DNA from: Geomonas silvestris
GTDB lineage: Bacteria; Desulfobacterota; Desulfuromonadia; Geobacterales; Geobacteraceae
Length of the DNA: 64,000 nt
Reading direction: 5' to 3'
NCBI RefSeq assembly: GCF_014193515.1
Contig: NZ_BLXX01000002.1
Span: forward strand, 434,001 to 498,000
Made by a program: the position numbers and the translations under genes
Shown: positions 1 to 64,000 of the stretch, one piece after another
How the letters are laid out: each line of letters begins with the position of its first letter
Position numbering within the stretch: the stretch's first letter is position 1
The notes under the pieces: generated by a model
What the model was told of the DNA's origin: nothing
Databases searched by the model: none
What the model saw: the letters and a program-made list of their open reading frames with translations, nothing else

Positions 1-1
1 C

Positions 2-1102
2 CAGTGCGAGGCGCTCTGCGTGCGCGGCATGAAGGGGGAGTCGGTCGGCATCGGCTACCTGGAGCGCTACGTGGCCGACTGGGCCATGAACCATCCGGAC
101 CGGCTCCTGGTCGACCAGCGCGCACAGAAGACCGGTAAAACCGTTGCCGTGGTCGGCTGCGGCCCGGCAGGCCTCACCGCTGCCGGCGAACTGGCGCAGA
201 AGGGGCACGCAGTGACCATCTTCGAGGCGCTGCACGACACCGGCGGGGTGCTGCGCTACGGGATCCCCGAGTTCCGGCTTCCCAAGGAGATCATCGACCG
301 CGAGGTGGCCCACCTGATCGACTTGGGGGTCAGCATCGAGTGCAACGTGATCATCGGCAAGACGCTGACCATCGACGAGCTGCGCGAGGACTTCGACGCG
401 GTGTTCGTCGCCAACGGCGCAGGGCTCCCCACCATGCTGGGGATCCCCGGTGAGAACCTGAAGGGGGTCTACGCGGCCAATGAATTTCTGACCCGCGTGA
501 ACCTCATGGAGGCCGGACGGAAAGAGGACGCCTCGACGCCGATCATTAAGCGCAGCGAGGTCGCCGTCATCGGCGGCGGCAACACCGCCATGGACTGCGT
601 GAGGACCGCGCGCCGGCTGGGTGCCGAGCGCGCCATGATCGTCTACCGGCGCAGCGAAGCAGAGATGCCGGCCCGTGTCGAAGAGATCAAGCACGCTAAA
701 GAGGAAGGGGTCGAGTTCGTCATGCTGACCGCCCCGCTGGAGATCCTCGCCTCGGAAGATGGCTGGGTGCGGGCGCTTAAGTGCCAGAAGATGGAACTGG
801 GCCCTGCCGATGCCTCCGGGCGCCGCCGGCCGCAACCGATCGAGGGCTCGGAGTTCGAACTTTCGGCCGGTGTCATCATCAACGCGGTCGGCACCAACGC
901 CAACCCGCTTTTGACGGCTACTGCTCCGGAGCTGCAGTTGAACAAGTGGGGGAACATCGTGGCGAATGAGAACGGCGAGACCAGCATCCCCGGCGTCTTC
1001 GCCGGCGGCGACATCGTGAGGGGCGGCGCGACGGTCATCCTGGCGATGGGCGACGGGAAGAAGGCTGCGGCTGCTATTGATGAGTATTTGAAGACGAAGT
1101 AG
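2..1102 (+). CDS. gltA: NADPH-dependent glutamate synthase small-subunit family flavoprotein (5' truncated by window)
   Basis: FAD/NAD(P)H oxidoreductase of the GltD/SudA/NfnB family, which passes electrons from NADPH to glutamate synthase or between ferredoxin and NAD(P)H. The frame is open to the window edge, so the N-terminal Fe-S region is cut: the first visible residues are QCEALCVRG followed by GIGYLERYVADW, the usual end of that region. A Rossmann FAD motif (VVGCGPAGLTAAGEL) and a second nucleotide motif (VIGGGNTAMDC) follow, and the C-terminus has the FAD-contacting AGGDIVRGGATVILAMGDG. A GTG at 20 is internal and not the true start. A strong terminator follows. The name gltA follows common Geobacter annotation; NfnB/SudA is an equal alternative because the partner subunit lies outside the window. 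Confidence 0.85.
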   Translation, partial: QCEALCVRGMKGESVGIGYLERYVADWAMNHPDRLLVDQRAQKTGKTVAVVGCGPAGLTAAGELAQKGHAVTIFEALHDTGGVLRYGIPEFRLPKEIIDREVAHLIDLGVSIECNVIIGKTLTIDELREDFDAVFVANGAGLPTMLGIPGENLKGVYAANEFLTRVNLMEAGRKEDASTPIIKRSEVAVIGGGNTAMDCVRTARRLGAERAMIVYRRSEAEMPARVEEIKHAKEEGVEFVMLTAPLEILASEDGWVRALKCQKMELGPADASGRRRPQPIEGSEFELSAGVIINAVGTNANPLLTATAPELQLNKWGNIVANENGETSIPGVFAGGDIVRGGATVILAMGDGKKAAAAIDEYLKTK

Positions 1103-1129
1103 GGCCGGTTTTTTCAATTACCGACACGA

Positions 1130-1164
1130 GAGGCCTGGGCTAACTGCTCGGGCCTCTTTTTTTT
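1130..1164 (+). terminator. Rho-independent terminator of the gltA transcript
   Basis: An 11-bp stem (1130-1140 with 1146-1156, two G-U pairs) and a 5-nt loop are followed by eight Ts. It lies 28 bp after the gltA stop. Confidence 0.9.
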
Positions 1165-1335
1165 GCTCTCCACATCTTGGCGCTATCACGAGCTACCGGC
1201 TTCCCCCACCCCCCCGGCCCCCTCCCGCAAAGGGGCGTGGGAGGAACGGCGTCAAACGCTTCCGAGGGGTTAGCTTTGACCTTCTGCAGCAAACATTTTT
1301 TTTGGCGAGTGCCTGCAAAGTGCAAATCCACCATG

Positions 1336-1361
1336 TCCCCCCTTTATCAAAGTGGGGGACG
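1336..1361. repeat. C-tract/G-tract intergenic palindrome
   Basis: A run of Cs, CTTT-ATC-AAAG and a run of Gs fold into one long hairpin with a single mismatch. It has the look of a dispersed short palindromic element rather than a terminator, because no T-tract follows on either strand. Confidence 0.5.
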
Positions 1362-1468
1362 TGATGGCCTCGTCGGTGCTACGTGGCAACAGCAGGGGTG
1401 GTGGCACTGCCGGTTTTCCCCTGTCCCGCTTTTCAAAGCTAGTCCAGACACGTCCCGATTAACGGACA

Positions 1469-1603
1469 TGTAGGGGCGAATAATCATTCGCCCTGCACGC
1501 CGGCAGGCGTGTCGTACACGCCAGTACCACCTGACATCATGCTTCGGCCTTCGGCCGCCTCTCCCGTCCGGAGAGGTTGGGCGAATGATTATTCGCCCCT
1601 ACA
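1469..1603. repeat. Pair of inverted 25-bp palindromic repeats
   Basis: The 25-mer at 1469-1493 recurs exactly as its reverse complement at 1579-1603. Each copy is itself a hairpin: GGGCGAAT, a 4-nt loop, ATTCGCCC. The 85 bp between contain two smaller palindromes, one around 1506-1521. This is the architecture of REP/BIME-type or miniature mobile elements. No transposase is nearby. Confidence 0.8.
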
Positions 1604-1630
1604 AGGTCAGAAAGGCCGAGGGAGCCGTAA

Positions 1631-1660
1631 GGGGACAGGCACCTGGCGGTGCCAGTCCCC
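1631..1660. repeat. 30-bp hairpin element just downstream of the lysR-type gene
   Basis: Arms 1631-1643 and 1648-1660 pair over 13 positions with one mismatch around a TGGC loop. It lies 14 bp beyond the 3' end of the minus-strand regulator. No T-run follows on either strand, so it is either a structural repeat or an mRNA 3'-end protector. Confidence 0.6.
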
Positions 1661-1674
1661 CTCGATGTCTCATT

Positions 1675-2583
1675 CTAGGAGTGCTGCTGCGACAGCGGCT
1701 CTTCCGGGTTGAGCCAGTCGAGGAACGTTTGCAGTAGCTTGGTCGGCTCCGCTTGCCGGGTCAACAGGCGCAGGCTGCGTTTCAGATCGAGGGGGGACTC
1801 GATGCCTACCAGCCAGCCGTGCTCCAACTCGCGCTGTACCGCGATCCGCGACAGGCACCCTACCCCCAACCCCTCCTCGGCCGCCTTCTTGATGGCTTCG
1901 GTGTGCCCCAACTCCATGGCGATGGAAAAGTTGAGCCCCTGCCTCGCCATTGCTGCTTCGAAAATCTCCCGGGTGCCTGAACCTTTCTCCCGCATCAGCC
2001 AGTCTGCCTGCTCCAGTTGCTCTGCTGTGACCTTTCCCGCTTGCGCCCACGGGTGCTTCTCCCCTACCACCACGACAAGCTCGTCCTGCCTCCAGGTGCA
2101 GGCGTTCAGCGAACCATCATGCCCCGGCCCCTCGATGAGCCCCAGGTCGTACTCGCCGCTGACAACGGCGTTCTCTACCAGGTGGGCATTTGCTACCTGC
2201 AAGAGCACCTTGGCTCGCGGGTAGCAGGCTGAGAAACCGCCCACAACTGCGGGGAGCAGATAATTTCCTATGGTGGTGCTGGCTCCGACGGTGAGGACTC
2301 CGACCGGCTCGCCGAGAGAATCGTTGAGGAACTGGTCGATCTGGTGCACCTGCTGGATGACGTCGCGCGCCTGGGGGAGGATCGCCCTTCCCCGGTCGTT
2401 CAGGATCAAGCGCCTTCCCTGGCGCTCGAAAAGCGGCGCTCCCGCCAGCCGCTCGAGCTCGGCAATGGCCATACTCACCGCCGACTGGGTCAACAATAGC
2501 TCGCTGCTCGCCTGAGTTACGTGCCCGTAGCTCGCCACTTTCTCGAAGATTTCCAACTGCCTCAAGGTAAGGGTCACCGTCAC
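1675..2583 (-). CDS. yeiE: LysR-family transcriptional regulator, YeiE-like
   Basis: 302-aa LysR-type regulator. Winged HTH at about residues 5-65 (LRQLEIFEKVASYGHVTQAS, then TQSAVSMAIAELE), effector-binding domain at 95-295. It keeps stretches typical of E. coli YeiE: STTIGNYLLPAV, GSGTREI, and MELGHTEAIKKA followed by GLGVGCLSR. It is transcribed divergently from a yeiH homologue, the same pairing as in E. coli, so it most likely controls that transporter and its own gene. The first possible start is GTG at 2583; GTG at 2577 is an alternative because a GAGG lies 7 nt before it. The ligand cannot be read from the sequence; sulfur oxyanions are a guess from family literature. Confidence 0.85.
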   Translation of the reverse strand: MTVTLTLRQLEIFEKVASYGHVTQASSELLLTQSAVSMAIAELERLAGAPLFERQGRRLILNDRGRAILPQARDVIQQVHQIDQFLNDSLGEPVGVLTVGASTTIGNYLLPAVVGGFSACYPRAKVLLQVANAHLVENAVVSGEYDLGLIEGPGHDGSLNACTWRQDELVVVVGEKHPWAQAGKVTAEQLEQADWLMREKGSGTREIFEAAMARQGLNFSIAMELGHTEAIKKAAEEGLGVGCLSRIAVQRELEHGWLVGIESPLDLKRSLRLLTRQAEPTKLLQTFLDWLNPEEPLSQQHS

Positions 2584-2601
2584 ACCTCATAAATCCTACT
2601 G

Positions 2602-2612
2602 ATGCAATGCAT
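2602..2612. promoter_or_regulatory. Candidate LysR-type operator in the yeiE-yeiH divergent promoter region
   Basis: ATGCAATGCAT is an interrupted palindrome (ATGCA-N-TGCAT) in the roughly 100-bp AT-rich gap between the divergent regulator and transporter. A related TATGCAAT half lies near 2653. LysR proteins usually bind T-N11-A-type dyads at such positions. The assignment is by position and symmetry only. Confidence 0.4.
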
Positions 2613-2685
2613 GAATATTTCCAATTTTTATTTATATAGAAGCAGCCGTATTATGCAATCAGTTTCTTGAGTAATGGAGGGGAAA

Positions 2686-3615
2686 ATGCAACGGCAGATA
2701 GCGAAGATGGTAATGCTAGCGGGATTAGCGGTGAGCGCGCTTCCGGGGACTACCACAACCCTCGCCCTGGTCATGGGGACGGCAGTTGGACTTGTGCTGG
2801 GGAACCCCTGGCCCCAGCGCTCCTCTCTAGTGAGCCGGAACCTGCTGCAGATCTCGGTGGTGGGGCTCGGCTTCGGCATGAGCATGAAAGAAGTGGTGCA
2901 GACCGGACAGTCTTCGCTGGTTTTCAGTGTGGTCGGGATCAGCTTCACGCTGTTGGCTGGCTATCTGCTGGGTCGCGTTCTCAAGGTTGGCCCCAACACC
3001 TCGGCGCTCATCTCTGCCGGAACCGCGATCTGCGGCGGCAGCGCCATTGCCGCACTCGCTCCGGCTTTGAAGGCGAAGGACGAGGAGACCGCCGTTGCCC
3101 TGGCCACCGTCTTTACTCTCAACTCGGTGGCGCTCCTGCTTTTCCCGGTAATCGGCCACCTGTTGCAGCTGAGCCAGGCGACCTTCGGGACGTGGGCCGG
3201 GCTTGCCATCCACGATACCAGCAGTGTGGTCGGTGCCGCAGCTGCCTTTGGGAGCCAGGCGCTCGCTACCGGGACCACGGTGAAGCTCACCCGGGCCATC
3301 TGGATCACCCCGGTGGTACTGGCGGTCGCCGCCCTAAACGGAGCAGACCGGAAGCTGAAGGTGCCGCTGTTCATCATCGGGTTTGTACTGGCCGCGGCGC
3401 TGCGCAGCCTGGTGCCTCAGTACGGCGCGCTCTGGACGGGAGTGGCGGCGATCGCACGGCAGTGCCTGGTGGTGACGCTTTTCCTGGTGGGAGCTGGGTT
3501 GAGCCGGGAGGTGCTGGAAAAGGTAGGCCTGCGGCCCCTGGTGCAGGGGATCGTGCTGTGGGGGGTGGTGAGTGCGGCGACGCTTACGGCGCTGTTGCGG
3601 CTGGGTCTTGCCTGA
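2686..3615 (+). CDS. yeiH: YeiH/UPF0324 family membrane transporter (putative sulfate/sulfite exporter family)
   Basis: About 309 aa, hydrophobic throughout with roughly ten predicted membrane segments. Family motifs include GTAVGLVLGN near the N-terminus, GLGFGMSMKEV, SAGTAICGGSAIAALAP and HDTSSVVGAAAAFG. The family is annotated as putative sulfate exporters; the substrate is not proven by sequence. An upstream in-frame ATG at 2674 is possible, but GGAGGGG at 2676-2682 sits correctly before the ATG at 2686, so I chose that. It is divergent from the YeiE-like regulator. Its last 32 bp overlap the 3' end of the convergent GIY-YIG gene. Confidence 0.85.
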   Translation: MQRQIAKMVMLAGLAVSALPGTTTTLALVMGTAVGLVLGNPWPQRSSLVSRNLLQISVVGLGFGMSMKEVVQTGQSSLVFSVVGISFTLLAGYLLGRVLKVGPNTSALISAGTAICGGSAIAALAPALKAKDEETAVALATVFTLNSVALLLFPVIGHLLQLSQATFGTWAGLAIHDTSSVVGAAAAFGSQALATGTTVKLTRAIWITPVVLAVAALNGADRKLKVPLFIIGFVLAAALRSLVPQYGALWTGVAAIARQCLVVTLFLVGAGLSREVLEKVGLRPLVQGIVLWGVVSAATLTALLRLGLA

Positions 3616-3922
3616 CTGCGACCTCGCGAAGCAGCGGCGACCAGGAGAGAGCGAAATCGGGCCGGGAGAGGGAGTTGCTGGTCGAGGCGGGAAGCAGATC
3701 CTTTTCCGTCCGCCTCAGCCGTTTAATGGCAATTTCGCGCTTGCTCGCGCTGCTTCGATCGTGCCCTTCCTCCAGATAGAGGAGTTCGACGGGTTGGCGG
3801 CCCCGGAAGTACTTGGCACCCTTCCCCGTCGCATGCTCGCGCAGTCGCCGCTCGATGTCGGTGGTGATGCCGGTGTAGAGGGTGCCGTCGCTGCACCGTA
3901 TGAGGTAAACCAGCCAGTTCAT
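3584..3922 (-). CDS. GIY-YIG domain protein (YhbQ/UPF0213-like)
   Basis: About 112 aa. The first 80 residues are a compact GIY-YIG nuclease domain: WLVYLIRCSDGTLYTGIT, R at DIERRLREH, the AKYFRGRQPVELLYLE strand, and KREIAIKRLRRTEK. Such stand-alone proteins resemble the UvrC/homing-endonuclease catalytic module; their role is usually unknown, with nucleic-acid cleavage or repair proposed. The ATG at 3922 begins right at the domain; a GTG at 3964 would add 14 residues that do not look domain-like. The C-terminal 30 residues are low-complexity and overlap the convergent yeiH gene, so the end may be a recent extension. Confidence 0.75.
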   Translation of the reverse strand: MNWLVYLIRCSDGTLYTGITTDIERRLREHATGKGAKYFRGRQPVELLYLEEGHDRSSASKREIAIKRLRRTEKDLLPASTSNSLSRPDFALSWSPLLREVAVRQDPAATAP

Positions 3923-4061
3923 AGAGCACTCAGAGGTTTGGTTATGAGTTAAAGCTGCCTTCACCCGTGAAGTGGCGCATTCCCCCTCGCCCTGCCCCTC
4001 TTCCGCAGTGGGAGAGGGAACCTAGGGGAACGGCTTTCCAAAGGGCACTCGGGAAATGAAA

Positions 4062-4091
4062 AAAAAGGGCGGCCCTGGGGCCGCCCTTTTT
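4062..4091. terminator. Bidirectional intrinsic terminator downstream of hemE
   Basis: A 13-bp perfect stem (AAAAAGGGCGGCC and its complement) with a CTGG loop has an A-tract on one side and a T-tract on the other. It lies 18 bp beyond the hemE stop and works for the minus strand; it also fits plus-strand readthrough. Confidence 0.85.
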
Positions 4092-4108
4092 GGCTTCTTG
4101 CTTTTCGA

Positions 4109-5128
4109 CTACTTCTGGCTCAGGCGGTGTACGCAGTCGACCATGTAGATGGCGTTTTCGGGCGGGACGGTCGGCAGGATGCCGTGGCCCAGGTTGAAGA
4201 TGAGGCCCGGGCGGCCGGCGTTCTCGTCGAGGACGCGCTTAACTTCACGCTCGATAACCTCTTTCGGTGCGAAGAGCACGGTCGGATCGAGGTTGCCCTG
4301 GACGGCCATGTCGCCCAGGATGTCGCGGGCCTTGCCCAAGTTGATGTGCCAGTCGAGGCCCATGACGTCGCCGCCGGCCTCTTTCACGATGTCGAGCATG
4401 GTGCCGGCGCCCTTCACGAAGTGGATGACCGGAACGTTGGTGCGGTTCAGGCCGTTGATCAGGCGCTGGGTGTACGGCAGCACGTAACGCTCGTAGTCGG
4501 CCGGGGAGAGCATACCGCCCCAGGTGTCAAAGATCTGGATCGCCTGCGCGCCGGCTGCAATCTGGGCGTTCAGGTACTCCATGTCCATGGTGGTGATCTT
4601 TTCCATGAGGGCCGCGTAGATCTCGGGCTCGGCGTACATCATCTTCTTCAGCGCGGCGAAGTCCTTGGAACCCTTACCCTCGACCATGTAGCAGGCCAGG
4701 GTGAAGGGAGCGCCGCCGAAGCCGATGAGGGGCACCTTGGTGGCGAGCGCCTTGCGCAGCATCTTCACGGCGTCCAGCACGTAGGGGACGTCGGTTTCCA
4801 TTTTCGGGATCTTCAGCGCCTCGACGTCGGCCATAGTGCGGATCGGCTTTTCGAAGACCGGGCCCGGGACGAAGTCGAGTTTCATCCCCATCGGCTCGAT
4901 GGGGGTGAGGATGTCGGAGAAGAGGATCGCTGCGTCGACGCCCAGAATGTCTACCGGCTGCACGGTTACTTCGGTGGCCAGTTCCGGGGTCTTGCAGAGT
5001 TCGAGGAAGGTGCATTTGGAACGAACCCGCATGTAATCGGGGAGATAACGCCCAGCCTGACGCATCAGCCAGACCGGTACCACGTCAACCGGCTTCCCCC
5101 AACAGGCGTCCAAGAATCTTGTGTTCAT
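4109..5128 (-). CDS. hemE: Uroporphyrinogen III decarboxylase
   Basis: HemE removes four acetate carboxyls from uroporphyrinogen III to give coproporphyrinogen III. 339 aa, the normal family length. The N-terminal signature WLMRQAGRYLPDYM carries the conserved Arg residues, and ILFSDILTPIEPMG carries the conserved substrate-site Asp. The C-terminal FNLGHGILPTVPPENA is also typical. A perfect GAGGAGG ribosome site precedes the ATG. The radical SAM gene upstream is in the same orientation, and ferrochelatase lies at 58 kb, so the organism has a classical protoporphyrin route. It ends in a strong terminator. Confidence 0.95.
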   Translation of the reverse strand: MNTRFLDACWGKPVDVVPVWLMRQAGRYLPDYMRVRSKCTFLELCKTPELATEVTVQPVDILGVDAAILFSDILTPIEPMGMKLDFVPGPVFEKPIRTMADVEALKIPKMETDVPYVLDAVKMLRKALATKVPLIGFGGAPFTLACYMVEGKGSKDFAALKKMMYAEPEIYAALMEKITTMDMEYLNAQIAAGAQAIQIFDTWGGMLSPADYERYVLPYTQRLINGLNRTNVPVIHFVKGAGTMLDIVKEAGGDVMGLDWHINLGKARDILGDMAVQGNLDPTVLFAPKEVIEREVKRVLDENAGRPGLIFNLGHGILPTVPPENAIYMVDCVHRLSQK

Positions 5129-5223
5129 CGAATATCCTCCTCACTGAGTATTTTAAAGACATGGGACCGATCGGACGGAGCAGTCCGATCGGACGAATTG
5201 CAGCGGTGGGTTGATTTTTTTGC

Positions 5224-5249
5224 TCAACCTCAACCTTAACCTCAACCTG
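5224..5249. repeat. Short hexameric-type repeat tract (CAACCT/TAACCT units)
   Basis: Four consecutive units of the form (t)CAACC/TTAACC lie between the radical SAM stop and hemE. The same unit array recurs at 15565-15584 and, inverted, at 15643-15668, so this is a dispersed simple repeat. Confidence 0.6.
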
Positions 5250-5252
5250 CTG

Positions 5253-6332
5253 TTACTTGTTCCCCTCTTCGCGCTGGATGCGGATGGGGACGTAGTTGCA
5301 GAACGGTTCTTCTTCCATGTAGTCGCCGTGCACCGCATCGGCACGGGCCCGGCAGCCGCCGCAGACGTTCAGGTACTCGCACTGGCCGCACTTCCCTTTG
5401 TAGCTCTTGAAATCGCGCAGGTTCTGGAAGATCTCGGAGTTTTCCCAGAGCTCGCGGAACGGGGTCTGCTTGACGTTCCCCGCGGTGCGGTGGAAGTAGG
5501 AGCAGGGCTTCAGGTTGCCGAAGCAGTCGATGAGGCAGATGGTCTGGGCCGCGATGCACCCCTTGCCGCCGCCGGTGGAGAAGGTCAGCGAACGGCGCTC
5601 GAACTTGGCACCTTCGGCCTTGGCCTTCTGCGGCACGATGCGGTAGTAATGCGGCGCGCAGGTCGGACGCATCAGGATGTCGTCCTCCATCTTCTCCTGC
5701 TGGTAGTGCCAGTCGAGGATCTCTTCGTAATCCTCTTTGGAGATCAGCTCGTTCATGATCTCCTCGCCGCGGCCGGTCGGGACGATCATGAACATGTACC
5801 AGGCGGTGGCACCGAGCCCTTTCGCCACCTTGAAGGTGTTGGCGATGTCGTGCTGGTTACGCTTGGTGAAGGAGGAGTTGACCAGGAACTTCTGGCCGTG
5901 CTTCCGGAAAAGACCGGCGGCACGCACCACGCCCTCGAAAGAGCCCGGGCACTGCCGGAAGTTGTCGTGCACCTCGGCGGTGGAACCGTCCAGGGAGAGC
6001 GACACCATCTTGATATCGGCCTTCTTCATGTTCTCGCAGACTTCGTCGGTGACCAGCGCGCCGTTGGTGGCCATGCACATCCTGAGGCCGAGCGAGGTGC
6101 CGTAGGCGGCCAGCTCGAAGATGTCGGGACGCATGAGCGGCTCACCGCCGGAGAGCACCACCACCGGCTTGGAGAACTCGGAGATCTCCTTCAGCAGGTT
6201 CTTCCCTTCTTCCGTGGTGAAATCACCTTCGGAGGAGGTCAGCTCGGACGAGCAGCGGCAGTGCACGCATTTGAGGTTGCAGCGCTGGGTGGTCTCCCAG
6301 GCGATCCATTTGGGTACGAACTCTTCAGCCAT
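5253..6332 (-). CDS. Radical SAM/SPASM protein of the AhbC/AhbD/NirJ heme-biosynthesis group
   Basis: 359 aa. The N-terminal radical SAM cluster motif is CNLKCVHC (residues 18-25), followed by [13 protein letters not shown]. The C-terminal SPASM region carries several cysteines and ends [19 protein letters not shown] then EEEPFCNY, the form seen in heme/heme-d1 enzymes (AhbC deacetylase, AhbD decarboxylase, NirJ). The neighbour hemE supports a tetrapyrrole role. The exact reaction is not decided by sequence: it could be an AhbC-like deacetylase, a coproheme decarboxylase or a PqqE-like peptide enzyme. No peptide substrate gene is evident beside it. The start has GGAGA nine bases upstream. Confidence 0.8.
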
Positions 6333-6556
6333 GATGTCTCCAATCTGACCTGGAAAGCGTTATGTGCGGTGGGAGGTTCATCGGCTTCGGGGGGGAACGG
6401 GTATTCTCACCAAAAGTGACGTAAGCTCAGAAGCGACAGAACGCTTGGGTTACCGTGATCCCCTATGACGGCACTCCACGGTATCCAGGAGGAAAAAGGT
6501 TAGGGGAAACAGCCAAACTTTACTATGAAAGGGAAGTTAAACTCAAGAACAATCGC

Positions 6557-7312
6557 CTACTCTGCCATCTTGCGGTTAAAGGTATACACAGCAAGGACGA
6601 AGCAGATGCCGGCTGTGAGTACCAGGTTGGCCAGATAGAGCGGCGGAACGGCACCAAAAAGCAAGGCGTCCCGGGCTCCTTCAAAGACGGCGGTGGTCGG
6701 CAAAAGCCGGACTGCGGGTAGGATGGAAGCAGGATACGAGGTAAGCGGAAAGAAGATCCCGGCCATGAAGATGAGCGGTACGATGACCACCGACTGCACC
6801 CGCCCGATGTTTTCGGGCTTGTCGATAATGGTGCCGCACATGGTCCCCAGGCAGGAGAAGGTCATGGAGGCGAGCGCCAGGCAGAGCAGATAGGCCGGCA
6901 GGTGGCTGAAGTCGATGCGAAACGGGGTGAGCACGAGGATCACCAGGAAGACCACGGTTCCCTTGATGGCGCCCTGGCTGAACCCGGAGAAGATCTTGCC
7001 GATGACGATGTCGTAGGCCGTGACGGGGGTGACCCGGTACTCCTCGATGGTGCGCTGCACCCGACGGTGGAACCACATGCTCCAGGAACTCTCGTCGAAG
7101 GCGGCGTTCACCGCGGTCATGGAGATGAGGCCGGGCGCGATGAAAAGCGGATACGGGATGCCCCCCACGTCGGAGATGTACCCCTTGAGGCCGAAACCGA
7201 AGGCCAGATACAGGGTGAGCGGGTAGGCGATCACCGAGATGAGCTCGGAGATGATGCTGCGCCTGAGCACCAGCATGTCCCTGCCCCAGATTGAGAAGGC
7301 TCCGCGCAACAT
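6557..7312 (-). CDS. ABC-2 type transporter permease
   Basis: About 251 aa with six predicted membrane spans. The cytoplasmic loop RRVQRTIEEYRVTPVTAYDIVIGK and the later GIFFPLTSYPASILPAVRLLPTTAVFEGAR are typical of DrrB/NodJ-type ABC-2 permeases that export lipids, drugs or polysaccharides. Its ATG lies two bases after the stop of the ATPase gene, so the two are translationally coupled. A longer in-frame reading upstream would run across the ATPase gene and is not real. Substrate unknown. Confidence 0.85.
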   Translation of the reverse strand: MLRGAFSIWGRDMLVLRRSIISELISVIAYPLTLYLAFGFGLKGYISDVGGIPYPLFIAPGLISMTAVNAAFDESSWSMWFHRRVQRTIEEYRVTPVTAYDIVIGKIFSGFSQGAIKGTVVFLVILVLTPFRIDFSHLPAYLLCLALASMTFSCLGTMCGTIIDKPENIGRVQSVVIVPLIFMAGIFFPLTSYPASILPAVRLLPTTAVFEGARDALLFGAVPPLYLANLVLTAGICFVLAVYTFNRKMAE

Positions 7313-7314
7313 GG

Positions 7315-8241
7315 CTACTCCCTCACCTTCTCGCCGGTCAGCGCGATGAAGACGTCCTCGAGGCTCGGCTCCTTGAGGCAGATCTTGCGGATCTGGCCGC
7401 CCACGGCGGAGTCCAAAAGCGGCTTCAGGGCGTCCTCTCCGGAGAGGGTGAGCCGGAAGGTCGTACCGTCCTGCTCCACGGAACGCACGAAGGAAAGCCC
7501 CTCGAGGATCTCCCGGAACCCGCCGGCGTCGCCGCGGAAATCGACCTCGTAGGTGTGGGCGCGCGAGAAGGCGTCTTTCAACTGGACGGCACTGCCGTCG
7601 GCCAGGCTCTCGCCGTGGTCCATGATCATGATCCGGTCGCACAGCGCGTCGGCCTCGTCCATGTAGTGGGTGGTGAGAAAGACGGTCATGGTGTGGCGCA
7701 GGCGGCGGATGTGCTCCCAAAGGGCCCGGCGCGACTGCGGGTCGAGGCCGGTGGTCGGCTCGTCCAGGAAAAGGACCCGCGGCTCGTGCACCAGGGCGCG
7801 CGCCACCACCAGGCGCCGCTGCATGCCGCCCGAGAAGGTGTCGGGAAAGTCGTGCTGGCGCCCGGCGAGCCCGGTCATCTCTAAAAGCTCGTCGATGCGC
7901 GGGTTGTAGTCGGCGGGCTTCATGCCGTGCAGCCGGCCGTGCAGGATCAGGTTCTCGCGGGCGGTTAGGTAGCGGTCCAGGTTGTTTTCCTGGGGGACCA
8001 CGCCGATGAGTCGCCTGACCTCCTTGCCTGCCGCGAGAACGCTGAACCCTTCGACGAAGGCGTCCCCGGAGCTCGGGCGCATCAGGGTGGTGAGGATCTT
8101 GATGAGGGTGGTCTTCCCCGCGCCGTTGGGGCCTAAAAGCCCGAAGACCGTGCCGCGCTCCACCTCGAGCGAGAAACGGTCCACGGCGGTGAAGCTGCCG
8201 TAGCTCTTGGTGATCTGGTTGAGGGTGACGGCTGAGGGCAT
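7315..8241 (-). CDS. ABC transporter ATP-binding protein (DrrA/NodI type)
   Basis: About 308 aa. Walker A LLGPNGAGKTTLIK, Q-loop VVPQENNLD, signature FSGGMQRRLVVARALVHEP, Walker B VLFLDEPTTGLD, and the H-loop at LTTHYMDEADALCDRI. The C-terminal 90 residues are the extra domain common in DrrA-like subunits. It pairs with the adjacent ABC-2 permease. I placed the start at ATG 8241, where homology begins; the ribosome site there is weak. The gene follows the last of four kinase genes by 74 bp, which suggests export coupled to the sensory cluster or simple co-transcription. Confidence 0.85.
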   Translation of the reverse strand: MPSAVTLNQITKSYGSFTAVDRFSLEVERGTVFGLLGPNGAGKTTLIKILTTLMRPSSGDAFVEGFSVLAAGKEVRRLIGVVPQENNLDRYLTARENLILHGRLHGMKPADYNPRIDELLEMTGLAGRQHDFPDTFSGGMQRRLVVARALVHEPRVLFLDEPTTGLDPQSRRALWEHIRRLRHTMTVFLTTHYMDEADALCDRIMIMDHGESLADGSAVQLKDAFSRAHTYEVDFRGDAGGFREILEGLSFVRSVEQDGTTFRLTLSGEDALKPLLDSAVGGQIRKICLKEPSLEDVFIALTGEKVRE

Positions 8242-8315
8242 AGGCTGGTGCTCACAAGGGAGGTAAAGGACGCAACGGACCTCAGGGACGAAAGGGAACC
8301 AGGATGAACCAGCTA

Positions 8316-10475
8316 CTACTCCATGGGGAAGAGGAGCGAGAAGGTGCTCCCCTGCCCTTCCTTGCTCTCGACCCAGACCACACCCTTGTGCACATCCATG
8401 ATGCCGTGCACGATGGAGAGCCCCAGGCCGGAACCCTTGGACATGAAGGCGGTGACGCCGGAGCTGTGGTGCCCGATGTCCCCTACCCCGTAGAACTTGT
8501 CGAAGATGCGCACCAGCTCCTCGTGCGGTATCCCGATTCCGGAATCCTTCACCTGCAACAGGTACCAACGCTCGGCCGGCTGCAGGTTCTTGGGGAAGCC
8601 GTGATAGAAGTGGCGCACCTTCTTGGTCAGGGTCCCCAGGTCGTCCTTCTTGAGCACCCGCCCGTTCAGCAGCACGTCGCCGCCGTCCGGGGTGAACTTG
8701 ATCGCGTTCTCCAAAAGGTTCTTCACCGCCAAAAGCGCAAACCCCTCGTCGACCGGCACCTCCGCCTCGTCGCCGGTGATGCGCACCGAGATGCGCCGCT
8801 CGGAAAGGGGCAGGGCGAACAGGTCGTGCGCCTCCCGGCAGAGCCGGATCAGGCTAGAGGGCTTTTTCACCGGCAGGGTCCCCAGTGTCTCCAGGCGCGA
8901 GATGGAAAGCAGGTCCTCCACGAGCTTTCTTAACTGCACCGTCCCCTCGTACACCGAGACGAAGATGTTGTGCTGCTCGGGGGTCATCTGGATCCCCGAG
9001 TACTTGAGCAGGAACTCTACCCCCCCCATGATCGAGGTGATCGGGGTCTTAAGCTCGTGCGAGGCGATCCCGATGAAGTTGTTCTTCACGGTGTTCAAGC
9101 GGCCCAACTCCTCGTTGGCCCGCTTCACCTGCTGCAGGTTCTCCCTCAGCTCCTCCTTGCTGCGGAAGAGCTCCTCCGCCTTCTCCTTCATCCGGTCGTA
9201 AAGGTTGTAGTTCTCGATCAAAACGGCGAGCTGCCCGGCTATGGAGCTCAGCAGGAAGACGTCGCGCTCGCTGAAGGTGCGCTCCGAGCAGGTACCCACC
9301 GTCATCACCCCCATGACCTCCGGGCCGATCTTGAGCGGCACCGCGCACCAGGAGTGCACCCCCATGTCGACGGCCGCGGCCCTCGCCTTGGGCGGGAAGC
9401 GCTCGTCCGGATGCTCGCCTCTAAACGGCCGGCCGATCTGCACCAACTGGTTCCATTCCGCAGCCTTGGGGATGAGGGTGATGGCCTTTTCGAAGGCGGG
9501 AGAGATGCCGAGCGAGGCCCGGATCATGAGCCTGGGCCCTTCGCAGAAGTGGATGCAGGAGAACTCCATCTGCAGCATGTTGTGCAGCTGGAAGAGCAGG
9601 TCGCCCATCACCTTGTCGAGCCCCTGGCCGTACTGGAGCCTGAAGGCCACGGCGTAGAGGGTGAGGAGCTCGCGGTCGCTGGTGCGTTTTTCCTCCTCGA
9701 CCTGGCGCCTCTTGGTGATGTCCTTGATGATGAAGACGATGCCGGTGCGGTCCACCCCCTCGGAGCCTTCGAAGCGCATCGGGTAGCTCGCCACGTTGAA
9801 CCACCCCTGCAGGTTGGGGAAGGTGATGTCCTCGTCCACCTCGCTCTGCATGCTGTGCACGAAACGGAAGACCTGCCCCTCGGGCTGCTCGCCGCCGAAG
9901 AAGACCTCGTCGATGCGGCGGCCGATGATCGCCTCGTAGCCGCCGGGGAAGTAGTTGTTCACCCGGCCGTTGCAGCGCGAGATGATGCCGTCGGCATCGG
10001 TGATGACGATGAGGTCCGAGACTGCGTCGAAGACCGCCTCCCACTCCGCCTTGCCCCGGCGCACCGCCTCCTGGGTCACCTTGTGGCGCCGGCGCACCTC
10101 GGCCTCGCGCAGCTCGCGCTCGACGGCCGGGTGAAGGCGCGCCAGGTTCCCCTTCATCAGGTAGTCGTTGGCCCCGGACTTCATGGCGGCGACCGCCAGG
10201 TCCTCGCCTATCTTCCCGGAAACGATGATGAACGGGATGTCCTGCCCCGACTCGTGCAAGACCTCCAGGGCGCCGGGGGCGTCGAAGGAGGGCATCCGGT
10301 AGTCGGAGAGGATGATGTCCCACTTCTCCTCTTGGAGAGCCCGGCGCAAGTCGCCGGCAGTTTCCACCCTGTGCTGCTTAACCAGCTGATAACCGCCCCG
10401 GGTAAGCTCGCGCTGCAAGAGCAGGCTGTCCTCCAGGGAGTCCTCCACCATCAAGACTTTCAGTTCTTTCTTCAT
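8316..10475 (-). CDS. Receiver-PAS-GAF histidine kinase
   Basis: 719 aa, no membrane segment, so cytoplasmic. Receiver domain at 5-122 (acidic E11/D12, phospho-acceptor D58 in ILSDYRMP, K108), PAS about 145-255, GAF about 270-425, coiled coil 425-462, HisKA with H473 in ASHELKTP, HATPase with N box (NLLENAIKFTP), DSGIGIP and GSGLGLS. About 30 extra residues (605-636) lie between the N and G1 boxes, longer than usual. An N-terminal receiver on a kinase suggests it takes phosphate from, or is tuned by, a partner kinase in the same cluster. It starts 27 bp after the 350-aa kinase. Signal unknown. Confidence 0.85.
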   Translation of the reverse strand: MKKELKVLMVEDSLEDSLLLQRELTRGGYQLVKQHRVETAGDLRRALQEEKWDIILSDYRMPSFDAPGALEVLHESGQDIPFIIVSGKIGEDLAVAAMKSGANDYLMKGNLARLHPAVERELREAEVRRRHKVTQEAVRRGKAEWEAVFDAVSDLIVITDADGIISRCNGRVNNYFPGGYEAIIGRRIDEVFFGGEQPEGQVFRFVHSMQSEVDEDITFPNLQGWFNVASYPMRFEGSEGVDRTGIVFIIKDITKRRQVEEEKRTSDRELLTLYAVAFRLQYGQGLDKVMGDLLFQLHNMLQMEFSCIHFCEGPRLMIRASLGISPAFEKAITLIPKAAEWNQLVQIGRPFRGEHPDERFPPKARAAAVDMGVHSWCAVPLKIGPEVMGVMTVGTCSERTFSERDVFLLSSIAGQLAVLIENYNLYDRMKEKAEELFRSKEELRENLQQVKRANEELGRLNTVKNNFIGIASHELKTPITSIMGGVEFLLKYSGIQMTPEQHNIFVSVYEGTVQLRKLVEDLLSISRLETLGTLPVKKPSSLIRLCREAHDLFALPLSERRISVRITGDEAEVPVDEGFALLAVKNLLENAIKFTPDGGDVLLNGRVLKKDDLGTLTKKVRHFYHGFPKNLQPAERWYLLQVKDSGIGIPHEELVRIFDKFYGVGDIGHHSSGVTAFMSKGSGLGLSIVHGIMDVHKGVVWVESKEGQGSTFSLLFPME

Positions 10476-10502
10476 GCACTTCCTGTCGTTGTCGTTACTT
10501 CT

Positions 10503-11555
10503 CTACAGCGTGAAAAAGAAGGTGGCGCCCTTCCCCGGCGCGCTCTCGGCCCAGATGCGCCCCTCGTGGCGCCGCACGATGCGCTGGGCGATGGCCAGCC
10601 CTACCCCGCTCCCCTCGAACTCATCGACGCGGTGCAGGCGATGGAAGACCGAGAAGAGCTTATCGGCGTAGGCCATGTCGAAGCCCACCCCGTTGTCCTT
10701 GACGAAGTAGACGGTCTCCCCCTCCTCGTTCAAGGCGCCGAAGGAGATGCGGGTCTGCCGTTCCTTGGCCGAGAACTTCCAGGCGTTGCCGATCAGGATC
10801 TCCAAGAGCTGGCGGGTGAGGCGCGGGTCCGCCTCGGCGCTCACCCCTTCGGCCACCTGGTACTCCATGGTGCGCCCGGGGTTGGCGACCTTGAGCTCCA
10901 AGAGGATCACCTGGGCCAGGGTGCTCAGGTTCACCTGCTGCCGGGTCAGCTCGGCTCGGGCCACCCGGGAGAGCTGATGCAGCGCGTCGATGAGCTGCGA
11001 CATCTTGCCCACCGCCTGGCAGATCCGGGAGAGGTACTCGTTCCCCTGCTCGTCCAGCTTCTCCTCGTAGTCGTCCAAAAGCGCCTTGCTGAACCCGTCG
11101 ATGTGCCGCAAGGGCGCCCTGAGGTCGTGCGAGACCGAGTAGCTGAAGGTCTCCAGCTCGCGCTGCGCCGCATCGAGCTGGCCGGCAAGCTGGCTCACCC
11201 GGTGCTCCAAAAGCGCGATGCGCCCCTGGTCGGCCGACTCGAACCCCAGCACCAGGAAGGCCCGCTCGCCGCGGAACACCACCGGGTGCCAGAGGAGCTT
11301 CAGCTCGACTGCCGAGCCGTCCTTGCGGCGGTGCCGGGCCACCGACATGCCGTCCGGATTCGCGGCAGGGGTGGAGCGCTCGGGGTCGAGCGCCGGCAGC
11401 GACAGCTCCAGGAACTCGGAGCGCGGATAGCCGTAGAGCGCAAGCGCCGCCTCGTTGGCCTCGAGGAACTTCAGGCTCGCCCGGTGGCATACCCACATCG
11501 GCAGGGGGTTCGTCTCGAACATCGCGCGGTAGCTCGCTTCTCCCTCAGGTGCCAT
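10503..11555 (-). CDS. PAS-domain histidine kinase, phytochrome-type catalytic core
   Basis: 350 aa, soluble. PAS at 1-105 (begins EASYRAMFETNPLPMWV), short coiled coil, HisKA with H143 in FSYSVSHDLRAPLRHIDGF, HATPase with NAWKFS, DNGVGFDM and GSGVGLAIAQRIV. The catalytic core resembles bacteriophytochrome-like kinases and closely matches that of the 648-aa kinase at 44-46 kb, suggesting paralogy. It has an excellent AAGGAGGGG site before the ATG. It lies upstream of the 719-aa kinase in the same run, probably one operon. No response regulator with an output domain is encoded next to it. Confidence 0.85.
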   Translation of the reverse strand: MAPEGEASYRAMFETNPLPMWVCHRASLKFLEANEAALALYGYPRSEFLELSLPALDPERSTPAANPDGMSVARHRRKDGSAVELKLLWHPVVFRGERAFLVLGFESADQGRIALLEHRVSQLAGQLDAAQRELETFSYSVSHDLRAPLRHIDGFSKALLDDYEEKLDEQGNEYLSRICQAVGKMSQLIDALHQLSRVARAELTRQQVNLSTLAQVILLELKVANPGRTMEYQVAEGVSAEADPRLTRQLLEILIGNAWKFSAKERQTRISFGALNEEGETVYFVKDNGVGFDMAYADKLFSVFHRLHRVDEFEGSGVGLAIAQRIVRRHEGRIWAESAPGKGATFFFTL

Positions 11556-11767
11556 GCCCCCTCCTTTGCCGTCGCGTGCCTTCCTGGTCTACTCTCCCGC
11601 CCCCGGCTGCGCGCTTCCGGCTGCCAGCCTTCGCACTGCGGCAACCTGTGGTGCCGCTCATGAATTTCAGATACTTTAACCTAAAGCTGGCCGGTTGCAA
11701 ATCCGCTAAGTTACGATTTTATCCCCAAACGCGCCCGAGAGTCACATTAAAAATGCCCCCTACCCTG

Positions 11768-13291
11768 CTACTCCTCGTCCTCGGGAAGGGCCGGCAGGAG
11801 CACGGTGAAGAGGCTCCCCTCCCCCGGCTTGCTTTGGGCCCAGATGTAGCCCCCGTGCGCATCCACCGCCTTGCGGCAGAAGGCGAGCCCGAGGCCGGTG
11901 CCGCGGGTCTTGCCCAGACGCCGGTTCTTGGCCTGCACGAAGCGGTCGAAGATGGTCCCCAGGGAATCTTCCGGGATCCCCACCCCGGTGTCGCGCACCC
12001 GGATCCGCACGAAGCTCCCCTCCCCCGGGAGGTCCTTCCGGGCGTAGGTCTGCTCGGGAATGGCGGCCAAGAGGGCACTCACCTCGAGGACCAGGTCGGC
12101 CGCCACCTCGATCTCGCCCCCTTCCGGGGTGAACTTCACCGCGTTGGAGAGGAGGTTCCCCATGATGCGGGCAAAGGAGTTGCGGTCCAGGGAGGCCTTG
12201 GGGAGCCCCTCGGCGAGCGTGCCGTAGAGCCGGATGCCGCCGCGCTGGGCCTGGGTCTGGAACTTGGAGACCGCGCGGGCAACCAAAAGCGCCGGGTCCT
12301 CGTCCTTGAAGTTGAGGCGCATCTTGCCGGCCTCGAACTTGTGGATCCCGAGGAGGGTGTCGATCATCTCCACCATCTCCTCGCAGCTCTCCACGGCGGC
12401 GTCCAGGTACTCGCACTGCTCCTCGTTCACCGGGCCGAGCTTCGCCTCGCGCACCAGGTCGATCGACCCCACCACCGCGGTGATCGGCGACTTCAAGTCG
12501 TGGGAGAGCATGGAGACGAAGTCCTCTTTCTCCTGCTCCAGTTCTTTTAACTTCGAGATGTCGCGGATGATCTCCACGCTCCCCACCAGCTCGCCGGCGG
12601 CGTTTCTCAAGGGGGCGGCGCTGGAGAGGACCGGGATGTCGCGCGAGCCGGCCAGCATGGTGTAGGCAACGTCCAGGGAGGCCTCGCCGGTGCGCAGCAC
12701 GGTGCGGCTCGGGAGCTCCCCCGCCGGGACCTCGGCCTTCAGGACCTCTTCGGGGGTCTTCCCCAGAAGCTCCTCTCCAAGGACCGTCTGGGCCTTGCGG
12801 TTCACCGTGATGATCTCGCCGTTGGTGTCCACCGCGAGCAAGAGGTCCGCCATCCCCTGGAGCACCGCCTCCATCTTGCGGCGCTCCTCGTCCAGCTGCC
12901 GGGCCAGGCGCACCCGCTCCTTGCGGTCGCGGTCCTGCTGGATGGCGCGTTTCACCTTCTGCAGCATGTCGTCGGTCGAGAAGGGTTTGGAGATGTAGTC
13001 GAGGGCACCCTTGTGCAGCGTGTTGACCGCGATGTCCTCGCTGCCGTGCGCGGTCATCATGACCACCGGGGTCTGCTCGCCGCCGATCTTGCCCAAGACC
13101 TGCAGCCCGTCCATGCGGGGCATCTTGATGTCCAGCATGATGAGCGAGAAGCCCTCCTTGTCCAGCGCCTCGAGCGCCTCCACCCCGTCGCGCGCCCGCA
13201 CCGTCTCGTACCCTGCGTCCTCGAGCTGCAGCTTGAGGATCAACGCGATATCGGGCTCGTCGTCCACGATGAGAATCCTATCCTTTGCCAT
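11768..13291 (-). CDS. Receiver-PAS histidine kinase
   Basis: 507 aa, soluble. Receiver at 4-118 (D10/D11, phospho-acceptor D54 in MLDIKMPRMDG, K102), coiled coil 115-140, PAS about 136-245, HisKA with H264 in MLSHDLKSPITAVVG, HATPase with NLLSNAVKFTPEGG, DTGVGIP and GTGLGLAFC. A stretch of about 20 extra residues separates the N and G1 boxes, as in the 719-aa kinase. Its start overlaps the end of the membrane kinase by 14 bp, so both are translated together. The receiver is a likely direct target of that membrane kinase; this is inference from order. The following 212 bp gap may hold a separate promoter for the second pair. Confidence 0.85.
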   Translation of the reverse strand: MAKDRILIVDDEPDIALILKLQLEDAGYETVRARDGVEALEALDKEGFSLIMLDIKMPRMDGLQVLGKIGGEQTPVVMMTAHGSEDIAVNTLHKGALDYISKPFSTDDMLQKVKRAIQQDRDRKERVRLARQLDEERRKMEAVLQGMADLLLAVDTNGEIITVNRKAQTVLGEELLGKTPEEVLKAEVPAGELPSRTVLRTGEASLDVAYTMLAGSRDIPVLSSAAPLRNAAGELVGSVEIIRDISKLKELEQEKEDFVSMLSHDLKSPITAVVGSIDLVREAKLGPVNEEQCEYLDAAVESCEEMVEMIDTLLGIHKFEAGKMRLNFKDEDPALLVARAVSKFQTQAQRGGIRLYGTLAEGLPKASLDRNSFARIMGNLLSNAVKFTPEGGEIEVAADLVLEVSALLAAIPEQTYARKDLPGEGSFVRIRVRDTGVGIPEDSLGTIFDRFVQAKNRRLGKTRGTGLGLAFCRKAVDAHGGYIWAQSKPGEGSLFTVLLPALPEDEE

Positions 13292-15545
13292 CTTCCTCTC
13301 CTATGACCGGTACGGTGAAACTGAAGGTGTTCCCCTGTTCCTTCGCCGCGGTGTAGAAAATCCGCCCGTGGTGGCGCTCGACGATCTCCTTGCAGATGGC
13401 GAGGCCGAGCCCGGTCCCCTGGGACCTGCCACGCTCCAGGTTATCGATCTGCTGGAACTTCTTGAACAGCTTGTCGCGCTCGGAGGGCTTGATCGGCGTG
13501 CCGCGGTCGGCCACCGAGACCACCAGGTAGTTGCCGTCCTGCTCGGCGCTCACCGTGACCACCCTCCCCTCCGGCGAAAACTTGACCGCGTTGGACAGGA
13601 GGTTGGTGAGCACCTGGATCAGCCGGTCGCTGTCCCCGTAGACCTGGGGGAGGTGCTCCCCGATGGTGTTCACGATGCTGATGTCCCGCCCCATGGCGTA
13701 GGACTTGATCTCCTCGATGGCGTAGACGCTCACCTCGCCGATGGATACCGCGCGGAAGTTGAAGAGCATGCCGCCGGACTCGATCCCCGATATGTCCAGG
13801 ATCTCGCCGATCAGCCGGATCAGCCGCTGGGTGTTGCGGAAGCAGACCGTGAGGAGCTGGCGCTCGGTGTCGGTGAGCCACTTCCCCCGGGTCAAGAGCA
13901 GCTGCAGCGATCCTTTCATCGAGGTGAGCGGGGTCTTCAGCTCATGGGACACGGTCGAGATGAACTCGGTCTTCATCCGGTCCACCTCCTGCTCCACGGT
14001 GACGTCGCGCACCGAGATGACCAGGCCCGCGTACTCCCCTCCTTCGTCGGCAAGGGAGCAGAGGTAGCAGGTGAGCCGCTTCTCCTTGACCTCGAGGTCT
14101 TCCTTGCTGCCGCTGCTGCCGATCTCGCGGTTCAGCTCGTGGATGCGCGGGATCAGGCTCTCGAACCCCCCCATGGTGCAGACCTGCTCGATCGACTGCC
14201 CCACCACCTGGAAGGGGACCAGCTCGAAGAGGCGCTGGGCGGCCGGGTTGAAGAGCACCACCCGGTTGGCGCGGTCGGTCACCACCACCCCTTCCACCAT
14301 GCTGGTCAAGACCGCCTCCAGGCGCTGCATCTCGGTGGAGAGGGCGCCGGTGCGCTCCACGACCTTCTTCTCGAGCTGCTCGTTCAACTCCTGGAGGTCC
14401 GCGGTCTTCGCGTTGATGATGCGGTCGCGCTCCCTGAGCGCGTCGGACATCGAGTTGAAGTACTCCGCCAGAATGCCGACCTCGTCGTTGTACGTCCCCT
14501 CCACGCGCTGTTCCAGGTCACCCTCGGTGACCCGGCGTACCCCGGCGGTGAGTTGGCGCAGCGGACCGGTGAGGGTACGCGAGGCCATGAAGGCGAGCGC
14601 GAAGGATCCCAGGATCCCCAGAAAGGCCGAGGTGAGGATGTTCTGCAGGCTCTCGCGCCGGATCCGCTTGAAGCTCTCCTTGGAGACCGCCACCGAGAGC
14701 GAGCCGACGAACTCCCCCTTGCTGTTCAAAAGCGGCTCGATCGCCGTCTCGTAGACCCGGTCGCCGATCTCGGCCGCGCCCCGGTACCCCTCGCCGCGCT
14801 GCAGCAACTCGATGACCCGCGGATCCAGGGTACTCGCCGGGGCGGAACTGCGCGGCAGGCTGCTGGCGATCCGCTCGCCCCCCTGGGTGATACTCACCTC
14901 CACGTCGCTTCCGAAGATCTGGCGCATCGGGGAGGGGAGATTGGGCTGCCGGTTCAGGATATCGGCGGTGAGGATGCAGCCGAGCACGTCGCCATGCGGC
15001 CCGAGAACCGGGACCGCCACGGTCACGGCAAGCGAGTCGCGCCCCTTTCCGGCGCAGTAATCGCCGGCTCCGAGCCGGCAGAGCAGGTCGCGGCTCAAGA
15101 TCTCGGTCGCCACCACCGTGCGGCCGCTGGCCAGCGCCTGGTCCACCAGCGCCGGCACCTGCACCTGGTCCCCGCGCTCCTCGCTGTCCAGCCGGGCCAG
15201 CACCCGCCGGTCCGGGTCCAGCACCACCATGGTTTCCAGGGAGGGGAGCACGCTGTGCCAGGCGGCGAGCCGCTCTGACAGCCAGCCGCCGTCGCGCTCC
15301 TTCATCTTCTGCTGCAGGGTTTGGGAGACCGTCGACTGCAAAAGCGCGTACTTGACGATCTCGGACCGGTCGAAGTACTGGCTGCGGGCAAACTTCAGGT
15401 TGGCTTCCAGGCTCTTGTCGATTTCGCCGCGCACCGAGGCGCTCAGCGTCTTCGTGGTGGAATAGAGCAGGGTAGAGTAGGAGACCAGCAGTATGGCTAG
15501 GATGGAAAGGAGGAGCTTGGTCCGTATGCCGAAGCGTGGTTGCAT
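13278..15545 (-). CDS. Membrane histidine kinase with extracytoplasmic sensor, HAMP and PAS
   Basis: 755 aa. Membrane spans at about 9-29 and 303-322 flank a 270-residue periplasmic domain of Cache type (LETMVVLDPDRRVLAR, then VAVPVLGPHGDVLGCILTAD). HAMP 323-376, coiled coil, PAS about 405-515, HisKA with H534 in TVSHELKTPLTSMKG, HATPase with NLLSNAVKFSPEG. The usual DxGxGI box reads DRGTPI, a variant. The periplasmic part has a cysteine pair (C156, C164), a possible disulfide. AAAGGGA precedes the ATG. It is the first gene of the kinase run and the only one with an external sensor, so it is the likely input of the cluster. Confidence 0.85.
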   Translation of the reverse strand: MQPRFGIRTKLLLSILAILLVSYSTLLYSTTKTLSASVRGEIDKSLEANLKFARSQYFDRSEIVKYALLQSTVSQTLQQKMKERDGGWLSERLAAWHSVLPSLETMVVLDPDRRVLARLDSEERGDQVQVPALVDQALASGRTVVATEILSRDLLCRLGAGDYCAGKGRDSLAVTVAVPVLGPHGDVLGCILTADILNRQPNLPSPMRQIFGSDVEVSITQGGERIASSLPRSSAPASTLDPRVIELLQRGEGYRGAAEIGDRVYETAIEPLLNSKGEFVGSLSVAVSKESFKRIRRESLQNILTSAFLGILGSFALAFMASRTLTGPLRQLTAGVRRVTEGDLEQRVEGTYNDEVGILAEYFNSMSDALRERDRIINAKTADLQELNEQLEKKVVERTGALSTEMQRLEAVLTSMVEGVVVTDRANRVVLFNPAAQRLFELVPFQVVGQSIEQVCTMGGFESLIPRIHELNREIGSSGSKEDLEVKEKRLTCYLCSLADEGGEYAGLVISVRDVTVEQEVDRMKTEFISTVSHELKTPLTSMKGSLQLLLTRGKWLTDTERQLLTVCFRNTQRLIRLIGEILDISGIESGGMLFNFRAVSIGEVSVYAIEEIKSYAMGRDISIVNTIGEHLPQVYGDSDRLIQVLTNLLSNAVKFSPEGRVVTVSAEQDGNYLVVSVADRGTPIKPSERDKLFKKFQQIDNLERGRSQGTGLGLAICKEIVERHHGRIFYTAAKEQGNTFSFTVPVIGEEDGKG

Positions 15546-15564
15546 AGTGTCCCTTTCAGGGACA

Positions 15565-15668
15565 GGTTGAGGTTAAGGTTAAGGTTGAGAAAAACCTCTT
15601 GGGGGCCGGCGCAGCACGAGATAGCAGCGGGTTCCGGGTTTTCCTTAACCTTGACCTCAACCTTAACC
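15565..15668. repeat. Inverted telomere-like simple repeat (GGTTRAGG units)
   Basis: Units of GGTTGA/GGTTAA at 15565-15584 are repeated as their reverse complement at 15643-15662 with one mismatch, then further TTAACC. The two arms could form a 20-bp stem across about 58 bp. The region lies between gpsA and the membrane kinase. The same units occur at 5224-5249. Confidence 0.6.
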
Positions 15669-15673
15669 TGCTT

Positions 15674-16681
15674 TTAGACCCCTTCGGCTTTCAGGTTCCG
15701 GGTCATCAGTTCCAGCACCGCCTGGCGGGCGGGCTTGTCCTGGTAGAGCATCTGGTACATCTGGTCGATGATGGGCATCTCCACACCCATCTTCTGGGCC
15801 AGGTTGTAGGCGGACTCGGTGGTCTTCACCCCCTCGGCCACCATGCGCATCTCGCCCAGGATCTCGGCGAGTTGGCGCCCCTGGCCGATCTGGATCCCGA
15901 CGTTGCGGTTGCGGGAGAGGTCGCCCGTGCAGGTGAGCACCAGGTCCCCCATACCGGCAAGTCCCGCGAAGGTGCTGGCCTGCGCCCCCATGGCGAGCCC
16001 CAACCGGGTCATCTCGGCGAGCCCCCGGGTGATGAGCGCCGCGCGGGTGTTGTGCCCGAAGCCGAGGCCGTCCGAGATCCCGGCCGCGATGGCGATGACG
16101 TTCTTGATGGCGCCCCCCAGTTCCACGCCGACCACGTCCTCGTTGCGGTAGACCCTGAAGAAGCGCGAGTTGAAGGCCTGCTGCACCCGGTGCGCCACCT
16201 CCTCGGAGGCCGCGGCCACGGTGACCGCGGTCGGCATCTCCTGGGCGACCTCGCGCGCGAAGCTCGGTCCCGAGAGGGCCGCGAAGCGGGCGAAGAGTTC
16301 CGGGGGGAGGATCTCGCGGTAGATCTCGGAGACCGTGCACAGCGTATCGAGCTCGATCCCCTTGGAGGCGCTCACCAGGATGGCGTCCGGCGCGAGGTAA
16401 GGGAGGGAGCTCCCCATCACCCGGCGCACCAGCTGGGAGGGGACCACGCAGAGCACCATGGTGCAGCCGGCGTAGGCCTCTTCGAGGTCGTTGGTGAAGC
16501 GGAGGTTATCGGCCAGCCTGATCCCGGGGAGGTAGGGGTTGTTTTCGCGGTTGGTCCGCATCTCCTGGACCAGATCCGGTTCGTAGGCCCACAGCGTTAC
16601 CGCGTGCCCCTTCTTGGCAAGGAGGTCAGCCAGGGTGGTTCCCCAGCTCCCGGCACCTATGACGGCGATGATCTCTGACAT
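15674..16681 (-). CDS. gpsA: NAD(P)H-dependent glycerol-3-phosphate dehydrogenase
   Basis: Reduces dihydroxyacetone phosphate to sn-glycerol 3-phosphate for phospholipid synthesis. 335 aa, usual length. N-terminal Rossmann motif VIGAGSWGTTLADLLA, SASKGIE, ALSGPSFAREVA, the catalytic Lys in GVELGGAIKNVIAIAAG, and GLAGMGDLVLTCT. It ends NLKAEGV. AAGAGAG precedes the ATG. It is preceded on the same strand by the 505-aa repeat-like protein with a 52-bp gap, possibly co-transcribed. Confidence 0.95.
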   Translation of the reverse strand: MSEIIAVIGAGSWGTTLADLLAKKGHAVTLWAYEPDLVQEMRTNRENNPYLPGIRLADNLRFTNDLEEAYAGCTMVLCVVPSQLVRRVMGSSLPYLAPDAILVSASKGIELDTLCTVSEIYREILPPELFARFAALSGPSFAREVAQEMPTAVTVAAASEEVAHRVQQAFNSRFFRVYRNEDVVGVELGGAIKNVIAIAAGISDGLGFGHNTRAALITRGLAEMTRLGLAMGAQASTFAGLAGMGDLVLTCTGDLSRNRNVGIQIGQGRQLAEILGEMRMVAEGVKTTESAYNLAQKMGVEMPIIDQMYQMLYQDKPARQAVLELMTRNLKAEGV

Positions 16682-16733
16682 GAATGCTCTCTTTTTCCGT
16701 CTGCGCTAACGCAGGTGTCTGGTGTTGATATGG

Positions 16734-18251
16734 TCAGCCGCGTTCGGCGGCCTTCGGGCTGTCGGCGTCCTCGGGGTCCAGCGACTGCCCGGCGATCTCC
16801 ATGCTCTCCAGCGCGAAGCCGCGCAAGAAGGGATGCAGGTGGTGCGGCAGCCGGTAGTCCTCCAGGCTCTGGGCCAGGGCGACTACCCCGGAAACGAAGC
16901 GGCGCTCCCGCCCCAAGCGGCTCATCAGATCTGCGCTCACCAAAAGCCTCTCGCGGATCACCTCGAGGTCGGGGGTGATGAGCTCGGCGCAGAAACGGGA
17001 GAGTATCTCGTCGTGATCGCCCCCCTGGCGCAACTCCTCGGCATAGGCGCAGACCCGTTCGCCCTCGATGAACCAGCCGGCGAAGAAGGGATCTGCGAAG
17101 AGGGCGTGCGCGATGTCTTCCCCCTGGCGGTAGCTCAGCCGCGGCTGGGCGGGGAAGGCCGGCCGGTAGGGGAGGGGGGTCAGTTCGACGCCGGCGAACA
17201 TGCTGCGGCGCAGGTAGTAGTCGGCCGGGAGGTAGCAGAGATCGCTGCTGTGGTGCAGAGCGTCGCGCAGGAGGTCGATCACGTGCTCCGGGGTGACCCG
17301 GTGCAGGTCGTCCTGGGCGCCGAACGCCTCAAGCTCGCAGTCGAACTGCTCTTCGGTAAGGCTGCCGGATCCCCAAGCAGCCAGGAGCCCGCGCCGCTCG
17401 TGGACCTGGAGGTAGAGGGCGGCCAGGCGCCCTTCGCCCACGCAGCGCGCGATCATCAGCGAGCGGTAGCCGTCGCCGTCGGGAGGCGTGGCGTAGCCGG
17501 CATGAAACGGGAGCAGGGGAGGGGGAGGCGGGTTGGCCACTCCCAGGAAATTGAGCCGGCGCAGGGCACGCCGGGCTGCCGGGATGAACTCCGGACTCCC
17601 CTCACGCAGGTAGAGGGAGAGGACCTCGGCTGCCGACGGGTCGCGCAGGCGCCCGAGTGCCGCCAGGGCGGCAAGGACGATGGAGCGGTCTTCGTGCCAG
17701 AGCATCGCCTCGAGCATGCGGGCCGCGCGGGGGTCGCCCCCTTCGGCCAACTCGCGGATCACCACCAGTTGGATCTCGGCGGGGCAGGCGAGGAACTCGT
17801 CCAAGAAGGTGACGATGCCGTCCTCGCCCAGTTGCAGGGCCCCCTGGCTCACCCGCTGGAGTGCGCTTCCGGCGGCGCCGCCGCCGAAGACCTTCTGGAA
17901 CACCGGAGCGCTGAGGTCGACGCCGTAGCCCTCCAGGATGATCTGCAGGGCGGCCTTGCCGTCGGCCCCCAGATCGCTGCGTTTCAGGGCGATCTGGATC
18001 AACTGGCCAAGCCAGCTGTCGGCTTCGAAGAAATCCAGGATGTATGCATATTTGGAGATGAGGTCGCCGGAGTTTTCGCGCCAGAGTTCGCGCACCAGCG
18101 GGCGCAGGGCGCGGCGGCCGGCCTTCTGGAAGGTGCGGCCGATCTCCTCCATCTCGTGGATGGAGAGCCCCTCCTTACGCACCCGTCCGATGAGGGCCAG
18201 GATATCCCGGCGCTCCCTGAGCGAGGTATCTATCTCCGCACTTCGCTGCAT
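16734..18251 (-). CDS. HEAT-repeat-like protein of unknown function
   Basis: About 505 aa, soluble, no signal peptide. I recognise no family. The first half is built of helical pairs resembling HEAT repeats, for example AEIQLVVIRELAEGGDPRAARMLEAML and the next unit with AALAALGRLRDPSAAEVLSLYL, as in scaffold or PBS-lyase-like repeats. After a Pro-rich linker (PPPPPLLPF, about residues 237-245) the second half is different and has no obvious motif. I chose ATG 18251 because an AAAGGG lies upstream and homology-like helical sequence starts there; the frame stays open further upstream, but the extra residues look random. It precedes gpsA. Function unknown. Confidence 0.6.
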   Translation of the reverse strand: MQRSAEIDTSLRERRDILALIGRVRKEGLSIHEMEEIGRTFQKAGRRALRPLVRELWRENSGDLISKYAYILDFFEADSWLGQLIQIALKRSDLGADGKAALQIILEGYGVDLSAPVFQKVFGGGAAGSALQRVSQGALQLGEDGIVTFLDEFLACPAEIQLVVIRELAEGGDPRAARMLEAMLWHEDRSIVLAALAALGRLRDPSAAEVLSLYLREGSPEFIPAARRALRRLNFLGVANPPPPPLLPFHAGYATPPDGDGYRSLMIARCVGEGRLAALYLQVHERRGLLAAWGSGSLTEEQFDCELEAFGAQDDLHRVTPEHVIDLLRDALHHSSDLCYLPADYYLRRSMFAGVELTPLPYRPAFPAQPRLSYRQGEDIAHALFADPFFAGWFIEGERVCAYAEELRQGGDHDEILSRFCAELITPDLEVIRERLLVSADLMSRLGRERRFVSGVVALAQSLEDYRLPHHLHPFLRGFALESMEIAGQSLDPEDADSPKAAERG

Positions 18252-18348
18252 AGCAACCCTTTCGTGGAAGGGATCAAATAACCGCCGCCGGCGGGTGAAG
18301 CTGAGGGGAAGGGCAGGGGACCTGTTACGAGCCTGCGCCTCGTGATAG

Positions 18349-18465
18349 CCCCCCTCCCTAGACGGGAGGGGGTAGGGGGGTGGGTGAAGCCGGCAGCGCC
18401 GATGCGACGCCACGCGAGCTGCCACCTTCCCCCTCACCCCGACCCTCTCCCGCGAGGGGAGAGGG
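18349..18465. repeat. Two adjacent C/G-rich intergenic hairpin elements
   Basis: Hairpin one pairs CCCCTCCC (18351-18358) with GGGAGGGG (18364-18371). Hairpin two pairs CCCTCTCCC (18443-18451) with GGGAGAGGG (18457-18465). Related C-rich/G-rich pairs occur at 1201-1245 and 3981-4020. A 16-nt segment between the hairpins (GGTGAAGCCGGCAGC and flank) recurs near 40293-40307. They fill the gap between gyrA and the repeat-like gene. Confidence 0.6.
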
Positions 18466-18528
18466 GGAGTCTGGGGTTAGCTTTACGAAGAGGGGAGGGC
18501 GCGCTGGCACCGTCCCCAAGAGCCGGAA

Positions 18529-21060
<2,532 letters not shown>

Positions 21061-21133
21061 GTAAAACCCTCTTCGTCTTTAGCGATCCCACACGTACGCG
21101 TGGGTCGCGAATTTTTTTCCGGCAGCAGCCGAC

Positions 21134-24624
<3,491 letters not shown>

Positions 24625-24863
24625 TAGGCTAACGGGCCAACCAAAAAGCCTCTCATAAAGAGCGGCTCTTTTTCAAGCCCTGTTTTTCCGCTCACGCGTA
24701 TACGGGTCGCGAAAACCGTCTATAGCGGGACATCCCGATCCGGACCAAACCTTCGCTTTCACTGATTTTTTTTGTGCTTTTTATGCAGCTTTAGCCGCGT
24801 CGTTTTTTTCGTCGCGGCTAAACGTCTTTTTGCAGCGCCTAAGCTTGGCTCCCCGGCCGGAGT
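24625..24863. other. dnaN-recF intergenic region with a 10-bp perfect hairpin
   Basis: TTTAGCCGCG (24790-24799) pairs with CGCGGCTAAA (24813-24822) around a T-rich loop. No T-tract follows on the dnaN strand, so it is not a textbook terminator for dnaN; a short T-run follows on the plus strand. Nothing else credible is coded here. Confidence 0.5.
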
Positions 24864-25982
24864 CTACAGGCGCATCGGCATGATGACCGCCATGAAGTCG
24901 TTGTCGGCAAGAGGCTTCATGATAACCGGAGAGAGCTCGTCCTTGAACTTGAGCTCCACCTCGCGGTCCGCCATCACCGAGAGGACGTCGATCAGGTACT
25001 TCGCGTTGAAACGGGTGGAGATGTTGTTCCCCTCGTACTCCACCTCGATCTCCTCGCGTGCCTCGCCCAGTTCCGGGTTCGAGGAGGAGATCACGATGAG
25101 TTCCGGGTTCACGTCGATCTTGATCCCCTTGAATTTCTCGGAGGAGAGGATCGCCATCCTTTTCAGGGAGTGCAGGAACTTGTCGCGGCTTATCTGCACG
25201 TTGCGCTCGTTATTCACCGGGATGACCTTGGTGTAGTCCGGGAACTCGCCGTCGATGAGGCGCATGACCACCACGGTGTTCCCCTTCTTGATCACCGCCG
25301 AGTTGTCCATGAACCCCAGCATGATCTCGGCTGACTCCTCCTCGGCCATCTTCTTCAGTTCGAAGATACCCTTCTTGGGGAAGATCACCCCTTTGGAGAG
25401 TTCGGCCGAGATGCTCCCCTCGATCACCTGCTGGGCGACCGAGAGCCTGTGGCCGTCGGTGGCGACCATGCGCAAGACGTTGGTGCCGCCTTCCTCGAAG
25501 GCCTTGATGAACACGCCGTTCAGGTTGTACTTGGTCTCGTCGTAGCAGATGGCGTACGAGGTTTTCTCGATCATGTTGGCGAGGACCTCGTTTTTGAAGA
25601 CGAGGAAACTCTCGTCCTTCACCTTGGGGAAATAGGGGAACTCCTCGGAGGAGAGACCCACGATGTTGAAGCGCGCCTTGCCGCAGATGATCTCGACCCA
25701 GTCGTTCTCCTTGGTGGCGACGTGGATCTCCTCGTCCGGCATCTCCTTGACGATTTCGTAGAGCTTCTTGGCGGATACCGTGATCTTGCCTTCCTTGATC
25801 ACCTTGGTGGGATAGGAGCTCTTCATGCCGACTTCGAGGTCAGTTGCCGTGACGTAGAGAAGGTCGTTGTGCACTTCCAGCAGCGCATTGGAGAGGATGG
25901 GCATGGTGTTCCGCTTTTCCACGATCCCCTGGATTCTCTGGAGGGCCTTCAAAAATATCTCTTTGCTAATTTTGAATTCCAT
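24864..25982 (-). CDS. dnaN: DNA polymerase III beta subunit (sliding clamp)
   Basis: Clamp that tethers Pol III to DNA. 372 aa, three repeated domains. N-terminal FKISKEIFLKALQRIQGIVEKR with TMPILSNALLEV, and C-terminal DNDFMAVIMPMRL, the conserved clamp end forming the hydrophobic binding cleft. GGGAGAG precedes the ATG. It is downstream of dnaA with a 222-bp gap carrying DnaA boxes. Confidence 0.96.
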   Translation of the reverse strand: MEFKISKEIFLKALQRIQGIVEKRNTMPILSNALLEVHNDLLYVTATDLEVGMKSSYPTKVIKEGKITVSAKKLYEIVKEMPDEEIHVATKENDWVEIICGKARFNIVGLSSEEFPYFPKVKDESFLVFKNEVLANMIEKTSYAICYDETKYNLNGVFIKAFEEGGTNVLRMVATDGHRLSVAQQVIEGSISAELSKGVIFPKKGIFELKKMAEEESAEIMLGFMDNSAVIKKGNTVVVMRLIDGEFPDYTKVIPVNNERNVQISRDKFLHSLKRMAILSSEKFKGIKIDVNPELIVISSSNPELGEAREEIEVEYEGNNISTRFNAKYLIDVLSVMADREVELKFKDELSPVIMKPLADNDFMAVIMPMRL

Positions 25983-26144
25983 GGTCTCTCCCTGGCGGTT
26001 TTCTTCTTTTACTTATAGTTTTTTATCTCTTCAGTAGTAGTAGATAGTGGCCTGTTGAAAAGTTGATAAGCGGTCTTAGCCACCGTTTTACTGCACGTTT
26101 TGGTCAGGAGAACCATGCGCACGTTTTGGGGTGGTTCGCTGGAC

Positions 26145-26153
26145 TTGTTCACA
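26145..26153 (+). promoter_or_regulatory. DnaA box, one mismatch
   Basis: TTGTTCACA differs from TTATNCACA at one base. It lies in the dnaA-dnaN gap, 32 bp from the exact box at 26185. Confidence 0.5.
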
Positions 26154-26184
26154 GGCATAAGCTCCATCCCCAATCCGGGAGGAG

Positions 26185-26193
26185 TTATGCACA
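26185..26193 (+). promoter_or_regulatory. DnaA box, exact consensus
   Basis: TTATGCACA matches TTATNCACA exactly and lies 12 bp from the end of dnaA, in the dnaA-dnaN gap. It could autoregulate dnaN or form part of a bipartite origin. Confidence 0.65.
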
Positions 26194-26204
26194 GGTTTCC
26201 ACGG

Positions 26205-27548
26205 CTACATGAACAGCTTTTTCTTGATGTCTTCCACAGTCGACTTCAGGTCCGGATCGCTTGAAAGTTGCTTCTCGATCTTTCTCACCGAGTGGATGAT
26301 GGTCGAGTGGTCTTTCCCGCCGAACTTCTCGCCGATCTCGGGGAAGGAGGACTTGGTGAGCTCGCGGCAGATGTAGATGGCGATTTGGCGCGGCACCACC
26401 AGGGTCTTGATCCGCTTGTCCGACTTAAGTTCCGAAACCTTGATCCGGAAGTGCTCGGCCACCTGCTTCTGGATCATCTCGACCGTGATCTCCTTGGTCT
26501 TTTCGACGATGATGTCCTTCATCACCTCGCGTGCCATGGAGAGGGTGATTTCGTTGCCGGTCAGGCTCGCGAAGGCCTCCAGGCGGATCAGCATCCCTTC
26601 CAGTTCGCGGATGTTCGAGGTAGCCCCTTCGGCGAGGAAGAGGGCGACGTCGTCGGGGATGTTAACCTGGTGCTGGTCGGATTTCTTCTTGAGGATGGCG
26701 ACCTTGGTCTCCACGTTGGGCGGCTGGATGTCGGCGATGAGACCCCACTCGAAGCGCGATCTCAGGCGTTCCTCGAGCCCCGGGATGTCCTTGGGGAACT
26801 TGTCCGAGGTGACCACGATCTGCTTGTGGGATTCGTAGAGCGCGTTGAAGGTGTGGAAAAACTCCTCCTGGGTCGCCTCTTTGCCGGCCATGAACTGGAT
26901 GTCGTCGATGAGCAAAAGGTCCATCTTGCGAAACTTGTTGCGGAACTCGTCCATCTTCTTGTAGCGGAGCGAGTTGATCATCTCGTTCATGAACTTCTCG
27001 GACGAGTAGTAGCAGATCTTCGCCTTGGGGTTCTTGGCGAGGATCTGGTTCCCTATGGCGTTCACCAGGTGTGTCTTCCCGAGACCGACGCCGCCGTAGA
27101 TGAAGAGCGGGTTGTAGTTGGTTGCCGGCTTGTTGGCGACCGCCTGGCTCGCCGCGTAGGCGAACTGGTTACTTGCGCCGCAGACGAACGACTCGAAGGT
27201 GTACTTGGGGTTCAGGTTGGGGATGAACTCGGACTTCTTGTCCTTATCCTTCTCTTTCTTCTCTTCCTTGGCCGGCTTGGGCTCCGGCTCCGCAGCGGGC
27301 TCCGGTTTCGGCTCCACGATCTGAAACTCGATCTGGTAGCTTTTGGGGCTGACCGCGGAGATCGCTTCCCTGATCATGCCGAGGTACTTCTCGATGACGT
27401 ACTTTTGGAAGAAAGAGCTGGGAACTTCGAGGATTATCGCTTCGTCGGTGTTGCCGAGGAACTTGAGGGGTTCGATCCAGGTGCTGAAGGTTTGTCCCGT
27501 GAGTACTTTTTTCAGATTTGCCTGGGCTTCCAGCCAAATTTTTTCCAT
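26205..27548 (-). CDS. dnaA: Chromosomal replication initiator DnaA
   Basis: AAA+ initiator. About 447 aa. Domain I begins MEKIWLEAQANLKK, domain II is a charged Pro/Glu/Lys linker (about 95-125), domain III has Walker A YGGVGLGKTHLVNAIGN and Walker B LLIDDIQF, and domain IV has the DnaA signature FGGKDHSTIIHSVRKIEK. I used ATG 27548, where domain I starts; a longer reading to 27596 would cross one of the candidate DnaA boxes. Ribosome site is weak (AAGG). It is transcribed away from rpmH, with the candidate origin between. Confidence 0.96.
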   Translation of the reverse strand: MEKIWLEAQANLKKVLTGQTFSTWIEPLKFLGNTDEAIILEVPSSFFQKYVIEKYLGMIREAISAVSPKSYQIEFQIVEPKPEPAAEPEPKPAKEEKKEKDKDKKSEFIPNLNPKYTFESFVCGASNQFAYAASQAVANKPATNYNPLFIYGGVGLGKTHLVNAIGNQILAKNPKAKICYYSSEKFMNEMINSLRYKKMDEFRNKFRKMDLLLIDDIQFMAGKEATQEEFFHTFNALYESHKQIVVTSDKFPKDIPGLEERLRSRFEWGLIADIQPPNVETKVAILKKKSDQHQVNIPDDVALFLAEGATSNIRELEGMLIRLEAFASLTGNEITLSMAREVMKDIIVEKTKEITVEMIQKQVAEHFRIKVSELKSDKRIKTLVVPRQIAIYICRELTKSSFPEIGEKFGGKDHSTIIHSVRKIEKQLSSDPDLKSTVEDIKKKLFM

Positions 27549-27640
27549 GGAGAGAGGCCTTTTTGAGGGACGATTTTTGCACAGCTTTATCAACAAGTTG
27601 TTGTGCTGATTTAAGCTAGAAAATTCAACAGGTTACGAGG

Positions 27641-27649
27641 TTATTCACA
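27641..27649 (+). promoter_or_regulatory. DnaA box, exact consensus
   Basis: TTATTCACA, an exact match to TTATNCACA in the dnaA-rpmH gap, beside the AT-rich stretch. Confidence 0.7.
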
Positions 27650-27737
27650 AAATAAGTTGACACTAATTTTTTCGCAGCAGAAGACTAACAGAGCTACCCC
27701 TATTTTGCAAGGCAAAAGTTGGCCGCGGAAAAACCTC

Positions 27738-27766
27738 TTGACAGGCTTTTTCCTTTATGTTTAAGT
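27738..27766 (+). promoter_or_regulatory. Sigma-70 type promoter for rpmH-rnpA-yidD-yidC
   Basis: TTGACA (27738-27743), a 16-nt spacer, then TTTAAG (27760-27765). It lies about 56 bp before the rpmH start. Confidence 0.6.
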
Positions 27767-27821
27767 TCCATGCTTCCCTTTATATCTAAAGTCGCTAAAA
27801 CCGCGCAAGGAGCAGATAAAG

Positions 27822-27971
27822 ATGAAAAGAACCTTTCAGCCCAGCAACACCTCCCGTAAAAGAACCCACGGCTTCCTCGTCCGTATGGCCACCAAAAACG
27901 GCCGTCTTGTGATCAAGCGCAGAAGGGCTAAAGGCCGCAAGCGTCTGTCTGTCGGCATCGCAACCAAGTAG
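27822..27971 (+). CDS. rpmH: Ribosomal protein L34
   Basis: 49 aa, very basic, of the normal L34 length: it begins [18 protein letters not shown] and ends [10 protein letters not shown], with the [20 protein letters not shown] core. AAGGAG at 27807-27812 is ideally spaced. It heads the classic origin-proximal rpmH-rnpA-yidD-yidC-mnmE set. Confidence 0.97.
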
Positions 27972-27977
27972 TACCGC

Positions 27978-28331
27978 TTGTCCGGCTCAGCTTTTCCCAA
28001 GGCTGAAAGACTGCGCAGGCGTCCGGAGTTCACCCAGTTCAACTCCGGCGCCAACAAGCTGCACACCCCGCATTACCTTTTGCTGTGGAGGGACACTGCT
28101 CCGGCAGGTCCCCGCATCGGCTTTACGGTGAGCAAGAAGGTGGGCAACGCCGTGGTCAGAAACAGCATCAAGCGAAGGCTGCGCGAGTTTTACCGGCAGA
28201 ACAAGCAACTCTTCCCACTGGCAGATGTTAATATCGTCGCCAAAAAAGGGGCGGAAGTACTTGACTTTCACCACCTCTCATCCGAGCTCGCAGCCGCCTT
28301 CGGGCGGCTGCGCAACAGATATGCTAAGTAG
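27978..28331 (+). CDS. rnpA: Ribonuclease P protein component
   Basis: 117 aa. Protein cofactor of RNase P in tRNA 5' maturation. RNR motif [18 protein letters not shown], preceded by [11 protein letters not shown]. The start is TTG at 27978, six bases after rpmH, so translation is probably coupled. It overlaps yidD by 11 bp. Confidence 0.93.
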
Positions 28332-28533
28332 ATTCCTGCGGAGCCTGGTTGTCTGTTATCAACGGTACATCTCTCCGTTAAAGGCTCCCTCCTGCCGGTT
28401 TTACCCCACCTGTTCCCATTATTCCTTACAAGCTTTGGAAAAGTACGGCCCTTTAAAAGGTGTCTGGCTGACGGTTGCGCGCATCGCGCGTTGTCATCCC
28501 TGGCATCCGGGCGGTTACGATCCGGTTAAATAG
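28321..28533 (+). CDS. yidD: Membrane protein insertion efficiency factor YidD
   Basis: About 70 aa. Family motif [19 protein letters not shown], then [11 protein letters not shown]. An N-terminal amphipathic helix ([19 protein letters not shown]) fits membrane association. ATG 28321 overlaps the end of rnpA, and yidC follows by 17 bp. It helps YidC/Sec insertion. Confidence 0.92.
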
Positions 28534-28550
28534 CGTCTTTCGGAGATACC

Positions 28551-30170
28551 ATGGAAAAAAGAACCATCATAGCTATCGTGCTTTCTATCGGGGTGCTCTA
28601 CGCCTACTCCTACCTGTTCCCCCCGGCAAAGCCCGCTGTGGCTCCCGGTACCTCCGCCAAGCAGGCGCAGCTGAGCTCTGGCAAGCAGGTTCCTGCGGTT
28701 ATGAGCGCTCCTGCAGTCGCCGCTGCCGCCCCGGTTGCACCGGCCGCAGCAGTTGCCGGCCAGCCGGCCGCCGCTCCCCGCGACATCATCGTGGACACCG
28801 ATCTCTACAGCGCCGTCTTCTCGACCCAGGGGGCCGGGCTTAAGAAGCTGGTGCTGAAAAAGTACAAAGAGACTGCCGGACCCCAGGGTAAGGACATCGT
28901 CCTCATCGACGAGAGCAACCCGACCCGTTTCGCGCTGCTTACCGATTCGCGCGAACTCGGCATCGCCTCCAACGCCGTGTATCAGTTCTCCGGCGACAAC
29001 CTGAAACTGAGCGATGGGAACAAGGGGAGCATCGAGTTCACTACCGTTACCCCGCAGGGTGTCGAACTGAAGAAGCGCTTCAGCTTTGCCGGCAACCTCT
29101 ACCACATAGGTCTTACCGAAGAGCTGCGCAACGCAGGTGCCGGGCGCGTCGATGGCAAGCTGCACATCCTGCAAAACGACCGGGTAGTCCCGCACAAGAG
29201 CGAAGGTCGCTACGAAGTGTACGGCCCGACGACGCTCGCCGAAGGGAAAGTCTCCTCCGACAAACTCGACAATCTCCTGAAGGCACCGGTTCAGCACTCC
29301 AACAATGTGACCTGGTCCTCCTTCGGCGACAAGTACTTCATGGGCGCCGTCATTGCCGATAAGGGGAGCATCGCCACGGTGTCCTTGTCCCGTCCTGGTA
29401 CCGACAGCATGCTTCGTGACATCACGGCACCTGCGGTCTCCCTGCAGGCGGGGCAGAGCGCCGCTCTCAACTACTCGATTTACTACGGACCGAAGGATCT
29501 TGACATCCTGAAAGCCCAGGGTAACCGCCTCGAAGACGTTATCGACTACGGCTGGTTCGGCCCGGTCGCGAAGCCGCTGGTCTTCTCGCTCAAGTACCTC
29601 TACAAGTACACCGGCAACTACGGCATCGCTATTATCATCATCACCTTCATCCTGAAACTCATCTTCTTCCCGCTCACTCACAAGAGCTACAAGTCGATGA
29701 AAGAGATGCAGAAACTGCAGCCTAAGATGACTGAGTTGAAGGAGAAGTTTAAGAATGACCGCGATGCCATGAACAAAGCGGTTATGGAGCTCTACAAGAC
29801 CCACAAGGTCAACCCTATGGGTGGTTGCCTGCCGATGCTGGTGCAGATCCCCGTCTTCTTCGGCCTCTATCGTGCGCTCATGTACTCCATCGAACTCCGT
29901 CATGCACCGTTCATGCTCTGGATTACCGACCTCTCTGCCAAGGACCCGTACTACGTGACCCCTATCATCATGGGCGCCACCATGTTCATCCAGCAGAAGA
30001 TGACCCCGAGCAACATGGATCCGGTCCAGGCCAAGATGATGCTGATGCTGCCGGTCGTCTTCACCTTCATGTTCCTGAACTTCCCGTCCGGCCTCGTTGT
30101 TTACTGGCTGGTGAACAACGTGCTCACCATCGTCCAGCAGATGTACATCAACAAAACGGTCCAGGACTAA
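28551..30170 (+). CDS. yidC: Membrane protein insertase YidC/Oxa1
   Basis: 539 aa. Signal-anchor helix at 5-23, Ala/Pro-rich linker, large periplasmic beta domain (about 80-330), then the Oxa1 core with five spans: FGPVAKPLVFSLKYLYKYTGNYGIAIIIITFILK, the charged hairpin loop, MGGCLPMLVQIPVFFGLYRAL, and the C-terminal spans. It lacks a long basic tail. Fits between yidD and mnmE as in most Gram-negatives. Confidence 0.96.
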   Translation: MEKRTIIAIVLSIGVLYAYSYLFPPAKPAVAPGTSAKQAQLSSGKQVPAVMSAPAVAAAAPVAPAAAVAGQPAAAPRDIIVDTDLYSAVFSTQGAGLKKLVLKKYKETAGPQGKDIVLIDESNPTRFALLTDSRELGIASNAVYQFSGDNLKLSDGNKGSIEFTTVTPQGVELKKRFSFAGNLYHIGLTEELRNAGAGRVDGKLHILQNDRVVPHKSEGRYEVYGPTTLAEGKVSSDKLDNLLKAPVQHSNNVTWSSFGDKYFMGAVIADKGSIATVSLSRPGTDSMLRDITAPAVSLQAGQSAALNYSIYYGPKDLDILKAQGNRLEDVIDYGWFGPVAKPLVFSLKYLYKYTGNYGIAIIIITFILKLIFFPLTHKSYKSMKEMQKLQPKMTELKEKFKNDRDAMNKAVMELYKTHKVNPMGGCLPMLVQIPVFFGLYRALMYSIELRHAPFMLWITDLSAKDPYYVTPIIMGATMFIQQKMTPSNMDPVQAKMMLMLPVVFTFMFLNFPSGLVVYWLVNNVLTIVQQMYINKTVQD

Positions 30171-30188
30171 GCACCGACAGGATTCACC

Positions 30189-31556
30189 ATGTACGTTCGT
30201 GACACCATAGCAGCAATCAGCACTCCGGTAGGAGAGGGGGGGATCGGGATCATCAGGGTCAGCGGCCCCGCCTCCCTGCCGATTGCCCAGAACATCTTCA
30301 GAGCAAAAGGGAACGGTGGCCTAAAAAGCCACCGTTTTTCTTATGGCACCGTGGTCAATCCCGGCACCGGCGACGTCCTCGACGAGACCATGGTGGTCTA
30401 TATGAAGGCGCCTAACTCGTACACCCGCGAGGATGTGATCGAGATTCAGTGCCACGGTGGGACCCTGGTGGTCTCCCGGATCCTCTCGCTGGTCATCGAG
30501 GCCGGCGCCCGGTTGGCCCAGCCCGGCGAGTTCACCAAGCGCGCCTTCCTGAACGGCAGAATAGACCTGGTCCAGGCTGAAGCCATCATGGATGTTATTT
30601 CCAGCCGCACCGAGGCCTCGCTCACCCTGGCCCAGCACCAGCGGGAAGGGTTATTGTCGCAGCGCATTTCCGCGATCCAGGAAGCCATTCTCTACTCCCT
30701 CGCTTACGTCGAGGCCCTCATAGACTTCCCCGAGGAGGACCTCGATGTGGCTGTTGAGCGCGACGTGCAGGGGAGGGTGGCACCGGCCCTTGCCGAGCTT
30801 CAGGGGCTGATAGACGGGTTCGAGGAAGGGAAGGTACTGCGGGACGGGGTCTCCGTCGTGTTGGCAGGACGCCCCAACGTCGGCAAATCAAGCCTGCTCA
30901 ACACCCTTTTGAAAGAGAAAAGGGCGATTGTCACCTCGGTTCCCGGCACCACCAGGGATGTTATCGAGGAGGTCGTCAACATCAACGGCCTACCGGTGAA
31001 ACTCCTCGATACTGCAGGGATCCGTCATTCCGAGGACCAGGTGGAGCAGGAAGGTGTGCGGTTGTCCCTGGAGCGGATTCCCCGGGCCGACCTGGTTCTC
31101 TTCCTGGTTGATTCTTCCGCGCCCTTTACCGATGATGATCGGATCATCCTCGATGCCATCGGATCCAAGAGCTGCATTGTGGTCCGTAACAAGTCCGACC
31201 TGGCCTCGCACTGTGAACTTCCCGAAGGGGTTAATGCTCCCATTGTCGCCATCTCCACCTTCACCGGTGAAGGTGTTCCTGAACTGAGGGAGTCGATCCA
31301 CAGGACCTTCGTACATGGCAAGGCGGTGGACAGCAGGGAGTACGTGGCGGTATCCCACGCCCGGCACCGGGATGCACTGGTAAAAGCCCAGCGCTCCCTG
31401 CAGCGTTTTGTCGAGAACCTGGCGGCCGGTGTGAACATGGAACTGCTTCCCATCGACCTGAGGGATGCGCTCGATGCAGTAGGGGAGGTCACCGGGGCAA
31501 CCACCGCCGACGATGTGCTGGACAGAATCTTCTCCAGCTTCTGCATAGGTAAGTAA
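30189..31556 (+). CDS. mnmE: tRNA modification GTPase MnmE
   Basis: 455 aa. With MnmG it makes the 5-carboxymethylaminomethyl group on U34 of certain tRNAs. N-terminal folate-binding domain (AAISTPVGEGGIGIIRVSG), G1 GRPNVGKSSLLN, G3 LLDTAGIR, G4 RNKSD, and the C-terminal catalytic CIGK. It is 18 bp after yidC. Confidence 0.96.
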   Translation: MYVRDTIAAISTPVGEGGIGIIRVSGPASLPIAQNIFRAKGNGGLKSHRFSYGTVVNPGTGDVLDETMVVYMKAPNSYTREDVIEIQCHGGTLVVSRILSLVIEAGARLAQPGEFTKRAFLNGRIDLVQAEAIMDVISSRTEASLTLAQHQREGLLSQRISAIQEAILYSLAYVEALIDFPEEDLDVAVERDVQGRVAPALAELQGLIDGFEEGKVLRDGVSVVLAGRPNVGKSSLLNTLLKEKRAIVTSVPGTTRDVIEEVVNINGLPVKLLDTAGIRHSEDQVEQEGVRLSLERIPRADLVLFLVDSSAPFTDDDRIILDAIGSKSCIVVRNKSDLASHCELPEGVNAPIVAISTFTGEGVPELRESIHRTFVHGKAVDSREYVAVSHARHRDALVKAQRSLQRFVENLAAGVNMELLPIDLRDALDAVGEVTGATTADDVLDRIFSSFCIGK

Positions 31557-31559
31557 TTT

Positions 31560-31575
31560 TGTTTCACGTGGAACA
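31560..31575. promoter_or_regulatory. parS: parS centromere site (ParB binding)
   Basis: TGTTTCACGTGGAACA differs at one base from the widespread bacterial parS consensus TGTTTCACGTGAAACA. It is four bases after mnmE, about 4 kb from the candidate oriC, the expected location. Confidence 0.85.
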
Positions 31576-31710
31576 AATCAGTTTTAACCTGCTACAGCAG
31601 TAACTTAGAGGGATTCTTTGAATTGAGTGTTTTTTGGGGCCAGGGCTTACCCTGATGGTCCTCCTGGTGGCAAGACTGTTTTTCTCAACCATAGCTGCCG
31701 GCCTTACGTC

Positions 31711-31812
31711 CTCCCCTTTGCGAAGGGGAGACAGAGGGGATTTGTACTCTGGCTTTCACTTGACCTAAACATCCAACGTCGCTAAATCCCCCTGTTCCCC
31801 TTCGCGAAGGGG
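31711..31812. repeat. Nested inverted repeat element (about 100 bp)
   Basis: The left end has the hairpin CTCCCCTT-TGCG-AAGGGGAG (31711-31730); the right end has the perfect palindrome CCCCTTCGCGAAGGGG (31797-31812). The segment 31713-31743 matches the reverse complement of 31785-31812 with few differences. Terminal inverted repeats that are themselves palindromes are typical of small dispersed elements. It sits between the two parS sites. Confidence 0.75.
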
Positions 31813-31898
31813 CAACTTTGTGTAGCCTGCCAACAGCGTGGCCTGGTTCTTCTGAGCTTCCACTCTTGTTCGACAGCATAGAATGCGGCCCGAAATTT

Positions 31899-31914
31899 TG
31901 TTCCACGTGGAACA
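31899..31914. promoter_or_regulatory. parS: parS centromere site, perfect palindrome
   Basis: TGTTCCACGTGGAACA is a perfect 16-bp palindrome of the parS type. It lies 323 bp after the first site and about 100 bp before mnmG. Confidence 0.88.
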
Positions 31915-32017
31915 AATCAAAAAATACTTGTAATGGTGCCTGTTTAAGAAGGCACGTGCAAATAAGCCGTTCGGCGACCGGATGGCGGCACCAATCAGAC
32001 GCACATGGAGCATTGGC

Positions 32018-33888
<1,871 letters not shown>

Positions 33889-33892
<4 letters not shown>

Positions 33893-34545
33893 ATCAACGC
33901 GCCAAAGATCTCTTAATTTCCGGAGCACGTGAACTCGGGATCGAGATTACCAAGGAGCAGGCTCAGCGCCTGGACCAGTTCGCGGAAGAGCTCAAGAAGT
34001 GGAACAAGAAGATCAACCTCACCGCCATCACCGATGACGACGGGATTGCGCTGAAACATCTGGTCGATTCGCTGAGTCTCCTGAAGGTGGTACGAGGCCC
34101 GGGCAAGATGCTCGATATCGGTTCAGGGGGGGGCTTTCCCTGCATTCCGGTCCAGGTGGTGGCGCCCGACCTTGAGGTGGTGTCGGTCGACGCAGTGGTG
34201 AAAAAGATCAGCTTCCAGAAGCAGGCGGTGCGTCTGCTCAACCTGGCGAACTTCACCGCGCTGCACGTCCGGGCAGAAACCCTCGCCGCAAGCTATCCCG
34301 AAACTTTTCATTGGATCGTCTCGCGCGCTTTTTCCGATCTCCCCTCATTTGTGACGATGGCCCTACCTCTCATGAGAACTGACGGTCGCATCGTCGCCAT
34401 GAAGGGACGCAACGCTGCCGAGGAAGTCGAGGAAGCAGCGGAGACCCTCGAACGCCTCGGTGTGCTGGTCGAAAGAATAGAGAAATTTAATCTACCTGGT
34501 TCGGACGAGGCGCGCGCACTCATTGTGATGCGGAAAAACGTTTAA
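33889..34545 (+). CDS. rsmG: 16S rRNA (guanine527-N7)-methyltransferase
   Basis: 218 aa SAM methyltransferase. Motif I MLDIGSGGGFPCIPV, upstream WNKKINLTAI and VDSLSLL, and VSRAFSDL. It is translationally coupled to mnmG by an ATGA overlap. In many genomes parA-parB follow rsmG; here they do not. Confidence 0.95.
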
Positions 34546-35095
34546 TATTTTCTAATGTGTTGTAAAACGCACGAAATGGTCGATTTTAACGATTCTTGTC
34601 TCTCATGAAGGTTGCGGGCTGTCTCGGGTGGAGAAGGCCGCTAAAAATGCCTAAAATGGCCGCCTAAATTTTAGGCAAATTGACCGGGCAAACCCCGTTG
34701 GAAGGAATCGAGAGAGGCAACTCAGCCGACAGCACATTTGCATCCTCCACTGTGTTGCGGAACATGAATTTTTGTATTTCCAAAACTCTGAATGGGTGCT
34801 GTGAATTACTTAATGCTGTGCGGTTGATTGCACAGCCGGTTAAGTCTATCACACAGGTAGACAGTAATTTTGAGGGAGTGGGTGAGTTTGAACCGACTTC
34901 AGGGGACATCGGAACGGGGTAGGGAGAACGAATCGAAGGTGAGAGAGGCCTTTTCAAACTTCGGTTTCGCCGGTGCAAACCCTCTAACTCCCGGAGCATT
35001 AATTTTGACTTTTGCCTCGGTTATATGTTAGAAGTAAAAACTTTTTTTGTTTACGGTTGGTTTTTCACATAGATTCACAAGGGGGAAAAAGGGTC
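34546..35095. other. Gene-free, lower-GC stretch between rsmG and lysA
   Basis: 550 bp, clearly more AT-rich than its surroundings. Hairpins: TGCCTAAAA/TTTTAGGCA (34648-34656 with 34669-34677, the latter inside a smaller palindrome), and GCTGTGC/GCACAGC (34815-34821 with 34830-34836). Two antiparallel frames of about 80 and 111 codons exist, but neither resembles a family I know and neither has a good ribosome site. TTGACT at 35005 is a possible -35 element for lysA, without a convincing -10. It could be a scar of a lost parAB, a decayed gene, or a structured RNA; undecided. Confidence 0.5.
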
Positions 35096-36349
35096 ATGCA
35101 TCATTTCCAGTACAAAGGTGACGAGCTGTTTGCGGAAGAAGTTGCGGTAAAGGACATCGTGGCGAAGGTTGGCAGCCCGGTCTACATCTACTCGCAGGCC
35201 ACGCTGGAGCGTCACTTCAAGGCCATGGACAGCGCCTTCGCAGCTACGCCTCACACCATCTGCTACTCGGTAAAGGCAAACTCGAACCTGGCCGTGCTGA
35301 AGACCTTCATCAACCTGGGCGGCGGCGTGGACATCGTCTCCGGCGGCGAGCTCTTTCGTGCGCTGCAGGCCGGCGTGGACCCGAAGAAAGTAGTCTACTC
35401 CGGCGTGGGCAAGCGTGACGACGAAATCGCCTACGCCCTGGAGACCGGGATCCTCATGTTCAACGTGGAATCCGAGCTGGAGCTCGACCGCCTGAACGAG
35501 GTAGCCGGCCGCATTGGCAAGAAAGCCGGCATCGCCATCCGCGTCAACCCGGACGTCGATCCTGAGACCCACCCGTACATCACCACCGGCCTCAAAAAGG
35601 CCAAATTCGGTATCAATATCGAGCGCGCCCTCGAGCAGTACGGCCGCGCCAAAGAAATGGCCAACATCGAGATCCTCGGGATCGACTGCCACATCGGCAG
35701 CCAGCTCACCAAGGTCTCGCCGTTCGTCGACGCGATCAAGAAGCTCAAGCGCCTCCTGACGGGGATGCAGGACATGGGTATCCAGGTGAAATATCTCGAC
35801 TTGGGCGGTGGCTTGGGAATCCAGTACAACGATGAAGCTCCGCCGCTGCCGGCAGATTACGGCACCTCTATCCTCGCGGAGACCAAAGACCTCGGACTAC
35901 ACCTGCTGTTCGAGCCTGGGAGGAACCTGGTGGGAAATGCCGGCATTCTGGTCGGTACCTGCCTCTACACTAAAAAGGGCGAGGAGAAGAACTTCGTCAT
36001 CGTCGATGCCGGCATGAACGACCTGGCCCGCCCGGCGCTCTACGGCTCCTTCCACGGCGTCGCACCGGTCCGCAAGGACCAGGACGGCAGCATCGTGGGC
36101 GACATCGTCGGCCCGATCTGCGAGTCCGGCGACTTCCTCGTGAAAGAGCGCGAATTCCCGAACTTCAAGCAGGGCGACCAGATCGCCTTCCTCTCCGCCG
36201 GAGCCTACGGCTTCACCATGAGCAGCAACTACAACAGCCGCCCCCGCGTGGCTGAAGTGATGGTGAAAGGGGACAAGTTCGAGGTGATTCGCGAGCGCGA
36301 GAAGGTCGAGGATCTGGTGCGCGGCGAGAGTATCCCGAGCTTCCTGTAG
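35096..36349 (+). CDS. lysA: Diaminopimelate decarboxylase
   Basis: Last step of lysine synthesis: meso-DAP to lysine plus CO2, PLP-dependent. About 417 aa. The PLP Lys is in CYSVKANSNLAVLKT, the Gly-rich YLDLGGGLGIQY binds phosphate, and CESGDFL supplies the active-site Cys/Glu/Asp. I chose ATG 35096 (MHHFQYKGDEL); a longer reading to 35012 adds unlikely residues. It is the first gene of lysA-dapA-dapB-dapL. Confidence 0.95.
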   Translation: MHHFQYKGDELFAEEVAVKDIVAKVGSPVYIYSQATLERHFKAMDSAFAATPHTICYSVKANSNLAVLKTFINLGGGVDIVSGGELFRALQAGVDPKKVVYSGVGKRDDEIAYALETGILMFNVESELELDRLNEVAGRIGKKAGIAIRVNPDVDPETHPYITTGLKKAKFGINIERALEQYGRAKEMANIEILGIDCHIGSQLTKVSPFVDAIKKLKRLLTGMQDMGIQVKYLDLGGGLGIQYNDEAPPLPADYGTSILAETKDLGLHLLFEPGRNLVGNAGILVGTCLYTKKGEEKNFVIVDAGMNDLARPALYGSFHGVAPVRKDQDGSIVGDIVGPICESGDFLVKEREFPNFKQGDQIAFLSAGAYGFTMSSNYNSRPRVAEVMVKGDKFEVIREREKVEDLVRGESIPSFL

Positions 36350-36430
36350 AGGCTGAGGGGAGCCGACATCGGCAACCAGTCAAACGTTCTACCTACACGA
36401 TACACAAGAGGCACCACAAGGAGGTAGCCC

Positions 36431-37303
36431 ATGTTCCAAGGAAGCATCGTAGCCATCGTCACCCCGTTCAACAACGGCGCGGTAGACGAGGAAAAACTGC
36501 GGGAACTCGTGGAATTCCAGATCGAAAACGGGACCGACGCCATCGTGCCCTGCGGCACCACCGGCGAGTCTTCAACCCTTGACTATGAAGAGCACGACCG
36601 GGTCATCAAGATCGTGGTCGAGCAGGTAAAAAAACGCGTTCCGGTCATCGCCGGCACCGGTTCGAATTCGACCCGCGAGGCGATCGAGATCACCCAGCAT
36701 GCCAAGGAGTTGGGTGCCGACGGAGCACTCCTGGTCACCCCGTACTACAACAAACCGTCGCAGGAAGGGCTCTTCCAGCACTACACCGCGGTAGCCGACG
36801 CCGTAGCCCTGCCGCAGGTGCTCTACAACGTCCCGGGCCGCACCGGCGTGAACCTCCTGCCGGAAACCGTGGCGCGCCTCTCCAAGCACGCCAACATCGT
36901 CGCCATCAAGGAGGCCACCGGCTCGCTGCAGCAGGCTTCCGAGGTGCTTGCCCTCTGCGGCGACAACCTGACCGTGCTCTCGGGCGACGACTTCATCACC
37001 TTGCCCATGATGGCCTGCGGCGCCAAAGGCGTCATCTCGGTGACCGCCAACATCATGCCCAAAGAAGTGGCTGCCCTGGTGGACGCCTTCAACGCGGGGA
37101 ACCTGGAGGAGGCCAAGCGCCTGCACCTGCACCTCTTGAAGATCTCCAACGCCATGTTCATCGAGACCAACCCGGTACCGGTGAAGACCGCGGTCTCCCT
37201 GATGGGCAAGTGCCGCGACGAGGTGCGTCTGCCGCTGGCCCCGCTGGTCGAGGCGAACCGCGCCAAGCTGACCGCGATCATGAAGGAATACGGGCTCGTC
37301 TAA
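36431..37303 (+). CDS. dapA: 4-hydroxy-tetrahydrodipicolinate synthase
   Basis: Condenses pyruvate with aspartate semialdehyde. 290 aa. Schiff-base Lys in NIVAIKEATGS, catalytic Tyr in VLYNVPGRTG, and the CGTTGESSTL motif. AAGGAGG sits just before the ATG. It is 81 bp after lysA and 9 bp before dapB. Confidence 0.96.
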   Translation: MFQGSIVAIVTPFNNGAVDEEKLRELVEFQIENGTDAIVPCGTTGESSTLDYEEHDRVIKIVVEQVKKRVPVIAGTGSNSTREAIEITQHAKELGADGALLVTPYYNKPSQEGLFQHYTAVADAVALPQVLYNVPGRTGVNLLPETVARLSKHANIVAIKEATGSLQQASEVLALCGDNLTVLSGDDFITLPMMACGAKGVISVTANIMPKEVAALVDAFNAGNLEEAKRLHLHLLKISNAMFIETNPVPVKTAVSLMGKCRDEVRLPLAPLVEANRAKLTAIMKEYGLV

Positions 37304-37312
37304 GGAGTTGAT

Positions 37313-38116
37313 ATGATTAAGATAGCAGTTTGCGGCGCGGCCGGCCGCATGGGCGGGCGCATCATCGCCGCCATCAACGAGACCGAGGGCGTGGAACTTT
37401 CCGGCGCCCTGGATCGTCCCGGCCACCCCATGGTGGGGCAGGACGCCGGCTACAACGCGGGCCTTGGTGCCATCGGCGTCCCCATCAGCGACGACCTGAA
37501 CGCCGTCGTTGCCGGTTGCGACGTGCTGATCGACTTCACCACTCCGAAGGTATCGCTCAAAAACCTGGAAGTCTGCGCGCTGCACAAGAAGGCCATTGTG
37601 ATCGGCTCGACCGGGTTCACCCCCGAGGAGCGCGCACTGGCGGCCGAACTCGCCCGGGAGATCCCGGCCGTGATCGCGCCGAACATGTCGGTTGGGGTCA
37701 ACGTCTGCTTCAAGGTGCTGGCCGACGTCGCCAAGATCCTGGGCGAGGACTTCGACGTGGAGATCGTCGAGGCGCACCACAAGATGAAGAAGGACTCCCC
37801 CTCCGGCACCGCCGTCCGCATGGGCGAGGTGGTGGCGAATGCGCTGGGGCGCGACTACAACAAGGTCGCCAACTTCCACCGTGAGGGGATCTGCGGCGAG
37901 CGCACCCACGAAGAGATCGGCATGCAGACCATCCGCGGCGGCGATATCGTGGGCGAGCACACCGTGTACTTCATCGGCATGGGCGAGCGCGTCGAGCTCA
38001 CCCACCGCGCCCACACCCGCGACATGTTCTCGCGCGGCTCCGTGCGCGCCGCCAAGTGGGTGGCAACCGCAAAGCCGGGCGTCTGGGACATGCAGGACGT
38101 CCTCGGCCTGAGATAA
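37313..38116 (+). CDS. dapB: 4-hydroxy-tetrahydrodipicolinate reductase
   Basis: 267 aa. Reduces the DapA product to tetrahydrodipicolinate. N-terminal VCGAAGRMGGRI nucleotide motif, DFTTPK, and the catalytic segment EAHHKMKKDSPSGTA. It follows dapA by 9 bp, so is co-transcribed. Confidence 0.96.
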   Translation: MIKIAVCGAAGRMGGRIIAAINETEGVELSGALDRPGHPMVGQDAGYNAGLGAIGVPISDDLNAVVAGCDVLIDFTTPKVSLKNLEVCALHKKAIVIGSTGFTPEERALAAELAREIPAVIAPNMSVGVNVCFKVLADVAKILGEDFDVEIVEAHHKMKKDSPSGTAVRMGEVVANALGRDYNKVANFHREGICGERTHEEIGMQTIRGGDIVGEHTVYFIGMGERVELTHRAHTRDMFSRGSVRAAKWVATAKPGVWDMQDVLGLR

Positions 38117-38228
38117 ATCCACGCAATTCATGGCTTTCCTGGGACCTTCGCGGTCCCGGGGGATCCACGAGTCCTCCGCAAACCTGAACTGAAACTACTG
38201 TATTGCTCGTTACAAGGAGTGGTGCCAC

Positions 38229-39461
38229 ATGGCAAAAATCAACGATAACTACCTGAAACTTAAAGCCGGGTACCTGTTCCCGGAGATCGGGCGCCGGGTG
38301 CGCGGCTTCGCAGCAGCCCACCCGGAGGCCAAGGTGATCCGTCTGGGGATCGGCGACGTGACCCAACCGCTCACCCCGACCATCCTGAAGGCGTTCCACG
38401 ATGCGGTGGACGACCTGGCTCAGGCCAGCAGCTTCATGGGCTACGGCCCGGAGCAGGGCTACGACTTCCTCATCGAGGCGATCATCGAGAAGTCCTATAA
38501 GCCCCTGGGGGTCGAGCTGAAGAACACCGAGATGTTCATCTCCGACGGCTCCAAGTGCGACTGCGCCAATATCCTGGATATCTTTGCCCTGGATAACACC
38601 GTGGCCATCGGCGACCCGGTCTACCCGGTCTACAACGACACCAACGTGATGATCGGGCGCACCGGCGAGGCCGACGAGAAAGGGTACTACCAGGGTCTGG
38701 TCTACCTCCCCTGCACCGAGGAGAACGGCTTCATGCCGGCCTTCCCGAGCCAGAAGGTGGACATGATCTACCTCTGCTTTCCGAACAATCCGACGGGTGC
38801 TGTCGCCACCAAGGAGCAGCTCAAAGGGTGGGTGGACTACGCCCTCGCCAACGACTCCATCATCCTCTTCGACGCGGCCTACGAGGCGTTCATCACCGAT
38901 CCCTCGATCCCGCACTCCATCTACGAGATCGAAGGGGCCAAGAAATGCGCCATCGAGTTCCGCTCCTTCTCCAAGACCGCCGGCTTCACCGGCGTGCGCT
39001 GCGGCCTGGTCGTGGTGCCCGAGGAACTGGAAGGGACCACCTCCACGGGCGAGAAGTACAGCTTCAACAAGCTTTGGCTGCGTCGTCAGACCACCAAGTT
39101 CAACGGTGCCTCCTACCCGGTGCAGAAGGCTGCCGCCGCGGTCTACTCCGAAGAGGGGTGGAAAGAGACCAAAGAGAACATCGACTACTACATGGAGAAC
39201 GCCCGCATCATCCGCGAGGGCCTTTCAGGGGCAGGGCTCACCGTGTACGGCGGCGTGAACGGCCCCTACATTTGGCTTAAGACCCCGGTCGGGCTCTCCT
39301 CCTGGGACTTCTTCGACAAGCTTTTGACCGAGTGCCACGTGGTCGGTACCCCGGGGAGCGGCTTTGGCCCCTCCGGCGAGGGCTTCTTCCGGCTCTCCGC
39401 CTTCGGCAACCGCGACAACGTCATCGAGGCGGTGGAGCGCATCAAGAAGAACCTGAAGTAG
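38229..39461 (+). CDS. dapL: LL-diaminopimelate aminotransferase
   Basis: 410 aa PLP enzyme that makes LL-DAP in one step from tetrahydrodipicolinate, bypassing DapD/C/E. PLP Lys in [27 protein letters not shown], and the N-terminal [18 protein letters not shown] characteristic of DapL. ACAAGGAG precedes the ATG. A 112-bp gap after dapB contains the hairpin GGGACC-TTCGC-GGTCCC near 38141. Terminated by a strong hairpin. Confidence 0.95.
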
Positions 39462-39490
39462 TCTCGGCGCAAGAGGCTAGGCAAAAAGAG

Positions 39491-39521
39491 AGGGCGTCCC
39501 CAAGCGGGGGGCGCCCTTTTT
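39491..39521 (+). terminator. Intrinsic terminator of the lysA-dapL operon
   Basis: An 11-bp stem with one G-T pair (AGGGCGTCCCC and its complement) is followed by TTTTT. It is 30 bp after dapL. Confidence 0.88.
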
Positions 39522-39569
39522 GTTTGTTGCTGATCTGGTTGTCGGGTGCGGCGGGCGCTGAACCCGAGG

Positions 39570-40073
39570 CTAGTGCCCTATGAGCCGCATCAGCTCGCGG
39601 TCGAAGGCGGGAAGGTCTTCTGGCTGGCGCGAGGTCACCAGTTGGCCGTCGACCACCACCTCGCTGTCCTCGTACTGCGCTCCGGCTTCTTTGAGTTCCG
39701 GCGTGACCGACTGGTAGCAGGTGGCGCGCTTGCCGCGCAAAAGACCAGCGGAAACGAGGATCTGCGGCCCGTGGCAGATGGCGGCCACCGGTTTATTGTC
39801 GGCGAAAAAGGACCGGGCGATTTGCTGGACGGTCTGGTCGTCACGGATGGCGGCCGGAGCCTTGCCGCCGGGAAGCAGCAGCAGGCCGTACTCGCCGGGG
39901 ACCACGTCCTTGAACACCTTGTCCACCGGCACCTCATAGCCGTGCTTTCCTTTGATGCTCTCCCGGCTCAAAGAAGCCACCTCGACGGTGTGCCCCGCCT
40001 CGCGCAGCCGGTACAACGGAACCAACAGCTCGGTATCTTCGAAGTCGTTTGCACTGAGAATCAGGACTTTCAT
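39570..40073 (-). CDS. DJ-1/PfpI family protein
   Basis: About 167 aa. Nucleophile elbow in VAAICHGPQILVSAG with the Cys, and N-terminal VLILSANDFEDTELLVPLYRLREAGHTV. The family covers glyoxalase/deglycase-like and chaperone roles in stress. GAGGAGG lies just upstream of the ATG at 40073. It is alone on its strand. Confidence 0.88.
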   Translation of the reverse strand: MKVLILSANDFEDTELLVPLYRLREAGHTVEVASLSRESIKGKHGYEVPVDKVFKDVVPGEYGLLLLPGGKAPAAIRDDQTVQQIARSFFADNKPVAAICHGPQILVSAGLLRGKRATCYQSVTPELKEAGAQYEDSEVVVDGQLVTSRQPEDLPAFDRELMRLIGH

Positions 40074-40324
40074 CGTTCCTCCTCGTGGTCCGGGTTGCCC
40101 CGGGCCTGGTAAAGGTTGCGGCAGGGGCGCCTGTCGGTTCCCCGCCAGGCACCATAAGTGCAAAATTTGCCGCAGCTAATTGTACCAGTTTTCCCAAAAG
40201 GGGGCGGGACAAAATGAGGAGAGGTGTGGTGGATTACCGTGTGCCTGGCTGAGAAGCCGGGGAAAAGCGGGGAGGGGAGCAAGGAGGGGTAGGGTGAAGC
40301 CGGCAGCCTGGCAGGGTGCAGGCC

Positions 40325-41269
40325 TTACTTCTTGACGCCGCCCGGGGCCTCAACCGTCAGCACCGCGAACCCGGAGCGTGGATCCCAACGGTACCCCTTA
40401 CCGCTCCAGATCGCCTCGATGGTCTTCCAGTCCAGCCCGATCCCCTTCATGTCTTCGCAGACGTAGTAGGCCGGCATGATCTCGTCGTCGTCGATCCTGC
40501 CGTCGCCGTTGCTGTCGGCCCAGTGGTAGGCACCGACCGTAATGCTGGCGCTCCCGGCAACGGCCTCGGTGCGGTTGGACTCTCCATCGTGCAGGACGAT
40601 CTCGCCGCGCAGGTTGCCTGATTTTCCGGTCGGCAGGTTTGCCGGGAGCCGCACGGTGTACGAGACGGTGACCGAGCCCTGGCCGGCCGGGACCAGCCAC
40701 TTTACGCTGGAGCCGTCGGGGTCGACGGCGGCGTTGCCGGGCTGGGCGCTGACCAGGTGCCACCCAGGCGGCAGGTGCTCTTTCAGGATGAAACCGTAAT
40801 TTCTTTCGGCACTCCTGGGGATCTTGATCTGGACGGGAACCACCTCACCCGGAGCGGCAAAATGCGGCGCCCAGCGCACCGCCTTGGGAGTGACGACCTG
40901 GAGCCTGCTGGTCAGGAAGACCACCAGTGCAAGAACCGGGATCAGGGACAAGACCAGAAGGGTCCAGCGCCTGGGCTTCGCGGTGTCGACGCCCTCCGCA
41001 CCCTCCGAATCGGGCTCCGGTTCCTCCTGGCGCAGGATCTCTTCGAGCTCGACCTCCAGCGCGCCGGCCAGTTTCTCGGCGTTGTCCCGCTTGATGCTCG
41101 GGTAGCGGTTGTTCTCCCAGCGCGAGATGGTGTCGGTGGTGACCCCCACCACGTTCGCGACGTAGAGCTGGGTCAGCTTCTTGCTCTCGCGTACCGTCCT
41201 GGCGCGCCCGCCGTCGATGGCGACACTGGGGAGAACGTTTTTATCGGTTTTTGCGGGGTCCTGCGCCAT
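40325..41269 (-). CDS. Membrane-anchored XRE-family regulator with periplasmic domain and EF-hand-like loop
   Basis: 314 aa. Cro/C1 HTH at about 22-78 (VRESKKLTQLYVANVVGVTTDTISRWENNR-type helix set), acidic linker, one membrane span at 102-121, then a 190-residue outer domain. The outer part has a beta-sandwich character, then D252 SNGDGRIDDDE 263, a full calcium-binding loop like that of dockerins or EF hands, then a small C-terminal module. RodZ-like topology, but not RodZ by sequence. It is divergent from the c7 cytochrome at 41448 with 178 bp between, so it may sense outside conditions and control that gene; inference. GAGGAAA precedes the ATG. Confidence 0.75.
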   Translation of the reverse strand: MAQDPAKTDKNVLPSVAIDGGRARTVRESKKLTQLYVANVVGVTTDTISRWENNRYPSIKRDNAEKLAGALEVELEEILRQEEPEPDSEGAEGVDTAKPRRWTLLVLSLIPVLALVVFLTSRLQVVTPKAVRWAPHFAAPGEVVPVQIKIPRSAERNYGFILKEHLPPGWHLVSAQPGNAAVDPDGSSVKWLVPAGQGSVTVSYTVRLPANLPTGKSGNLRGEIVLHDGESNRTEAVAGSASITVGAYHWADSNGDGRIDDDEIMPAYYVCEDMKGIGLDWKTIEAIWSGKGYRWDPRSGFAVLTVEAPGGVKK

Positions 41270-41340
41270 GAAGAGCTTTCCTCGTGAGGTTCCGGGTGGT
41301 TACCGGATGCAGCGCCTGTGATTCCGGGTGCCTGGGAACC

Positions 41341-41370
41341 CGACATCGGGTCGCATTGCTATAGATGTCG
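41341..41370. promoter_or_regulatory. Candidate operator and extended -10 between the XRE regulator and c7 cytochrome
   Basis: CGACATC (41341-41347) and GATGTCG (41364-41370) form a 7-bp inverted repeat spaced by 16 bp. TGCTATAGA (41357-41365), an extended -10-like sequence facing the cytochrome gene, overlaps the right arm. Position fits control of the divergent pair. Confidence 0.4.
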
Positions 41371-41447
41371 ATACCGGCTCGGGGTGCACCATGGTAACTA
41401 TTAGCACAACTTCGGACCAAAAATCCAAACGCAAAGGAGACGCACCC

Positions 41448-41720
41448 ATGAAAAGAGCAATCGCCGCCGCAGCACTCACCCTGATGACCGCAACCGTGGC
41501 ACTGGCAGCTGACGTCATCACCCTCCCCGCCAAAAACGGCAACATCACCTTCAACCACAAGATGCATCAGGAGAAGGTCGCCAACTGTAAGGCCTGCCAC
41601 GAGAAGGCCCCCGGCAAGATCGAAGGGTTCGGCAAAGACTGGGCCCACAAGACCTGCAAAGGGTGCCACGCCGATAAGGGTGCCGGTCCCACCAAGTGCT
41701 CCGAGTGCCACAAGAAGTAA
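41448..41720 (+). CDS. Periplasmic triheme cytochrome c7 (PpcA family)
   Basis: 90 aa. Signal peptide of about 20 residues (MKRAIAAAALTLMTATVALA), mature part about 70 residues with three CxxCH heme sites: CKACH, CKGCH, CSECH. The mature start DVITLPAKNGNITFNHKMHQ and the GKIEGFGK segment match PpcA, the periplasmic electron carrier of Geobacter. AAAGGAG precedes the ATG. It is a close paralogue of the minus-strand gene at 46186. A strong terminator follows. Confidence 0.93.
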   Translation: MKRAIAAAALTLMTATVALAADVITLPAKNGNITFNHKMHQEKVANCKACHEKAPGKIEGFGKDWAHKTCKGCHADKGAGPTKCSECHKK

Positions 41721-41750
41721 GGCGCGACGCCTTCCCGGCGTTGCGCAGGA

Positions 41751-41784
41751 AAAAGGCGGTCCCCGGCGGGGCCGCCTTTTGTTG
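41751..41784 (+). terminator. Intrinsic terminator of the c7 cytochrome gene
   Basis: A 13-bp stem (AAAAGGCGGTCCC and its complement, one G-T pair), a 4-nt loop and a T-rich tail, 30 bp past the stop. Confidence 0.88.
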
Positions 41785-41851
41785 TTAGAGCGCAGCAAAT
41801 CGGCCTCTAATGGGAAAACGGAGGCCGATCCATGTCTCTCCCTGGGGGAGG

Positions 41852-42946
41852 CTAAAAAAGGGCCTCCAGTCGGTCAAAATCGAGCCGTTCTTCGGCAAGC
41901 TTGCGCACCAGGTCGAGCTTCTCGGTATCCTCGGCGGTGATCTTTGAGATGTCTTCGGTGATGATCCGGTACAGCTCGGCGGTAGAGTGCCGCTGGGTGC
42001 GCAGGTAGGGGATGTTGCTCCGGTCCAGGATCAGCTGGGTGATGGTGCTCACCGGAACGATCCCCGGGATCACCAGCCCGCAGAGCTGGGAGCGGTACTC
42101 GGGCATCTGGTACAGGTTCGCCAGGGTGACCAGGAGCTCGTCCCGGCTGCTGGTCACCACAAGCAGGCTCGAGTCCCGTAGCATCTCGGTCACCCGCTGC
42201 GTCGAGGCGGCGCCGATCTGCACGTGCTGGATGATCCGGCTCACCTCGCGGCGGTTGCCGTGCAGCGGCAGGTCGAGCAGGCGCGAAACCCGGCGCAGGG
42301 TAGGGTTGGCGAGCACCGGCTGGTAGTCGAACCCGCCGAAGACACTGAAGGGCTGGTCGGCGAGGGCGCGGGTGATGTAGTCGAGGGTCGTGGCCCGCTT
42401 GTCGGCGTACAGCTTGTTGGTCAAAACCGCACGCACCTGCGCCCCTTCCAGCTGGAACAGCGCGATGTTCATGAAGATGGTGTCGATCACGTTCCCCACG
42501 CCGCCACCGGTCACCATGAGCACCGGGGCGTCGAGCAGGCGCGCGATCCGGGCGTTGGAGAGTTTGAGCACCGAGCCGACCCCGGGGTGGCCGGACCCTT
42601 CGATGATGATGAAGTCGCATTTCTTCTCAAGCTCGGCGTAGCTCGCCAGGATGCGCTCCTCGAGTTCGGCGCAGGAGATCTCCCCGTCGATCACCTTGCG
42701 GGTGGTGTCGGGGTAGACCACCACCGGCGACATGTGGCGCAGATCCTTGATGAGATCGAACACCTGCGCGATGAGCGCGGCATCCTTGTCGACGGCGTGC
42801 CCCCGCAGGGTGGTCGGCTTGGGGCCCAGCGGCTTCATGAAACCGACCCGGCCGTATTTCTTCTGTGCCAGGTGCAAAAGCGAGACGCTCACCGTGGTCT
42901 TGCCGATGTTCTGCCCCGATGCCGCGATGAAGATTTTCTTGGCCAT
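41852..42946 (-). CDS. P-loop/DRTGG domain protein resembling the N-terminus of phosphotransacetylase
   Basis: About 364 aa. N-terminal dethiobiotin-synthetase-like P-loop domain (IAASGQNIGKTTVSVSLL, residues 7-24; D/E-rich IIIEGSGHPGVGS). The middle-to-C-terminal region (about 210-330) resembles the DRTGG module. Together they match the regulatory N-terminal half of long Pta enzymes, but the acetyltransferase domain is absent, so this is a stand-alone regulator-like protein rather than Pta. ATG 42946 has GAGGA upstream; longer readings add random residues. It is divergent from the hemolysin III gene. Confidence 0.75.
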   Translation of the reverse strand: MAKKIFIAASGQNIGKTTVSVSLLHLAQKKYGRVGFMKPLGPKPTTLRGHAVDKDAALIAQVFDLIKDLRHMSPVVVYPDTTRKVIDGEISCAELEERILASYAELEKKCDFIIIEGSGHPGVGSVLKLSNARIARLLDAPVLMVTGGGVGNVIDTIFMNIALFQLEGAQVRAVLTNKLYADKRATTLDYITRALADQPFSVFGGFDYQPVLANPTLRRVSRLLDLPLHGNRREVSRIIQHVQIGAASTQRVTEMLRDSSLLVVTSSRDELLVTLANLYQMPEYRSQLCGLVIPGIVPVSTITQLILDRSNIPYLRTQRHSTAELYRIITEDISKITAEDTEKLDLVRKLAEERLDFDRLEALF

Positions 42947-43127
42947 AGCACGTGGTCCTCGAGCACCCGGTGGGCCCACCGTCCCGGGAGATTGGGCTGC
43001 GTATACAAAATCCCGCTCATAATCGTACGGCAGCTGGCAGAAGTCAAGCGGCTTTGGGAGAGGGGAAAGAGGAGCCCGGCCCTCGAGACCCTTGTCTCGC
43101 CGCCCCGCTCTGAGGTACCATCTACTC

Positions 43128-43793
43128 ATGAAACCAGAGAATATCCACGAGCGCCTGGTGTACTACACCGAGGCAGAAGAGCTCTTGAACCGCTGCACGC
43201 ACGGGCTCGGCGTAATCTTGAGCATCATCGGGGTGAGCGCCCTGATCTCCCTTGCCCTGCAGGCGAACGACGGCTACCGCCTGGCCAGCAGCTGCATCTA
43301 CGGCGGCGCGCTGCTCACCTTCTACAGCCTCTCCACCGCCTATCACAGCGTCCGCAAACCCTACCTGCGCTACATCTTCCGCATCCTGGACCACGCGAGC
43401 ATCTACCTCATGATAGCGGGCAGCTACACGCCCTTCACCCTGGTCACCCTGCGCGGGCCCTGGGGGTGGTCCCTGTTCGGGGTAGTCTGGGGGCTGGGGA
43501 CCGTGGGCGCGGTCCTGAAGATTTTCACCGTCCACCGGATGCGCGTCATCGGGCCGTTGCTCTACATCGCCCTGGGGTGGAGCGTCATCGTCGCCTTGAA
43601 GCCGCTCTCCGCCGCCATTGCGGCCAACGGGCTCCTGCTGCTTTTTGCCGGGGGCGCGGCCTACACCATCGGAGTCCTCTTTTATCTCTGGGAGCGCCTC
43701 CCCTACAACCATGCCATCTGGCACGTCTTCGTGCTGATCGGCAGTGCCTGCCATTTCGGCGCGATCTTCTACTACGTGACCCCGCGCAGCTGA
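43128..43793 (+). CDS. Hemolysin III/PAQR family membrane protein
   Basis: About 221 aa, seven predicted spans. Family residues: NRCTHGLGV near the first span, YSLSTAYHS, FRILDHASIYLMIAGSYTPF, and HAIWHVFVLIGSACHF with the conserved His pair. The PAQR-type Asp/His set suggests a metal-dependent hydrolase fold; TrhA homologues affect membrane-lipid balance. I used ATG 43128. The name hemolysin does not imply toxicity. Confidence 0.88.
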   Translation: MKPENIHERLVYYTEAEELLNRCTHGLGVILSIIGVSALISLALQANDGYRLASSCIYGGALLTFYSLSTAYHSVRKPYLRYIFRILDHASIYLMIAGSYTPFTLVTLRGPWGWSLFGVVWGLGTVGAVLKIFTVHRMRVIGPLLYIALGWSVIVALKPLSAAIAANGLLLLFAGGAAYTIGVLFYLWERLPYNHAIWHVFVLIGSACHFGAIFYYVTPRS

Positions 43794-44156
43794 ACCCCGC
43801 CCCGCCACCCCGCCTCACGGGAACCACCCTCACGGAAAGAATTCCTACAACCACTGGCTGTGGTGCGAGCGTCGCAGTGGGACAGTGGCAGAGGAAAAAA
43901 TTAAAAATAAAATTTTTGCTAATCAAAAAGTTCAAATTGTGCTATAGCTGTCTCTGCTGGGCTATTCTCGCCGCACATCTGCCTTCGGAGGTGCTCGTGT
44001 AGCGGATTGACAGTCCTTGCCCTCGTCGTCCCACGTTCATTTCAGCGATTTGCTTCTGGGCCCAGCTTTTGTGCGCGTCATTTGAGAGAATTGCGGGGGT
44101 GCGTAGACCCCGGGACGGGCTTGGGCTGCGGTTCCGGGGACTAGAGGGAGAGCGCC
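43794..44156. other. Intergenic region upstream of a PAS kinase, no gene seen
   Basis: 363 bp. The first 90 bp are GC-rich; a sharp AT-rich tract follows at about 43892-43942, a probable promoter location for the kinase (TTGCTA and TGCTAT spaced by 18 bp). The remaining leader is about 200 bp long with no clear structure found. Confidence 0.45.
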
Positions 44157-46103
44157 ATGGTTTGGGAAGCACGAGAGAAAAGTCCAAAGCTTGTACTGCT
44201 GTTGACCCCGCTCCTGCCGGCCGGGGCGGCGCTGTCCCGCGTCCTGTGCCACGGCGCCCTCGGTTCGATCAGTCCCTTTCTTACCTTTTATCCTGCGGTA
44301 GTACTTGCGGCACTGCTGGCCGGCTTCCCGGGGGGGCTGCTCGCGACGGCGCTTTCCGCCTGGCTCGCCACCTACCAGTGGAGCGCCCAATCGGGAGCCT
44401 CCTTCAGCGTGACGAGCGTGGACCGGCTGGAGACCGCGGTCTTTTTGGCCAGCGGTATCTTCCTCTCCCTCCTGGTCGAGGTGATGCTGAGGGCGCGGGC
44501 CCGTGCCGAAAAGGCCGAGGTGCGCGCGCGGTGCGCGGCCGAGCGCGAGCAGGCGGCGCTGGCGATCCAGCGGGAGCGCAACTTCCTGCGCCAGGTGATC
44601 GACGCCGCCCCGGGCAACATCTTCGTACTGGATGCCGCCGGAGAGCTCTGCCTGGTGAACGAGGCCATGGCGCGCTTCCACGGCACCACAGTGAAGGAGA
44701 TGGAAGGGAGATCGATCCTCGAGTACCTGAAAGGGCCCCAGGAGATCACCGAGCGTCTTTGCGGAGAGAACCGCGAGGCCATCGCCGGGAAGATCGTCAA
44801 CTCCGAGGCGAGCTTCACCGACGCGGGGGGGAGGCTGCACCACTTCGAGTCGGTGAAGTCCCCGGTCTACGAGGAAGATGGCTCCTGTGACAAGCTCTTG
44901 GTGGTCTCCAACGACGTGACCGAACGGCGCCAGGCCGAGCAGGCGCTGAAGCAGAACCAGGAGCTGCTGAACTCGATCATCTCGGGGATCCCGGATGCGA
45001 TCTACGTAAAGGACACCGCCGGAAAATACCTGCTGGTCAACAACGCAGCGGAGCGGTTCATCGGCAAGCGGGCCGCGGAACTCCTGGGGTGCTGCGACCG
45101 CGACGTGTTCGCGCGCCAGGAAGTGCCGGCGATCCTCAGGGAGAACCGCGTCGGCCACGACCCCGCAGAGGTGGAGCTCTTCGAGGACACCATGACCGAC
45201 GCCCAAGGGGTGCGGCGCGCCTTCCTCACCACCCAGGGGCCGCTCTACGACGCGCAGGGGAATCTCACCGGGAGCTTCGGCATCGCCCGGGATGTGACCG
45301 AGCAGAAACTGGCCGAGGAGGAGTTCCACAAGCTCAACGAGGAACTGGACAAGCGGGTGGCCGAGCGTACCGAGCAGCTGGAGCTGGCGATGAAGGAACA
45401 GGAGTCCTTCAGCTACTCGGTCTCCCACGACCTCAGAAGCCCGCTGCGTCACCTAAACAGCTACGCGGCGATCCTTAAAGAGGAGCACAGCGCCAACATA
45501 AGCCGGGAAGGGCGGGAGCTTCTCGACCGTATCTGCAAGGCGAGCAGCAAGATGGGAAAACTCATCGACGATCTTTTGGAACTGGCCCGTACCAGCCGCG
45601 CCCCCCTCAACGAGGAGTCGATCGACCTGTCGCGCATCGCCACCATAAGTAGCCTCATGCTGCGGCAAAGCGACAAGGCGCGCCGGGTCGAGTTCCTCAT
45701 CGCGGAAGGGATCCAGGTTCTGGGGGACAAGACGCTGATGCGCATCGTCATGGACAACCTGCTCAGTAACGCCTGGAAGTACACGGTGCAGGAGAAGGTC
45801 GCTCTCATAGAGGTGGGGATGGAGCTCATGGACGGCCAGGAGGTGTTCTACGTAAGCGACAACGGTACCGGCTTCGACATGCAGTACAAGGACAAGCTGT
45901 TCGGGCCGTTCCAGCGCCTGCATGGTGCGGAGTTCGAGGGTAACGGCATCGGCCTGGCAACGGTGAAGCGGGCCATCGAGCGGCACGGCGGGACCATCTG
46001 GGCGGAAGGGGAGGTGGGGAACGGCGCGACCTTCTACTTCACCCTGGGGAGGGAAGCGCTCACCTACCCGCCGCAACTCAGGCAGAACAGCGCGTTCAAC
46101 TAG
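44157..46103 (+). CDS. Membrane PAS-PAS histidine kinase
   Basis: 648 aa. N-terminal compact multi-span membrane domain (about 10-112, DUF4118-like), coiled coil 112-140, PAS 1 about 142-258, PAS 2 about 270-385, coiled coil, HisKA with H424 in FSYSVSHDLRSPLRHLNSY, HATPase with NAWKYT, DNGTGFDM and GNGIGLATVKRAI. The catalytic core is close to the 350-aa kinase at 10.5-11.6 kb. No partner response regulator is adjacent. A bidirectional terminator separates it from the second c7 cytochrome. Confidence 0.85.
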   Translation: MVWEAREKSPKLVLLLTPLLPAGAALSRVLCHGALGSISPFLTFYPAVVLAALLAGFPGGLLATALSAWLATYQWSAQSGASFSVTSVDRLETAVFLASGIFLSLLVEVMLRARARAEKAEVRARCAAEREQAALAIQRERNFLRQVIDAAPGNIFVLDAAGELCLVNEAMARFHGTTVKEMEGRSILEYLKGPQEITERLCGENREAIAGKIVNSEASFTDAGGRLHHFESVKSPVYEEDGSCDKLLVVSNDVTERRQAEQALKQNQELLNSIISGIPDAIYVKDTAGKYLLVNNAAERFIGKRAAELLGCCDRDVFARQEVPAILRENRVGHDPAEVELFEDTMTDAQGVRRAFLTTQGPLYDAQGNLTGSFGIARDVTEQKLAEEEFHKLNEELDKRVAERTEQLELAMKEQESFSYSVSHDLRSPLRHLNSYAAILKEEHSANISREGRELLDRICKASSKMGKLIDDLLELARTSRAPLNEESIDLSRIATISSLMLRQSDKARRVEFLIAEGIQVLGDKTLMRIVMDNLLSNAWKYTVQEKVALIEVGMELMDGQEVFYVSDNGTGFDMQYKDKLFGPFQRLHGAEFEGNGIGLATVKRAIERHGGTIWAEGEVGNGATFYFTLGREALTYPPQLRQNSAFN

Positions 46104-46129
46104 CAAGGAGCGCTGGGTCGGAACCAAAA

Positions 46130-46161
46130 AAAAGGCGAAAGCTGCGAGCTTTCGCCTTTTT
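46130..46161. terminator. Bidirectional intrinsic terminator
   Basis: A 14-bp perfect stem (AAAAGGCGAAAGCT and its complement) with a GCG loop has A- and T-tracts on its two sides. It serves the plus-strand kinase and the minus-strand cytochrome. Confidence 0.92.
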
Positions 46162-46185
46162 GCGTGTGCTGCCAAAGGGGCGACG

Positions 46186-46467
46186 CTACTTCACGTGGCA
46201 CTCACTGCACTTGGTGGGACCCTTGTTCTTGTCGGCGTGGCACCCCTTGCAGGTCTTGTGGGCCCAGTCTTTCCCGAGGGTCGGAATCTTGCCGCCTTTC
46301 TCGTTCTCGTGGCAGGTGGTGCAGGCCATCATGTCCTGGTGTTTCTTGTGCGGGAAGGTGACGTTGCCGTTTTTCGCCGGCAGGGTGACGACGGTGTTGT
46401 CGGCGCCGAGGGCAAGACTGCTCGAGAAGAGGGACAGGGCGCAGGCTGCGAGGATCCACTTTTTCAT
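46186..46467 (-). CDS. Periplasmic triheme cytochrome c7 (PpcA family), second copy
   Basis: 93 aa. Signal peptide MKKWILAACALSLFSSSLALG, mature part with CTTCH, CKGCH and CSECH. It shares the block GKDWAHKTCKGCHADK then GPTKCSECH with the copy at 41448, and the DNA there is nearly identical, so the pair arose by duplication or conversion. The N-terminal half differs more (FPHKKHQDMMACTTCHENEKGG). It is on the opposite strand from the first copy. GGAG precedes the ATG. Confidence 0.92.
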   Translation of the reverse strand: MKKWILAACALSLFSSSLALGADNTVVTLPAKNGNVTFPHKKHQDMMACTTCHENEKGGKIPTLGKDWAHKTCKGCHADKNKGPTKCSECHVK

Positions 46468-46718
46468 GATTGTTCTCCTTTACGCAATTGTATTAGAAAA
46501 AACCCCGTAAATAGTACCGTGTTATTGCGGTTGTGCAACGCTTCGGCGGGTAAATTCGCCGGACTTTCATTGATTTGGGCCCTGCGCGGGCGGGGTGTGA
46601 CGGCAGCGGCTCGGGCGCAATCAGCTTGACAAGGTGACCGGAGAAGGCGGAAAGTAGCGCTGACCTTTCCCCCTCCCCGGACACCTGCTGGACCACCACC
46701 TGCGAGATACGCTGCCAC

Positions 46719-49181
46719 GTGAAACCTGCCCTGGAACTCTTCGAACCACCACTCATCGCCCTCTCACTGGGGGAGTTCGCCGTCCCGGTACCGAAAAACG
46801 GGCACCTGGAGAACCTGGCGGGCTTTGGGGCCGCCGCCGAGGGGCTGGAGATCCACCAGCGGGTGCAGCGCCGGCGGGCCAAGGCCGACCCGGGCTACCA
46901 GTGCGAGGTCCCGGTGAGCCGGGAGTTCGCGTCCCAGGGGTACCGGTTCCTGATCAAGGGGCGCCAGGACGGCGTCTTCCCGGGCAATCCCCCGCGCATC
47001 GAAGAGATCAAGACCAGCTTCAACATCCACGAGCTCTCCCGCCGCCTCGCCGGGGACCCCGAGCACCCCTACTGCCTGCAGCTGAAAAGCTACGGCTACT
47101 TCCACTTCCTGGAAAAGGGGGAGATCCCGGAACTCTCCTTTCACCTGGTCTCCACCCGCAACGGCAAGAGCCTCGATCTGCGGGTCGAGCTGGACCCGGC
47201 AGAGTACGAGCTGTGGCTGGCGCGGCGCCTGGAGGCCCTGGTTCTGGAGGCGGCCCAGGTACAGCGTCGGGTGGGACGGCGCCGCAAGCTCGCGGGTACC
47301 CTGTGCTTCCCCTTCGCCGATCCGCGTCCTGGCCAGCGCGAGCTGATCGCCTGTGTCGAGCGGGGACTGGTCCAGAAAAAGCCGCAGCTGGTCCAGGCCC
47401 CGACCGGTCTGGGGAAGACCGTCGGGGTGCTCTACCCGGTGCTCAAGGAGGCCCTGGGGCGCGGACAGCAGGTCATCTACGTCACCCCGAAAAACAGCCA
47501 GCACGGGGTCGCCGAGGACGCCGTGGAGCGCTTCCGGGGCGCGGGCGCTGCGCTTAAGTCCCTCACCATCACCGCGAAGCACAAGATCTGCCTCAAGGAC
47601 GAGCCCCTGTGCCACCCCGAGCTGTGCGAGTTTGCCCGTGAGTACTACGACAAGCTGGCGCGCTCCGGGGTGGTCGAGGTCCTCGCCCGGAAAAAGAAGC
47701 TGAAAGCCCGCCACTTCAGGTCGCTGGGCGAGGAGCACGAGGTCTGCCCGTTCGAGTTGCAGCTTGCGGTGCTCCCGGAGGCGGACCTGGTCATCTGCGA
47801 CTACAACTACGTCTTCGCCCCCCGTTCCGCACTGGGCCGGGTGACCGCGCTTACCGTCGGCCAGCGCGGCAAGCCGAGCCTGGTCGTCGACGAGGCGCAC
47901 AACCTCCCGTCCCGCGCGATGGACTACTACTCGCCGCAGCTCTCGGCGCAGCTTCTGGAATCCTGGCGCCCGGGGCTTGCGGGGGTGGCGCGCCCCTTCG
48001 GGGGCAAGGCCGTGGAACTTCTGGAGGGGTGCCTGGAGACCATCGCCCGGAGCCGGGAAGGGGAGGGGAGCCGCCCCCGGGCGATCCAGCCGCCGGTGCG
48101 GGCTTTTTCCGACCAGGAGGCGCGCATCGCCCAGGTGCTCTCGCGCTACCGGGAGTCCAGCCTGGAGATCGCCGGCGGCGACCCGCTTCTGGCCCTGGCC
48201 CGCTACTGGTCCGAGTTCACCGGGACGCTCGAGCTGGTGCGGGACGCCGCGGGCCGGGAGTTCTGCACCACCTTCCACCCGGCCGAAGGGGGCGTCCTCA
48301 AGATCATCTGCTGCGATGCCGGCCCGCAGCTTGCCGGCTGCTATGCTGGTTTCGAGCAGGTGGTCGGGTTCTCGGCGACCCTGAAGCCGTTCGACTACTA
48401 CGCCCGGCTCTCGGGCCTTGACCCGGCGCAGGTCCTCACCGAGGAGTTCCAGAGCCCCTTCCCTCCGGAGCGACGCAAGCTCATGATCATCCCGCAGATC
48501 TCCACCCGTTACAGCGAGAGGGAGCGCAACTACGGCAAGATCGCCGACGCCCTGGAGCGGATGGTGGCCCTGAAGCGTGGCAACTACTTCGCCTTTTTCC
48601 CGAGCTTCGGCTTCCTGGAACGAGTCGCCCAGCTGTTCCGGGCGCCGCAGGGGGTCGCGGTGCGCTGCCAGGAGCGCAAGATGGGCGCGGCGCGGGTGGA
48701 GGCGCTCCTCGAGGAGCTGCGCGACCCTCACGCCGCCACCGTGGTCTTTGCCGTGCAGGGGGGCTCCTTCTCCGAGGGGGTCGACTACCGGGGAGAGATG
48801 GCGATCGGCGCCTTCGTGGTCGGCCCCCCGCTCCCCACCTACGACCTGGAGCGCGAGCTGATGCGGGAGTACTACCAGCGCCGCTTCGGCCAGGGGTTCG
48901 AGTACGCCTACGCCATTCCCGCCATGGCCAAGGCGGTGCAGGCCGCGGGGCGGGTGATCCGCTCCGAGACCGACCGCGGCATCATCGTGCTCATGGACGG
49001 CCGCTTCCTGGAGCCCGGTTTCAGCTCGGCGCTGCCGCTCGACTGGTACGAAGACCAGGCAAACGAACTGGTTTCCACGGCGATACTCAAGGATCTCAGC
49101 GACTTCTGGGATCGCTGCACCCAAGGGGATGCCGCGCCTGCCGCTTCTGGGCTGCCGGCGCCTTCTGCCCCCCCGCGGTGA
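46719..49181 (+). CDS. PD-(D/E)XK nuclease-XPD/DinG-type helicase fusion
   Basis: 820 aa. N-terminal RecB/Cas4-like nuclease motif D84 ... E96-I-K98 (GRQDGVF, then RIEEIKTS). Helicase domain: Walker A QAPTGLGKT (K233), DEAH at 391-394 (VVDEAHNLPSRA), and the C-terminal motif VI QAAGRVIRSETDRG. Four cysteines between motifs I and II (C291, C298, C303, C343) match the XPD/DinG Fe-S cluster. It should unwind 5'-to-3' and cut flaps or structures; role in repair is inferred. No CRISPR genes are nearby. The start is GTG 46719 with a weak ribosome site, so the exact N-terminus is uncertain. Confidence 0.85.
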   Translation: MKPALELFEPPLIALSLGEFAVPVPKNGHLENLAGFGAAAEGLEIHQRVQRRRAKADPGYQCEVPVSREFASQGYRFLIKGRQDGVFPGNPPRIEEIKTSFNIHELSRRLAGDPEHPYCLQLKSYGYFHFLEKGEIPELSFHLVSTRNGKSLDLRVELDPAEYELWLARRLEALVLEAAQVQRRVGRRRKLAGTLCFPFADPRPGQRELIACVERGLVQKKPQLVQAPTGLGKTVGVLYPVLKEALGRGQQVIYVTPKNSQHGVAEDAVERFRGAGAALKSLTITAKHKICLKDEPLCHPELCEFAREYYDKLARSGVVEVLARKKKLKARHFRSLGEEHEVCPFELQLAVLPEADLVICDYNYVFAPRSALGRVTALTVGQRGKPSLVVDEAHNLPSRAMDYYSPQLSAQLLESWRPGLAGVARPFGGKAVELLEGCLETIARSREGEGSRPRAIQPPVRAFSDQEARIAQVLSRYRESSLEIAGGDPLLALARYWSEFTGTLELVRDAAGREFCTTFHPAEGGVLKIICCDAGPQLAGCYAGFEQVVGFSATLKPFDYYARLSGLDPAQVLTEEFQSPFPPERRKLMIIPQISTRYSERERNYGKIADALERMVALKRGNYFAFFPSFGFLERVAQLFRAPQGVAVRCQERKMGAARVEALLEELRDPHAATVVFAVQGGSFSEGVDYRGEMAIGAFVVGPPLPTYDLERELMREYYQRRFGQGFEYAYAIPAMAKAVQAAGRVIRSETDRGIIVLMDGRFLEPGFSSALPLDWYEDQANELVSTAILKDLSDFWDRCTQGDAAPAASGLPAPSAPPR

Positions 49182-49397
49182 GCTGTGGCTCCGGACCGGA
49201 CGGTGCAGGCCGAGGCGCCGCTTCCGGTAGGATTCCCCTCCCTTTAAAACCCTCCCCACTCCCCCCCGCTGGCTCGAACGGCCTGTCATGAAATAAATAT
49301 AATCTAATGATAACTACAGCTTTCGCGAATCTTCACCGATAACCTGAACAGCAGATTCCAGAAATCTAATCAGGCCATCGGCTGCATCGAGAGCATC

Positions 49398-51287
49398 ATG
49401 ACCAAAACACCTAAGGAGTCCGGACCCGTGCGGGGTGGCGGAGCCATCGCCAATCTGCTGGTCCAGGAAGGGGTGATCAGCGAGGAGCAGTTGGGCTACG
49501 CCCGCCGGGTACGCGCGAAGCTCGTCTCCAACAAGACCCTCCTGGATGTGCTGCAGGAACTGGGGTACGTCGCGCCGGGCCAGGTGGCGGCCACCCTGCG
49601 CAAGAACAGCCTCTCCATCAGGATCGGCGATTTCCTCATCGAGCTCGGGCATATCCGGGAGAGCGACCTGACCGCCGCGCTCAACCTCCAGAAAGAGGGG
49701 GTCGAGCGCAAGATGCTCGGCGACATCTTCATCGAAAACGGCTTCATCGACGAGCGCAAGTTCATCGAGGTGCTCTCCTTCCAGCTCGGCTTCCCGGTGG
49801 AAGAGCTGGAGTTCCGCAAGCTGGACCGCAAGCTTATCGCCAAGGCCCCCTTCTCCACCTACCGCGAACTGCAGTTCCTCCCGATCGCCGCCGAGGAGGG
49901 CGGGGTCAGCGTGGTGTTCGCCAACCCGCTCGAGCAGCGCTCCCGCAGCGCCGCGGAGGGGCTCTTCGGCCGGGACCTGAAGCCGGCCATCGCCAGCCGC
50001 AAGTCGCTGCTGACCGCCATCGCCAACGCGGAGCGGAGTGCCGGGACCGACGAGGGGATCCCCGACGAGAGCACCGTGGTCGGGACGATCAACAAGCTCT
50101 TCGACGACGCCATCACCGAGGAGGTGAGCGACATCCACATCGAGCCGCTCAAGGACCGGCTCCGGATCCGCTTCCGCCACGACGGCATCATGGTCCCGCA
50201 CCAGGAGCTTCCGCTGGAGATCGCGCCGCAGCTTACCTCGCGCATTAAGGTGATGGCGCAGGCGGACATCGCCGAAAGGCGCCGCCACCAGGACGGGCGC
50301 ATCCTCTACGACAGCCGCCAGCACGGCTTCACGCTCGACCTCAGGGTCTCCTTCTTCATCACCATCTTCGGGGAGAAGATCGTCCTGCGGCTTTTGAGTA
50401 AGAAAAAGGCGATCCTCGAGATCGGCCAGATCGGCATGGCGCCCAACATGCTGGACCGCTTCATCGGCGAGGCGCTCGACACCCCGAGCGGGGTCATGAT
50501 CATCACCGGACCGACCGGCAGCGGCAAGACCTCCACGCTCTACGGCTGCCTGGGGTACCTGAACAACCCGAACACCAGCATCATCACCGCCGAGGAGCCG
50601 GTCGAGTTCGTCATCGAGGGGGTCTCGCAGTGCTCGATCAACCCGAAGATCGGGGTGACCTTCGAGGAGACGCTGCGCCACATCGTGCGCCAGGACCCGG
50701 ACATCATCGTCCTTGGGGAGATCCGCGACGCCTTCTCGGCGGAGACCGCCATCCAGGCGGCACTCACCGGGCACAAGGTGCTCACCACCTTCCACACCGA
50801 GGACTCCATCGGCGGGCTGTTGCGCCTGATGAACATGCAGATCGAGGCGTTCCTGATCTCCTCCACGGTGGTCTCGGTGGTCGCGCAGCGGCTCTTGCGG
50901 CTGGTCTGCAACGACTGTGCGGAGCCGTACCTGCCGACGCCCATCGAGTACACCAAGCTCGGGTACACGGCAAAGGACCTGGGGAGTGCGCGCTTCCGGC
51001 TCGGCAGGGGGTGTAAGAAGTGCCGGTTTACCGGCTATAGGGGGCGGTTGGCGATCTTCGAGGTGCTGATCATGAACGAGGAGGTGAAAGAGGCGATCAT
51101 GCAACGCCGGTCCTCCTCCGAGATCCGCAGGCTTTCCATCGAGACCTCGGGGATGGTGTCGCTCTTCGAGGACGGACTGGTGAAGGCGGCCAACGGGCTG
51201 GTCTCCATCCAGGAGGTGCTGCGCGACCTGCCGCGCATCGGCCGCCCCCGCCCGTTGACAGAATTGAAGAGGATTCTCGGCAGTTAG
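49398..51287 (+). CDS. GspE/PilB-family secretion or pilus ATPase
   Basis: 629 aa. Two N-terminal MshEN/GspE-N-like repeats (about 15-55 and 75-130, with LGDIFIENGFIDERKFIEVLSFQLGFP), Walker A ITGPTGSGKTS (371-378), Asp box SDIHIEP, Walker B IIVLGEIRD, His box GHKVLTTFHTEDS, and a tetracysteine zinc site (C504, C507, C539, C542). Typical of type II/IV assembly ATPases. MshEN-type N-termini can bind cyclic-di-GMP; here this is only suggested. No pseudopilin, secretin or platform gene is adjacent; instead an HDOD gene follows 36 bp later. Confidence 0.88.
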   Translation: MTKTPKESGPVRGGGAIANLLVQEGVISEEQLGYARRVRAKLVSNKTLLDVLQELGYVAPGQVAATLRKNSLSIRIGDFLIELGHIRESDLTAALNLQKEGVERKMLGDIFIENGFIDERKFIEVLSFQLGFPVEELEFRKLDRKLIAKAPFSTYRELQFLPIAAEEGGVSVVFANPLEQRSRSAAEGLFGRDLKPAIASRKSLLTAIANAERSAGTDEGIPDESTVVGTINKLFDDAITEEVSDIHIEPLKDRLRIRFRHDGIMVPHQELPLEIAPQLTSRIKVMAQADIAERRRHQDGRILYDSRQHGFTLDLRVSFFITIFGEKIVLRLLSKKKAILEIGQIGMAPNMLDRFIGEALDTPSGVMIITGPTGSGKTSTLYGCLGYLNNPNTSIITAEEPVEFVIEGVSQCSINPKIGVTFEETLRHIVRQDPDIIVLGEIRDAFSAETAIQAALTGHKVLTTFHTEDSIGGLLRLMNMQIEAFLISSTVVSVVAQRLLRLVCNDCAEPYLPTPIEYTKLGYTAKDLGSARFRLGRGCKKCRFTGYRGRLAIFEVLIMNEEVKEAIMQRRSSSEIRRLSIETSGMVSLFEDGLVKAANGLVSIQEVLRDLPRIGRPRPLTELKRILGS

Positions 51288-51323
51288 GCCGTAACAAAAG
51301 CGGCCGCGAAGGATAGATGAATC

Positions 51324-52166
51324 ATGGCTGAAGAACGTTCCATAGTCGATCACATAAAGGGCCAGCTCGCCGGCGGGACCACCAGCGTACCGGTGTTCCA
51401 CGCGGTGGCGCTCAAGCTCCAGCAGGTGCTCTCCCGCCCCGACTTCCGCCTCGAAGAGGTGAACCGGCTGATCAGTGCGGATCCCGGTCTGGTGAGCCAG
51501 GTGCTCAGGGTCGCCAACTCCTCGTACTACGCCGGGCTCAGCAAGGTAGGCACCATGCACGAGGCGATCGTGCGGCTCGGTTCCCGGGAAGTGGCCAGCA
51601 TCGCCATGCTGGCGACCCAGCAGGACCAGTACCGCTCCGAGGACCCACGCTTCAACGCGATGATGCAGGTCCTCTGGAAGCACGCCTTCTGCTGCGCGGT
51701 GGGGAGCAAGTGGCTCGCGCAGCGGACCGGCTACGACATGATGGTCCAGGAGGCGTTTCTGGCCGGGCTGTTACACGACATCGGCAACCTCTTCCTGTTG
51801 AAGGTGATGGAGCAGATCGGCAAGGCGCAAAAGCTGCCGGGGGGGCAGAACCAGGCCATCATCAGCGAGGTGCTGGCCAGCATGCACGTCGAGCAGGGAT
51901 ACCAGCTGTTGCAGGCCTGGCACCTGCCGGAGGCCTACTGCGCCGTGGTCGCCGGGCACGAGGCGGAGCCGTGGGACCAGGGAAATCCCCTGCTGGCTTT
52001 GGTCCGCCTGGCGGACCAAAGCTGCAAGAAGCTGGGGATCGGGATGCACAAGGACCCGTCGCTGCACCTCTTCGGAAGCGCCGAGGCGCAGGCGCTGGGG
52101 TTAAAGGAGATCGCCCTGGCCGAGCTGGAGATCGTTTTGGAGGACGCCCTGAAAAATCCGATGTAG
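51324..52166 (+). CDS. HDOD domain signalling protein
   Basis: 280 aa. HDOD domain at about 18-215: LISADPGLVSQVLRVANSSYYAG, ASIAMLATQQ, LLHDIGNLFLLKVMEQ, and AGHEAEPW. Such proteins lack phosphodiesterase activity and act as signalling scaffolds. It follows the GspE-like ATPase by 36 bp, so the two probably work together. The tail is of no known family. Confidence 0.85.
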   Translation: MAEERSIVDHIKGQLAGGTTSVPVFHAVALKLQQVLSRPDFRLEEVNRLISADPGLVSQVLRVANSSYYAGLSKVGTMHEAIVRLGSREVASIAMLATQQDQYRSEDPRFNAMMQVLWKHAFCCAVGSKWLAQRTGYDMMVQEAFLAGLLHDIGNLFLLKVMEQIGKAQKLPGGQNQAIISEVLASMHVEQGYQLLQAWHLPEAYCAVVAGHEAEPWDQGNPLLALVRLADQSCKKLGIGMHKDPSLHLFGSAEAQALGLKEIALAELEIVLEDALKNPM

Positions 52167-52279
52167 CGCCGGGCTCCTGCGCCTTGGTAGGCGGAACGCC
52201 CTGTCACGGTGGCCGCGTCCGCGGCGTCCTGGGTGGCAGCCGGTCAAAGAAGCACCCAGGGGATCGCCACTCTGCGGGA

Positions 52280-52750
52280 TCACTTCCAGCTCCGGTACGG
52301 GGAGCTGACCAGGCTGGCGTTCGAGTAGCGCCGGTCGTCGCTCACTTCGGGACCCGCCCAACCGGGAAGCTCCACCTCCTGGTCCTCGGATTCAAGCTCG
52401 ACCTCCGCCAAAACGAGCCCCTCGTTGTCTCCGGAAAAGACATCGATCTCCCAGGTGAGCCCGGCGTGAGCCACCTCGTAGCGCACCTTTTCGATCAGCG
52501 GGTGCAGGCAGAGGTCGGCGAGCAGTTCCTCGGCATCCGCAACCGGGATGGGGTACTCGAATTCCGGGGCCGAAATGCCGATCCGCTCCCCCTTGATGGT
52601 GAGCACCGCCTGGGGCCCCTTCACCCTGACCCGGACCACGCGGCCGCGCTCGGTGCTCAAGTACCCCTGACGGTACGCGGTTCCCTGGTTCGCCGCGCCG
52701 CGCCACGAATCGTCCTTCACCAGGAACTTCCGTTCGATCTCCTGTGCCAT
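52280..52750 (-). CDS. CYTH domain protein (triphosphate tunnel metalloenzyme family)
   Basis: 156 aa. Begins with the hallmark EIERKFLV, then charged tunnel strands: YRQGYLS, VVRVRVKG, AVLTIKGE, EFEYPIP, KVRYEV, WEIDVFSGDNEGLVLAEVELE. Short bacterial members hydrolyse inorganic triphosphate; adenylate-cyclase or thiamine-triphosphatase activity also occurs in the family. GGGAGG sits seven bases before the ATG. It stands alone. Confidence 0.88.
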   Translation of the reverse strand: MAQEIERKFLVKDDSWRGAANQGTAYRQGYLSTERGRVVRVRVKGPQAVLTIKGERIGISAPEFEYPIPVADAEELLADLCLHPLIEKVRYEVAHAGLTWEIDVFSGDNEGLVLAEVELESEDQEVELPGWAGPEVSDDRRYSNASLVSSPYRSWK

Positions 52751-52850
52751 CCGGCACCTCCCTTTCTTGAGCTGGTAATCGGCTAACTAGCTGTGATAAG
52801 ATGTAAAAGTAACAAGTGGCGTCAAATAGGACCTGCTTTATCTTTTTTGC

Positions 52851-52879
52851 TTGACGAGCAGCACCGGAAAAGGTAAAGT
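52851..52879 (+). promoter_or_regulatory. Sigma-70 promoter of the leader transcript
   Basis: TTGACG (52851-52856), a 17-bp spacer and TAAAGT (52874-52879). Predicted start of transcription near 52886, 31 bases before the leader ORF. Confidence 0.7.
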
Positions 52880-52916
52880 CCATCCAACGCCACCTTTACG
52901 AAAGGAGATTACGCCG

Positions 52917-52979
52917 ATGTGGACCGCTAGATTCCGTATTCGTCCTGTTTCGCACTGCAAGGAAGGTTGCAGTATGTAG
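52917..52979 (+). CDS. 20-residue leader-peptide candidate with CxxxC
   Basis: A 20-codon frame beginning MWTARFRIRP and ending HCKEGCSM. AAAGGAG at 52901-52907 lies nine bases before ATG, better than most genes in the window. The stop codon abuts the first base of a 9-bp hairpin, and an intrinsic terminator follows 40 bp later. The layout resembles an attenuation leader. The two cysteines and the basic N-terminal half are the only features; no family recognised. It could also be a small Cys peptide expressed by its own short transcript. Confidence 0.55.
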   Translation: MWTARFRIRPVSHCKEGCSM

Positions 52980-53001
52980 CCCGTCAAATCAATTGACGGG
53001 C
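52979..53001 (+). promoter_or_regulatory. Hairpin at the end of the leader ORF (possible pause or anti-terminator arm)
   Basis: GCCCGTCAA (52979-52987) pairs with TTGACGGGC (52993-53001). The 3' arm ACGGGC could instead pair with the 5' arm of the following terminator (AGCCCCCGT), so the two structures may be mutually exclusive. Confidence 0.5.
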
Positions 53002-53017
53002 GGCGCAAGTTAACCCG

Positions 53018-53045
53018 AAGCCCCCGTACCACACGGGGGCTTTTT
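53018..53045 (+). terminator. Intrinsic terminator between leader ORF and SDR gene
   Basis: AAGCCCCCGT (53018-53027), an ACCAC loop and ACGGGGGCTT (53033-53042), then Ts. It lies 73 bp before the SDR start, so transcription from the leader promoter must pass it. Confidence 0.85.
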
Positions 53046-53117
53046 GCGTTTGGGCGGCAGAGCAGGAGGCAGCGCCCCGGCCTTCGAGCCGGCGCTGCCA
53101 TCATCGAGGAGGAGCAC

Positions 53118-53870
53118 ATGAAGATAGCACTCATCACCGGCGGCAGCCGCGGCCTTGGCCGCAACATCGCGCTGCACCTGGCCCAAAAGGGTATCGACGT
53201 CATCCTCACCTACCACAGCAGGGAAGCAGAGGCGCAGAACGCGGTGCGGCAGATCGGGGAGCTGGGGCGCAAGGCGGTGGCCCTGCAGCTCGACGTGGCA
53301 AAGCATAAGAGCTACCCGGAGTTCGCCGGGCAGGTCAAAAAGGTCCTGGTCGAGAGCTGGCAGCGGGATGACTTCGACTACCTGGTGAACAACGCCGGTT
53401 TCGGCGTCTGGGCCCCTTTCATGGAGACCACCGAGGAGCAGTTCGACCAGCTGGTCGACGTGCACCTGAAGGCGGCATTTTTCCTCTCCCAGAAACTGCT
53501 CCCCATCATGAAAAACGGGGGGAGCATCGTGAACATCTCCTCGGGGCTCGCCCGCTTCTCGCTCCCCGGCTACTCGGCCTACGGCTCCCTGAAGGCCGCC
53601 ATGGACGCCCTGAGCCGCTACCTGGCAGTGGAACTCGGCGGGCGGCAGATCAGGGTGAATTCCCTCGCCCCCGGCGCCATCGAGACGGACTTCGGCGGCG
53701 GCGTGGTGCGCGACAACCCGGAAGTGAACGCCGGGATCGCGGCGCAGACCGCCCTTGGGAGGGTCGGGCTGCCCGACGACATCGGCGGGGCCGTGGCGGC
53801 GCTGCTCTCCGAGGACAGCAGGTGGATCAACGGCCAGCGCATCGAGGCCTCCGGGGGGATCCACCTCTAG
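53118..53870 (+). CDS. Short-chain dehydrogenase/reductase (classical SDR, FabG-like)
   Basis: 250 aa. Cofactor motif TGGSRGLG (8-15), NNAG, catalytic Ser in NISSG, YGSLK (YxxxK), and NSLAPGAIETDF. Substrate unknown; family members reduce keto groups with NAD(P)H. GAGGAGGAG precedes the ATG. The upstream leader with terminator suggests it is regulated by attenuation or readthrough. Confidence 0.85.
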   Translation: MKIALITGGSRGLGRNIALHLAQKGIDVILTYHSREAEAQNAVRQIGELGRKAVALQLDVAKHKSYPEFAGQVKKVLVESWQRDDFDYLVNNAGFGVWAPFMETTEEQFDQLVDVHLKAAFFLSQKLLPIMKNGGSIVNISSGLARFSLPGYSAYGSLKAAMDALSRYLAVELGGRQIRVNSLAPGAIETDFGGGVVRDNPEVNAGIAAQTALGRVGLPDDIGGAVAALLSEDSRWINGQRIEASGGIHL

Positions 53871-53908
53871 CGCGCGGCCTCGAGGTGCCGGACCGCTTGC
53901 CTAAAAGC

Positions 53909-53956
53909 TCAGCCTTCCCCTCCACCCGGGTTCCAACAGGTGGACGGGAAGGCTGA
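53909..53956. terminator. Long hairpin between convergent SDR and M28 peptidase genes
   Basis: Arms 53909-53926 and 53939-53956 pair over 18 positions with one mismatch. Short T-runs follow on each strand (TTT plus, TTTT minus), so it likely ends both transcripts. Confidence 0.7.
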
Positions 53957-53991
53957 ACTGTTTCTCCCTTTCCGTTTTTTTCCGGCGGGTG

Positions 53992-54897
53992 CTAGGGCTT
54001 AAGCCGGGCCAGGTCCAGCACCGCGGCCGTCGCGGCGCGGCAGACCCGTGCGGCGAAGTCGAGGTTCAGGGTGGCGAGCGTGTCGCTCGGCTCGTGGTAG
54101 TGCGGGCTGCGGAAGTTGGTGGTGTCGGTCAGCATGAGCGCCGGGTAGCCGTGGTCCCAGAACGGGGCATGGTCCGAGCGCCGGGTATCCCGGAACATCT
54201 CGCCGTTTCCCGGCACCACCAGATGCAGGCAGGGAAGCTCGATTCCCGGGGCTTGGGCTGCGGCCAGGTAGACCCCCGAGAGTTCGCGCGAGCGCTCGTT
54301 GGCGACCACCGCGATGAAATCGCCCACTTCGGGGACCTTGGCCGGCAGGCCGGGGGGCGCCTGCTGCACCAGGTCGGGACCGGCGAAGCCGATCGATTCC
54401 AAAACCAGCACCCCCTCGATCTGCCACCCTTCGCGCGCCGCCAGTTCGGCCAGGGCCTTGCTCCCCAAGAGACCGGTGCCGTGGTCGCCGGTGGTCTGGT
54501 TCTCCTCGAGGCAGACCGCGATGAACTGCAGCGTCCGCTCGAAGGAGAGCCCGGCCAGGCGGCGGGCCATCTCGAGCAGCCCGGCCGTGCCGGAGGCGTT
54601 GTCGTCGGCTCCCGGCGAGTTCGCCACGGTGTCGTAGTGCGCCACCACCAGGACCCGCTCCTCGGGGCGGCCGGTCCCCGGCAGGGTCGCCACGATGTTG
54701 CGGAACATCCGGTCGTGGGCCGGGAAGAGCTGCTCCTTTACCTGGTACCCCAGGACAGCCAGCTCGCGGGCGGCGAAGTCTGCCGCCTGTTCCAGGGCCT
54801 CCGGCGCCGCCAGCGGGTGCCGCACCCCTTCCAACGCCTCGATGTGCTTCCCTATCCGCTCGCCCCACCCCGCGGGCGCGAGAATTTCCTGCCTCAT
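53992..54897 (-). CDS. M28-family zinc aminopeptidase
   Basis: 301 aa. Metal and catalytic residues in VVAHYDTVANSPGADDNASG, EENQTTG, RRSDHAPFWDHGYPALMLTD and PHYHEPSDT. No signal peptide, so cytoplasmic, unlike many secreted M28 enzymes. GAGGAGGGAG precedes the ATG. It is the last gene of the hemH-MoxR run, 40 bp after the 650-aa protein. Confidence 0.88.
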   Translation of the reverse strand: MRQEILAPAGWGERIGKHIEALEGVRHPLAAPEALEQAADFAARELAVLGYQVKEQLFPAHDRMFRNIVATLPGTGRPEERVLVVAHYDTVANSPGADDNASGTAGLLEMARRLAGLSFERTLQFIAVCLEENQTTGDHGTGLLGSKALAELAAREGWQIEGVLVLESIGFAGPDLVQQAPPGLPAKVPEVGDFIAVVANERSRELSGVYLAAAQAPGIELPCLHLVVPGNGEMFRDTRRSDHAPFWDHGYPALMLTDTTNFRSPHYHEPSDTLATLNLDFAARVCRAATAAVLDLARLKP

Positions 54898-54937
54898 GTA
54901 CTCCCTCCTCGAAACGGCCCGCAGCCGGGCCGGGAAA

Positions 54938-56890
54938 TTACCAGACGTAATCCTTGGCGAGCTCCCGCTTGTCCTTGCCGAACAGCACGTGGAACACCCT
55001 GAGTTTCTTGAGCGTCACCGGAGAGAGGCTCCCCAGCGGCAGGTAGATGACCCGCTTGCCGATCCGGCCGGCGTACTGCTTCAGGTAGCTCCTGGGGGGG
55101 CGTGCCGCCACGTAGACCACGTCCTTTTCCAGCGCGTAGTCGAGCGCCGCCAAAAGGAGCACCTCCGCCTTGGTGAAGTCTCCGCGGTAGTCGGGATCGC
55201 TCCAGACGTCGTAGATGCGGCGCGGCGGGTAGCTCAAAAGGAAACCGCCGTACTCGCAGCGCGAGATGCCGGGGCCCACGATGTGGTCGGTGGGCGGGGT
55301 GGCGAAGAAGGCCATGTCGGACTCCTGCTCGTGCTCCCCAAGCCAGGTCATGCAGTAGGGGAAGCGCTCGGCGCCGGCGTCCTCGTCGAAGATCACCACC
55401 ACGCACCCCACACCGCCGCGCAGCCGCCGGTTCTCCCGGACGTAGATCTTCCCCTCGTGCAGGTTCCTGAGCGTCTCGCGCATGTCGATACCGTCCAGCA
55501 TCGAGGTGGAGAACGGCTCGCTGCGCCCCTGCTCCTCGCTCAGCTGCAGGACCCCCAGGCGCTTCAGGTTGCGCCCGTACTCCTCGATGGCCAGATCTTC
55601 GGGGGGGTAGGAGCAGATCGAGGGGTCGTCGAACCCTTCGAGCCACTCGCCGGGGGCGCGCTCCTTTTTCCGGTTCAGCATCTTTACCAGCGAGCGCCCC
55701 TTGCCGCGCTGCTGCTCCTTGGGGCGGAAGCGGATGCGCCGGGTGGCGGACCAGAGGTCGGCGGCGGATAGCCTTATGGTGGGGAGGTCGCTCGCCTCGC
55801 GCTGCCAGGGGTAGTGCGAGGCCAGACGGTAAAAGGCATAGGCGAAGTTGTCGTCCAGGCACCCCCGGGCGGCGGCGAGCATCTGGAACAGGTCCGGGAG
55901 GAGCCGGCGCGTCAAGAGCGCGTAGTTGCGGGCGAACCGGAAGAAGGCGCGCATCTGCCAGCGCTCTACCCGGTCGCCGGTCTCCTGGCTGTAGTGGCGG
56001 GCCGCCTCAAGAAAGAGCCGCAGCATGACCTTCTGGCGGTCCGGCAGCTCCCCTTCCGGGCCCAGACGGCGCGCGCTGCGCTGCACGGATTCGGCAAGCA
56101 CCACCTCTTCGCGGATCTCGCGCTTCCCTCCGTTTATGAGTTCGAAGGCGTGGAAGCTCTTGCGCAGCGAGGCGCCCCCTTGGGCTGGCTCCGGCGGCAG
56201 CGGGGCGCGCCGGGTCTCGTAGAGGGCGCTTAAGAAGGGGTACTCGGCGAGAACCTCCTGGCAGCACTCGGGGTGCAGGTTGGCGATCTCCACCCCCTCG
56301 CGCCGGGCTCGCACCAAGGGCTGGGCCAGGGGCTTCCCGTAGAGCTCGCGGATCCGCTCCAGGTGGGCCATGCCGCAGAGGAAGAGGATTCGGGAGTGCT
56401 CGCGGGAGAGCTGCTGGAGCCGGAAGGCCATCGCCTGTTCGCGGCGCAGGTCCTCCTCCGCCGGGAGGATCTCCCGGTAGCGTGCGGCGACCTCGCGGTA
56501 AAAGGGGGCGAGCCCGATGCGCTGCACGGCGTAGGAATCGGGGAGCGGTTCGTCGTGGGCGGGGTAGGCGTCCAGGTCGGCGTCGACCAGAAAGAGGGGG
56601 ATCTCCTGCTCCAGGGCGAGGCGGCCCCCCTCCACCAGCGGGTCGGCCGGCTCGATGATCAGGTAGACGCTCTGTTCCTGGGCCGGGTAGGAGAGTACCG
56701 AGAGTTCGGGGAGGCGCCGCACCGCGCGCCGGAAGGGGGATTCCAGGGTGCTGGGAAGCTCCAGCGCGATGCAGTCGGGGTGAAGCGCCTGGACCGCCTC
56801 GCGCACCAGGTGGGCGAACTCCATGCGGTAGTGCAGGACGGGGAGGGCGTGGACCGGCCCGAAGGTTTCCAGGTGCAAGAGCTCGGACAT
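54938..56890 (-). CDS. 650-aa protein with TraB-like N-terminal region, function unknown
   Basis: Soluble, no membrane span. Residues 1-225 suggest a TraB/PrgY/ChaN-like fold: HYRMEF, CIALELPST (E44), IPLFLVDADLD, and CGMAHLERI with the GxxH-type H176. These residues could form a metal site. The rest (about 240-650) is Arg/Glu-rich then has a beta-rich C-terminal module with FDEDAGAERFPYC and EYGGFLLSYPPRRIYDVWSDPDY. I do not recognise the C-terminal family. It starts 13 bp after the MoxR ATPase, so it is the likely partner or substrate of that ATPase. Similar MoxR-linked large proteins exist in other bacteria, mostly uncharacterised. Confidence 0.6.
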   Translation of the reverse strand: MSELLHLETFGPVHALPVLHYRMEFAHLVREAVQALHPDCIALELPSTLESPFRRAVRRLPELSVLSYPAQEQSVYLIIEPADPLVEGGRLALEQEIPLFLVDADLDAYPAHDEPLPDSYAVQRIGLAPFYREVAARYREILPAEEDLRREQAMAFRLQQLSREHSRILFLCGMAHLERIRELYGKPLAQPLVRARREGVEIANLHPECCQEVLAEYPFLSALYETRRAPLPPEPAQGGASLRKSFHAFELINGGKREIREEVVLAESVQRSARRLGPEGELPDRQKVMLRLFLEAARHYSQETGDRVERWQMRAFFRFARNYALLTRRLLPDLFQMLAAARGCLDDNFAYAFYRLASHYPWQREASDLPTIRLSAADLWSATRRIRFRPKEQQRGKGRSLVKMLNRKKERAPGEWLEGFDDPSICSYPPEDLAIEEYGRNLKRLGVLQLSEEQGRSEPFSTSMLDGIDMRETLRNLHEGKIYVRENRRLRGGVGCVVVIFDEDAGAERFPYCMTWLGEHEQESDMAFFATPPTDHIVGPGISRCEYGGFLLSYPPRRIYDVWSDPDYRGDFTKAEVLLLAALDYALEKDVVYVAARPPRSYLKQYAGRIGKRVIYLPLGSLSPVTLKKLRVFHVLFGKDKRELAKDYVW

Positions 56891-56903
56891 GGAGCGCTCC
56901 GGG

Positions 56904-57722
56904 TTACTTGAGATAGCGGAGCGCCTCGTCGCCCAGGATGCGGGAGACCGCCAGCGGCAGGAGCTCGCGCGGGTCCTTGAGGGTCGCGGTCATCATCTTC
57001 AGGGCGTAGCGGGCGATGTTGATCCCGTCGCGCACCGAGTAGGGCTCGTCGGCGGCGTGTCCGCGCTGCAGGAAATCCACCACGTAGGAGAGGATGGCGT
57101 TGCTCGCGAAGGGGAGGTTCTCCTTCAGGATGGCGAGTTCCTCGTCGGCCTGCGGGAAGTCGATGTAGAGCTGGGGCTGCAGGCGGGAGTGGATGTACTC
57201 GGGGACCTCGAAGGTGGAGGAGTCCTCGTTCATGGTGACCACGATGCGGAAGTCCGGGTGGGCCTTCACCCGCAACCCGGTGATGATCGACTCCACGTAG
57301 CGCCGGTCGTCCAAAAGGGGGGCAAGCGAGGCCCAGGCCTTCTCGCTCATCCGGTTCCCCTCGTCGAGGATCAGGACGCCCCCCTGGAGCATGGCGGATA
57401 CCAGCGAGGAGGCGGCGTACTGAATGGCGCCGGTTGGGCCGATGACCGGGGTGATGATCAGGTCCTCGGGGCGGGTGTCCATGGTGGCCTGGAAGAGGTA
57501 GACCGGGCGGCCGAGCCTTTTCGCCGCGGCGTAGCCCAGGGTGGTCTTGCCGACCCCCGGCTTGCCGATCAGGCGCGGGTTGAAGGGGAGGTCGCGCTCG
57601 TCGATCACCATCCAGGCCGCCAGAAGCTGCCGGAGGATCTCCTCGTCGCCCACCCAGTTCAGCGGCAACTCGATGGGGTTCGCCAGGGTGAGCGCGATGC
57701 CGTCTAAGGTGATGGTCTGCAT
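56904..57722 (-). CDS. MoxR-type AAA+ ATPase
   Basis: 272 aa. Walker A LIGKPGVGKTTLGYA (53-60), Walker B GGVLILDEGNRMSEKAW (D120/E121), sensor 1 RIVVTMNED. Compact AAA_5-type ATPase as in MoxR/CbbQ proteins that remodel a partner and often aid metal-centre insertion. Usual VWA-domain partner is absent; the 650-aa protein takes that position. GGAGAAC precedes the ATG. Confidence 0.88.
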   Translation of the reverse strand: MQTITLDGIALTLANPIELPLNWVGDEEILRQLLAAWMVIDERDLPFNPRLIGKPGVGKTTLGYAAAKRLGRPVYLFQATMDTRPEDLIITPVIGPTGAIQYAASSLVSAMLQGGVLILDEGNRMSEKAWASLAPLLDDRRYVESIITGLRVKAHPDFRIVVTMNEDSSTFEVPEYIHSRLQPQLYIDFPQADEELAILKENLPFASNAILSYVVDFLQRGHAADEPYSVRDGINIARYALKMMTATLKDPRELLPLAVSRILGDEALRYLK

Positions 57723-57775
57723 TATGTTCTCCAGCGTCCACTCCCCCGCCTGGGGGGGAGGGAGGGCCGATCGCT

Positions 57776-57955
57776 TTAGGTATTGAACTCGTGGTTGTAC
57801 ATCATGGAGAGCCGGGCGCGGTTCTCCAGGCAGCTCTCACAGAGCTCGCCGGCGTCCTTCCAGAGCTCCCCGGCGAGCCACTCCCCCGCTTCGCCGTAGA
57901 GGGAGCGCGGCGCGTTCTCGTCGAACTCCGCCTTGCAGATGCTGCAGGTTTTCAT
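57776..57955 (-). CDS. Small zinc-ribbon protein
   Basis: 59 aa. Two CxxC knuckles, CSIC (residues 4-7) and CESC near position 40, spaced by about 32 residues, suggest one zinc site. Its ATG overlaps the hemH stop (ATGA), so it is translationally coupled to hemH. It lies between hemH and the MoxR ATPase. Function unknown. Confidence 0.75.
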
Positions 57956-58911
57956 GGCGTCACGACGCGGCGCACCAGGTCGGCCAGGCACTCGAGGAAC
58001 AGGGGGGAGGAGTTGAGCGACGGCGAGCGGACGAAGCGCTCGATCCCGAGGCTTTTGGCCTCCTCGGCGTACTGGATGTCGATCTCGTGCAGGGTCTCGA
58101 TGTGGTCAGAAACGAAGGAGAGCGGCACCATGAGGATCTCTTTTCTCCCCTCTCCGGCCAGGCGCTTGAGCGTCGCCTCAGTGGAGGGCTCCAGCCACTT
58201 CACCCGGCTCGCCTTGGACTGGAAGCAGAGGTGGTGCGGGCTCGCGTTCCCCAGCTGCTCCATGACCAGGCGCACCGTGGTCTGGATGTGCTCCAGGTAG
58301 GGGTCCCCCTCGTCGATGAAGGACTGCGGCAGGGAGTGCGCCGAGAAGAGGATCTGCACCTGGCTCGGATCGGGGAACTGGGCCAGCCCCTCGCGCACCT
58401 TCTCGGTAAGCGCCTTGATGTAGATGGGATGGTCGTAGAAGCGGTCGATGCAGGTCACCTGGAAGCGATTCCCCGCCTGGCTGAGCACCCGGCTCAGCTC
58501 GTTGAGGCTCGAACCGGTGGTGGCCTTCGAGTAGTGCGGGTAGAGCGAGAGCACGATGATCCGCTGGATCCCCGCCTTCTTGATGGCCGCCAGCGCCTCC
58601 AGGGTGGAGGGGCGCGAGTAGCGCATCGCCACGAAGTAGCGGTAGTCGTCCCCCAGAAGTGCCTGGAGCCCCTGCCCCTGGGCGTCGGTCAGCTCGCGGA
58701 TCGGGGACTTGCCGCCGATCTCCCGGTAGTGCTGCGCCACCTTGGGCGCGCGTTTTTTCACGATGCGCCGCGCTATGAAGGGTTGCAGCAGGGAGGGCCC
58801 GATTTTAATGATGTCGCGGTCGGTGAACAGGTTCATAAGAAACGGTTCCACGGCGGCGATGGAGTCGGGGCCACCCATCTGCAGCAAAAGGAGTGCGGTC
58901 TTCTCGGCCAT
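57952..58911 (-). CDS. hemH: Ferrochelatase
   Basis: 319 aa. Inserts iron into the porphyrin ring at the end of heme synthesis. N-terminal [11 protein letters not shown], catalytic His in [12 protein letters not shown], and [17 protein letters not shown] with conserved Glu. GAGAGG precedes the ATG. First gene of the run hemH-zinc ribbon-MoxR-650 aa-M28. Confidence 0.95.
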
Positions 58912-58989
58912 GCGTACCTCTCTGGAAGTGGTCTGGTCCAGACTGTAGCAGAAAAATACTGTGAGGAGAACAGGTTATTGCGGTGACGC

Positions 58990-59110
58990 CGGAGGGGGAG
59001 CCCCGTCAGAGGCGCACCTGGGAAAGCTCGCCAAGCAGGGGGCCTGCTCGGAAACCAACTGGCCCTACACCATCGCGAACTTCACCAAAAAGCCCCCCAA
59101 GGGGTGCTAG
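58990..59110 (+). pseudogene. Remnant of a papain-like (C1 family) cysteine peptidase
   Basis: In one plus frame the text reads KLAKQGACSETNWPYTIANF, then TKKPPKGC and a stop at 59108. This closely resembles a segment found inside C1 papain-type peptidases of Geobacter relatives, around the CPET-WPY motif. No catalytic Cys, His or Asn region is present, and there is no start. I read it as a decayed fragment; family assignment is from memory of the motif. Confidence 0.5.
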
Positions 59111-59256
59111 CAAGGCATCCGCGCTATGTTCTAGGTTAGACGTTGGAAAATGGAAGGGACGGCAGATGGCTAAAGGGCGAGCACAATGCGGTTTTAGGTT
59201 CCAACCTTAACGTAGAACGTGGAACCTAGAACCGCAGGTATCCCGGAAGCGGGACG

Positions 59257-59302
59257 AAAAAAGCCCCCCCAGTCTCAGTAGCGAGACTGGGGGGGCTTTT
59301 TT
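59257..59302. terminator. 20-bp perfect bidirectional terminator
   Basis: AAAAAAGCCCCCCCAGTCTC pairs fully with its complement around a 6-nt loop, with A- and T-tracts. It ends the minus-strand small exported protein gene. Confidence 0.92.
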
Positions 59303-59328
59303 TGCGGTGCAGCCTACCGGCCGATAGG

Positions 59329-59544
59329 TCAGGGTGCCTCGAGCCGGGCGGCCAGTTCTCGGGCCAGACTGTGCTCCGGGCGCGCGGCCGGGGAGCCGGG
59401 GTGGACCTCCTGGTGTTTGGCAGCCAGCTTGCCGGGGCTGGTGCGTTTTGCCTTGTGCTCGCCGGCGGAGGGGTCAGTGTGGGCAAAGAATCCGCAGGAG
59501 AGAATGATCGCAGCCATCACCACTTTTTCGGGCAGGTGTTTCAT
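59329..59544 (-). CDS. Small exported protein, function unknown
   Basis: 71 aa. Starts MKHLPEKVVMAAIILSCGFF, an apparent signal peptide, then a charged mature part rich in Lys, His, Ala and Glu (SAGEHKAKRTSPGKLAAK). GGAGG is six bases before ATG 59544. It is followed by a very strong terminator, so it is likely a true single-gene unit. No family recognised. Confidence 0.6.
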   Translation of the reverse strand: MKHLPEKVVMAAIILSCGFFAHTDPSAGEHKAKRTSPGKLAAKHQEVHPGSPAARPEHSLARELAARLEAP

Positions 59545-59966
59545 CGCAGGCCTCCAGAGCTTCACGCATGGATCGGACGTCTTTGGCGTAAATATGAGAA
59601 AACTTATTTGGGTATTCTAATGTTTTTCCGGGAGAAGTCAAGATGGAAGCGAAAGATTTTATCGAACCTTTCCGCCGCGCGGGAACGGGGGAGGGCCACC
59701 TCGGTAAAACGGAGGGGGCCCTCGCTCGTGCTGCGTTCTGGAGAGAGGGCCAGCTCAGCCTGAACTCCGCGGGGTTGCAGCGCTGCCGGACAGAATAAAC
59801 GCGCTGGTGAAATCAAGATGCGGGAAAAAGGGCTCAAGGTGACTGCCGGAGCTCCGATAGCTAATGATAAAATTTCCTTCCGGCGGCCGGTTTAGGAAAA
59901 AGGTGTTCAAAAGATAGACAGTTGAGCTCTTTTGTTTATAATGAGTAGCTTGTGCGAGTGCCTCTC
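59545..59966. other. Intergenic region upstream of the cytochrome oxidase operon
   Basis: 422 bp. It holds the oxidase promoter at 59915-59942. A 51-codon frame (59643-59798, beginning MEAKDFIEPF) has a GGAG ahead of it, but its composition is not convincing; see rejected items. Confidence 0.5.
59915..59942 (+). promoter_or_regulatory. Promoter of the sco-cox operon
   Basis: TAGACA (59915-59920), a 16-bp spacer and a perfect TATAAT (59937-59942), 25 bp before the proposed ATG. Confidence 0.7.
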
Positions 59967-60815
59967 ATGGAAAATGTGATATCCCCCCGCTGGCGTCGCG
60001 GTGTGCTGCGGTGTCTCCTCGTGCTGTTGGCCGCCCTGTGGGGCACCCCCTGCGGCGCCGGGCCGGCCGGTCTGCAGGCGAGCCCTGACGGCGGTGAAAC
60101 CGGCAACCGGGTCGGCCTCGACGAACGCCTGGGGGCCAGGCTCCCGCTCGACCTGGTCTTCCGGGACGAGACCGGGAAGGAGGTCCGGCTGCGCGAGCTG
60201 ATCACCGGGCCGACCATCGTCTTGCCGGTCTACTACGGCTGTTCAAACGTCTGCAACTACCTGCAGGGGGGGCTCGCGCGGGTACTCCCCGAGGTGAAGC
60301 GCGTGCCCGGGAAGGAGTACCGGGTCATCTCGGTGAGCATCGACGAGACCGAGACCCCGGAGCTCGCAGCCCGCTACCAGCGCATGTACTTAAGCGCCCT
60401 GAGGGTCAACTTCCCGCCGGGGGGGTGGAAATTCCTCACCGGCGACGCGCAGAACATCAAGAAATTCGCGGATGCGGCCGGCTACCACTTCCAGCGCAAG
60501 GGGCGGGACTTCCTGCACCCGGTGGCGAGCTTCGTGGTGGCGGGGGACGGCATGATCGTGCGCTACCTCTACGGCACCAGCTTTCTCTCCAAGGACCTGA
60601 CGCTCGCGCTCCTGGAGGCGCGGGAGGGGAAGGTGGGTACCACCATCCGCAAGGTGGTGGACTACTGCTTCAGCTTCGATCCCAACAGTAAAAGCTACGA
60701 GTTCAACCTGCTGCGGGTGAGCGCCACGGCGGTGATCCTGTGCTGCGGCGGGTTCTTCCTGTTCCTGGTGCTCACGGGCAGAAAAGGCAAACAACATCCT
60801 TTGGGGGACAAATGA
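59967..60815 (+). CDS. sco: SCO1/SenC-type copper chaperone for cytochrome oxidase
   Basis: About 282 aa. Signal peptide, thioredoxin-like fold with the copper site YYGCSNVCNYL (CxxxC) and the later His in DFLHPVASF. A C-terminal membrane span (about 250-272) is unusual; most SCO proteins anchor at the N-terminus. GTG 59952 is an alternative start five codons earlier. It overlaps coxA by four bases and should deliver copper to CuA of subunit II. Confidence 0.88.
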   Translation: MENVISPRWRRGVLRCLLVLLAALWGTPCGAGPAGLQASPDGGETGNRVGLDERLGARLPLDLVFRDETGKEVRLRELITGPTIVLPVYYGCSNVCNYLQGGLARVLPEVKRVPGKEYRVISVSIDETETPELAARYQRMYLSALRVNFPPGGWKFLTGDAQNIKKFADAAGYHFQRKGRDFLHPVASFVVAGDGMIVRYLYGTSFLSKDLTLALLEAREGKVGTTIRKVVDYCFSFDPNSKSYEFNLLRVSATAVILCCGGFFLFLVLTGRKGKQHPLGDK

Positions 60816-62437
60816 GTTCGGCAGAAAGTAGGCAACCCGTTGCAGAAGGGTTCTGGGGCGACACCGGCAAGACAGGCCTGGGCTCCTGGATCTTCTCCAC
60901 CGACCACAAGAGGATCGGACTGCTCTACCTCTACTCGGTGACCGGATTCTTTCTGGTCGGCGTGATCCTGGGCCTTTTGATCCGCATCGAACTGATGGCG
61001 CCGGGCAAGACCATCGTGGACGCGCAGACCTACAACGCGCTCTTCACGGTGCACGGCGTGGTGATGATCTTTTTGTTCATCATCCCGGGGATACCGGCCT
61101 CCTTCGGGAACCTGGTGATGCCGATCCAGATCGGCGCCCGCGACGTCGCCTTCCCGAGGCTCAACCTCTTCTCCTGGTGGCTCTACGCGATCGGCGCCCT
61201 GGTGGTGCTCACCTCGCTCTTCACCGGCGGGGGGGCCCCGGACACCGGATGGACCTTCTACGTCCCCTTCTCGGCCCGAACCGGCACCAACGTCTCGCTC
61301 GCGGTCTTCGGGGTCTTCATCCTCGGCTTCTCCTCCATCCTCACCGGGGTGAACTTCGTGACCACCATCCACCGGCTGCGCGCCGACGGGATGAACTGGG
61401 GGCGGCTGCCGCTTTTCACCTGGTCGCTCTACGCGACGGCCTGGGTGCAGATCCTCGCCACCCCGATCATCGCCATCACGCTCGTCCTGGTGATCGCCGA
61501 GCGCGTCCTGGGCGCCGGGCTCTTCGACCCCGGCCGCGGCGGCGATCCCATCATGTTCCAGCACCTGTTCTGGATCTACTCGCACCCGGCGGTCTACATC
61601 ATGATCCTTCCCGCCATGGGGGTCATCTCGGACATCATCCCGGTCTTCTCCCGTAAGCCGATCTTCGGCTACAAGATGATCGCCGCCTCCAGTATCGGCA
61701 TCGCGGCCGCGGGCTCCCTGGTCTGGGGCCACCACATGTACACCTCGGGGATGAGCGACACCGCCATCATGGTCTTCTCGTTTCTCACCTTCATCGTGGC
61801 GATCCCCTCGGCCATCAAGGTCTTCAACTGGGTCTCCACGCTCTACAAGGGGTCCATCTCGCTCGAGGCCCCCATGCTCTTCGCGCTCTCCTTCGTGCTG
61901 CTCTTCTCCATCGGCGGACTCTCCGGCCTGATCCTGGGGGCGGCGGCCACCGACATCCACGTGCACGACACCCACTTCGTGGTGGGGCACTTCCACTACG
62001 TGATGTTCGGCGGCACCGGTTTCGCCTTCTTCGCCGCCGCCCACTACTGGCTCCCCAAGTTCTTCGGGCGCCGCTACAAGGAGAAGCCGGCCATCGTCGG
62101 CTGGGCGTTCATGTTCGTCGGGTTCAACGTCCTCTACTGGACCATGCAGGTCCTGGGGATGCACGGGATGCCCAGGCGCTACTACGACTACCTCCCCGAG
62201 TTCGCCCCGCTCAACTTCGTGGCCACCGTGGGGAGCTGGATCCTGGCGACCGGCCTCGTGATCGTGCTGGTGAACCTGGTGAAGGGGCTCAAGAGCGGCG
62301 AGCCGGTGGGTGAAAATCCCTGGGGCGGCGCCACCCTGGAGTGGCAGATCGCCACCCCGCCCCCCACGGAAAACTTCGAGGGGGACCCGGTAGTGACGCA
62401 CGGACCCTACGACTTCAAGGGGGTCGTCAAGCCATGA
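60812..62437 (+). CDS. coxA: Cytochrome c oxidase subunit I (aa3 type)
   Basis: About 541 aa, 12 spans. TDHKRIGLLYLYS, heme a ligand His in LFTVHGVVMIF, CuB ligand in FWIYSHPAVYIMILPAMG, WGHHMYTSGM, and HDTHFVVGHFHYVMFGG. YSHPAVY replaces the ESHPEVY form, so the K/D-channel Glu is absent and Tyr-Ser is present, as in A2-type oxidases. ATGA overlaps with sco and with coxC show tight coupling. Confidence 0.95.
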   Translation: MSSAESRQPVAEGFWGDTGKTGLGSWIFSTDHKRIGLLYLYSVTGFFLVGVILGLLIRIELMAPGKTIVDAQTYNALFTVHGVVMIFLFIIPGIPASFGNLVMPIQIGARDVAFPRLNLFSWWLYAIGALVVLTSLFTGGGAPDTGWTFYVPFSARTGTNVSLAVFGVFILGFSSILTGVNFVTTIHRLRADGMNWGRLPLFTWSLYATAWVQILATPIIAITLVLVIAERVLGAGLFDPGRGGDPIMFQHLFWIYSHPAVYIMILPAMGVISDIIPVFSRKPIFGYKMIAASSIGIAAAGSLVWGHHMYTSGMSDTAIMVFSFLTFIVAIPSAIKVFNWVSTLYKGSISLEAPMLFALSFVLLFSIGGLSGLILGAAATDIHVHDTHFVVGHFHYVMFGGTGFAFFAAAHYWLPKFFGRRYKEKPAIVGWAFMFVGFNVLYWTMQVLGMHGMPRRYYDYLPEFAPLNFVATVGSWILATGLVIVLVNLVKGLKSGEPVGENPWGGATLEWQIATPPPTENFEGDPVVTHGPYDFKGVVKP

Positions 62438-63033
62438 GCCACGAGCACAAGGACAACGTCGGCGCCAAGCTGGGGATGTGGCTCTTCCTCTTCACGGAAC
62501 TGCTTCTTTTCGGCGGGCTCTTCATCCTCTACTCGGTCTACCTAAGCCGCTACCCGCACGAGTTCACCTCGGCAGGCAAGGAGCTCAACGTGGTGTTCGG
62601 GACGACCAACACCGTGGTGCTCTTGACCTCGAGCCTCTTCGCCGCCATGGCGGTCACCTCGATCAAGCGCGGCGAAAAGAAAACCACCCTGTCGCTTCTG
62701 GTGGCGACGCTCGCCTGCGCGGCCACCTTCATGGTGATCAAGTACTTCGAGTGGACCGCCAAGATCCACCACGGCATCTACCCGGGCTCCCCCAAGCTCG
62801 CCGCGGGACCTCCGGGGGAATCGGTCTTCTTCAGCCTGTACTACATCACGACCGGCCTGCACGGCATCCACGTCCTGATCGGCGGGGCGCTTTTGGCCTG
62901 GATCGGCACCAAGGTGCAAGGCGGCAGGCTGAACGCCGGCAACAACGTCATGCTCGAGAACGGCACCCTGTACTGGCACCTGGTGGACCTGGTCTGGATC
63001 TTCATCTTCCCGCTCTACTACCTGATCCTCTAG
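62434..63033 (+). CDS. coxC: Cytochrome c oxidase subunit III
   Basis: About 199 aa, five spans. LGMWLFLFTELLLFGGLF, FEWTAKIHHGIYPGS, and YYITTGLHGIHVLIGGALL, then YWHLVDLVWIFIFPLYYLI. Start ATG 62434 overlaps the coxA stop. Short form lacking the first two helices, as in caa3-type oxidases. Confidence 0.94.
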   Translation: MSHEHKDNVGAKLGMWLFLFTELLLFGGLFILYSVYLSRYPHEFTSAGKELNVVFGTTNTVVLLTSSLFAAMAVTSIKRGEKKTTLSLLVATLACAATFMVIKYFEWTAKIHHGIYPGSPKLAAGPPGESVFFSLYYITTGLHGIHVLIGGALLAWIGTKVQGGRLNAGNNVMLENGTLYWHLVDLVWIFIFPLYYLIL

Positions 63034-63124
63034 AAAGAGCTGCCGGCTGGGTATCGCGCGCCGGGAAAGGGCGCGCACGACATGTACATGAGAAATGATC
63101 GGGCAGTGGTCAAGGAGCATCCCT

Positions 63125-63421
63125 ATGAGTCAGGAAAGCGCAGAACATGCGGAACATATCGTAAGCTACAAGACCCTGGTGGGGGTCTGGGTCGCCCTCT
63201 TGGTCCTCACGGTGATCACCGTGGCCATCACCCGGGCGGAGCTGGGAGCCCTCAAGGTCTGGTCGGCGCTGGCGGTGGCCTCGGTGAAGTCGGCACTGGT
63301 GATCGCCGTCTTCATGCACATGAAGTACGAGGCGCGCCTGTTCCGCATCATCCTGCTCGTCGCACTGGTTACCCTGGCGACGTTCATCGGGTTTACCTTC
63401 TTCGACGTACTCTACCGCTAA
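63125..63421 (+). CDS. coxD: Cytochrome c oxidase subunit IV (caa3/CoxD type)
   Basis: About 98 aa with three predicted spans; hallmark VFMHMKYEARLFRI. AAGGAG precedes ATG 63125. A longer reading from 63095 adds unlikely residues. It follows coxC by 91 bp. Confidence 0.88.
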   Translation: MSQESAEHAEHIVSYKTLVGVWVALLVLTVITVAITRAELGALKVWSALAVASVKSALVIAVFMHMKYEARLFRIILLVALVTLATFIGFTFFDVLYR

Positions 63422-63431
63422 AGGGGCCACC

Positions 63432-64000
63432 GTGGAAAAGCATCTCATGACGACAACTGAAGCGATCGACCCGGTCTTCATGTTCATCCTGGGCTCCTGC
63501 CTGGTGCTGCTCATCGGCATCACCGCGGCCATGGTGCTCTTCGTGGTGCGCTACCACCGAAGCCGTGCCCCGGAGCCGACCTCACAGGTTGATGGCAGCC
63601 TCTGGCTCGAGGTGGTCTGGACCGCCTTCCCGACCCTGTTGGTGCTGGGCATGTTCTACTACGGCTGGTCGAGCTACCTCACCCTGCGCGACGTGCCGCC
63701 CAATGCCCTGCAGGTGACCGCGGTGGGGCGCATGTGGTCCTGGAACTTCCTGTACCAAAACGGCAAGAACAGTCCGAAGCTCTACGTCCCGGTGGGGAAA
63801 CCGGTGCAGGTGGCACTCGAGTCCAAGGACGTACTGCACGGCTTCTACGTGCCCGCCTTCCGCGTCAAGCGCGACGTGGTGCCGGGGATGAAGAACCACG
63901 TCTGGTTCGTGGCTCCCAAGCCCGGCTCCTACGACATCTTCTGCTCGCAGTACTGCGGCACCAGCCATTCGGCGATGATCGCCACCATCGAGGCGGTCCC
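63432..64000 (+). CDS. coxB: Cytochrome c oxidase subunit II (3' end beyond window)
   Basis: About 190 residues visible, cut by the window end. Two N-terminal spans, then a cupredoxin domain with VTAVGRMWSWNFLYQ, HGFYVPAFRVKRDVVPGM and CuA ligands in CSQYCGTSHSAM. GTG 63432 has AAAGGGG upstream; ATG 63447 is in frame. It comes after subunits I, III and IV, an unusual order because coxB often leads. A fused C-terminal cytochrome c domain cannot be judged. Confidence 0.92.
   Translation, partial: MEKHLMTTTEAIDPVFMFILGSCLVLLIGITAAMVLFVVRYHRSRAPEPTSQVDGSLWLEVVWTAFPTLLVLGMFYYGWSSYLTLRDVPPNALQVTAVGRMWSWNFLYQNGKNSPKLYVPVGKPVQVALESKDVLHGFYVPAFRVKRDVVPGMKNHVWFVAPKPGSYDIFCSQYCGTSHSAMIATIEAV

Follow-up and report, generated by a model that had tools for sequence, protein, structure and literature searches.

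In the Geomonas silvestris DNA analysed here, a MoxR-class AAA+ ATPase (hereafter MoxR) and a 650-aa protein (T650) are encoded as a pair that is co-inherited in several phyla without the usual VWA helper gene. In our judgement, there is about an even chance that the two work together as one dedicated AAA+ machine of two components, which would be related to the yehL-yehM portion of an Escherichia coli cassette and lack VWA. The pair lies in a window (the whole stretch analysed, 64,000 nucleotides) with the following features:

57952..58911, minus strand: hemH, ferrochelatase (TIGR00109, 336.9 bits); a local neighbour outside the MoxR-T650 unit
57776..57955, minus strand: 59-aa Cys4 protein with two CxxC motifs, read from the sequence; a local neighbour
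56904..57722, minus strand: MoxR, the 272-aa MoxR-class AAA+ ATPase paired with T650 (AAA_5, 69.7 bits)
54938..56890, minus strand: T650, the complete gene with its stop codon, encoding the 650-aa partner of MoxR
56321..56890, minus strand: T650 residues 1-190, TraB/TIKI-like domain with H20, E24, E44 and H176
55811..56047, minus strand: T650 residues 282-360, a helical bundle that aligns to YehM/DUF5682 as far as residue 345
54941..55663, minus strand: T650 residues 410-650, unrecognised C-terminal module (C-module) with a 16-residue polar signature
53992..54897, minus strand: M28-family peptidase (Peptidase_M28, 118 bits); a local neighbour

An earlier note had described five minus-strand genes beginning with hemH and spaced by -4, 54, 13 and 40 bp, and both the open reading frames and the gaps were verified, as was the ATGA overlap joining the gene of the Cys4 protein (its zinc ribbon) to hemH. 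The operon that it drew from them is real here and is not general, since only the MoxR-T650 pair recurs elsewhere. In profile searches, the matches of hemH, the M28 peptidase and MoxR (AAA_5, cut-off 22 bits) all exceeded their own cut-offs, which places MoxR in AAA_5, while the Cys4 protein gave sub-cut-off matches only and T650 matched nothing at an E-value of 1 in Pfam, NCBIfam or PADLOC.

Recurrence of the pair across loci supports its treatment as a unit. In a neighbourhood survey of the best 80 of 140 relatives, MoxR was upstream of T650 at 73 of 75 informative loci, no more than 350 nt away in 65 of them; in 8 loci it lay 1 to 9 kb from T650. Among the short-flank loci (L081-L139), it stood upstream of T650 in 51/59, down to 41% T650 identity, and outside the flanks in the other 8. 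The pair was linked in 40 of 41 lineage representatives, and MoxR directly precedes even the very divergent T650 relatives L182 and L183. The flanks of three loci (L024, L049 and L213) lacked MoxR, which the L024 genome encodes elsewhere. Within Chlamydiota, the sets of genomes with MoxR and with T650 are identical (22 of 92 genomes), and two drafts (G675 and G686) carry both genes on different contigs. Among the relatives checked, this MoxR was absent from all seven without a full T650 and present in all six carriers. Tree distances of the two proteins at 49 loci correlated with an r of 0.83, a value to which shared phylogeny contributes; none of 2000 permutations exceeded 0.27. No third gene recurred with the pair in more than 6 of 40 lineage representatives.

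The linkage to heme synthesis that the earlier note had proposed did not hold, and the idea of a heme operon was rejected on neighbourhood counts. The pair is found mostly away from hemH, the very outcome that the earlier note had named as refuting its proposal; hemH came within 2.5 kb in just 15 of 68 loci, all of them records that we take to be Geobacteraceae; among the 41 lineage representatives, only two loci, both Geobacteraceae (L001 and L009), had it nearby. The Cys4 gene was present at 19 of 80 loci and the M28 gene at one of 73 other loci (L001). Ferrochelatase looks like a local neighbour only, and with these counts against it, a ferrochelatase-linked system that remodels heme or metal centres is very improbable.

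MoxR has Walker A and B motifs (GKPGVGKTT and LILDEGN), and its nearest solved sequences are midasin, NorQ and CbbQ. MoxR ATPases are reported to pair typically with VWA proteins (PMC13036017). No such partner adjoins the locus, as had been noticed before, and profile searches of the same genome returned no VWA_CoxE and no VWA_2 match; the same profiles matched in 8 (VWA_CoxE) and 12 (VWA_2) of 14 control genomes. VWA proteins do occur elsewhere in some carrier genomes (e.g., 15 VWA_2 matches in G347). In the neighbourhoods of 40 lineage representatives, neither a VWA nor a SWIM gene recurred beside the pair.

The earlier reading of T650 as TraB-like is borne out for the N-terminal domain. E44 and H176, which the note had named as possible metal-site residues and which stay candidates for such a site, are conserved without exception among the 44 relatives aligned. 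Residues 1-190 have the TraB/TIKI core fold, with a Foldseek E-value for the TraB match of only 0.09 and no match reaching the Pfam TraB model. We read H20, E24, E44 and H176 of T650 as H55, E59, E79 and H250 of TraB, of which hhalign covers the first part and a manual reading supplies the equation of H176 with H250. This 2His/2Glu tetrad is intact in 128/131 members outside Nitrospirota and in 0/15 from Nitrospirota (101/104 and 0/10 after 90% clustering). Because the site is broken in Nitrospirota, TraB-type hydrolysis cannot be the function throughout the family.

The likeness extends beyond this domain. By hhalign, residues 9-345 of T650, comprising the N-domain and the helical bundle, are homologous to YehM residues 2-325 (97.8%, E-value 8.9e-13, 292 columns), with a score of 110.7 against at most 23.3 across 20 column shuffles. 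The homology does not reach the C-terminal half, as residues 282-650 aligned with DUF5682 over the bundle alone (1.2%). The Pfam model of DUF5682 (PF18934) gave nothing at an E-value of 1 for the window T650, while five T650-family relatives scored above its cut-off across a portion of the model, including three that did so only together with neighbouring pieces. In the open-licence PubMed Central literature, we found no functional paper on E. coli yehLM and no mention of DUF5682, or of YehM together with MoxR; among the papers listed, yehM itself was named in one announcing a genome and in one describing a strain resource.

The C-module is the most conserved part of T650. Near-invariant positions are C426, E431, D432, E436, D466, D469, R471, E472, R475, W516, E519, H520, E523, S524, H634 and R642, and the 16-residue signature is present in 121/131 members and in 15/15 from Nitrospirota (94/104 and 10/10 after 90% clustering), being absent from the divergent L182 and L183/L152. 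The earlier note had called this module unrecognised, and so it remained: a Pfam scan gave nothing consistent among 64 members, no PDB sequence matched, and no known fold was found at an E-value of 0.001 in Foldseek searches of the PDB and of viral libraries or in VIA searches, which used a query model that included the helical bundle and returned little beyond histone-fold-like matches to that bundle. The model of the C-module itself has a mean pLDDT of 80.7. An M14-like HxxE...H metal site was considered and rejected, as too few residues follow H634.

One explanation for these observations is that the C-module is a VWA domain without its former metal site, in which case the locus would encode an ordinary MoxR-VWA pair whose adaptor is fused to a TraB-like domain; this would explain the missing VWA gene. 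By eye, a DGIDxRETLRNLxxG stretch and a hydrophobic strand ending in D resemble the stretch before the YehP VWA core, and the best, insignificant, hhalign match falls at that same pre-core stretch. Against this, hhalign gave 0.5% to YehP-type VWA and 0.15% to VWA_CoxE, the score of 18.4 lies within the range of shuffles (up to 23.3, n=40), and a DxSxS MIDAS motif is absent from the window T650 and occurs in the last 260 residues of just 1 of 148 members. No VWA chain was among the Foldseek/VIA matches listed. What was suspected by eye found no support in hhalign comparisons with either of two VWA groups, nor in the shuffles, and we consider a degenerate VWA domain unlikely. We see a little less than an even chance that the C-terminal 240 residues are a novel domain taking the place of VWA as cofactor of the MoxR ring, possibly with a second catalytic or metal-binding site at its near-invariant positions, which would make the pair a new class of MoxR machine.

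A different division of labour, which we think rather doubtful, would make the pair a chaperone for cofactor insertion or complex activation, as NorQD and CbbQO are. T650 would then serve purely as an adaptor, its TraB-like domain recognising a client without hydrolysis. The proximity of MoxR to midasin, NorQ and CbbQ and the Nitrospirota members, which dispense with the tetrad and keep the C-module signature, are consistent with such a role, while the near-universal tetrad outside Nitrospirota is what would be expected of an active site and no client gene recurs by the pair in 40 lineage representatives. An anti-phage or conflict system of MoxR type is suggested by the patchy distribution within sampled phyla, by published MoxR ternary conflict systems (PMC7159879), by a divergent pair (L182) whose neighbours include a RyR-AAA gene and an ORF that looks TIR-like by eye, and by one copy on a Neochlamydia plasmid. 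However, of 58 close relatives, a set that includes this genome, 52 have a T650 match and 51 a full-length one, MoxR evolves slowly, the flanks by eye hold mostly housekeeping-like genes, and PADLOC gave nothing for T650 and only weak AAA+ matches for MoxR (best E-value 0.002), all of which makes this quite unlikely.

Residues 420-560 of T650 as query retrieved 5627 proteins at an E-value of 0.001, and relatives of T650 were found in four phyla. No stand-alone C-module was present in 247 genomes of the same phylum, as the matches in 38 of them all lay within T650-family frames or contig-end pieces thereof; the G177 match among these is the divergent L182. A phage or plasmid origin of T650 was rejected, given one plasmid match among 72,556 records and no PHROG.

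In the VWA-independent machine that we favour, MoxR would form a hexamer on which the C-module may dock where a VWA protein usually sits; as the model of this module has no fold match, the docking role is a guess. ATP hydrolysis by MoxR would then move T650 and thereby gate or drive the N-domain, which would hydrolyse some peptide or ester in most lineages and would bind or remodel its target in Nitrospirota. The working mode would resemble that of NorQ-NorD or McrB-McrC, a motor with a ring-anchored partner, here with its own hydrolase-like domain. Precedent exists, both with and without VWA, for a partner whose finger enters the pore of the motor (PMC13036017). If the C-module does replace VWA, the pair would be an ATP-gated MoxR machine whose replacement domain shares its chain with a TraB-type hydrolase, decayed in one phylum. 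This MoxR clade is inherited jointly with another kind of partner, and profile searches detected neither a VWA_CoxE nor a VWA_2 protein in the organism. The Nitrospirota, with a broken TraB-type site and a retained C-module, offer a natural experiment that indicates which half to assay first.

Several known systems share parts of this arrangement. NorQ-NorD and CbbQ-CbbO (MoxR plus VWA), among the nearest solved relatives of MoxR, likewise combine a motor with one large cofactor, whereas T650 has no recognisable VWA or MIDAS. The MoxR-vWA-VMAP ternary conflict system includes a vWA component that the pair lacks (PMC7159879). With the superfamily of TraB/PrgY/gumN and TIKI (TraB, ChaN, erythromycin esterase, RRSP), T650 shares the fold of residues 1-190, while its remainder is not TraB-like and the site is broken in Nitrospirota. 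McrC is a nuclease subunit. The likeness to McrB-McrC, compared by description only, is that there a partner free of VWA reaches into the motor's pore with a finger (PMC13036017). In the E. coli yehL-yehM-yehP-yehQ cassette (MoxR, DUF5682, VWA and SWIM), the VWA (YehP) and SWIM zinc-finger (YehQ) genes have no recurring counterpart beside MoxR-T650, the C-module differs from YehM, and MoxR belongs to another clade than YehL (hhalign 85.8%, E-value 5e-6 to YehL-type). What the two arrangements share is a MoxR gene followed directly by that of a large protein with a TraB-like domain and a helical bundle, a likeness that connects yehLM of E. coli with the hydrolase fold of TraB/TIKI.

The five minus-strand genes are present in the window with the arrangement and spacings described in an earlier note:

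53992-54897, minus strand: M28 peptidase
54938-56890, minus strand: 650-aa protein (T650)
56904-57722, minus strand: MoxR, an AAA+ ATPase
57776-57955, minus strand: 59-aa Cys4 protein with two CxxC motifs, overlapping hemH
57952-58911, minus strand: hemH

Profile searches in Pfam, NCBIfam, and PADLOC placed three of the five proteins above curated cut-offs: the AAA+ ATPase, HemH, and the M28 peptidase. The Cys4 protein and T650 gave nothing above any cut-off. Elsewhere in the window, long ORFs overlap at 46764-49289 (841 aa on the minus strand, 820 aa on the plus strand), and either strand could be coding; the 841-aa ORF had no Pfam match at E 0.001.

One scan of genome contigs recovered 140 T650 relatives, and the best 80 of the 140 were analysed. 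Upstream sequence of 900 nt or more was available at 75 loci. In 73 of these, a MoxR gene preceded T650 on the same strand, within 350 nt in 65 and at 1.1 to 8.8 kb in eight; only L024 and L049 had no MoxR upstream, and the L024 genome carries a MoxR of this clade on a different contig. MoxR was also seen in 51 of 59 additional short-flank loci (L081-L139, many being repeat sightings of the same genes) and not in the other 8. hemH was located within 2.5 kb of T650 in 15/68 loci and anywhere upstream in 20/80, in records whose names we take to be those of Geobacteraceae or its genera. The Cys4 gene occurred in 19/80 loci and the M28 gene in 1/73. Across 40 lineage representatives, the T650 cluster occurred in 39, MoxR in 38, and the next commonest gene in just 6; with one plasmid locus added, the counts were 40/41 for MoxR (all but L213), 2/41 for hemH, and 1/41 for M28. 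Because MoxR recurs beside T650 and the other neighbors seldom do, the system is a two-gene unit, MoxR-T650, and hemH, the Cys4 gene, and the M28 gene are neighbors. Thus, of the proposed five-gene operon only this pair recurs, and the suggested linkage to heme synthesis is not borne out by the gene-neighborhood survey. The presence of hemH here may instead be explained by the genes adjoining it on the opposite strand (59952-63098), namely a SCO1/SenC-like gene scoring just under the Pfam cut-off and cytochrome oxidase subunit I and III genes identified by eye.

The presence of MoxR and T650 appears to be coupled independently of close linkage, since the two lie on separate contigs in draft genomes G675 and G686. 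In Chlamydiota, T650 and this MoxR clade (threshold E 1e-20) each occurred in 22/92 genomes, and both sets were identical. Among 13 genomes compared, MoxR matched strongly in all six T650 carriers, at E 1e-143 or better. In the seven non-carriers, one of which holds only a T650 fragment, no MoxR match was better than 4.1e-7. Over 49 loci, MoxR and T650 tree distances correlated at 0.83 (permutations ≤0.27), to which shared species phylogeny contributes, and T650 changed about twice as fast as MoxR.

The best conserved part of T650 is its C-module (residues 410-650), with a mean identity to the window protein of 67% versus 54% for residues 1-190 (the TraB/TIKI-like N-domain) in 133 members outside Nitrospirota, and 36% versus 28% in 15 Nitrospirota. 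Among 148 full-length, non-independent members (190 before removal of identical sequences; two divergent ones set apart), sixteen polar positions, CEDEDDRERWEHESHR, were present in 121/131 members outside Nitrospirota and 15/15 Nitrospirota, and the N-domain tetrad H20/E24/E44/H176 was intact in 128/131 and 0/15, respectively. After 90% clustering, the signature was found in 94/104 and 10/10 and the tetrad in 101/104 and 0/10. E44 and H176, singled out earlier as possible metal-site residues, are conserved outside Nitrospirota; within that phylum H20 is mostly retained, E24 becomes D, E44 becomes P or G, and H176 becomes D. The C-terminal module is, as previously described, unrecognised: a predicted structure of residues 282-650 (mean pLDDT 80.7, some weak stretches) had no fold match in Foldseek searches of PDB and viral libraries or with VIA. 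In hhalign comparisons with two VWA groups, the C-module showed no VWA similarity above the level of shuffled controls.

The divergent relatives L182 and L152 (the same gene as L183) are without the C-module signature. At L182:2305-8396 (G177), the MoxR and TraB-like proteins of the pair are very divergent and measure 317 and 782 aa; their neighbors, namely a TPR protein, an RyR-domain AAA gene, and an ORF that looks TIR-like by eye, form a possible defence context.

T650 matched in 52/58 relatives, own genome counted (full-length in 51). At E 1e-100 or better it occurred in 44/297 genomes of its own phylum (13 more with weak N-domain matches) and 6/149 of Acidobacteria (2 weak), and at about E 1e-76 or better in 20/118 of Nitrospirota. 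An Acidobacteria T650 (L213, G409) had no MoxR in the fetched stretch, and the same genome holds two DUF5682 proteins. Residues 420-560 as a protein query retrieved 5627 proteins among 5897 candidates; the 120 matches listed were nearly all named hypothetical protein, one being a TraB/GumN family protein. Plasmid pS13 of Neochlamydia sp. S13 carries the pair (L225:7108-9821), annotated as AAA family ATPase and hypothetical protein, and in a MAG contig (L074:8212-10095) T650 is broken across two frames.

In an hhalign comparison with ten DUF5682 proteins, YehM of E. coli among them, T650 aligned over residues 9-345 (97.8%, E 8.9e-13), scoring 110.7 against ≤23.3 for 20 column shuffles. Five T650-family proteins passed the Pfam DUF5682 cut-off (4 carriers in 198 genomes, 1 in 119), the window's own not being above it. 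The E. coli cassette runs yehL (MoxR), yehM, yehP (VWA), yehQ (SWIM), and on three other plasmids DUF5682 follows MoxR directly or with one small gene in between, and VWA is nearby. By sequence, L226:98-4955 is a YehL-M-P type operon (MoxR-DUF5682-VWA) in G046, a same-order relative without T650 and its MoxR. Unlike the yeh cassette, T650 loci have no VWA or SWIM gene recurring alongside, which agrees with the earlier description of a MoxR lacking a VWA partner; the genome of the window had zero VWA_CoxE or VWA_2 matches (VWA_2 positive in 12/14 control genomes). VWA proteins are present in other carriers (e.g., 15 matches in G347), so this absence is no rule across T650 carriers.

According to PMC13036017, NorQ-NorD contact involves a VWA finger inside the ring pore and the NorD C-terminus, and McrB-McrC uses a comparable finger without VWA. 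By analogy, the C-module would anchor on the MoxR ring, as its conservation and co-inheritance suggest, and ATP turnover would shift the TraB-like domain, as its fold suggests. T650 would thus resemble NorD as a partner anchored in the ring, and McrC in anchoring without a recognisable VWA domain.
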